Positions 1 to 31,518 of a DNA stretch of 31,518 nt are shown piece after piece. Numbering within the stretch: the first letter of the stretch is position 1; each line of letters opens with the position of its first letter. The position numbers and the translations under genes were made by a program. The notes beneath the pieces are model-generated. The model searched no databases. It saw nothing but the letters and a program-made list of their open reading frames with translations, and was not told the DNA's origin. The stretch is from a virus: positions 1-31,518 of the IMG/VR virus record IMGVR_UViG_3300045135_001294. One strand, written 5' to 3'.

Positions 1-1
1 T

Positions 2-421
2 GGAGCATCAACAGTTACTCTGACAGACCTAACTTATCAAAATGGTAATGGTTACGATATGCTTATGTATGCGTTCCACTCAGTCGAAGGCTTCAGCAAG
101 TTTGGTAGCTATGTCGGCAACGGTAGTACAGATGGTCCGTTTGTGTACACAGGGTTTAGACCTGCGTTTGTGATGATTAAGAACACAACATACGTAGATC
201 AATGGTGGCTATTGTTGGATTCAAAACGGTCTCCTAGTAATGTAATGGCGGATACTATTTTCCCTAATATATCGAACGCAGAGCAAGACAATGATCGACT
301 TGATTTTCTAAGTAATGGTTTCAAATTGAGAAATAATTATGAGAATCAAAATCGATCTGGCGACACATTCATCTACATGGCCTTTGCCGAAAACCCATTC
401 AAGTATTCAAATGCGAGGTAA
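2..421 (+). CDS. Tail fibre C-terminal part (5' truncated by window)
   Basis: The frame is open from base 2, so this is the 3' end of a longer gene; the internal ATG at 59 is not its true start. The last ~110 residues contain the pattern GNGSTDGPFVYTGFRP, then a WWLL.D.KR.P segment, LDFLSNGFK and a C-terminal YMAFAENPFK. I recall this arrangement as the DUF7483-type domain at the tip of many marine phage tail fibres, where it would contact the host surface. A fibre-assembly-like gene follows after 6 bases, which fits. The N-terminal part is probably the fibre that begins at 30904, with the middle missing from this window. Its base composition differs from the rest of the phage (no CCWGG), as expected for a frequently exchanged receptor-binding tip. 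Confidence 0.8.
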   Translation, partial: GASTVTLTDLTYQNGNGYDMLMYAFHSVEGFSKFGSYVGNGSTDGPFVYTGFRPAFVMIKNTTYVDQWWLLLDSKRSPSNVMADTIFPNISNAEQDNDRLDFLSNGFKLRNNYENQNRSGDTFIYMAFAENPFKYSNAR

Positions 422-427
422 CACATA

Positions 428-976
428 ATGTGGACTTACTTAGGACGAGTCATCAAACAAGGCAGGGCTTGGACAGACGCTGAAGGCGTACAACATCCTG
501 CACAATGGAACAGATGGTCAGATGACGAGAAGGCCGCTAAAGGTCTTGTATGGGATGAGTCACTTCAGCCTGTACCGTTTGACAATCGCTTCTACTGGGA
601 TGCGAATACACCTAAGAACATCAATGACGTTGATGCAGTCGATGAAGACGGTAATCCAGTCCTTGATGAAGATGGCGTACAGATCGTTACAAAGGGTCTG
701 AAGACTAATGCGATTGCATTGGTGAAAACTCAGGCGGCAGGACTCCTAGCTCCAACTGACTGGATGGTGATTAAAGCATCTGAAGTTGATGGCTTCTCTG
801 TCCCTGCGGATGTACTGACCTATCGTGCGGCTGTTCGTACTGCATCAAACGACATTGAATCAGCAATCAATGCTTGCACTACACACGATGCGTTTATGGC
901 GTTGTATAATGTGCCTGTTGACGATGATGGAGTTCCTACTGGCAATGCTCCTATCAATGACTGGCCTGAATCGTAA
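428..976 (+). CDS. Putative tail fibre assembly protein
   Basis: This 182-residue soluble protein lies directly after the fibre tip. The N-terminal half is rich in Trp and acidic residues (WTYLGRVIKQGRAW, then repeated DEDG turns near residues 70-85). The second half has a stretch of the type LLAPTDWMVIKASE followed by VPADVLTYRAAVR, which resembles the C-terminal region of phage tail-fibre assembly chaperones, where an 'L.PTDW...R..E' block precedes a 'YR..LR' block. Position and this motif suggest a chaperone or adaptor for the preceding fibre. No signal peptide or membrane segment is visible. The family assignment is by eye, so it could instead be an uncharacterised virion protein. Confidence 0.6.
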   Translation: MWTYLGRVIKQGRAWTDAEGVQHPAQWNRWSDDEKAAKGLVWDESLQPVPFDNRFYWDANTPKNINDVDAVDEDGNPVLDEDGVQIVTKGLKTNAIALVKTQAAGLLAPTDWMVIKASEVDGFSVPADVLTYRAAVRTASNDIESAINACTTHDAFMALYNVPVDDDGVPTGNAPINDWPES

Positions 977-986
977 GGAATGAACA

Positions 987-1181
987 GTGGACAAGCGTAC
1001 CGTACAGTCGGCTCATGCCCGTATAGACAGCCTCGAAAAAGAAGTTGTAGCCATCAAAACCGAAGTGAAGATTCAGTTTAAAGACCTGTTCGGGCGCGTC
1101 AAACGCCTTGAAACAATCATGATTGCCGCTACTGGCTCGATCATCATGATGCTCATTGCTGTCCTATCTAAGATGCCCTAG
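987..1181 (+). CDS. XhlA-like small membrane protein (holin or lysis accessory)
   Basis: This 64-residue protein starts at a GTG, 10 bases after the preceding stop, with GGAA about 7 bases upstream. Residues ~5-42 form an amphipathic, charged helix with heptad-like spacing of Ile, Leu and Val (a coiled coil), and residues ~43-61 form one hydrophobic segment ending in KMP. A short coiled coil plus one C-terminal transmembrane helix is the layout of the haemolysin XhlA family, which cooperates with holins in phage lysis. A classical holin and endolysin lie about 1.6 kb downstream in the same transcriptional direction. The function is inferred from architecture only. Confidence 0.55.
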   Translation: MDKRTVQSAHARIDSLEKEVVAIKTEVKIQFKDLFGRVKRLETIMIAATGSIIMMLIAVLSKMP

Positions 1182-1183
1182 CT

Positions 1184-1633
1184 ATGATCTTTGAGGCCAT
1201 AGCCGCAATTAAGATCGCAAATGAGGCTATTGGCGCGATCAAAGAGTTTGCCGGACACTGCCAATCTGTCGGAGAAATGGGCAAAGACCTAACCAAGCTG
1301 GCGGACGCCAAAGACGAATTGCAGAAGTCTGCTGCCGAAGGTGACATGGAATCCTTTTGGGCCTTAGAGGACATTAAACGCCATGAGGCCGACGTCAAAC
1401 AAATGTTTATCTATGCGGGACGGCCAGGTCTTTGGGATGATTACTGCAAGTTCATAGAGAATCGGAAGACGCTGCGCGAGAACGAGAGAAAGCGTGAAGA
1501 AGCTAAGAGAGCTGCTCGAAAGAAAGCCATACGCGATGGACTTGTTTTTACTGGCATTGGCGTTCTTGTTCTCGGTGTTGTGGGCGGGGCCGTGGCCCTG
1601 GTACTTTTTCTTGTTGGCCTCAAAGGTAAATAA
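1184..1633 (+). CDS. Hypothetical membrane-anchored phage protein
   Basis: This 149-residue protein starts two bases after the preceding stop, suggesting translational coupling. Residues 1-100 are helical and charged, with an aromatic patch (GRPGLWDDYCKF). Residues ~95-115 are very basic (RENERKREEAKRAARKK), followed by a strong hydrophobic segment at ~120-145 with GxxxG-like spacing. This predicts a soluble N-terminal region and one C-terminal membrane anchor, with the basic stretch on the cytoplasmic side. I believe similar proteins occur in marine podoviruses near lysis genes, but I know of no assigned function. A role in lysis or in superinfection control at the membrane is possible and unproven. 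Confidence 0.65.
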   Translation: MIFEAIAAIKIANEAIGAIKEFAGHCQSVGEMGKDLTKLADAKDELQKSAAEGDMESFWALEDIKRHEADVKQMFIYAGRPGLWDDYCKFIENRKTLRENERKREEAKRAARKKAIRDGLVFTGIGVLVLGVVGGAVALVLFLVGLKGK

Positions 1634-1636
1634 CTA

Positions 1637-2353
1637 ATGGCTTACTTCAGACGCGAGATCAGCAGCCCTGATGCCATGCTCGAGATCGGGCAGCAGCGCG
1701 ACTCATCTGCGCAGCTGCTGCACTTCTTTGGTTTCAATGCCCTGGTCGGGACAACATACGAAACGATCTGGAACAATGGCGGTGGCCTGTACAGTTTCCC
1801 TGGTGAAGCGCTGACCATGAGCTGCGTATCGTCATCTGCTAGTGACACTGGCGCTATCCTGATCTCTGGCCTGGACGCTGACTACCAGGAGATCTACGAC
1901 ATCGTGCAGCTGAACGGCACAACTCCTGTTACCACAACCAACCAGTTCTTCCGCATCAATAGCGCGAACATCCTGGCTGGCAGCAACGTCGGGAATATCA
2001 CGATCTCGAATGGTGGTACCACTTACGCATACATTGGCGCTGGCCTGGGTACACACCAGGCAATTGTATATACAGTGCCTGCTAACAGATCTCTTTACAT
2101 ACACCAGGTAACATTCAACTCAGGCACAGTGAACCCGAACAAGTACCTGGTTAGTCGCGCATCAACTATCAGCAGCAGCGGTGTTGTTGCGAGGTTCTGG
2201 GAATCAACATACCAGCAGGATATTTACTTCAATCTGCGCGTACCGTTTGTACTCAGAGAGAAGACCGACTTTACAATTGAAGCGAAGAGCAGCTCGGGTG
2301 AAAACGAACTATCGATTTACATGGGCGCTGTCTTACTGGAGGACTATGTATGA
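1637..2353 (+). CDS. Putative virion structural protein
   Basis: This 238-residue protein is rich in Ser, Thr, Gly, Asn and beta-prone residues, with no membrane segment. Near residue 30 it has FGFNALVGTTYETIW, then a run like LYSFPGEALTMSCVSSS and LISGLDADYQEI.DIV.LNGTTPV. I recall this pattern from structural proteins of cyanophages and other marine phages, where LNGTTPV sits in a repeated beta-fold. It is a good candidate for a surface decoration or appendage protein. CCWGG pentamers become frequent again from this gene onward, unlike the 1.4 kb to its left. Its stop overlaps the start of the EF-hand gene by four bases. Confidence 0.65.
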   Translation: MAYFRREISSPDAMLEIGQQRDSSAQLLHFFGFNALVGTTYETIWNNGGGLYSFPGEALTMSCVSSSASDTGAILISGLDADYQEIYDIVQLNGTTPVTTTNQFFRINSANILAGSNVGNITISNGGTTYAYIGAGLGTHQAIVYTVPANRSLYIHQVTFNSGTVNPNKYLVSRASTISSSGVVARFWESTYQQDIYFNLRVPFVLREKTDFTIEAKSSSGENELSIYMGAVLLEDYV

Positions 2354-2673
2354 CAAAAGAAATTCTGGAGAAATATGATGCGAACGGGAATGGCGTTATC
2401 GATTCGGATGAGCTTGCTCTTATTGAGCTTGAGGATCGTCGTCGTAAAATGGAAGATGAAGATGCGCAGCGCGATTCGATCAGGAAGATGGCCTGGTTTG
2501 CGCTTATTGGCTTACTGCTTTATCCCTTTGGTATTTTCCTGGCTGATTTTTTCTCGATGGGTACAGCTGCTCAACTCATTGCTGACATCGCGCCAACGTA
2601 CTTCGCGTCAATCGCGGTGCTAGTCTCTGCGTTCTTTGGTGCGAGCGCATTGAAAGGCAAGAAAAGCGACTAA
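2350..2673 (+). CDS. EF-hand membrane protein
   Basis: This 107-residue protein overlaps the preceding stop (ATGTATGA context), with GGAGG about 8 bases upstream. Residues 10-21 match the canonical 12-residue EF-hand calcium loop, with D10, N12, N14, D18 and E21 at ligand positions 1, 3, 5, 9 and 12 and G15 at the turn. A charged helix follows (residues ~22-43). Two hydrophobic segments come next (~47-68 and ~78-100), and the protein ends in basic residues. It is therefore probably a calcium-binding, two-helix membrane protein. Its place between a structural gene and the holin suggests a role at the membrane during lysis or entry, but none is established. Only one EF-hand is present, whereas EF-hands usually work in pairs. 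Confidence 0.7.
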   Translation: MTKEILEKYDANGNGVIDSDELALIELEDRRRKMEDEDAQRDSIRKMAWFALIGLLLYPFGIFLADFFSMGTAAQLIADIAPTYFASIAVLVSAFFGASALKGKKSD

Positions 2674-2858
2674 TGAAAACCTGCCAGTACGCCTTTCAAA
2701 AAGGGATGTACGAAACAGGATGTGGCGCGTCACTGATTCTGCGACCGCAGACCAGGTGCGACAAATGCGGCAGGAAAACTGAGGAGGTTCGAGATGTTAC
2801 AGATGCTACTAGGGCCAGCAATGGAGCTGGGCAAGGAGTTCTTAAAAGGCAAGGCTGA
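2673..2858 (+). CDS. Small cysteine-containing protein
   Basis: This is a 61-residue reading frame whose ATG shares one base with the preceding stop (TAATG). Cysteines at 4, 17, 29 and 32, the last two as CDKC, give a C-x12-C-x11-C-x2-C pattern that could bind zinc. The last ~20 residues overlap the holin gene in another frame, and the holin's ribosome-binding site (GAGGAGG, from 2781) lies inside this gene. Tight coupling upstream and the paired cysteines favour a real gene. The 65-base overlap and low-complexity tail count against the C-terminal part being functional. No family recognised. Confidence 0.5.
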   Translation: MKTCQYAFQKGMYETGCGASLILRPQTRCDKCGRKTEEVRDVTDATRASNGAGQGVLKRQG

Positions 2859-3168
2859 CGAAAAGAAAGCTATCCAGCAGCGTAAGATCAACGCAATTCA
2901 GAATGATGCCGACTGGGAATCTAAGATGGCGGACGCATCCGCTAACTCCTGGAAGGATGAATACCTGACTGTTATTCTGACGCTGCCGATTATCGCTGTT
3001 GCATATTCGATTGTGACTGGCGACTCAACGGTGATTGATAGACTAAACGAAGGCTTTTCTGCCCTGGAAAAAACCCCGGAATGGTATCAGTACCTGTTAT
3101 TCCTGGCGTGTTCTGCGGCATTTGGCTTGAAATCTGCCGACAAAATTATGTCGTTAAGGAAAAAATAA
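2794..3168 (+). CDS. Holin (GTA_holin_3TM-like)
   Basis: This 124-residue protein would form the membrane lesion that releases or activates the endolysin encoded next. A charged N-terminal helix (residues ~1-50, rich in Lys, Glu and Gln) is followed by WKDEYLTVILTLPIIAVAY, a second hydrophobic stretch and a third near LLFLACSAAFGLKS. The WKDE motif just before the first helix and the WYQYLL motif before the last are what I recall of the three-helix holin family named after gene-transfer-agent release (PF11351). GAGGAGG lies about 7 bases upstream of the ATG. It ends directly before the endolysin gene, forming a holin-endolysin pair. Confidence 0.8.
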   Translation: MLQMLLGPAMELGKEFLKGKADEKKAIQQRKINAIQNDADWESKMADASANSWKDEYLTVILTLPIIAVAYSIVTGDSTVIDRLNEGFSALEKTPEWYQYLLFLACSAAFGLKSADKIMSLRKK

Positions 3169-3183
3169 TTGAGGTATATGGAT

Positions 3184-3606
3184 ATGGACGTAGAGAAACT
3201 GAAAGACCAGCTGATACTACATGAAGGCTTAGAGCTAAAGAGTTACCAATGCAGCCAGGGATTTATCACGCTCGGGGTAGGGCGCAACGTCGAAGAGTTA
3301 GGCATCACAGAAGACGAAGCCCGTTACCTCCTGGACAACGACATCCTGCGGGTGACCAAGGAGCTGGACGACAACCTCCCGTGGTGGAGAGACATGAGCG
3401 AAGTTCGGCAGCGCATCTTTGTTGATATGGTTTTTAACCTGGGCATCAGTCGGTTCCTCAACTTCAAGAACATGATCGGTCACGCAAAGAATGAATCCTG
3501 GGAAGAATGTGCAGCAGAGATGTTGGATTCCAGGTGGGCTGATCAAGTAGGGCAGCGAGCCACACGCCTGGCTACCGCAATGGTTGATGACACGCTGGAG
3601 ATCTAA
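3184..3606 (+). CDS. Endolysin, T4-type lysozyme (GH24 muramidase)
   Basis: This protein would cleave the MurNAc-GlcNAc bond of peptidoglycan at the end of infection. Counting from the ATG at 3184, E14 (in LHEGLELK), C23 and T29 (in GFITLGVGR) give the GH24 catalytic spacing E-8-(D/C)-5-T, using the Cys variant instead of the Asp of T4 lysozyme. The C-terminal lobe has VFNLGISRFLNF, typical of the fold, and a shortened end (DSRWADQVGQRATRLA). Its 140 residues fit the family. There is no signal-anchor helix, so it needs the holin. ATG 3184 has GAGG 9 bases upstream; ATG 3178 and TTG 3169 (AAGGA 8 bases upstream) are alternatives. Confidence 0.9.
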   Translation: MDVEKLKDQLILHEGLELKSYQCSQGFITLGVGRNVEELGITEDEARYLLDNDILRVTKELDDNLPWWRDMSEVRQRIFVDMVFNLGISRFLNFKNMIGHAKNESWEECAAEMLDSRWADQVGQRATRLATAMVDDTLEI

Positions 3607-3608
3607 CG

Positions 3609-3731
3609 ATGCCGAAGCAGCTGCATGAAAGCCTGATGCGCAGAGCATCGAAGATGGGCCTGAAGGGTGAGCGTAAGAAGGCTTACGTTTACGGTACGCT
3701 GCAGAAAGTTGAGAAGCAGGGGAAAAAGTAA
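3609..3731 (+). CDS. Tiny basic protein (40 aa)
   Basis: This 40-residue, highly basic protein begins two bases after the endolysin stop and ends overlapping the next start (TAATG). It reads MPKQLHESLMRRASKMG, then a Lys-rich region with KAYVYGTLQKVEKQ. The regular spacing of start, stop and overlap with neighbours, and the resemblance to very short proteins I recall at this position in marine podoviruses, support it as real. Nucleic-acid or capsid-interior binding is possible from the charge alone; no function is known to me. Confidence 0.7.
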   Translation: MPKQLHESLMRRASKMGLKGERKKAYVYGTLQKVEKQGKK

Positions 3732-3877
3732 TGCCTGGATTGTACGACAACATCAACGCTCGCAAGAAGGCTGGGACATCTCGGCCTAAGAGCAAGTCAA
3801 CCATCAGTGACAAGACGTATTCTTTGATGCGTCGCAAGGCTGGCGGATTTAAACCGAAAGGAAAAGACAATGGCTAA
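3731..3877 (+). CDS. Tiny basic protein (48 aa)
   Basis: This 48-residue protein starts with MPGLYDNINARKKAG, then a Ser, Lys and Arg-rich middle with TSRPKSKSTIS and a Lys/Gly-rich end. Its ATG shares one base with the preceding stop, and its own stop overlaps the next gene by eight bases (ATGGCTAA). The MPGLY.NIN.R opening is one I recall from many short phage proteins of unknown function. The three consecutive tiny basic proteins (3609-4163) look like one functional set, perhaps virion-associated DNA-binding proteins, but this is only an inference from charge and order. Confidence 0.75.
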   Translation: MPGLYDNINARKKAGTSRPKSKSTISDKTYSLMRRKAGGFKPKGKDNG

Positions 3878-4163
3878 GTCACCAGCATGGCAGCGCAAAG
3901 AAGGTAAGAACCCAAAGGGCGGACTCAATGCAAAGGGCCGCGCTTCTTACAAGGGTGGAACACTGAAGGCGCCTGTTAAATCTGGTGACAATCCTCGACG
4001 CGCAAGTTTCCTAGCTCGTATGGGCGGCATGCCTGGACCGGAATACAAGGATGGTGAACCGACCAGGCTGCTTCTTTCTCTTCGAGCCTGGGGTGCTAGC
4101 AGCAAGGCGGACGCCAAGAAGAAAGCTGCTGCTATCTCAAAGCGCAATAAAGCGAAGGCATAA
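3870..4163 (+). CDS. DUF6321-like phage protein
   Basis: This 97-residue, very basic protein opens with MAKSPAWQRKEGKNPKGGLN and continues with AKGRASY, a GGTLKAPV block, and ARMGGMPGP near residues 49-57. This block order is familiar from a conserved phage family of unknown function, which I believe is DUF6321. The family often has paired 'GKNPxGGLN' and 'RMxGMPGP' motifs, both present here. It overlaps the previous gene by eight bases and is the last gene of the plus-strand unit. Its stop codon lies in the A-tract that serves as the U-tract of the opposing terminator. Confidence 0.8.
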   Translation: MAKSPAWQRKEGKNPKGGLNAKGRASYKGGTLKAPVKSGDNPRRASFLARMGGMPGPEYKDGEPTRLLLSLRAWGASSKADAKKKAAAISKRNKAKA

Positions 4164-4197
4164 AAAAGGGCCAGCCGCGAGGGAAAGCAGCTGGCCC
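4162..4197 (-). terminator. Rho-independent terminator, minus-strand recombination operon
   Basis: An 8-bp perfect stem, GGGCCAGC (4168-4175) with GCTGGCCC (4190-4197), has a 14-base loop. Read on the minus strand it is followed by six U (4167-4162). It lies just past the last minus-strand gene (stop at 4219) and overlaps the stop codon of the convergent plus-strand gene. Confidence 0.8.
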
Positions 4198-4199
4198 AG

Positions 4200-4234
4200 T
4201 GACTAGCTATAGGGGTCGCTAGTCAGTTTTCATT
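4200..4234 (+). terminator. Probable terminator of the plus-strand lysis unit
   Basis: An 8-bp perfect stem, TGACTAGC (4200-4207) with GCTAGTCA (4218-4225), has a 10-base loop and is followed on the plus strand by GTTTTCATTTT. It is less GC-rich than the opposing hairpin and its right arm covers the stop of the 49-residue minus-strand gene, so part of the symmetry may be coincidental. Confidence 0.5.
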
Positions 4235-4368
4235 TTACCTCCAACCATAAACCTAGGGCTACGGCTGAATTTCACTTTAGACCTCGTGTAGCGCTTATTA
4301 AATTCGTTCTCTCGCTTCAGAGACTTGCACCACTGGTCCAATGTTTTGGTCCAGGATGCAGCGCTCAT
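4219..4368 (-). CDS. Small protein at the end of the recombination operon (49 aa)
   Basis: This is a 49-residue basic protein starting MSAASWTKTLDQWCKSLKRE and ending with RSPRFMVGGKMKTD. Its ATG overlaps the preceding gene's TGA (ATGA), and GGAGGTGA lies 6 bases upstream, one of the best ribosome-binding sites in the window. Both facts argue strongly for translation. It is the last gene before the terminator of the operon that encodes an exonuclease and ERF, so a minor role in recombination is possible. No family recognised. Confidence 0.75.
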   Translation of the reverse strand: MSAASWTKTLDQWCKSLKRENEFNKRYTRSKVKFSRSPRFMVGGKMKTD

Positions 4369-4694
4369 CGGAAGTCACCTCCACCAGCGTAACCTTGATC
4401 TTCTTTCGGCTTGTTACCGAACAACTTTACTCGGCCAACAATCGGCCATGACCTGGCGTCTGCAGAGTTCTTGTGCTGCAGCGTGATCTGCAGTTCAGCT
4501 CCTGCTGCAAGCAGCTGCTGGAACAGCTGCTCAACGATTGCTTCCTGCTGCGGAGTCATCGGTACTGGACGGTTTGCGTTATCGTCCCAGCCATTGTTGA
4601 TCTGCAGCCAGGCGCTTGCGCGATACTCCTGGTTCGGGATCAGTGACTCTTTGAATGTAACCTTGCTGTTACCCATGTGTGGTGCATTTGCCAT
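4365..4694 (-). CDS. Hypothetical protein, possibly SSB-like
   Basis: This 109-residue protein has AAGGAG about 8 bases upstream of its ATG. It has beta-prone segments (KVTFKE, YRASAWLQINN, AELQITLQ, IVGRVKLFG) around a helical middle (TPQQEAIVEQLFQQLLAAG), and a flexible Gly-rich end (GYAGGGDFR). Small size, beta-rich core, Gly/acidic tail and position straight after the ERF gene fit a single-stranded-DNA-binding partner, since phage annealing proteins are often encoded next to an SSB. The helix in the middle is not typical of a plain OB fold, so this is only a suggestion. Confidence 0.6.
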   Translation of the reverse strand: MANAPHMGNSKVTFKESLIPNQEYRASAWLQINNGWDDNANRPVPMTPQQEAIVEQLFQQLLAAGAELQITLQHKNSADARSWPIVGRVKLFGNKPKEDQGYAGGGDFR

Positions 4695-4705
4695 TGTAGT
4701 TCTCC

Positions 4706-5500
4706 TTAGAATGGAATCTCGTCATCATCAGATACGCCTGCCTTTTTCTTGAGGTCGGCTAGCACATCTGCTGGTTTTGGATCAGGCTCGGTGCCTGTTG
4801 TGACCGCTGGCTGCGGATGATTGTCAACGTATGTCTTCCTGGCTTTCCAGGCTGCGAGTACGTCCTGGTAGAGCGCATTGTCCTGGACCGCTAGAGTCTG
4901 CAGGTGATCATCGTTCTCCTCTGCCCAGGCGCGAAGCTGCCCACCAGTAGCCAGGGTTTCAAACTTTGCTTTGGCTGCGGAACAAAACTGTTTCCAGTTC
5001 TTACCTTCCGATACCTGCATTGCATTGTTTGCCGGTGTACTAGCGGGCGCTGCCTTTTTTGTTGATGCCTGCGACGCAGCAACAACTTTGTTTGCTACCG
5101 CGTAGCCACTCTCAGGCTTCGCAGCGTCGTCATCTTCCTGGGCAATACCCAAGGCTGCAGCCAGGGCATAGCGTCGAGCGTAGGTAATTACGCTGCCTGC
5201 TGCCTGCGCTGCTGACATCTTGGCTGCAGTTTCCATCGGCAGCTGCGTCTCTGATTTAATCCACTGACCCGAAGAGTGTAGGATCATCGTTGATACAGTC
5301 ACGCCTGACTCTGATTTGCCTGGCATCTGGATTACAGACAGGCCATGCTTGCTCAGCAGCGGCCTGACAACATCCAGGATTTGCGCAAGGTCTGCATACT
5401 TGTAGCCATATCCAGACTTATCCTTGCTTACGTTGTTGACCTCGCCCTGGAATTTGCTCAATGCAACTCCAAGCTCGGTCATGTTTTCTGACATTTCCAT
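4706..5500 (-). CDS. erf: ERF-family single-strand annealing recombinase
   Basis: This 264-residue protein would pair complementary single strands during phage recombination and genome circularisation. The N-terminal ~140 residues match the ERF family (PF04404): KDKSGYGYKYADLAQILDVV, then LLSKHGLSVIQMP, a TM.LHSSGQW block, and the hallmark AAQAAGSVITYARRYAL followed by LGIAQEDDDA. The C-terminal half is less ordered, with a Lys/Ala/Pro linker, a helical segment around residues 165-225 and an acidic tip (DDDEIPF), like SSB or annealing-protein tails. The start has TAGGAG 7 bases upstream. It follows the exonuclease gene, giving the usual exonuclease plus annealing-protein pair. Confidence 0.93.
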   Translation of the reverse strand: MEMSENMTELGVALSKFQGEVNNVSKDKSGYGYKYADLAQILDVVRPLLSKHGLSVIQMPGKSESGVTVSTMILHSSGQWIKSETQLPMETAAKMSAAQAAGSVITYARRYALAAALGIAQEDDDAAKPESGYAVANKVVAASQASTKKAAPASTPANNAMQVSEGKNWKQFCSAAKAKFETLATGGQLRAWAEENDDHLQTLAVQDNALYQDVLAAWKARKTYVDNHPQPAVTTGTEPDPKPADVLADLKKKAGVSDDDEIPF

Positions 5501-5508
5501 AACGTCTC

Positions 5509-6441
5509 CTATTTAAAAATCCGTCGCGCTTCTTCCAGGTAACCAGGTGGTTCCTTCCAGGCCAGGTCATCAAAGTTTGGTACTACCCACTCGAGCAGCT
5601 CCTCTTTGGTTTCTGATGCCTTGAGCATTTTCTCTGTCAGCTTGTGCATGCGTGACGTCTCGGCCACTACCTGCTCCAGGTACTCAGGCTGCAGCTGCTC
5701 GCAGTTCTTCTCGTTCAGGATCGTGTAGTCGTTCCCGTTCGAGTAGAGCAGCCAGACAGGCTTCTTGCCATTGATCCACCAGCCACCGGCTACCTGGTAC
5801 ACGTTGTTCAGATCGAACATGCCCGATAGATCTTTCGGCAGCGAGGCTTCAGAGAATCCTTTCTTGGTCCTGGTATTGCGCTTCGGCCACTTGGTCTTGA
5901 GATCTCCAACGCCTACATAGTCTGGCTTGTTGAAGTGTTCAATCTGGTTACCAGGCAAGCAGCCTTTGAGATCAACCTCACCGAACAGTCGGTCAGCCTG
6001 GCTCATTGCTTCGCGCAGTCCTTCGACGCTGCACATAATGACGTCGATCAGTTTTCCCTGGCAATTGGTCCAGTCTTCCGCATCAATGCCACCATCCCAG
6101 TCTCGAGGCTCATACGCCATGTACTTTTCCATCGCGTGTTCGTACACCCAGGCAGGGTCCTTGTTCTGCAGCAAGATCTTGTCGCAGGCATCCTGGACTA
6201 CAATCCCACCGAACATCTTGGCGCTCGCTGATTTATTCATTGACTGATCCAAGCGAATGATGGTGTTAAACGCATCCTCGCGGTCGTGGTCAGTCGCCCA
6301 GTCACTCCGGTATATGTCCCATGCCTGCTTCACCAATGGGCGCACATGCGCCTTGTCAAAGAGAGTCTTTGCCAGTGGTTTGCTGCGAGGATTCGAGTGA
6401 TGCCAGTAGTGGTGCCTGGCTGCCCATTCTGGCGCGCTCAT
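5509..6441 (-). CDS. PD-(D/E)XK exonuclease (phage recombination)
   Basis: This 310-residue nuclease probably resects double-stranded ends to load the ERF protein encoded next. The catalytic signature is P173-D174, five residues, then D180-L-K182 (KPDYVGVGDLKTK). An acidic residue upstream (E155 in GEVDLKG) could be the helix Glu, and a downstream Gln (Q216 in NNVYQVAGGWW) fits the QxxxY-like helix of RecB/Cas4-type exonucleases. Its size fits phage exonucleases of this superfamily. The ATG overlaps the stop of the upstream HTH frame (ATGA). Exact family membership (RecB-like or YqaJ-like) cannot be settled by eye. Confidence 0.85.
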   Translation of the reverse strand: MSAPEWAARHHYWHHSNPRSKPLAKTLFDKAHVRPLVKQAWDIYRSDWATDHDREDAFNTIIRLDQSMNKSASAKMFGGIVVQDACDKILLQNKDPAWVYEHAMEKYMAYEPRDWDGGIDAEDWTNCQGKLIDVIMCSVEGLREAMSQADRLFGEVDLKGCLPGNQIEHFNKPDYVGVGDLKTKWPKRNTRTKKGFSEASLPKDLSGMFDLNNVYQVAGGWWINGKKPVWLLYSNGNDYTILNEKNCEQLQPEYLEQVVAETSRMHKLTEKMLKASETKEELLEWVVPNFDDLAWKEPPGYLEEARRIFK

Positions 6442-6590
6442 ATGATACGCCCTGACTGTTGGTTCATCTCTTTCAAGATTTGATAGATGCGGCCCTGGGT
6501 GATGCCATGCTTTTTAGCCAGGGACTTTGGTGCAATCCCATCCAGGTAAGCGAAATAAATATCTAGGTCTCTTTGGAGGTTCTTGCGATT
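6438..6590 (-). CDS. HTH domain, apparent -1 frame extension of the 82-residue gene
   Basis: These 50 residues (from NRKNLQRDLDIYFAYL to the TGA overlapping the exonuclease start) form a clear helix-turn-helix: a helix ending in YLDG, then SLAKKHGIT, then the recognition-type helix QGRIYQILKEM. This frame has no ATG, GTG or TTG start near the domain; the only ATG in frame is far upstream at 6815. It is in the -1 frame relative to the gene at 6811-6563. A five-A run at 6593-6589, where Lys-AAA could slip, lies just before the domain. A frameshift would give a 124-residue fusion. Alternatives are a non-AUG start (for example ATT after AAAGAG), a base error, or a long 125-residue frame from 6815. 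Confidence 0.6.
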   Translation of the reverse strand, partial: NRKNLQRDLDIYFAYLDGIAPKSLAKKHGITQGRIYQILKEMNQQSGRII

Positions 6591-6811
6591 TTTACCAGCA
6601 CCGTTGTGTACCAGCCCGGAACTCTGTCGTACACAATCTGTACGTCCTTCCGATTCTCCAGCATCCGGTCCAGGTAATACGAAAACCTTGCGGAGTCCCC
6701 TCCGTAAAACAAGAAGGCAGCCTTCAAAGAACCCAGCGGCTCCATTGTCCCCTGCAGCTGATCGATGGCTGCTTCCATCGCATACAGCTGGTCCCGATAA
6801 TTGCTTTTCAT
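6563..6811 (-). CDS. Small protein upstream of the exonuclease (82 aa)
   Basis: This 82-residue protein starts MKSNYRDQLYAMEAAIDQL and has aromatic-rich segments (AAFLFYGGDSARFSYYLDRML, then DRVPGWYTTVLV) typical of a folded domain. Two ATGs lie in ATGAATG at 6815 and 6811. The ribosome-binding site AGAGG is 8 bases from the first and 12 from the second, so spacing favours 6815, which opens the other frame. However, residues in the 6815 frame look non-coding over this stretch (Gly, Ser and Arg rich). The stop is a TAG 26 bases after a possible slip site that leads to the HTH frame. It is the first gene of the recombination operon; no family recognised. Confidence 0.6.
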   Translation of the reverse strand: MKSNYRDQLYAMEAAIDQLQGTMEPLGSLKAAFLFYGGDSARFSYYLDRMLENRKDVQIVYDRVPGWYTTVLVKIARTSKET

Positions 6812-6938
6812 TCATAGATAGTACCTCTTTTTTGTTTATGGTTTGCCGATAATGCCTACATGTGACCAGAAAAGCAACACCCTATCTGGAGAGACGTTAG
6901 TGCTTGACCAAATAAGCGCCAGGTGTACTGTAGACCGC
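6812..6938. promoter_or_regulatory. Divergent control region of recombination operon and regulator
   Basis: This gap separates divergent genes and must hold both promoters. It contains GTGACCA at 6862-6868 and TTGACCA at 6904-6910, each a half of the dyad found in the two early promoters (9303-9319 and 10933-10949). TTGACC at 6904-6909 could be a -35 for the plus-strand genes, but the -10 at 16-17 bases is poor. A GGAG at 6888-6891 lies 8 bases before a GTG at 6900 that could be the regulator's start instead. No convincing minus-strand -10/-35 pair was found; CATTAT near 6855 is a weak candidate. Confidence 0.45.
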
Positions 6939-7157
6939 ATGAAACTTGATACTTGGCGGAAAAAGAAGGGCCATTCATACCGGGGTCTCGCCACCCTGGT
7001 CGGTGCATCGCATGCAAGCGTGGTGCGCAGGTGGTGCCAACCGATGGACCATCCGGATTTCAGAATCCCTGGTCCAACTTACATGCTGCGCATTTTCGAG
7101 ATCTCTCACGGGGAAGTGCAGCCTAACGATTTTTACCTGGAGCGAGAGCATGGCTAA
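6939..7157 (+). CDS. Cro/CI-like HTH transcriptional regulator
   Basis: This is a short (72-residue) DNA-binding protein. It opens MKLDTWRKKKGHSYRGLATLVG, with ASHASVVRRWC as the recognition helix, and ends with GPTYMLRIFEISHGEVQPNDFY. A first helix, LA..VGAS...V.RW and a 'P.....I..IS.GEV.P.DFY' ending is the common layout of phage Cro-like proteins. ATG 6939 fits the usual domain start but has no good ribosome-binding site. GTG 6900 has GGAG 8 bases upstream and would add 13 residues. It is divergent from the recombination operon and a reasonable candidate for binding the TTGACCA...TGGTCAA operators. Confidence 0.75.
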   Translation: MKLDTWRKKKGHSYRGLATLVGASHASVVRRWCQPMDHPDFRIPGPTYMLRIFEISHGEVQPNDFYLEREHG

Positions 7158-7554
7158 CAGCAGAAACAAGGGCGCTGCGTTCGAGCGTGAAGTTGTCAAC
7201 CTGATCAAAGACTCCCTGGGTTTTGACTGTAAGCGCAACCTGGATCAAACCAGGGATGGTGGCCATGACCTCCTGGGCGTACCAGGATGGGCCGTTGAGT
7301 GTAAACGATATGCCCAGGTAAAACACGGGGACCTGGTGCGGTTCTGGGAACAGACAGTTGACCAGGCAATCAAAGCTGGCGCTCGGCCTTGCCTGATTGT
7401 GAAAGAAGATCGGCAGCCGATTATGGTTTTTGTCGATTGGGATGGACCGGGCAAGGATGCGTATGACTCGTTCGATTTCAATTCGGCTGCGCAAATTAGT
7501 TTTGATTTGTGGTGTTCGATTGTCAGAGAAACGCTTGACCCATCCTGGAATTGA
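7150..7554 (+). CDS. Hjc-like PD-(D/E)XK Holliday junction resolvase
   Basis: This 134-residue nuclease would resolve branched recombination or replication intermediates. The opening NSRNKGAAFEREVVNLI has E12; D40 lies in GGHDLLGVPG; E50-C-K52 in AVECKR completes the PD-(D/E)XK site. The order and spacing are those of archaeal Hjc and related phage resolvases, and the length is right for them. The ATG overlaps the regulator's stop by eight bases and has GGAG 7 bases upstream. The longer reading frame extending back to 6946 runs through the regulator in a different frame and is not the real start. It is transcribed toward the repeat-rich origin candidate. Confidence 0.85.
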   Translation: MANSRNKGAAFEREVVNLIKDSLGFDCKRNLDQTRDGGHDLLGVPGWAVECKRYAQVKHGDLVRFWEQTVDQAIKAGARPCLIVKEDRQPIMVFVDWDGPGKDAYDSFDFNSAAQISFDLWCSIVRETLDPSWN

Positions 7555-7584
7555 AGATACGCTCCGCTCCAACAGGTGCGAGAG

Positions 7585-7690
7585 GCTTAGCTAAGCATAT
7601 AGCTATGCTTAGCGTCTAAGCTATGCTTAGCAGCTATGCTTAGCGTCTATGCTTATCTATATAAAATATACTTATGCTTAGCTAAGCATA
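7585..7690 (+). repeat. Cluster of TATGCTTAGC repeats (iterons)
   Basis: Direct copies of TATGCTTAGC lie at 7604-7613, 7622-7631, 7635-7644 and 7673-7682, with a one-base variant at 7648-7657. Inverted copies (GCTAAGCATA) lie at 7590-7599 and 7681-7690. Two of these combine into the perfect 12-bp palindrome GCTTAGCTAAGC at 7585-7596 and 7677-7688, bracketing the array. Spacing of the direct copies is 18, 13, 13 and 25 bases. Nothing here is coding. The pattern fits binding sites for a replication initiator or a repressor. Confidence 0.9.
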
Positions 7691-7701
7691 TCTGTGGATA
7701 A
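7585..7701. other. Candidate replication origin (iterons, AT-rich stretch, DnaA box)
   Basis: The iteron cluster, an AT-rich run at 7655-7680 (only a handful of G or C), and TGTGGATAA at 7693-7701 occur together in 117 bases of non-coding DNA. TGTGGATAA is the reverse complement of TTATCCACA, the strong DnaA-box consensus. A repeated initiator site next to an easily melted stretch and a DnaA box is the standard layout of plasmid and temperate-phage origins. No Rep protein is recognisable nearby; the flanking regulator (6939) or the HTH_39-type protein (7757) could bind the repeats. No experimental support is implied. Confidence 0.6.
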
Positions 7702-7715
7702 CTTTTTCGCAGCGC

Positions 7716-7740
7716 AAAAAAAGGGAGCGCTTGGCTCCCT
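7716..7740 (-). terminator. Rho-independent terminator of the early minus-strand unit
   Basis: A 7-bp perfect stem, AGGGAGC (7722-7728) with GCTCCCT (7734-7740), has a 5-base loop. Read on the minus strand it is followed by six to seven U (7722-7716). It is 17 bases past the stop of the last early gene (7757) and would protect the origin candidate from transcription coming from that side. Confidence 0.85.
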
Positions 7741-7756
7741 GGTTTAGATTAAGGAT

Positions 7757-7987
7757 TTACAATTTTTTTAGCAGCTCCTGGTTCCTGTCGCTGTTCACCC
7801 ACATGTACCTGGCAACCTTCTTACCGCTCGGCAGCTTTAGGTTCGACGCCATGATGTCGAGGCCAGCTGCTCTGATGTCGTAGATTCGAGCAGCGAGTCG
7901 GAAGCATCCGAACTCTTCGAGTGCATCCAGGGCAGTGATGCTGCCCTTTTCTGCGAGGTAGTTTGCAATGTCTTTGGTCTGGCTCAT
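7757..7987 (-). CDS. HTH_39-type winged-helix protein
   Basis: This 76-residue protein opens MSQTKDIANYLAEKGSITAL, continues DALEEFGCFRLAARIYDIRAAG and ends with a basic wing-like segment (KLPSGKKVARYMWV). The arrangement 'GSITALEAL..FG..RLAARI.DLR..G' is the helix-turn-helix family I know as HTH_39 (PF14090), common in phages. Its ATG shares one base with the preceding stop (TAATG). It is the last gene of the early unit, right next to the iteron cluster, so binding there is possible. Its targets are not known. Confidence 0.8.
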   Translation of the reverse strand: MSQTKDIANYLAEKGSITALDALEEFGCFRLAARIYDIRAAGLDIMASNLKLPSGKKVARYMWVNSDRNQELLKKL

Positions 7988-8466
7988 TAGAACGGCACTC
8001 CTGGTCCAACAATGTTTCGTAAGTAGAGCAGCGCGAGACCGTATTTTTCTGCGCGCTTGTAGTCTGCCTTGCCTGGGTTAGGGATTCGATCTAGGTCCAT
8101 GTTGTCTTCGAGATCATGCATTTTGACGACTCGTGCTAACTCGTTACGTCCGCAGCGCTCGATGAACTCATGGTACGGCTCGCCTGGTTCTTTAGTGATG
8201 GCTCGCAGCGCGTTCATGATGTCACCGTCCAGACCAATGCCCAGGGCCTCGGCAATGTCGCACTCGTCAATGTCGCTGTCTTCAAGGACATCATGCAGCA
8301 CACCGACAATGTATCGGCTGTCCCACAGGCCAGGCGCTGCGTTTTTACTCGCAGCTTCAGCAACACGCATTGGGTGGAAGATGTAAGGCGCGCCTGCTTT
8401 ATCGACCGCGCCCTCGTGGGCCTTGGCTGCGATAGCCAAGGCAATTTCTCGTTTGTTTAACATCAT
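7987..8466 (-). CDS. HD-domain hydrolase, RelA/SpoT (MESH1)-like
   Basis: This 159-residue metal-dependent phosphohydrolase probably acts on (p)ppGpp or a related nucleotide. The HD signature is complete: AHEG near the N terminus, FHPMRVA, GVLHDVLEDSDI (HD pair followed by ED), and a distal VVKMHDLEDN. This matches the hydrolase domain of RelA/SpoT and stand-alone small alarmone hydrolases; no synthetase domain is attached. ATG 8466 is preferred because it overlaps the upstream stop (ATGA); the longer frame from 8499 lies inside that gene. It could keep the host growing by removing alarmone during infection. Substrate is inferred from family only. Confidence 0.85.
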   Translation of the reverse strand: MMLNKREIALAIAAKAHEGAVDKAGAPYIFHPMRVAEAASKNAAPGLWDSRYIVGVLHDVLEDSDIDECDIAEALGIGLDGDIMNALRAITKEPGEPYHEFIERCGRNELARVVKMHDLEDNMDLDRIPNPGKADYKRAEKYGLALLYLRNIVGPGVPF

Positions 8467-8732
8467 GCAACCACCACTAACACGCCTGGGTTGTGCCACT
8501 CAGCGTAGCACTTGAACTTGTCCAGGATTTTGACGACGGCCAACTTCACACCGCAGCAGTCGTACAATCCACCGTCCCGGTAGTAGTCGCCAGCCATGCC
8601 AACTTCGTCACCGCACCAGACCTCGCAGTTAAGAGCCAGGTCGCCCTCTTTTTCCCAGTCTTCCATCACGGCTTTTTCGTAACCTGCTTTGACCAGGGCC
8701 TTCACAATGCGTTCTCTCAATTTTGCTTTCAT
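8463..8732 (-). CDS. Hypothetical early protein
   Basis: This 89-residue protein starts MKAKLRERIVKALVKAGYEK, has an acidic middle (MEDWEKEGDLALNCEVWCGDEVG), a CC pair in YDCCGVKLA, and a hydrophobic last segment (PGVLVVVA). ATG 8732 has AGAGGG 6 bases upstream, better than the GTG at 8735. It overlaps the HD hydrolase start by four bases, so the two are probably coupled. No family recognised. Four cysteines suggest possible metal binding, but their spacing does not match a motif I know. Confidence 0.7.
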   Translation of the reverse strand: MKAKLRERIVKALVKAGYEKAVMEDWEKEGDLALNCEVWCGDEVGMAGDYYRDGGLYDCCGVKLAVVKILDKFKCYAEWHNPGVLVVVA

Positions 8733-8746
8733 CACTTTCCCTCTCG

Positions 8747-9268
8747 TTAAATCAACCGGATGACTTCGCCATTCTTGGCAGCGTCAAACATTTTGTTCAC
8801 GGCAGCGTCATCGCCAGCCATCTTGGCCTCCAACACGCTCTTGTATGCGTAGTCGTAGAACTCCCAGAACCGGTCCAAAGTCAATGCCTTCCAGGCACAC
8901 GGCTCGCGGAAGCTCGCGTCCAACACTCCGTACTTTTCAGCGTACTCTTTGGCAGCAGCCATAACTTCGTCGCTGTACCGTGGATTAACGAAGACGTAAT
9001 CACAGTGCGGCTTGTCGAAGTCGAAGCCTGGCTTGATCTCGTAGATGTCTTCCATGCCGTTGAAGTTGCCGCACACATAGTTTGCAGCCATTGCCTTGGC
9101 AGCTGCGAACTCAGCAGGGCGCGGATTCTCAATGTCGATGTTGACGCTGCAGCCACCAGCGTAGTATTCGCTGCGACTCCAAGTTACTTTCAAACCAAGC
9201 TCTTTCTTGAACCGACGCTTTAACTCGGCAGCTACCATCGCTGCGGGACTCTTTGCTTTCTTCATCAT
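8747..9268 (-). CDS. LPD29-like early protein
   Basis: This 173-residue protein is the first gene of the second early unit, about 25 bases after its promoter, with GAGGAG before the ATG. The helical N terminus (MVAAELKRRFKKELG) is followed by a beta-type segment (YYAGGCSVNIDIENPRP), a helix with AAAKAMA and then GNFNGMEDIYEI. A 'helix, sv.v...P....v.......F.GM.D' order is what I recall of LPD29, a small domain seen with large polyvalent proteins of phages and plasmids. The C-terminal half, with an aromatic FWEFYDYAYKSVLEAKMAG helix, is unassigned. LPD29 function is unknown to me; the match is by eye. Confidence 0.65.
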   Translation of the reverse strand: MMKKAKSPAAMVAAELKRRFKKELGLKVTWSRSEYYAGGCSVNIDIENPRPAEFAAAKAMAANYVCGNFNGMEDIYEIKPGFDFDKPHCDYVFVNPRYSDEVMAAAKEYAEKYGVLDASFREPCAWKALTLDRFWEFYDYAYKSVLEAKMAGDDAAVNKMFDAAKNGEVIRLI

Positions 9269-9290
9269 GTTTCTCCTCTAACCAGGTTTT

Positions 9291-9319
9291 CTTATCTCAT
9301 ATTTGACCAGATTGGTCAA
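9291..9319 (-). promoter_or_regulatory. Early promoter/operator copy A
   Basis: Read on the minus strand, TTGACC (9319-9314) and GATAAG (9296-9291) are separated by 17 bases, giving a sigma70-like promoter with a good -35 and a 4/6 -10. The -35 lies inside the 17-bp dyad TTGACCA-3-TGGTCAA (9303-9319), whose 7-bp arms are perfect. A repressor bound there would block transcription. It drives the unit 9268 to 7757. Confidence 0.75.
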
Positions 9320-9322
9320 CAC

Positions 9323-9562
9323 TTATTTTTTATGCAGCGCAGATCGAGCGATCCTGGCTGCAGTTCGGCAGTCGTTCACGACTCGGCACAGGTGGGCCAG
9401 GTGTTCGTCCAGGAACTCTGCCCTGGTGTTTGCTTCCTCGTCCCAGGGGTACAGGTCAGCTGCAACCAGGTCGAGTTTTTTGATGGACCGCTCCAAGCTA
9501 TCCAGGGCAGGGGCCACGCGCTTAGCGCGCAGCTCCTTGGCGAAGTCAACTACGTCGGTCAT
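9323..9562 (-). CDS. Hypothetical early protein
   Basis: This 79-residue, mostly helical protein begins MTDVVDFAKELRAKRVAPAL, continues with SLERSIKKLDLVAADL and PWDEEANTRAEFLDEHLAHL, and ends with a basic helix. GAGGAG lies about 8 bases upstream, and the ATG overlaps the preceding stop (ATGA). It is the last gene before promoter copy A of the next unit. No family recognised; a small helical bundle with host-protein-binding potential is a guess. Confidence 0.7.
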   Translation of the reverse strand: MTDVVDFAKELRAKRVAPALDSLERSIKKLDLVAADLYPWDEEANTRAEFLDEHLAHLCRVVNDCRTAARIARSALHKK

Positions 9563-9939
9563 GCCCAGTTCTCCTCTTTGACATTGCGCTCGTAGTATTT
9601 GATGTCGTCTCTGAAGTGACGCAGCAGCTCATAGCCCAGCTCGTTCCAGTTGATCAACTTGTGGTAGCAGGCTTTGTGCAGTACCTCAGTCACAACAGGT
9701 AACCAGGGCATCTTTTCGTAGCCGTGGTTGTCCCTGGCTTCGTTGCACCAGGCAAGCATGTCTTTCTCCAGGGCGTGACTGACTCGATAAGCTGCAGCCA
9801 TCGTCGGGAAGTTTTCCAGGGGATTGCGATTAGCAGCTGCTTCGATAACGACAGTGCGCACTCGATCAACCAGGGCGTCATAGACGCCATCGTTGTCACA
9901 GATCAGCATGCCCAGGATGTTACGTTCTAAATCAGTCAT
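9559..9939 (-). CDS. Hypothetical early protein
   Basis: This 126-residue protein starts at the ATG 9939 (MTDLERNILGMLICDNDG), which has GGAG 8 bases upstream and overlaps the preceding stop by eight bases; the longer frame to 9993 is inside that gene. It is helical, with a long middle helix (AAYRVSHALEKDMLAWCNEA) and an aromatic-rich C-terminal part (YHKLINWNELGYELLRHF). No membrane segment or metal motif is apparent. No family recognised. Confidence 0.7.
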   Translation of the reverse strand: MTDLERNILGMLICDNDGVYDALVDRVRTVVIEAAANRNPLENFPTMAAAYRVSHALEKDMLAWCNEARDNHGYEKMPWLPVVTEVLHKACYHKLINWNELGYELLRHFRDDIKYYERNVKEENWA

Positions 9940-10195
9940 CGTTGTTCTCCACTTTTTCAATCTTGGTTCCAGTCTTGCGCTCGAACAGAGCAATGGCAGC
10001 GTCCAACCACATGCCTTTGGTTGCCAGCTCGTGTTTGTCTGCGTGAGTCATCTTTCGGTTAGGCATCACGTTGTACCAGCGACGGCCTTCACGGTAGGTG
10101 CGCTTGTTCACGATCACCTTGTAGCCGTTGCCTGGTATCCGAACCAGGGCGTAATGCTCACCGTTAGGCAAGCGATGAAATACCAGGGTCTTCAT
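9932..10195 (-). CDS. Hypothetical early protein
   Basis: This 87-residue basic protein starts MKTLVFHRLPNGEHYALVRI, suggesting an N-terminal beta-hairpin, followed by GNGYKVIVNKRTYREGRRWYN and a helix (DAAIALFERKTG). ATG 10195 shares one base with the preceding stop (TGATG) and has GAGG 8 bases upstream; the TTG at 10198 is less likely. Its Arg/Lys and aromatic content would allow nucleic-acid binding. No family recognised. Confidence 0.7.
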   Translation of the reverse strand: MKTLVFHRLPNGEHYALVRIPGNGYKVIVNKRTYREGRRWYNVMPNRKMTHADKHELATKGMWLDAAIALFERKTGTKIEKVENNDD

Positions 10196-10491
10196 CAAGC
10201 AGCCTCCTCAATTGCTTTCATCAATGCTTCGGCTTTCCAGCCACCGTAATCCACGATGTCTTCATCGTCTGCAGCGTAGGCTGGGATGATGACGAACACG
10301 GCAGCAGGCTTGCCGCTGTATTTATCAACCATTTCGACAGCTGCCATCTCGACACTCTCAACAGCGTCTTTGGCTGCTTTGTATCCGCTGCCTTCAGGAT
10401 TCAAGATGTCTCCCTCTTCAGGGCAGCGCACGATCATGTGCAAGTCCCTGGCAGCTGCTTCGCGCAACAATTTCAAATAGGCTTTAGCCAT
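10195..10491 (-). CDS. Hypothetical early protein
   Basis: This 98-residue protein begins MAKAYLKLLREAAARDLHMIV at ATG 10491, in an ATGGCTAA overlap with the upstream 48-residue gene. The longer frame extending to 10593 covers that gene and is not used. There is an alternation of helices and beta strands, with GSGYKAAKDAVESVEMAA and then PAAVFVIIPAYAADDEDIVDY. The strand-plus-acidic-loop look suggests a small alpha/beta domain. No family recognised. Confidence 0.7.
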   Translation of the reverse strand: MAKAYLKLLREAAARDLHMIVRCPEEGDILNPEGSGYKAAKDAVESVEMAAVEMVDKYSGKPAAVFVIIPAYAADDEDIVDYGGWKAEALMKAIEEAA

Positions 10492-10630
10492 TTTCCTTTT
10501 CCCTCTCTTCAGCAATGATTTCTTCAAGGCGCATGGCAGCGCAGTAGTGCATCTCACGACTCCAGTAATTGTCGGCAGCCTCGGCAGCTGCAATCGCTGC
10601 AGCCAGGTCGCGTTCCAAAACTCGAATCAT
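10484..10630 (-). CDS. Small Ala/Glu-rich early protein (48 aa)
   Basis: This is a 48-residue helical protein, MIRVLERDLAAAIAAAEAAD, then NYWSREMHYCAAMRLEEIIA and a charged end. Its TAA lies in an ATGGCTAA overlap with the next gene, and it starts 13 bases after the previous stop, so it fills what would otherwise be a gap in a packed operon. Overlap geometry and amphipathic helix support it. No strong ribosome-binding site is seen (GAG 9-10 bases upstream). Function unknown. Confidence 0.65.
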   Translation of the reverse strand: MIRVLERDLAAAIAAAEAADNYWSREMHYCAAMRLEEIIAEEREKENG

Positions 10631-10642
10631 GTCGTTCACTCG

Positions 10643-10888
10643 TTACCCTCCATACTTGGCGCAGCGACCAACGCTGCAGTAGATCTCGTAGGCGCTCAAC
10701 TCGTAGGCCCACTCAGTCATCAACTCTTCACGCTTGGCCAAGTCATCCAAGCCTTCGATCATGCGGATCAAACGGTCCATCTCATCGCAACCGCAATCAA
10801 CATCACCGAAACCCAAGGCAACAATGGCGTCACGAGCAGCGCCCTCGCTGTCGATCCGAACCTGAAAACTCTCAAACCCGAAAACCAT
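10643..10888 (-). CDS. Hypothetical early protein, first gene of the leftward unit
   Basis: This is an 81-residue protein with GGAGG 6 bases before its ATG and about 32 bases from promoter copy B, so it should be among the first proteins made. It has a beta-like start (VFGFESFQVRID), an acidic Cys-containing middle (DVDCGCDEMDRL), and a helix with LAKREELMTEWAYELSAYEI followed by two more cysteines. Position suggests an immediate-early role, but no family is recognised. Confidence 0.7.
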   Translation of the reverse strand: MVFGFESFQVRIDSEGAARDAIVALGFGDVDCGCDEMDRLIRMIEGLDDLAKREELMTEWAYELSAYEIYCSVGRCAKYGG

Positions 10889-10920
10889 CTCAAACCTCCA
10901 AAATTCCCAAACCCATTTGT

Positions 10921-10949
10921 CTTATCTCATATGTGACCAATCTGGTCAA
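10921..10949 (-). promoter_or_regulatory. Early promoter/operator copy B
   Basis: On the minus strand, TTGACC (10949-10944) and GATAAG (10926-10921) are spaced by 17 bases, with the same layout as copy A and an almost identical stretch from -35 to beyond -10 (CTTATCTCATAT on the plus strand in both). The dyad is TTGACCA-3-TGGTCAC, with 6-bp perfect arms plus one mismatch. It drives the unit 10888 to 9323. The divergent late genes start ~60 bases away on the other strand. Confidence 0.75.
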
Positions 10950-11008
10950 TACCTTATGTCAAAAAAAGTTTGGTACAGTACGCAGCAAGGCGTTCGGGAG
11001 AGAGATCA

Positions 11009-11410
11009 ATGCCCAGGAAACCACGAGTAACTAAGCAGCAGTTCAAGACGATCTGCGAGCAGCTGGCCGAAGGGCGCAGCTTGATGAAGATTTGTAGCCA
11101 GGACGAAACGCTGCCTTCCTGGCGCACAGTGCTGCGACACATCCAGGAAGATGACGAAGCGCACGATGAGTATCGGAAGGCGAGAGCGATCCAGGCCGAA
11201 GTGCTGCGAGACGAGATCATTGAGATTATCGAAGCTCCGCTGCCTGACGATCCAAAGCTCGCCCAGGCTGAAGTCGGAAGGCGTCGCCTCGAGGTCGAGC
11301 AGAAAGATAAGTATGTGCGGCAGCTGCAACCACTCGGGATTCGGAACAAGGCAGCTGACCAGGATTCAAAGGTCCAGGGAACAATTACGCTGAAATGGGG
11401 CGAAGAGTGA
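11009..11410 (+). CDS. terS: Terminase small subunit
   Basis: This 133-residue protein should recognise phage DNA for packaging. The N-terminal helix-turn-helix is visible: QFKTICEQLAEGRSLMKICS, then LPSWRTVLRHIQED as recognition helix. A charged oligomerisation helix (ARAIQAEVLRDEIIEII) and a C-terminal Lys-rich tail (ending TLKWGEE) follow, as in Sf6- or lambda-type small terminases. ATG 11009 has GGGAG about 9 bases upstream; the TTG at 10970 would overlap the control region and is unlikely. It lies upstream of terL, but the ~380-base gap between them is unusual. Confidence 0.85.
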   Translation: MPRKPRVTKQQFKTICEQLAEGRSLMKICSQDETLPSWRTVLRHIQEDDEAHDEYRKARAIQAEVLRDEIIEIIEAPLPDDPKLAQAEVGRRRLEVEQKDKYVRQLQPLGIRNKAADQDSKVQGTITLKWGEE

Positions 11411-11791
11411 CAGTCCAGGTACATAAAGGGTACAGGTCTCTGCTGCTCTTTATATGGCTGAGAGCTACAGAGAAGCTCCAGGAGCAATGCTTGGCTGCCA
11501 AGCTAAGCTACCAGGCACGGTGCGGGTTTCAGAGCGAACCTGGGCTTTTAGAGAAGGTGAGAGTGAACCTGGTGTTGATGCTGTTGAACGTAGGAATCAA
11601 CGCTGAGTGTCAGGGATCGCGCGCACGAGACGCAGGAAAAGGCCAGGATGAGGCGATGATCCTGGGTCGATGTCGCATAACGGATATTATGTTAAATGGT
11701 GATCTGGCTTTTTTCGGTAATCCGGACCCCTACCCACCCCAGAAACAGCCCGCCAGCGCTAGTGCTGTAATATCCCTGTTCAGGAGTGTCT
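11411..11791. other. Gap between terS and terL (no confident gene)
   Basis: This is the largest gene-poor stretch in the window. A plus-strand frame is open over it (11395-11805, 136 codons), but it overlaps terS and the terL start, and its composition looks non-coding. A second possible small gene (11454-11606, MAESYREAPGAMLG...) has no ribosome-binding site. It holds an ATAAAG/CTTTAT inverted pair around 11420-11453 and the dif-like site at 11670-11697. A non-coding cos/pac or recombination region is the likeliest reading. Confidence 0.5.
11670..11697 (+). other. dif-like XerC/XerD recombination site
   Basis: The right arm TTATGTTAAAT (11687-11697) is identical to the XerD-binding arm of E. 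coli dif (11/11). The left arm ATGTCGCATAA (11670-11680) shares CGCATAA with the XerC arm. The six-base centre CGGATA (11681-11686) differs from TGTATA at two positions, keeping ATA next to the XerD arm. CATAA/TTATG symmetry flanks the centre as in real dif sites. It lies in non-coding DNA between terS and terL. Such sites in phages and plasmids serve integration by host XerC/XerD or dimer resolution. Confidence 0.7.
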
Positions 11792-11797
11792 TTGATC

Positions 11798-13087
11798 GTG
11801 ACTGAGATACGCATCCCGTACACACCAAGAGCAATGCAGGCTGACCTGCATAAGCAGCTTTCTGCGAAGCGCTGGGGCGTTGTTGTCTGTCATCGTCGAT
11901 TTGGCAAGACGGTGATGGCTATCAACCACCTGCTGCGCGATGCAATCCTTTCTGAGAAGACGAACCCTAGGTATGCCTACATTGCGCCCACCTATCGCCA
12001 GGCAAAGAACGTGGCCTGGGATTACCTGAAGCAGTTTGCAGGTGCTATCCCGATGGTGCGGTTCCATGAGACTGAGTTGAGGGCTGACCTACCCAATGGC
12101 AGCAGGATTCAGTTACTTGGTGCGGAGAACCCGGATAGCCTACGGGGAATCTATTTGGATGGTGCCGTTCTCGATGAGATGGCCGATATGCCAGAGAGTT
12201 TGTTCCCAGAGATCATTAGACCTGCCCTGTCGGATAGAAAGGGGTGGGCCTTGTTCATTGGTACACCGAAAGGCCATAACGCTTTCTATGAGCTGTTTGA
12301 GGCTGCCCAGGCACAAGATGATTGGTACACCAAGGTGTATAAGGCGAGTGAGACCGGAATCCTAGATGACGAGGAACTGGGTGCAGCCAAGGCGATGATG
12401 TCGCCAGATCAGTTTGAGCAAGAGTTTGAGTGCAGCTGGGTTGCGAATGTGCCAGGTGCGATTTACGGAAAAGAGCTGCAAGAGATCTCAGAAAAGGGGC
12501 GCATCAATGATGTGCCGTATGATTCCTCTGCATTGGTAGATACCTGGTGGGACCTGGGTGTTGGCGATAGTACCGCGATCTGGTTTACCCAGACGATTGG
12601 GCGGTCCATCCATGTGATTGATTTCTACGAAAACCGGAATGAAGGATTGCCGCATTACAAAGAGGTCCTGCAGCAGAAGGGGTACATCTATGGTACCCAC
12701 AATGCCCCGCATGATATTGAGGTCCGGGAGTTAGGCAGCGGGAAGTCCAGGAGAGAGATTGCGTATGATCTAGGCATCAACTTCCGGGTTGTTCCGAAGT
12801 TACCGGTTGAGGATGGGATTCATGCAGCGCAGCTGCTGATCAGTCGCTGTTGGTTTGATCGAGTGATGTGCAAGGAGGGGCTGGAGTGTTTGCGACAGTA
12901 CCATCGTGCGTATAATCAGAAAACCAGGAGTTTCCGGGCGACACCGGTACACGATTGGAGTTCGCATGCTGCGGACGCTTTTAGGTACCTGGCTGTTGGT
13001 TTACGAGAGTCCAGACAATTTGATAGACCACCGCAGGCGTTTGCGGATTCGGATTACAACCCACTAGGAGCGAGATCGTATGGGTAA
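11798..13087 (+). CDS. terL: Terminase large subunit
   Basis: This is the DNA-packaging motor with ATPase and nuclease. Counting from GTG 11798: the P-loop-like VVCHRRFGKT has K37 and T38; Walker B is GAVLDE with D126 and E127; the coupling motif GTPKG is at 155-159. The C-terminal RNase H-like nuclease has WWDLGVGDST (D252, D257) and a distal Asp in SSHAADAFRYL (D393). At 429 residues it has a normal length for T7/P22-type terminases, and all key residues are present. AGGAG at 11782-11786 is 5 bases before TTG 11792 and 11 before GTG 11798; GTG 11786 overlaps it and is unlikely. Confidence 0.95.
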   Translation: MTEIRIPYTPRAMQADLHKQLSAKRWGVVVCHRRFGKTVMAINHLLRDAILSEKTNPRYAYIAPTYRQAKNVAWDYLKQFAGAIPMVRFHETELRADLPNGSRIQLLGAENPDSLRGIYLDGAVLDEMADMPESLFPEIIRPALSDRKGWALFIGTPKGHNAFYELFEAAQAQDDWYTKVYKASETGILDDEELGAAKAMMSPDQFEQEFECSWVANVPGAIYGKELQEISEKGRINDVPYDSSALVDTWWDLGVGDSTAIWFTQTIGRSIHVIDFYENRNEGLPHYKEVLQQKGYIYGTHNAPHDIEVRELGSGKSRREIAYDLGINFRVVPKLPVEDGIHAAQLLISRCWFDRVMCKEGLECLRQYHRAYNQKTRSFRATPVHDWSSHAADAFRYLAVGLRESRQFDRPPQAFADSDYNPLGARSYG

Positions 13088-13358
13088 GGTAGTAGGAAAT
13101 GTAGTTAAAGGGGTTGGCAAACTTCTTGGGATTAGTGGCGGTGAAGTGCCGCAGGCTCCTGCGCTGCCACCAGCTCCACCGATTACTCCGGTGAAACCGG
13201 TAGAGGCGACAGCAACAAGCGCAGCGACCAAGAAATTGCAGGACCCGAATCGAGTGTCCAGGCGCAGAACAATACAAACAAGTGCGCGAGGCGTTACACA
13301 GGAGGCACCACTTGCATATAGCACCCTGCTCGGCAGTAGTACGACCAATTCTCGGTGA
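13080..13358 (+). CDS. Small Pro-rich protein, paralogue of the 13737 gene
   Basis: This 92-residue protein overlaps terL's end by eight bases, with AGGAG about 9 bases upstream. The basic helical N terminus (MGKVVGNVVKGVGKLLGI) leads to a Pro/Ala linker (residues ~20-50) and a basic C-terminal motif with TSARGV, AP and TLLG. The same spaced motif (TTSRGV, AP, SLLG) ends the protein at 13737, so the two look like duplicates around the GNAT gene. I recall proteins of this type next to the portal gene in marine podoviruses. A head-assembly role is likely from position; function unknown. Confidence 0.7.
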   Translation: MGKVVGNVVKGVGKLLGISGGEVPQAPALPPAPPITPVKPVEATATSAATKKLQDPNRVSRRRTIQTSARGVTQEAPLAYSTLLGSSTTNSR

Positions 13359-13734
13359 CCAGGATGAAGCCAGGAAGTTGCTATATGAACACCTGGAAGA
13401 GACTGACTACGAGTTTTTGGAAGAGCATGCGGACATCCTGCAGTATGCAGCGGTGTTCGTTTGTTTCTCTAAAGAGTATATTGCCGGATATATCTGGTTT
13501 TATCAGTGGGAAGAGGACCCTTATACCTGGATCGTGCATATCAGCATCGTTCCTGAGTTTAGGAAAAGGTTTTTTTCTAGGATGATGATCAACACGCTGT
13601 TCCCCGCGTGTCACGCTATGGGCTGCAATGCGGTCATGGCAGAGAATCAGAGTAGTGAAATCCTGGAAAGGATTGGGGGAGAGGCGCAGCCTGATGGCAG
13701 CGTGATACTTAAATTGCCATTTATCTGGAGGTAG
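13312..13734 (+). CDS. GNAT-family acetyltransferase-like protein
   Basis: This 140-residue protein has an N-terminal VVRPILGDQDEARKLL, a long acidic helix (ETDYEFLEEHADI), beta segments (YAAVFVCFSKEYIAGYIWF), then TWIVHISIVPEFRKRFFSRM and a C-terminal region with MGCNAVMAEN. The 'V.p..RkrF.s.M' block occupies the place of the acetyl-CoA-binding motif of GNAT enzymes, but lacks the usual Q/R-x-x-G-x-G/A glycines, so cofactor binding may be altered. Start TTG 13312 is chosen because AGGAGG ends 6 bases upstream. It overlaps the previous gene by 47 bases. Acetylation target unknown. Confidence 0.7.
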   Translation: MHIAPCSAVVRPILGDQDEARKLLYEHLEETDYEFLEEHADILQYAAVFVCFSKEYIAGYIWFYQWEEDPYTWIVHISIVPEFRKRFFSRMMINTLFPACHAMGCNAVMAENQSSEILERIGGEAQPDGSVILKLPFIWR

Positions 13735-13736
13735 AT

Positions 13737-14084
13737 ATGGGTGGTGTGATTAGAAAAGTGGTTCAGTCAGGACCTATCAAACAAGTTTTGAAGGAGGTCA
13801 CTAAAGTTGCTCCTGTTGCTCAAGTTGCGAAAGCTGTTGGGATTATTGATGAGCCAAAGGCCGCTGCACCAGTAACTCCTAAAGAAGCTGCTCCAGCTGC
13901 TGCTGCAGCTCAGGCTGCCGCTGCGCCTACTGCAACTCCGAAGGCTGCGACTGCTGCTGGTGGGGCTGCGCCTTCTGGCGAAACTCAAGCGCAGCGTCGT
14001 CGCGGTCGTCGCGGTATCCGTACTACATCGCGTGGCGTAATGGGTTCTGCACCTGTCGAGAGAAAGAGTCTTTTAGGAGGCTAA
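13737..14084 (+). CDS. Ala/Pro-rich protein, paralogue of the 13080 gene
   Basis: This 115-residue protein has GGAGG 5 bases before its ATG. The helical, basic N terminus (MGGVIRKVVQSGPIKQVLKE) is followed by a long Ala/Pro/Thr linker (residues ~45-90) and a strongly basic RRRGRRGIRTTSRGV, ending KSLLGG. The order matches the 92-residue protein at 13080, with a longer linker. Arg-rich plus disordered composition suggests contact with DNA or with the portal interior. It ends one base before the portal gene. Function unknown. Confidence 0.65.
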   Translation: MGGVIRKVVQSGPIKQVLKEVTKVAPVAQVAKAVGIIDEPKAAAPVTPKEAAPAAAAAQAAAAPTATPKAATAAGGAAPSGETQAQRRRGRRGIRTTSRGVMGSAPVERKSLLGG

Positions 14085-14085
14085 T

Positions 14086-15684
14086 ATGGCTGACGTCCTG
14101 GCAACCCAGCTGCTCAAGCGCCTGGGTTCTTTAAAAAATCAGCGCCAGGTGTGGGAATCACACTGGCAGGAAATCGCTGATTATGTGGTTCCGCGTAAAG
14201 CGGATATAACCAAGAAGCGCACCCAGGGCGATAAGCGCACTGAATTGGTGTTTGATGGGACAGCTATCCATGCAGCGGAGCTTTTGTCGGCTTCCTTGCA
14301 TGGAATGTTGACCAACTCGAGCGTTCGGTGGTTCTCGCTGCGCTTCCGGGAAAAAGACCTGGACATGAACGATGAAGCCAAAGAATGGCTTGAATCTGTT
14401 GAAGACGTCATGTACCAGGCGTTTAATCGGTCCAACTTTCAGGAACAAATCCACGAGCTGTATCACGACTTGATCTGTTTCGGCACCGGGGTGATGTTTA
14501 TTGAGAAGGACCCAGACTATACGCTGCGCTTCCAGACCAGGCATTGTTCTGAAGTGTATCTATCTGAAGACTCGAATGGCCGCGTCGATACCGTGTTCCG
14601 CGAGTTTAAGATGCCAGCCAGAGCAGTCGTTGATCGTTTTGGCGACGCTGTTGATTCAAAAATCATTAAGCGCGCAGAGCAAAATCCATATGAGATGATT
14701 ACTCTAGTTCATGCGGTCCATCCTCGGCACGAGCGCGATGTATACAAGGTCAACTCGGAAAATAAGCCGTATGCCTCTTGTTACATCGACCCGGATAGTC
14801 GGACGGTATTAAGTGAATCAGGTTTCGATGAGTTCCCATATGTGGCTCCTCGCTTCCTGAAGGCGTCTTTCGAGATTGGTTATGGCCGTTCACCGGCAAT
14901 GACTGCGCTGCCAGACATCAAAATGCTCAACAGAATGTCAGAAGTGACCATTCGTTCTGCGCAAAAGCAGGTCGATCCACCAATGATGGTGCCTGATGAT
15001 GGCTTTATGATGCCGATTCGTACCGTTCCTGGCGGATTAAACTTCTACCGTTCAGGTACCAGGGACCGAATTGAGCCGTTAAACATTGGCGCAAACAACC
15101 CGCTCGGCCTAAATATGGAAGAGCAGCGTCGAAAAGCAATTCAATCCGCGTTTTATGTTGATCAACTCATACTTTCGCAGGGTCCTCAGATGACTGCGAC
15201 GGAAGTAATGCAGCGTACCGAAGAGAAAATGCGGCTGCTTGGACCGGTTCTTGGCCGACTTCAGGCTGAATTACTGCAGCCACTCATCAATCGCGTGTAT
15301 AACCTGATGACCAGGGACCAGTTATTTGCTCCTGCTCCTGAGTTTATGCGTAACACTGACATTGAAATCGAGTACGTTTCACCACTTGCGAAAGCTCAGA
15401 AGTCTGGAGACATCCAGGCAGCGATGCGTTTGTTTGAATTGATGGGACCACTTGCCCAAATCGATCAATCTGTTATTGATTACATCGATGCTGACGGTTT
15501 AGCCAAGTATCTGATGCAGACCCTATCTGTACCAGCTACCACTATTCGCGGTGAGCAGGAGGTTGCTGAGATTCGACAGGGCCGCGCTGAACAAATGCAG
15601 GCGGAACAACAGAAACAAGAAGCAATGCAAACAGCAGAAGCAATGGGGGCAGCTGCGCCAATGATGAAGTTGATGCAGCAGTAA
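14086..15684 (+). CDS. Portal (head-to-tail connector) protein
   Basis: This 532-residue protein forms the dodecameric ring through which DNA enters and leaves the capsid and to which the tail attaches. It matches T7 gp8-type connectors (PF12236): an N-terminal LKRLGSLKNQRQVWESHWQE, VVPRKADI, DGTAIHAAELLSASLHG and LTNSSVRWFSL, a central RTVPGGLNFY, and a C-terminal LGPVLGRLQAELLQPLINRV. T7 gp8 is 536 residues, so length agrees. The C-terminal end is Gln/Ala/Met rich. It is followed by the Bbp19-like, scaffold and capsid genes in the usual order. Confidence 0.95.
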   Translation: MADVLATQLLKRLGSLKNQRQVWESHWQEIADYVVPRKADITKKRTQGDKRTELVFDGTAIHAAELLSASLHGMLTNSSVRWFSLRFREKDLDMNDEAKEWLESVEDVMYQAFNRSNFQEQIHELYHDLICFGTGVMFIEKDPDYTLRFQTRHCSEVYLSEDSNGRVDTVFREFKMPARAVVDRFGDAVDSKIIKRAEQNPYEMITLVHAVHPRHERDVYKVNSENKPYASCYIDPDSRTVLSESGFDEFPYVAPRFLKASFEIGYGRSPAMTALPDIKMLNRMSEVTIRSAQKQVDPPMMVPDDGFMMPIRTVPGGLNFYRSGTRDRIEPLNIGANNPLGLNMEEQRRKAIQSAFYVDQLILSQGPQMTATEVMQRTEEKMRLLGPVLGRLQAELLQPLINRVYNLMTRDQLFAPAPEFMRNTDIEIEYVSPLAKAQKSGDIQAAMRLFELMGPLAQIDQSVIDYIDADGLAKYLMQTLSVPATTIRGEQEVAEIRQGRAEQMQAEQQKQEAMQTAEAMGAAAPMMKLMQQ

Positions 15685-15687
15685 CAT

Positions 15688-15918
15688 ATGAATAAAGAAA
15701 TCGAAGACTTGCGGGAGGCTTATGCCTTCCTCTTCGGTGAGACCGATGGTGATACCGTACTTCAAGACCTGGAGTTACGGTTTCACTGCCACTCACCTAC
15801 GTTCTCTGCGGACCCGTATGAAACCGCGTTCCGCGAGGGGCAGCGCAGCGTTGTGCTGTTTATTAAAAATATGATGGAAAAATTCAACTTACCAGAAGAG
15901 GTAGACTCAAATGAGTGA
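15688..15918 (+). CDS. Bbp19-like small phage protein
   Basis: This is a 76-residue acidic protein between portal and scaffold genes, overlapping the scaffold start by eight bases. It reads REAYAFLFGETDGDTVLQDL, then a middle with PYETAFREGQRSVVLFI and an acidic end. The pattern 'F....G..VL.DL.....', then 'D.....REGqR.V...I', at exactly this genome position, is what I recall of the Bbp19 family of podoviruses. It is thought to be virion-related; precise role is not established. Confidence 0.75.
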   Translation: MNKEIEDLREAYAFLFGETDGDTVLQDLELRFHCHSPTFSADPYETAFREGQRSVVLFIKNMMEKFNLPEEVDSNE

Positions 15919-16738
15919 AGAACAGGTAGCTGAAGTCTCTGAAGCTCCAGTAATGGAGGCAGCAGAGGTAGCTCAGTCTGTAGAAGATTGGCGCTCGAAC
16001 ATCCCCGAAGAAATCCGGGACCATAAATCACTTTCACATATCAATGACGTTGGCGCATTAGCGAAAAGTTATGTCCATGCGCAGTCAATGATTGGGGCCG
16101 ACAAGGTAGCAATACCTGGTAAACACGCGACAGCTGACGACTGGAACGAGGTTTATAACAAGTTAGGCCGCCCAGAAGCACCAGATTATTATGATTTGCC
16201 AGCACCAGAGGGGTTCGAGGCAGATCCAGAAATGACTGATTGGTACAAGCAAATGGCGCACGAGATCGGTCTCAATCCGACTCAAGCAGCTAAACTGTAC
16301 GACGCATACAATCAGTTCGTCTCAAATGTTGAGCAAAATCAAGGAGTTGACGCTGAGCAATACGTTGCCCAGGTTGAAGCTGATTTGCGTAAAGAATACG
16401 GCCAGGCGTTTGAAGACCGTCTTGCCCAGGGCAATGGCGTTGTCCAACAGTTCGGGAATCCTGAGCTGATGGAAGTTACCCTGGCTGACGGAACGAAACT
16501 TGGCGACAATCCAGACTTTATTCGGTTGATGGGCGAGGTTGGGAACTTTATTCAGACCCGTGTTGGCGAGGATACCCTGGAAGGTGTACGCACCTCTGGC
16601 GGCATGACTCCTGATGCAGCGATGGACAAAGTATCTGAGCTGCGCGCACCAAATAGCCCATATTGGGATAGCCGACACCCTGAGCATCAGTATTATGTGC
16701 AGCAGGTAAATAAGTATATGGAAATGATCCATAGTTGA
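15911..16738 (+). CDS. Capsid assembly scaffolding protein
   Basis: This 275-residue acidic protein should act as internal scaffold during procapsid assembly. The Glu/Ala-rich N terminus is followed by VEDWRSNIPEEIRDHKSLSH, a helix ending in AKSYVHAQSMIGADK, then KLGRPEAPDYYDLPAPEG and a long charged helical middle. The order 'l...v..LAKSYvh...mIG', '.lGrP..pd.Yd' is typical of marine T7-like scaffolds, and it lies directly before the capsid gene. The helical, highly charged C-terminal part fits the capsid-binding region. Confidence 0.9.
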   Translation: MSEEQVAEVSEAPVMEAAEVAQSVEDWRSNIPEEIRDHKSLSHINDVGALAKSYVHAQSMIGADKVAIPGKHATADDWNEVYNKLGRPEAPDYYDLPAPEGFEADPEMTDWYKQMAHEIGLNPTQAAKLYDAYNQFVSNVEQNQGVDAEQYVAQVEADLRKEYGQAFEDRLAQGNGVVQQFGNPELMEVTLADGTKLGDNPDFIRLMGEVGNFIQTRVGEDTLEGVRTSGGMTPDAAMDKVSELRAPNSPYWDSRHPEHQYYVQQVNKYMEMIHS

Positions 16739-16891
16739 TCTTTCCTATGCAGCGGGTAAACTTGCTGCAATACCCAGGATAAGCGTAAGCCCCTGGTCGG
16801 TCGCTGCAACCGTAAGCAGCAAAAACTATCGTCCCGCTTGTGTGGGGTAGCGAAACACAACTTTGTTTTAGCTGACTGAAGGAGAGACACA
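16739..16891 (+). promoter_or_regulatory. Structured leader upstream of the major capsid gene
   Basis: These 153 non-coding bases in an otherwise packed block contain several short hairpins: GCAGC/GCTGC (16749-16753, 16764-16768), the competing GGGTA/TACCC (16754-16758, 16771-16775), CCAGG/CCTGG (16774-16778, 16792-16796) and GCTGC/GCAGC (16803-16807, 16816-16820). GCTGCAA and CGTAAGC each occur twice. It ends with AAGGAGAG, the capsid ribosome-binding site. A capsid-specific promoter, RNA-processing site or mRNA stabiliser are all possible; no clear sigma70 promoter was found. Confidence 0.45.
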
Positions 16892-17755
16892 ATGTCTACT
16901 CAAATTACAACTGCATTTGTGCAGCAGTTCAGCAGCAATGTTCAGCTGCTCTCACAGCAGCGTGGTTCTTTGCTGCGTAGTGCCGTATCTGAGGAATCAG
17001 TTACTGGCGAAAAAGCGTTCTTCGACCAGGTAGGTTCTGTTGCTGCCGTTAAGCGTACTTCACGCCACGGTGACACTCCACTCCTGGAAACTCCACATTC
17101 GCGTCGGATGGTCACAATGGACACTTACGAGTGGGCCGATTTGATCGATGATGCTGATAAAGTTCGTATGCTGATTGATCCAACATCGACTTATGCTATG
17201 GCAGCTGCTGCAGCAATGGGTCGTGCAATGGATGACGCAATCATCACTGCAGCTCTTGGCGATGCTAAGACTGGTAAGTCTGGCGCGACTACTCAGTCGT
17301 TCGCTTCTGACAACCAGATCGCTAACGGCAGCGCTGACATGACTCTTGCTAAGTTGATCGAAGCTAAGAAAATTCTTGATGAGCAGGATGTTGATCCTTC
17401 AATCAAGCGTTACATCGCAGTTTCACCAGCTCAGATCGAGTCTTTGTTAAACAACACTACAGTCACTTCTAGCGACTACAACACTGTTAAGGCGTTGGTA
17501 CAGGGCGAAATCAATACGTTCCTGGGCTTCAACTTCATCGTGTCTAACCGTCTTGCTAAGACAGGTGACATCCGCTCTTGTTTCGCATGGGCAGAAGACG
17601 GCATCAAACTTGCTGTTGGTAAAGATGTTCAGTCTCGCATCGACGAGCGTTCAGACAAGTCATACTCGACGCAGGTTTACTACGCTGCGACATTCGGTGC
17701 GACTCGTATGGAAGAAGCTAAAGTCGTTCAAATCGACTGTGACGAATCAGCATAA
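16892..17755 (+). CDS. Major capsid protein
   Basis: This 287-residue protein should form the icosahedral shell. The opening TTAFVQQFSSNVQLLSQQRGSLL is followed by EKAFFDQVGSV, RHGDTPLLETPHSRR and DTYEWADLIDDADKVRML, then AMGRAMDDAIITAALG. This order is the HK97-fold phage coat family found in many marine podoviruses (PF19821-like). Near the end, YYAATFGATRMEEAKVVQI is the familiar C-terminal strand. The strong ribosome-binding site and the lower CCWGG content fit a highly expressed gene. It is followed by a small structural gene and terminator, as expected for an abundant product. Confidence 0.95.
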   Translation: MSTQITTAFVQQFSSNVQLLSQQRGSLLRSAVSEESVTGEKAFFDQVGSVAAVKRTSRHGDTPLLETPHSRRMVTMDTYEWADLIDDADKVRMLIDPTSTYAMAAAAAMGRAMDDAIITAALGDAKTGKSGATTQSFASDNQIANGSADMTLAKLIEAKKILDEQDVDPSIKRYIAVSPAQIESLLNNTTVTSSDYNTVKALVQGEINTFLGFNFIVSNRLAKTGDIRSCFAWAEDGIKLAVGKDVQSRIDERSDKSYSTQVYYAATFGATRMEEAKVVQIDCDESA

Positions 17756-17768
17756 GGAGATTTGAAAA

Positions 17769-18245
17769 ATGGCTACAGTATATTCAAACGTCCGGACGGA
17801 CCTTACTCAAGATGATCCATCTGAGTTCGTACAGGCTAACCAGCTTGGTGGTGTGAAGCGTGTTGCTTATGCAACTTATGAAGCGTCTTCACTTGCTTCT
17901 GGTGATGTAGTTGAAATGTTCGCATTGCCAAATGGCGCGCGTGTCATCGGTGGCACTCTCTACTGGGATGCTCTCGGTGCAAGCACTACATTGGCAGTAG
18001 GTCACGCAGCATACACTAACTCTGCAGGCACAGCTGTTGCAGCTGACGCTGATGAGTTCAAGGCTGCTGCAGCATCTACTTCAGCAGGCGCTGGTGCGGT
18101 TGCATCAACTCTTGCATTGGGTGCAAATAGCGAAGTTGACCTTGATGGCGACTTGGCAGGCAACGAATACGTCGTAACAGTTACAATGGGCGGTGCTGCT
18201 GGCACAGGCACTATTGAGCTTGTTATGGAATACGTTGTTGACTAA
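17769..18245 (+). CDS. Putative capsid decoration / virion structural protein
   Basis: This 158-residue protein is rich in Ala, Gly, Thr and Val, with AAGGAG ~9 bases upstream. It starts MATVYSNVRTDLTQDDPSEF, then GGVKRVAYATYEASSLASGD and GARVIGGTLYWDALGASTTLAVG, and ends with alternating beta strands (VVTVTMGGAAGTGTIELVMEY). Its place right after the capsid gene, with a strong terminator behind, and its beta-sandwich-like composition are typical of small structural proteins of marine podoviruses. Whether it decorates the head surface or another part of the virion is not shown by the sequence. Confidence 0.75.
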   Translation: MATVYSNVRTDLTQDDPSEFVQANQLGGVKRVAYATYEASSLASGDVVEMFALPNGARVIGGTLYWDALGASTTLAVGHAAYTNSAGTAVAADADEFKAAAASTSAGAGAVASTLALGANSEVDLDGDLAGNEYVVTVTMGGAAGTGTIELVMEYVVD

Positions 18246-18252
18246 ATGAATC

Positions 18253-18274
18253 GGGGGCGGACGCGCCCCCTTTT
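18253..18274 (+). terminator. Rho-independent terminator after capsid genes
   Basis: A 7-bp GC stem, GGGGGCG (18253-18259) with CGCCCCC (18264-18270), has a 4-base loop and is followed by TTTT. It lies 7 bases after the decoration-like gene and before the tail genes, so it probably lowers tail-gene expression relative to capsid, as in T7 (terminator after gene 10). Confidence 0.9.
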
Positions 18275-18291
18275 CTAATCAGAGGTGAGGC

Positions 18292-18882
18292 ATGAGTTCT
18301 GTTGTAGACATTTGTAACAGTGCGCTTAATCAAATTGGCGCTTCTAATATCATTGCCCTCACTGAGGATAGTAAGGCTGCGAGAATCTGTAACCAGCGTT
18401 ACAACTCCGTAAGAGATTCTGTTTTCCGCGCACATCCTTGGAATTGTTTAACCAGGCGAGTCATCCTGGCGCCAGACGCTGATGCTCCTGCTTTTGGTTT
18501 CAATAATGCGTTTACCCTTCCGACTGACCCGTATTGTCTCCGCGTATTAAACATTCGCTATTTCGACATCACGTTTCGCGTTGAAGGCCGCAAGATCTTG
18601 TGCGACGAAGACACTGTAGAGCTTTCGTATATTGGCCGGGTAACCGACCCGAACGAGTACGACATGCTTTTGATCGAGACGATTGCAGCTGCGCTTGCAG
18701 CAGACATCGCTTATCCGCTTGTTGGCAGCACTTCACTTGCTGGTGAGATGCGCGCACTGTATGAGCGCAAACTATCTGAGGCCAGGTTGGTGGATGCCAC
18801 AGAAGGCACACCGCAGACCATCGGCAGCACAACAGACGCTGGAGGCTTAGAGCCAGACGCATTTATTAGATCGAGGTTCTGA
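18292..18882 (+). CDS. Tail tubular protein A (T7 gp11-like)
   Basis: This 196-residue protein would form the adaptor ring under the portal. It opens with VVDICNSALNQIGASNI, then EDSKAARICNQRYNSVRDSV, FRAHPWNCLTRR and FTLPTDPYCLRVL, which is the family pattern of T7 gp11 and P22 gp4-type tail adaptors. T7 gp11 is 196 residues, the same size. GAGG lies before the ATG, and the stop shares one base with the next start. It pairs with the tail nozzle protein encoded next. Confidence 0.92.
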   Translation: MSSVVDICNSALNQIGASNIIALTEDSKAARICNQRYNSVRDSVFRAHPWNCLTRRVILAPDADAPAFGFNNAFTLPTDPYCLRVLNIRYFDITFRVEGRKILCDEDTVELSYIGRVTDPNEYDMLLIETIAAALAADIAYPLVGSTSLAGEMRALYERKLSEARLVDATEGTPQTIGSTTDAGGLEPDAFIRSRF

Positions 18883-21164
18883 TGGCAAAGGCTAGTCCAG
18901 TATTTGCAAACTTTACGGCAGGTGAGTTATCGCCACGCCTGGATGGTCGGACAGATCTCGGTAAATACTTCAACGGTTGTAAGCAGCTGCAAAACTTCCT
19001 GGTGCATCCGCATGGTGGCGCGAGTCGTCGTCCAGGCACATTGTTTGTGCGAGAAGTTAAGAATAGCGCGCATAACTGCCGTTTAATCCCTTTTGAATTT
19101 AACGTCGAGCAAGCGTATATCCTGGAGTTCGGAGATCAATACTTCCGTATACACAAGGATGGTGGAACCGTAGTCTCTGGCGGCAGCCCAGTGGAGGTTA
19201 CAACGCCTTATGCGCACACAGAGCTGGCAGATCTCAAGTTCACGCAATCGGCTGACGTTATGTATCTGGTCCATCCAAATTACCCGGTACAAAAGATTAC
19301 CAGGACGAGTCATGTTGATTGGACAGTGGAAGAAGTTACTTTTCGTCGCGGGCCGCTCCAAGATCCGCTCCTCGATAATTCAACACTAACGGCAAATGGC
19401 CGCACCGGCAGCGTTACGATTACTGCGAGTGACGATACATTTGTAAGCACTGACGTCGGGCGTATCGTTAAACTGCACGATGGTTACGCAGAAATTACTG
19501 CGTACTCGAGCGCGACATCTGTAACAGCAACAGTCCTGGAGAATGAGGACGGGCGCACAGAGCTGATGCCTTCGTATACGACAACGACAATCCAGTTTTT
19601 TGAAGGTGACCCTAGCGCCACAGGTTTAGAGCATAACGACAGAATCCAGGACAGTAATGGCGGATTTGTCGATGAAGGCTTCAAAACCGGCATGAAAGTG
19701 ACGATTTCAGGCAGCACAAGTAACAATGTGTCGTCTGCGCTAATTGTTTCTGTAACGGAAGATACGATCTTGTTTGCGCCTTCTGTTGATCTGGCAGATG
19801 AAGCTGCTGGTGACACGGTAACGATAGCGGCTGACCTGGAAGCTGATGATGCATATCAGCTTGGCGCGTTTTCGGATACAACAGGATACCCTGCAGCGGT
19901 TGCGTTCTATGAGCAGCGCTTGGTATTTGCAAACACTCTCGAGCAGCCACAGACAATCTTTTTCTCCCAGGGCGGTGACTTTGAAAACTTTACCCAGGGA
20001 ACAGGCGCAGCTGACGCACTGACCTACACAATTGGTTCCAACCAGGTAAACGTCATTCAGTATCTTTCATCTGGTAGATCCCTGATTGTAGGCACATCTG
20101 GTGGCGAGTTTGCGGTATCTGCGTCAGGTACAACAGAACCAATTAGCCCGACAAATGCACAGATCAAGCGTCAATCGAGCTATGGCTCGACGAGTGCGCA
20201 GCCGGTCCCGGTTGGTAACGTGACTCTATTTGTGCAGCGGGCGAAGCGTAAAGTGCGTGAGCTGGTATATGATTTCGACTCTGACTCATACTACGCCCCG
20301 GATTTGACGCTGCTTTCTGAGCATATTACTGAATCAGGCATTAAAGAGATCACCTTCCAGCAGGAACCGGACAACATCGTTTGGTGCGTCCTGGAGAACG
20401 GTAAGCTAGTCGGCATGACTTATCGTCGTGAAGAGCAGGTTATTGCCTGGCACGAGCATCTAATTGGTGGTGATTCGACGGTAGATAGCGTTGATTACGA
20501 CTATGGTTTTGTTGAATCGATTGCGACAATCCCTGGTGACCTAGATGAAGACACGCTTTATTTGTGCGTGATTCGCAACATCGATGGTGCTTCTGTCCGT
20601 TATATCGAGTATTTCAGCAAGTTTGATTTCGGGGATAGCATCCTGGATGCGCATTTCCTGGATAGTGGTCTCGATTACTCTGGTTCCGCAGTGACGTCTC
20701 TATCTGGTATGGATCACCTGGAAGGCCAAACTGTATCGATTATTGCAGATGGTTCTGCGCATGCGGATAAAGTTGTGACGTCTGGTGAGGTTACGTTGGA
20801 CCGCAGTGCGTCTGACGTACACATTGGGCTGCCATACACATCAAGGCTGCAGACAATGCGTATTGATGCTGGCGGCACAGAAGGCACAAGCCAGGGCAAG
20901 ACCAAGCGCATTAGAGACGTTACACTACGTCTATTCAGATCTGTTGGCGCCAAAGTTGGCCCAGAGGAAGCGACATTGGATGTGATTCCATTCCGAAGTT
21001 CCGCTAACCCTATGGATGCAGCGGTGCCATTGTTCAGTGGCGATAAAGATATTGAGTTCGATGGAGACTACGATACCGATGCCTTCATCGTTGTGGAGCA
21101 GAGCCAGCCTCTGCCAATGACATTGTTGGCGATTTATCCTCGCCTACAGACGTTTGATAGGTGA
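18882..21164 (+). CDS. Tail tubular protein B / nozzle (T7 gp12-like)
   Basis: This 760-residue protein should form the tail nozzle that tail fibres clasp. The start is diagnostic: SPVFANFTAGELSPRLDGR, then YFNGCKQLQNFLVHPHGGASRRPG, FEFNVEQAYILEFGD and a central GYPAAVAFYEQRLVFANT. A long beta-rich body follows. T7 gp12 is 794 residues. The ATG overlaps the gp11-like stop by one base, so the two are co-translated. The C terminus (LPMTLLAIYPRLQTFDR) fits the family ending. Start, order and length agree. Confidence 0.92.
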   Translation: MAKASPVFANFTAGELSPRLDGRTDLGKYFNGCKQLQNFLVHPHGGASRRPGTLFVREVKNSAHNCRLIPFEFNVEQAYILEFGDQYFRIHKDGGTVVSGGSPVEVTTPYAHTELADLKFTQSADVMYLVHPNYPVQKITRTSHVDWTVEEVTFRRGPLQDPLLDNSTLTANGRTGSVTITASDDTFVSTDVGRIVKLHDGYAEITAYSSATSVTATVLENEDGRTELMPSYTTTTIQFFEGDPSATGLEHNDRIQDSNGGFVDEGFKTGMKVTISGSTSNNVSSALIVSVTEDTILFAPSVDLADEAAGDTVTIAADLEADDAYQLGAFSDTTGYPAAVAFYEQRLVFANTLEQPQTIFFSQGGDFENFTQGTGAADALTYTIGSNQVNVIQYLSSGRSLIVGTSGGEFAVSASGTTEPISPTNAQIKRQSSYGSTSAQPVPVGNVTLFVQRAKRKVRELVYDFDSDSYYAPDLTLLSEHITESGIKEITFQQEPDNIVWCVLENGKLVGMTYRREEQVIAWHEHLIGGDSTVDSVDYDYGFVESIATIPGDLDEDTLYLCVIRNIDGASVRYIEYFSKFDFGDSILDAHFLDSGLDYSGSAVTSLSGMDHLEGQTVSIIADGSAHADKVVTSGEVTLDRSASDVHIGLPYTSRLQTMRIDAGGTEGTSQGKTKRIRDVTLRLFRSVGAKVGPEEATLDVIPFRSSANPMDAAVPLFSGDKDIEFDGDYDTDAFIVVEQSQPLPMTLLAIYPRLQTFDR

Positions 21165-21168
21165 TTAG

Positions 21169-21675
21169 ATGGACCCGTTTACCATAGCAGCAATCGCAAC
21201 AGCCGGTAGTTCGCTCCTGGGTGCAGGCGCAGCTATCGACTCTGGTAAGTCGCAGCAGGTTGCCCTGGAGTTTAATGCCAGGGTAAATGAGCGAAACGCA
21301 GTTATTGGCGAGCAGCAAGCGCAGGTTGTTAAGCGTGAAAGCGAATTAAACATCCAGGACCTTAAAGGTCGCTATGCTGAGTTCCAGGCAATGCAAGAGC
21401 GCACTCTGGCGATGAATGGCTGGGATGCGGACACCGGCACAGGGTTGCAGCTGCAATTGGAAGCTGCTGCTGCTGCGGACCAGGACATAGCAAACACTCG
21501 ATATAACGCTGCAATTGCCCAGGCGCAGCTGCTCGAAGGTGCGGTCCAGGAGAGAATCCAGGCTGACCTTAATGTTTTATATGGCAAGCAAGCCGTTAGA
21601 GAGTCACAGTACCGCGCAGCTGGAACATTGTTGAGTGGCGCATCCAAGTCAGCAACTTTGTACGGGATGGCATAA
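21169..21675 (+). CDS. Internal virion protein (T7 gp14-like)
   Basis: This 168-residue protein has a hydrophobic, Gly/Ala-rich N terminus (FTIAAIATAGSSLLGAGAAI, residues 4-23) followed by long charged helices rich in Gln, Glu and Ala. T7 gp14, the outer-membrane pore component ejected first, has the same order: an N-terminal hydrophobic segment then helices, with about 196 residues. The gene comes directly after the nozzle and before two large internal proteins, as in T7. Similarity is by layout rather than strict motif. Confidence 0.8.
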   Translation: MDPFTIAAIATAGSSLLGAGAAIDSGKSQQVALEFNARVNERNAVIGEQQAQVVKRESELNIQDLKGRYAEFQAMQERTLAMNGWDADTGTGLQLQLEAAAAADQDIANTRYNAAIAQAQLLEGAVQERIQADLNVLYGKQAVRESQYRAAGTLLSGASKSATLYGMA

Positions 21676-24021
21676 ATGAAAGTACCTACCTATACCCAGC
21701 AAGTTCAACGGACCACTGAGGTTGGTGGGCAGCGGATGTCTGTCCAGGCAAGTCCTGGTCAATTTGCGCGTGGCGCTGAAGCAGCAATGCGTTTCTACGC
21801 CCAGGCAGAAGACGCAGCGTTTCAGTATGGAAAAGCTGAGCTGCAGCAGCGTAATGAAACAGAACGTCTCAAGGCGCTGAATGAATCAAATCGTCAATTG
21901 GATGAAGCGGCTGCAGCTGCAGAGACAATTGCTGTTCAGAACCCAGATGAAGCTGATCGGTACTGGCAAGAGAGCGTAAGGCAGTTTCGAGACGCCAACG
22001 CCTCAACAATACAGAATGATGCTACTCGACAACAGTTCATGCTTCAGTATGACGCAGCATCGCAAAAATCAACTGTCCAAGTACAAAATTACACGCGGTC
22101 TGTTCGATTACGTCAGGGTACTGCAGAGTGGATTAAAACGGAGTCTGATCTCATAAACAAAGCCTCTAAGGGCGATGTTGGCGCTGGGCTGCAGTTATAT
22201 GGTGACCCGGACCAGGGGATCAAAGGACACTATGATCTGGGTATCCAAAACGGTTTTATTGCAGCAGACAAGGCTGCTAGTCGTAGCGATACGTCCAGGA
22301 CACTGGTTGCTAAGCAGCGCTTGATCACTCATTACGAAGGTTTGGACACAATCGAGAAGCTGGAAGACTTCAGCGCTGCGCTTGAGTCTGGTGAGCTGCC
22401 TCCTGATTTATCGTCTGAATTGGCGCTCATGCTGCCTTCTGAGATTAAGCAGCTCAAAGGCGCAATTCAAACTGAGATCAAATCAGAGAAAGCGCTGCAG
22501 AAAGCAGCTGATGCATTGTTATCTGATGAGCAGCGCCTGGAGTTCGAGCAATTCTTTAATGACCCAGACATTTCTTTTGACGAGAAAAAGAAGAAGCTGC
22601 TCAACATCGTGATGACGACGCCAGATCAGCTGGGCCTTACTTCTGATGACTTCCGGGCTGTCCAGGCTTTTGGTCGGGCGCGTGTCGGTGAACTTAAATC
22701 GACGGTAAGCGCAGCTGCTACGGCAATCGGTAAGGGCCAGGATAGCCTAATGAAACTCCTCACCGATGGCTTTGATCCTGGTCAGGATGCGATTCTTGCT
22801 GTCGATAAAGAGATTGCAGCGCTTGGTGCAGCTGCGCCAGAAAGCCTGGTGAGAGATCAGCTCACGCTGCAGCGCACTTACGGCACTGTTAATGCGATGC
22901 GCCAGATGGGTCCTGTAGAGCTTGAGCGCTACGTCACAGAGATCGAGCAGTCATACGAAGGCCAGATGACCACAGAGGCTGCGACTATCATTAAGAATGG
23001 TCGCACGATGCTGACCAAGCTAAACAGTCGCATCAGTGATGGTGACGCCCTGGGCGCAGCGCAAGATCGCGGTATTGTGAAAATGCCGAATCTGATTCCA
23101 GATATGTACGAGCGTGACCAGGATGGTGCGGTTGTGGTTGATAACAGCGGAACACCGGTTATCAGCGGTCAATGGTCTGATGCAATCGCAACCAGGAAAC
23201 GCGCAGCATACAAGGTTGCGCAGACATTTAACCTGACACGCCCACAGTTCTTAACTAAGACTGAGCAGCAGACGTACAAAGAGCGCCTCAAGTTTGGCGA
23301 TACCGGTACTCGCATGGCGATTCTCCAGAGTGTTGTAAAAGGCTTTGGGGCTGAAGCTCCATTTGTCCTGGGCGAAATTGCTGATAGCAAGGAAGTTGGT
23401 ATCTACGGACACATTGGTGGTTTGATCATTGATGGCCGCAACGAAGCAGCAGAAGACGCGCTGCGCGGTATCACACAGATTGGTGAAGGTGGACCGATTG
23501 ATGGCCTGACGCCTACTTATCTGAATGGCGAGTTTATGAAGACTGTAGGCGAAGCGTTCTACGGTATGCCTAAAGCTGAAGGCTCGTTGTTCGAGACTGC
23601 TAAAGCAATCTATGCAGGCAGAGCGCAAGGGCAGCCTATCTTTAATCCAACAATGTTTGCTGACGCTATCCAGGCTGCAGCGGGCCGTGGAAAGAATGGC
23701 AAGGGCGGTATCGACAGCGTGAATGGCGCGATGACAATCTTGCCAAACAATATGGATTCAGCGGATGTCGAGGCAGCCCTGGAGACGATTACTGTTGAGC
23801 AGCTGATCAATCCAGAGATATCAGGCCAGACGATCTCCAGGGAGTTGATGCAAGACATCAATCGAAGCGGTAGCTATCGTTTAATGCCAAGCCCTAATAC
23901 AGGTGGATACGTTGTGTATCGTGGCGACTTGCGCAATGAAACATTCCAATATGTAATGGACGACAATGGTGATCCATTAACAATTAACCTGTCTCGCTGG
24001 AAGGAGTTGACTGGGAAATGA
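21676..24021 (+). CDS. Internal virion protein (T7 gp15-like)
   Basis: This 781-residue helical protein starts one base after the gp14-like stop. It has long charged helices (FQYGKAELQQRNETERLKAL, then DEAAAAAETIAV), TPR-like repeats in the middle and a mixed C-terminal third. T7 gp15 is 747 residues, lies in the same place and builds the periplasmic part of the ejection tube. No enzymatic motif is evident, and there is no lysozyme-like transglycosylase domain. The last four bases overlap the giant protein's start (ATGA). Assignment rests on position, size and helical content. Confidence 0.8.
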   Translation: MKVPTYTQQVQRTTEVGGQRMSVQASPGQFARGAEAAMRFYAQAEDAAFQYGKAELQQRNETERLKALNESNRQLDEAAAAAETIAVQNPDEADRYWQESVRQFRDANASTIQNDATRQQFMLQYDAASQKSTVQVQNYTRSVRLRQGTAEWIKTESDLINKASKGDVGAGLQLYGDPDQGIKGHYDLGIQNGFIAADKAASRSDTSRTLVAKQRLITHYEGLDTIEKLEDFSAALESGELPPDLSSELALMLPSEIKQLKGAIQTEIKSEKALQKAADALLSDEQRLEFEQFFNDPDISFDEKKKKLLNIVMTTPDQLGLTSDDFRAVQAFGRARVGELKSTVSAAATAIGKGQDSLMKLLTDGFDPGQDAILAVDKEIAALGAAAPESLVRDQLTLQRTYGTVNAMRQMGPVELERYVTEIEQSYEGQMTTEAATIIKNGRTMLTKLNSRISDGDALGAAQDRGIVKMPNLIPDMYERDQDGAVVVDNSGTPVISGQWSDAIATRKRAAYKVAQTFNLTRPQFLTKTEQQTYKERLKFGDTGTRMAILQSVVKGFGAEAPFVLGEIADSKEVGIYGHIGGLIIDGRNEAAEDALRGITQIGEGGPIDGLTPTYLNGEFMKTVGEAFYGMPKAEGSLFETAKAIYAGRAQGQPIFNPTMFADAIQAAAGRGKNGKGGIDSVNGAMTILPNNMDSADVEAALETITVEQLINPEISGQTISRELMQDINRSGSYRLMPSPNTGGYVVYRGDLRNETFQYVMDDNGDPLTINLSRWKELTGK

Positions 24022-27000
24022 CAAGCTGGCTCCTGGAAGAACGCGATGACTTATTCTTCAAGCCTTCCCAGGGAACGGATAAGCCGCTTGGTACCGCATA
24101 TGAAAATATGGTCGGTGCGTTCGAGAATGACCGGCTAAACGAGATCGGCAGCTCCAGGGCGGAAGCATATTCTGATGCCTGGGGTCCTATCGTTGATGAG
24201 GTCAATTCCAAGTCAGGTCCTGTTCAGTTCATCAATCCAGGCCATTATCTAACCAGGGCAGGTGCATCGACTCCAGATGAAGAGGAGAAGATGTACAAGT
24301 TTTCTGCTGAGCGCTTATATAAGTATGTCGAAGAGAACCAAGATTTATTTCCCGAGCTTGCAGACTTGCGCAGCAGAGACTTTGCAGAAACTGCCAAAGG
24401 CATTGCTATTGCTGCGCGTGAAGAGTTCAACGAGCTAGACGCGCGTTCTCCTGGTATCACTAACACCGCTGCTCAATTTGCAGGCAGCGCAGGTGCTTTC
24501 TTCCGCGACCCATCGATGCTGCTTACATTGCCAATGGGCTTGTATTCAATGGCGCAAAAGAAGTTGTGGGAAGTTGGCCTGATCGAATCTGCGCTTGCAG
24601 CCGGTACTGAAGCTGCAAACCAGCCAGCAGTACAAAAATGGTGGGAAGAGCTAGGCTACGACTACACATACGAAGATTTTGTTGCCAGGGTAGGTACGGC
24701 AGCTGGTTTCGGTTTTGTGCTGCCATATGGATTCGCTGCTGGCGGCAAAGGCATCAGCATGACAGCAGACCAGATCAAGAAAGGCATTGACGCCTTCAAG
24801 AGTTCTGGAATCGAAACTCCTGCATCGAGAGCGGCAGCCAGGATTGCTGAGCGCCAAAACGAAATCAATGACGATAATCCTTTGGAAGTTTACAGCAGCC
24901 GGTCTACCAGGCTGCTAAGTACAGAGGAATACGATGCTGAATTAAATCGTTTAATCGACGCAGAACAAGGTTTAAAAAAACTGCGTGAAGACGCGAGAGT
25001 TGATTATGACGGTTTGATGGAAGTCGCCATAAGACAGCGGGACGAAGAAGGTCTGAGTGATGAGGAGTTCCGCGAAATCGTTGACGCTATCAACGAAGAG
25101 ACTGGATACAAAAATATCAAAGACCAGCACAATGCGATGGAACAACGCATCAAAGACTTCATCACTGAGCAAGAAGAATTAGCAGGCGGTCCAAAGCAGC
25201 CAGATGCAGATCTCGAACACCAGGCGCGCACAAACGAAGCTGAGCGCGCAGTTCTATTTAACGAGGTCCCAGTAATCGATAACCAGGCTGCAGCACCAGT
25301 TTCTGCAGCTGCACTCGAAAGCATGGGTGGACCGATTGTAGGCGCCAGGGATTTCGATCCAACTGACCTGGGTGTTGATGCAGAACTATTCCAATACAAA
25401 TCAGGTGGCGATGAGTATGGCGTGACTGAAGCGCTGCGCGGAGTTACTGAGTGGGACCAGGTACGAGCCGGTACTGCCCTGGTATTTGAGTTCGCAGATG
25501 GCCGAAAGGTTGTTGCGGATGGTCACCAGCGCCTTGGCCTGGCTAAGCGCATCAAAGACCAGGACCCTAACCAGGACCCTAAGATTCATGCATATACGCT
25601 GCGCGAGGCTGATGGCTGGACTCCAGAGGAAGTTCGGGTTGTTGCTGCGCTCAAGAACATTGCGGAAGGCAGCGGCAAGCCTGTAGACGCAGCGAAGATA
25701 TTGCGTGTTGACCCAAACAAGATTGATGAGCTGAACCTGCCACCACAAAGCGCACTGGTACGCCAGGCTAAAGACCTGGTAAATCTATCTGATGAAGTCT
25801 TTATGATGGTAGTCAACGGTGTCGTACCAGCGAATTACGCAGCTGTTGTGGGCCGCATGATCCCAGATGATCCTGATCTACAGGAAGCAGCGCTGCGTGT
25901 AATTGCCAGCCAGGAACCTGCTAATGAGTTCCAGGTGCAAGTAATGGTTGGCCAGGTGCGTGAGATGGGCGCACAGAAAATGACGCAGGATGGATTATTT
26001 GGCGAAGAGACCTTTGCCGAATCATTCTTTGCAGAACGCGCCAAAGTCCTAGATCGAGCTATGAAAGAGATCAGAAAGGACAAAGCTGCATTTAGTAACA
26101 TCACCAGGAACGCTGAACGCCTGGAAGCCGAAGGCAATGTCCTGGAGAAATCCAATAACCAACGGAGAATTAACGATGAGCAGAAAACGCTCCAACTCCT
26201 CCAAGCGCTCGCAAATGCAAAAGGACCGCTCTCAGAAGCCCTCACAGCAGCAGCAAGGGCTGCAAGAGAGTCAGGAAGCTACGCTGGACCTACTCGAAAA
26301 TTCATCGATGATGTCAGAGCTGCGGTCTCAGCAGGTGATCTCGACCGCCTTACAGCTGGCGATGTTGGACGCTTTATCGACGATCCGGGGCAAGTCAGCC
26401 CGAGCGCAGCTAAAGCAGAACCAGAAGTCAGCCTCTTCGACAATCCAGCAGGAGACGGTGTAGCACAACAGTCCAGGCAGTTAGAGAATGATCTCCTGGC
26501 GCCTGAAGAAGTTGATATTCGGCTGCAGATTGAGCAGCGCATCAAGGAATCTATCGATAGTTTCGATGAAGACGCATATATCAGATTGATCAATCCAGAA
26601 GGACTGCGTATCCCAGATGAGGACGTAGGTACCTGGACACTGGACGACATGGCTGAAGTTGATGTTCCGATGACGACGCAGCCTGTTGATACGGTTGATG
26701 GCATCGATTATCTAAAAGCTGGTAACGATATTTATGCGTTTGATGGGGATGAACTCGTTGGTTATATGCAGAAAGCCGAGGATGGCAGCGACCTAAATGT
26801 AGCCCAGGAATACCGGGGCCGGGGTATCGGTGGGCAGCTATCATTCTTGTACCGCAGCCAAAACCCTAAGATGGCGTCCGGTGGATTAAGTGTTGCTGGT
26901 GAAGCAACTGCCAGGGCAGCCTTCCGTAAGATGCGTGAAATGTCAGAGATCAAGAATGACGTTGATCTATACTTCGAGCGCACTGATGACTCAATTGATA

Positions 27001-28436
27001 TCCCTGTTGCACAGCTGACCCCAACCAGGGCGCGCCCAGAAGGTATCTTTGGTTCTAAAGTATTTATGGCCCAGGCTGCGCGTGGCGAAAGAACAAAGCG
27101 CCCACCGATTGAAGTCCGGGCAAACGAAGACGGTACATATACGCTGCGCGACGGTAACAGCACTTATTCTGTTGCTGTTGATGCAGGATGGGAGACGATC
27201 CCTGCTCGCGTATTGTCAGACGATGAATACGCAAAAGCGGTCCAAACCAAAAACATCAATCGTATCCTGGACCCGCAGGGCAAGGATAAGGGCCGCACTG
27301 TTGAGTCGTTAGGCAAGGGCGATAACGAATACGCGCATTTTGAGTCATTGATGCTGCAGCGGCAGCAGTTTGCTTCTTTCGATGAGATGATTGAGCGCAG
27401 CGCCAGGAACCACCAGGAACTAAACGAAGTCATCGATGAGATCACTTCTGAGCTTGGTATTCCGTTTACTCCGGTTAGAGATGACGCTGGAACGATTACT
27501 GTCCCGCCAGTTAAGAAGCCAGAAGACGTTAGACGTAAGCTGGTAGATAAGTATGGTGCGCCAGAAGGCGACATGAATCCTGTCGATTGGTTGTGGAATA
27601 TCACTGATATTGCGCGCAGCGGCATGAACATTACCAAGCCTTCTGATGTAAAAGCAGTCCTGGAAGCACTGAATAAGCGCGGGTATCACGTTCTCGACGA
27701 AGGTTTTAAGGTAACCCCAGCTGGTTACTTTGATGCAAAAGCCCTGGTCCAGGCAAAAGATGGGCAGCTGATGGAGCTGCAGTTCTGGCCACCAGGCATG
27801 CTAGATGCAAAACAAGACGCTGATCTAACCGAATTTGGTTACCCAGCGACTTATTTTGATGAAAAAGCAGGCAAAGAAAAGCCGTATGTTGGCGGACACA
27901 AACTGTATGAAATCATCCAGGACCGCGAAAAGACAGCGACAAAAGCAGATATAGATCGAGCCGAAGAGGTTTCGCAGGTTATCTATGGCCGCGTGGTTGC
28001 TCAGCTGCCAACAGAGTTTAATTCGCTGCTTACCATGTTAGGGATAGACCGGAGGTCAGCTTTAAATAAGAGCGCTAAGCCTTCTGCTTCGCCTGCTGAG
28101 ATCTCGACGGACCGCTCGTCGCCAAGTATGCGTCCAGGTGACGCTGCGCCCCAAGAGCCAGCGACAGGGTTCCAGACGAATACAGAGGCGTTATCGTCTG
28201 ACATTGCTGCCAGTGATATGCCGTCTACTCTAAAAAATCTCACTTACGATACCTCCGAGTTAAGTGTACCCGATTTGGACAACGCAGCCAAGTCTGCTGA
28301 GCGTTACCCTACAGGTAGAGTCGTTGAGGATGATACTGGCGAACTTGTAGTTGAAATGCAATCAGCTGCAGAATTAAAAGCAGAATTTGATCACGATGAA
28401 AGTGTAATCAATAGATTTAGGGATTGCGTACTATGA
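24018..28436 (+). CDS. Giant multidomain internal virion protein with ParB-, GNAT- and RelA/SpoT-like parts
   Basis: This 1472-residue protein occupies the place of T7 gp16 and is probably ejected into the host. Near residues 110-265 there are helices and a hydrophobic stretch. At ~450-580 lies a ParB-like domain (KVVADGHQRLGLAKRI, then a READGWTPEEVRVVAALKN block), resembling the ddrB-type ParB of large polyvalent proteins. At ~880-975 lies a GNAT-like block with EYRGRGIGGQL, the acetyl-CoA loop. At ~1165-1270 are NITDIARSGMNI and GYFDAKALVQAKDGQLMELQ, reminiscent of RelA/SpoT synthetase folds. The Ser/Pro-rich ~1360-1400 is linker-like. No transglycosylase motif was seen, unlike T7 gp16. 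Assignments are by eye. Confidence 0.75.
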   Translation: MTSWLLEERDDLFFKPSQGTDKPLGTAYENMVGAFENDRLNEIGSSRAEAYSDAWGPIVDEVNSKSGPVQFINPGHYLTRAGASTPDEEEKMYKFSAERLYKYVEENQDLFPELADLRSRDFAETAKGIAIAAREEFNELDARSPGITNTAAQFAGSAGAFFRDPSMLLTLPMGLYSMAQKKLWEVGLIESALAAGTEAANQPAVQKWWEELGYDYTYEDFVARVGTAAGFGFVLPYGFAAGGKGISMTADQIKKGIDAFKSSGIETPASRAAARIAERQNEINDDNPLEVYSSRSTRLLSTEEYDAELNRLIDAEQGLKKLREDARVDYDGLMEVAIRQRDEEGLSDEEFREIVDAINEETGYKNIKDQHNAMEQRIKDFITEQEELAGGPKQPDADLEHQARTNEAERAVLFNEVPVIDNQAAAPVSAAALESMGGPIVGARDFDPTDLGVDAELFQYKSGGDEYGVTEALRGVTEWDQVRAGTALVFEFADGRKVVADGHQRLGLAKRIKDQDPNQDPKIHAYTLREADGWTPEEVRVVAALKNIAEGSGKPVDAAKILRVDPNKIDELNLPPQSALVRQAKDLVNLSDEVFMMVVNGVVPANYAAVVGRMIPDDPDLQEAALRVIASQEPANEFQVQVMVGQVREMGAQKMTQDGLFGEETFAESFFAERAKVLDRAMKEIRKDKAAFSNITRNAERLEAEGNVLEKSNNQRRINDEQKTLQLLQALANAKGPLSEALTAAARAARESGSYAGPTRKFIDDVRAAVSAGDLDRLTAGDVGRFIDDPGQVSPSAAKAEPEVSLFDNPAGDGVAQQSRQLENDLLAPEEVDIRLQIEQRIKESIDSFDEDAYIRLINPEGLRIPDEDVGTWTLDDMAEVDVPMTTQPVDTVDGIDYLKAGNDIYAFDGDELVGYMQKAEDGSDLNVAQEYRGRGIGGQLSFLYRSQNPKMASGGLSVAGEATARAAFRKMREMSEIKNDVDLYFERTDDSIDIPVAQLTPTRARPEGIFGSKVFMAQAARGERTKRPPIEVRANEDGTYTLRDGNSTYSVAVDAGWETIPARVLSDDEYAKAVQTKNINRILDPQGKDKGRTVESLGKGDNEYAHFESLMLQRQQFASFDEMIERSARNHQELNEVIDEITSELGIPFTPVRDDAGTITVPPVKKPEDVRRKLVDKYGAPEGDMNPVDWLWNITDIARSGMNITKPSDVKAVLEALNKRGYHVLDEGFKVTPAGYFDAKALVQAKDGQLMELQFWPPGMLDAKQDADLTEFGYPATYFDEKAGKEKPYVGGHKLYEIIQDREKTATKADIDRAEEVSQVIYGRVVAQLPTEFNSLLTMLGIDRRSALNKSAKPSASPAEISTDRSSPSMRPGDAAPQEPATGFQTNTEALSSDIAASDMPSTLKNLTYDTSELSVPDLDNAAKSAERYPTGRVVEDDTGELVVEMQSAAELKAEFDHDESVINRFRDCVL

Positions 28437-30907
28437 GCTTCAATGAATGTTTCGACAATGCTCGCAAGGAAGGTGTCATTGATGATGCGGAACATCAGCG
28501 CATCAAAGACCTGTATGAAGGGCATATTGAGCAAAATGCAGCCAGGATGCCTCCTGGTGAAGCAGAGCGTGCAGCTGCTCGAGCGACGTTTGACCAGCTG
28601 GAGTTCGAGGCCAAGCTGCGTAAACGCAGAAAGCTGCTGCAGGTAGAAACATATAAGCGCGTAGAGAAAGATCTGCGCAGCTATCGCAATGCCCAGGGCG
28701 AAGAAGACATTGCCCAGGCTGCAACAACGCTGATCGAAGGCGACGTCCTATCTAAGACAACAAGTGTTGAAACCAGGAAGCAGGCTATTCGAGGTCTAGC
28801 GCTATCGAAAATGAACGATGTCCTGGCTACATTTAGACGTAACCTGCTTGGTTCTGTACGCAACAAGGCCAAGCTGCGCAATGTTATCCGCGAGGCATTT
28901 GGCGAAGATACTGGTGATATTCACGCCAGGGACCTGGCAAAAGCCTGGAACGAAGCGTCCGAATATCTGCGTAAGCGATTCAACGCTGCAGGCGGTGCAA
29001 TTTCTAAAATGCAAAACTGGGGATTCCCGCAGTACCACAACATGCTTGCTATCCGTAAAGCTGGCTATGAGCAGTGGCGCAGCGAGATCTTACCGCGTCT
29101 CGACCTGGACAACATGATCGATGAGACTACCGGGCTGCCTTTTAACGAGCAGTCTATCGAGATCGCATTGAATGATGTGTACCAGACATTGATCAGTAAT
29201 GGCGCAAACAAGCTCAAGCCAAGTGGTGCTATGTCAGGTAAAAGCCTGGCGAACCAGAAACGTGACCACCGATTCCTGAAGTTTAAAAATGCTGATGCCT
29301 GGTTCGAGTATCAGCAAAAGTTTGGCAACGATAATGTGTTCGACACCATGATCACGCATATCGACACAATGTCGCGTGACATAGCCTTCATGGAGACATT
29401 AGGCCCGAACCCGAACGCAACAATGCAATATGTCAAAGGGGTGCTGCGCAAGGAAGCTGGCATGAACCCAGAGAAAGCAGACCGGATCAACCGCAAGATG
29501 GCGCTGATGGAGTCTCTTTATTCTGCCTCTAGCGACAAGATGAACGTACCGGTAGATGGACGTATCGCTCAAACCTTTGGTGGGCTGCGTCAAATCCTGG
29601 TATCTGCGCAGCTTGGTGCTGCGTCTCTGGCTGCGATTACTGACTTTAACTTTGTTCGTATCGCTAAAAAGATGACCGGGCTGCCACAAACAGACACGCT
29701 GCGTCGCTATCTCGAGATGATCAATCCGTTGACTGCATCAGAGAAAGGCAAGATTGCGGTATCCCAGGGATTGATTGCCCAGGGGTGGACCGCTGTAGCA
29801 GCTGCGCAAATGCGCTTTGTTGGTGACGTATCTGGTCCAGAGATCACTCGCAGAGTCTCTGACTTTGTAATGCGGGCATCATTGTTGTCTCCGCATACCC
29901 AGGCGAACCAGTGGGCGTTTGGTATGTCATTCACCAGCTATGTTGCGCAGAATCGCAGCAAAGCCTGGGCAGCGCTGCCTGACGATTTGCGCAAGACGTT
30001 TGAGAACTATGGGTTCAACCAGGATCGCTGGGACATTATCCGGTCCACCAGGCCAATGGAGTACGAAGGCGAATCCTTCCTGACTGCGCCAGATATTGAA
30101 TCTCGCACTGATATTCAGCCAAAGCTGGCAATGGATCTATCGACCCGTTACCTGGAAATGATCAACGCAGAAACCAATTTTGCGGTACCGACAGCATCAT
30201 TGCGTGGCCGGGTGCTGCTCACTGGTGATTCGCGTCCAGGCACATTGGGTGGCGAAATCGGTAGATCGTTTGCGATGTACAAAAACTTTGGTGTCACCCT
30301 GGTCAACACGCATATTGCTAGGGCAATGACGCAACCAGGCATGTCAGGCAAAGGCAAGTACATGGCTGACCTGATCATCACGACAACACTGATGGGCGCT
30401 CTGGCAATGCAGCTGAAAGAGATGGCGAAAGGCCGTGATCCGCGTCCAATGGATTCTCCTGAGTTTTGGGGCGCAGCGTTTCTTCAGGGCGGTGGTCTGG
30501 GTATCTACGGTGATTTCTTGTTCTCAGATACAACCAGGTACGGTGGTGGGTTAGAAGCGACGATTGCTGGTCCCGTTGTTGGCCTGGCGAATGACATCAA
30601 AAATCTAACGATCGGCAACATTCAGCAGGCTGCGCGTGGTGAAGACACAAATGCAGCAACTGAAGCAATTGCGTTTGCAGCGCGGTATACTCCCGGTAGT
30701 TCTATTTTCTATATCAGGGCAGCCCTGGAGAGAATGGTGGTGGACCGGCTGGAAATGCTTGCTGATCCACAATCAATTAAAGATATGCAACAATTGGAGC
30801 GCAGGTATATGCGCGATTATGGGCAGCAGTATTGGTGGCGACCAGGGCAGATGATGCCGCAGCGTGGCCCTGACATAGGAGCAGCAGCAGGAGATCTTGC
30901 ACGATGA
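28433..30907 (+). CDS. Large internal virion / DNA-ejection protein
   Basis: This 824-residue protein has its ATG overlapping the preceding stop (ATGA); the TTG at 28424 is less likely. The N-terminal ~200 residues are long charged helices (EAERAAARATFDQLEFEAKL), followed by a mixed middle, and the last third has hydrophobic stretches (ADLIITTTLMGALAMQLKE; FWGAAFLQGGGLGIYGDFLF). It ends with PGSSIFYIRAALERMVVDRL and RRYMRDYGQQYWWRPG, an ending I recall from ejected internal proteins of marine podoviruses. It may cooperate with the gp15-like and giant proteins to build the trans-envelope channel. No catalytic motif was seen. Confidence 0.75.
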   Translation: MSFNECFDNARKEGVIDDAEHQRIKDLYEGHIEQNAARMPPGEAERAAARATFDQLEFEAKLRKRRKLLQVETYKRVEKDLRSYRNAQGEEDIAQAATTLIEGDVLSKTTSVETRKQAIRGLALSKMNDVLATFRRNLLGSVRNKAKLRNVIREAFGEDTGDIHARDLAKAWNEASEYLRKRFNAAGGAISKMQNWGFPQYHNMLAIRKAGYEQWRSEILPRLDLDNMIDETTGLPFNEQSIEIALNDVYQTLISNGANKLKPSGAMSGKSLANQKRDHRFLKFKNADAWFEYQQKFGNDNVFDTMITHIDTMSRDIAFMETLGPNPNATMQYVKGVLRKEAGMNPEKADRINRKMALMESLYSASSDKMNVPVDGRIAQTFGGLRQILVSAQLGAASLAAITDFNFVRIAKKMTGLPQTDTLRRYLEMINPLTASEKGKIAVSQGLIAQGWTAVAAAQMRFVGDVSGPEITRRVSDFVMRASLLSPHTQANQWAFGMSFTSYVAQNRSKAWAALPDDLRKTFENYGFNQDRWDIIRSTRPMEYEGESFLTAPDIESRTDIQPKLAMDLSTRYLEMINAETNFAVPTASLRGRVLLTGDSRPGTLGGEIGRSFAMYKNFGVTLVNTHIARAMTQPGMSGKGKYMADLIITTTLMGALAMQLKEMAKGRDPRPMDSPEFWGAAFLQGGGLGIYGDFLFSDTTRYGGGLEATIAGPVVGLANDIKNLTIGNIQQAARGEDTNAATEAIAFAARYTPGSSIFYIRAALERMVVDRLEMLADPQSIKDMQQLERRYMRDYGQQYWWRPGQMMPQRGPDIGAAAGDLAR

Positions 30908-31518
30908 CGGTATCAAGTACCACAAACAAGGTTAGTTACTCAGGGAACGGCAGCACGACCGTCTTTGCGTACACGTTTAAGATCTTCGCTGATGGCGACC
31001 TGGATGTTTATATCCGAAGCTCAGCTGGCACAGAAACGCTGCAAACACTGACAACGCATTACACAGTATCTAATGCTGGCGTAGAAGGTGGCGGCAACGT
31101 CACGTTCGTTACTGCTCCAGCATCAGGTGAAACGGTGGTGATCCAGCGCAAGTTGGCGCTTACCCAGGGTACAGACTATGTTGAGAACGACCCATTCCCA
31201 GCTGAATCGCATGAAGAAGCCCTGGACCGCCTGACATTTATCACTCAGCAAATGCAGGAAGAGCTGGACCGGTCCATCAAGGCATCAGTAACCAACACTA
31301 TTTCTAGTGCGACATTTACAATTTCTGCAGCGGATCGAGCAAACAAAATCTTTGCCTTCGATGGCGACGGTGATTTATCTGTTACTCAGGAGCTTGGTAC
31401 ATACCAGGGTAACTGGGCTGCATCGACTTCGTACAATGCGCGTGACCTGGTAAAAGACACCAGCAACAACAACATCTATCTCTGTAACACATCGCATACA
31501 TCTAGTGGTGCGCAGCCT
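30904..31518 (+). CDS. Tail fibre protein, N-terminal part (3' truncated by window)
   Basis: 205 codons are present, running off the right edge without a stop. The ATG overlaps the preceding TGA. The N-terminal ~130 residues, with SSTTNKVSYSGNGSTTVFAY, a TLTTHYTVSNAGV block, ETVVIQRKLALTQGTDYV and EALDRLTFITQQMQEELDR, match the T7 gp17-type attachment domain (PF03906), which binds the tail nozzle. Later, W.AST.Y.ARDLVKDTSNN.IYLC looks like a small carbohydrate-binding (CBM5/12-like) repeat. The tip at 2-421 is probably its far end after an unseen middle. Confidence 0.9.
   Translation, partial: MTVSSTTNKVSYSGNGSTTVFAYTFKIFADGDLDVYIRSSAGTETLQTLTTHYTVSNAGVEGGGNVTFVTAPASGETVVIQRKLALTQGTDYVENDPFPAESHEEALDRLTFITQQMQEELDRSIKASVTNTISSATFTISAADRANKIFAFDGDGDLSVTQELGTYQGNWAASTSYNARDLVKDTSNNNIYLCNTSHTSSGAQP

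Follow-up and report, generated by a model that had tools for sequence, protein, structure and literature searches.

Why should a tailed phage without an integrase carry a recombination site of the dif type in its packaging region? The question is raised by the window (the whole stretch of DNA analysed here, a virus record of 31,518 bases with 50.7% G+C), in which a 28-bp site of this type lies in the 375-base gap between the terminase genes terS and terL (Table 1).

A dif-like site between terS and terL

The site, ATGTCGCATAACGGATATTATGTTAAAT, consists of two 11-bp arms around a 6-bp centre (ATGTCGCATAA-CGGATA-TTATGTTAAAT), an arrangement that is shared by the relatives. It matches E. coli dif at 11/11 positions of the XerD arm, at 7/11 of the XerC arm, where CGCATAA is intact, and at 4/6 of the centre, where ATA adjoins the XerD arm. 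The sequence-only reading had pointed to the identical XerD arm, the common CGCATAA and the ATA, and all three are borne out by the exact sequence. The outer four bases of the XerC arm are variable in host dif sites also.

There is no second copy of the XerD arm in the window, even at one mismatch, and the 18-base invariant pattern CGCATAA-N6-TTATGTTAAAT occurs only once. The chance of an exact match to the 11 bases had been put at 1 in 4 million. This is right for one position, but the fair figure is that for the whole window, in which 8e-7 occurrences of the 18-base pattern are expected by chance (order-0, both strands). A matrix derived from published proteobacterial dif sites (PMC2731167) was used to score the regions before terL; the PSSM score of the site is 31.7 and the rest of the window does not exceed 12.1. 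A case for chance similarity could be made from the XerD arm alone, an AT-rich 11-base match that carries little weight and that 21 of 100 shuffles equal at one mismatch or fewer. The low expectation for the full pattern, and its recurrence, in the same place, among many relatives and unrelated clades, speak against this explanation, which is refuted by the comparative data and to which we give next to no credence. We are almost certain that the site is a real Xer-type (dif-like) site, dif being the site at which bacterial chromosomes are resolved.

Table 1. Features of the window that bear on the dif-like site
Feature	Position	Strand	Evidence or remark
ERF single-strand annealing protein	4706..5500	-	Pfam PF04404, E 6e-30
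Empty integrase address	4164..4364		between 97-aa gene (3870-4163, c42) and 109-aa gene (4365-4694, c80 type)
CI-repressor address	6442..6938	-	small unrelated ORFs here (6438-6815, 6563-6811)
Cro-like HTH protein	6939..7157	+	39-100% identity across clade A; common to temperate relatives
terS, Sf6-like small terminase	10970..11410	+	Pfam PF20901 (Sf6_terminase), E 9e-22
Overlapping ORF, 136 aa, probably not a gene	11395..11805	+	poorly conserved between conserved flanking genes
28-bp dif-like Xer recombination site	11670..11697	+	exact sequence, conservation beside terL in relatives, PSSM
XerC arm ATGTCGCATAA	11670..11680	+	CGCATAA as in dif; outer four bases variable
6-bp centre CGGATA	11681..11686	+	differs from host TGTATA
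XerD arm TTATGTTAAAT	11687..11697	+	identical to E. coli dif (11/11); no second copy in window
terL, large terminase	11786..13087	+	Pfam PF03237 (Terminase_6N), E 4e-14

The block of terL, portal and capsid genes is about 66% identical in DNA sequence to that of Pelagibacter phage HTVC010P. The virus had been described as a T7-like tailed phage; tailed it is, but in view of this likeness it is better stated to be an HTVC010P-like podovirus. In the closest relatives the terS-terL gap is 76-85% identical, yet 26-28 of the 28 bases of the site are kept. Because the site is retained in so divergent a gap and the protein is poorly conserved, the 136-aa ORF that runs over the site is probably spurious. 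Elsewhere in the window, positions 7990-8499 in the leftward block give a weak HD-domain match that is below the Pfam cut-off.

The site in relatives, in a second terminase clade and in cultured phages

The HTVC010P-like terminase clade to which the window belongs is referred to here as clade A, and a second terminase clade as clade B. In the nearest relatives (91-95% TerL identity) the site has the same orientation and precedes terL by about 116 bases. The counterpart of the window's centre is CGGGTA in L122, L123 and L124. Relatives with 82-85% TerL identity carry the site in the opposite orientation, 149-182 bases before terL, and it is present again in more distant relatives at 134-353 bases. 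Scanning IMG/VR for the 18-base pattern matched at least 120 stretches, many of which are clade B (TerL PHROG 5902/2, TerS PHROG 1482), with the site adjoining terS. A match was found in 47/50 records searched, nearly all of which have exactly one copy; the other three are relatives lacking the gamma-type site and were included deliberately. The remainder of each clade A or clade B locus is without sites, and 1,377 kb of other loci contain a degenerate dif pattern only nine times. Variants with lower scores carry less certainty when taken one by one, yet their position is the same wherever they recur; the generalised pattern alone was not taken as proof of any individual low-scoring site in clade B.

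No site was found near terL in cultured HTVC010P-type pelagiphages, nor in Rhodoferax phage P26218. The AT-rich match near terL in L125, L128 and L129 is apparently inside terS and was taken as chance, and two contigs with odd centres (G122 and G229) were set aside because they are not phage-like in appearance. A 155-kb virus record (L025) has two dif-like sites on the same strand (280-303 and 376-399), 96 bases apart, one of them with a mismatch.

The arms of the phage sites fall into three host dif types when compared with published sites (PMC2731167): gammaproteobacterial, Comamonadaceae and Rhizobiales. Gammaproteobacterial arms (TTATGTTAAAT) are those of the marine members. Rhizobiales-type arms (TTATGGAA-type) are present in four clade A loci, and the arm of L177, TTATGGAATAT, is identical to that of Bradyrhizobium. 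The Comamonadaceae-type arm TTATGTTAAGT is paired with ...ACACGA or ATACGA, and freshwater clade B phages have ATTTAACACGA-TGTCCA-TTATGTTAAGT and variants of it, to which the dif of Rhodoferax, ACTTGATACGA-TGTATA-TTATGTTAAGT, is close (PMC2731167). In the freshwater clade B loci (L330-L376, upstream of terL) the XerC arm is widely variable while the centre TGT[CT]CA and the greater part of the XerD arm are kept, which is the reverse of the marine pattern. The alignment with host dif that the sequence-only reading had proposed thus yields three arm types that match published sites, and on this comparison of sequences the arms follow the dif types of host lineages.

Cultured phages were searched by BLAST of canonical dif against phage records and then with a phage-type query. 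The site is present across the Vequintavirinae of Escherichia, Salmonella, Klebsiella, Cronobacter, Pectobacterium, Erwinia and Serratia, and Seuratvirus coliphages such as VogelGryff also carry it. Like VogelGryff, the Vequintavirinae JohannBauhin and WalterGehring, which bear the site, are members of the BASEL collection. The rV5 site (L427, 3003-3030) is GGTGCGCATAA-TAGGTA-TTATGTTAAAT, which matches E. coli dif at 11/11 positions in the XerC arm, 3/6 in the centre and 11/11 in the XerD arm, and it lies within a gene-free gap of about 2.6 kb. Further centres in cultured phages are CGTGTA, GGTGTA, TGGGTA and CGTGTT. In the other Vequintavirinae and Seuratvirus loci (L421-L425 and L428-L434), too, the arms resemble those of host dif and the centres do not, and most of the gaps in which these sites lie have no annotated gene. 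The non-coding block that holds the site in rV5-type phages is usually flanked by convergent gene blocks and is not beside terL. Published work describes rV5 as a lytic phage whose circularly permuted genome has a non-coding block (PMC3606486), and the CB7 genome is reported to be circularly permuted (PMC7344957). In the Ounavirinae Pseudomonas phage vB_PsaM_M1 (L426, 3999-4026) the sequence TCTTCGCATAA-TGGTCA-TTATGTTAAAT lies in a gap between gene blocks. A full-text literature search of limited scope, which is not proof of novelty, found no description of dif-like sites in these cultured phages; Mizuno et al. 2013 (PMC3861242) was considered as an earlier report and rejected, as Xer papers are merely cited there in passing.

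Taken together, these comparisons indicate that evolution has preserved the site in a number of unrelated groups of integrase-less tailed phages. It had been foreseen that related phages might lack the site; many relatives keep it by terL or terS, in two terminase clades, and the occurrence of a Xer-type site in the packaging region of such a phage, which the sequence-only reading had singled out, holds good.

Lysogeny genes, centres and integrated copies

Clade A relatives that bear an integrase have a tyrosine integrase beside homologues of the 97-aa and 109-aa genes, about 9-10 kb before terL; temperate clade A relatives have a CI-like repressor of about 220-290 aa between exonuclease and cro. 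The window has no PF00589 integrase. Neither CI nor integrase, the pair by which we would recognise a temperate phage, is present in the window or in the site-bearing clade A relatives with enough sequence (9/9), and cro remains. Among the clade A records that cover the CI region, the site is present in 0/12 with CI or integrase and in 9/10 with neither (the nine include the alpha-type L173); the Fisher P value of 2e-5 overstates independence, because the exclusion between integrase and site is partly one deep split in the TerL tree. On that tree no fewer than five changes are required for the gamma-type site label, and two alpha-type pairs (L173/L177 and L161/L162) lie inside the temperate group. 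L173, close kin of the temperate L171 and L178, bears a site of alpha type and has only short matches to int and CI; together with L410, it looks like a phage caught after the loss of lysogeny. One relative, L129, has neither lysogeny module nor site. Clade B provides no test of the exclusion, since no integrase was found in any of the 37 records searched, whether or not they bear the site.

We compared the centres of 42 terL-linked phage sites with those of 133 chromosomal sites from 369 gammaproteobacterial genomes. The chromosomal centre is TNNATA-like, and 120/133 (90%) have NNNATA, as against 3/42 phage sites, the window among them. Positions 2-4 of the centre hold 0.08-0.14 bits in phages versus 0.65-1.54 in the chromosomal sites. 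The phage centre is Y-N-N-N-Y-A: constraint persists next to the cleavage points, at positions 1 (T/C), 5 (C/T) and 6 (A), as would be expected if recombination were still catalysed. The spacing is constant at 6 bp in the sites examined. The first three bases are TGT or TAT in only 6/42 phage sites and CGG in the window, so that pairing with host dif on the XerC side is generally lacking, the freshwater clade B (TGT) being exceptional. Integration of CTXphi depends on pairing in the exchanged centre (PMC3089051). A site that needs to match only itself is free to drift, and the centre pattern therefore favours self-recombination over insertion at dif. This suggests that host XerC and XerD would recombine the phage's own DNA rather than insert it into the chromosome.

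A search for prophages ending at dif, which had been proposed as a check, found no site-bearing prophage. In GTDB (one genome per species) there are 110 clade A relatives, the best of which is 60% identical, and none of the 80 examined has a site at the expected place. These TerL relatives (L200-L279, 36-60% identical) are in Desulfovibrionaceae, Rhodospirillales, Rhizobiales and others. No contig of the 369 gammaproteobacterial genomes has paired sites, 399 Burkholderiales genomes contain only remote relatives of clade B terL with no site nearby, and megablast of the rV5 and VogelGryff regions against 5,426 complete E. coli genomes gave no match. Because uncultured hosts are under-sampled, the missing integrated copies are moderate evidence. 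One Methylophaga MAG (G078) has two dif-type sites (C2:35-58 and C3:21851-21874), one at the extreme end of a contig, which may be an assembly break at a Xer-inserted element.

Possible roles of the site and comparison with known systems

With somewhat more confidence than doubt, we favour the reading that the site is a self-recombination site for host XerCD that serves to circularise or monomerise phage DNA. Host XerC would bind at 11670-11680 and host XerD at 11687-11697, and two copies of one phage site would exchange strands over the centre. These copies would come from terminal redundancy, or from dimers or concatemers made by replication or recombination. Incoming DNA would be circularised, or multimers reduced to circles, much as by Cre at loxP in P1, where a single self-recombining site near pac circularises terminally redundant DNA. 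A site beside terS and pac would fall within the redundant ends of the headfuls that initiate a series, and the drifted centre would keep the phage out of chromosomal dif. The binding and recombination by XerCD, the step through terminal redundancy and the benefit to the phage are what we infer from the comparisons above. The wider proposal is evenly poised in our judgement: several unrelated groups of tailed phages, including lytic coliphages, would have acquired a host-matched Xer site and would use host XerC/XerD, with no recombinase of their own, for circularisation or monomerisation in lytic growth, the centres differing so that recombination stays between phage copies.

The site is single and in clades A and B lies beside terS/terL, a location that would be suitable for circularising headful-packaged DNA; in rV5-type phages it lies elsewhere. 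With contig ends as a proxy for virion ends, 8/33 contigs of at least 15 kb end within 1.5 kb upstream of terL at no fixed base; contig ends are scattered round the genome, and no exact end overlap was found in eight near-complete genomes. Both orientations of the site occur, and self-recombination tolerates either. Several points count against self-recombination. Clade A phages encode single-strand annealing proteins that could circularise DNA, XerD at chromosomal dif normally needs FtsK, and the centres of freshwater clade B, which have TGT in common with host dif, vary less freely than those of marine members. The existence of L129 and the single deep split behind part of the integrase/site exclusion weigh on the same side. 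The position of the site in Vequintavirinae argues against proximity to pac as a general feature, and since the rV5-type site is away from terL, multimer resolution may be the more general role.

The sequence-only reading had instead taken the site for an attP, at which XerCD would insert the phage at dif and split terS from terL. On this view insertion would proceed as in CTXphi, VGJphi and other IMEX, and the integrase would have been lost because the host supplies the recombinase. This would account for the absence of an integrase from clade A phages with the site and its presence in most relatives without it; the ATA of the window's centre and the TGT that begins freshwater clade B centres fit it too, and lysogeny by way of dif-like sites has been reported for non-tailed dsDNA phages (PMC9966536, PMC10589892). 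However, CI is missing along with the integrase, the genome scans show no prophage at dif, most phage centres differ from the host's although pairing there decides integration (PMC3089051), and the site is carried by lytic coliphages, E. coli genomes having no match to the rV5 and VogelGryff regions. These results do not support the claim; we consider integration unlikely as the general role, and possible for some members, especially the freshwater clade with TGT-initial centres.

Persistence as a circular plasmid, with the site resolving dimers like cer, psi and pdif, would explain a single copy, a self-identical centre and the lack of an integrase. We think it rather improbable, as no replication-initiator or partition gene is among the ten window proteins searched, CI is absent and rV5-type phages are lytic (PMC3606486). 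Finally, XerC/XerD (or FtsK) might be bound with no recombination, being recruited or titrated by a decoy, or the site might mark a boundary of transcription or replication. The place of the rV5-type site between convergent gene blocks and the better conservation of arms than of centre agree with such a role, but the conserved Y1, Y5 and A6 by the cleavage points are not obviously required for binding alone, nor does the constant spacing favour it, and we regard it as very unlikely.

If self-recombination is correct, XerCD gains a role in the DNA processing of lytic phages; in the literature surveyed, phages use XerCD for integration, and the users are filamentous or non-tailed elements. Because arms follow host dif, Xer-site arms would also be a host-lineage marker for uncultured phages. 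Cultured E. coli phages allow the idea to be tested immediately.

Among known systems, P1 differs in that it encodes its own recombinase, whereas host enzymes would act here. Chromosomal dif/XerCD (Carnoy and Roten 2009, PMC2731167) has in common with the phage site the two 11-bp arms, the 6-bp centre, the arm sequences and the single copy; the phage site is in phage genomes, and its centre is unlike that of the host and varies between close relatives. The attP sites of the IMEX CTXphi, VGJphi and TLCphi (PMC5357621) are also dif-like sites of integrase-less phages that rely on host XerCD. Those phages are filamentous and integrate, whereas the phages described here are tailed, some of them lytic, lack their own integrase just as IMEX do, have no integrated copy at dif in the genomes scanned and have centres that in most cases do not pair with host dif. 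Asemoviridae NO16 and Jorvik-like phages (PMC9966536, PMC10589892) share dsDNA, dif-like sites and the lack of an integrase, but are non-tailed and temperate, with known prophages. The plasmid sites cer, psi and pdif (PMC5357621) are Xer sites that also recombine with themselves, for which a match between centre and dif is not needed; cer has accessory proteins and an 8-bp centre, in contrast with the plain 6-bp centre found here in a virion genome.
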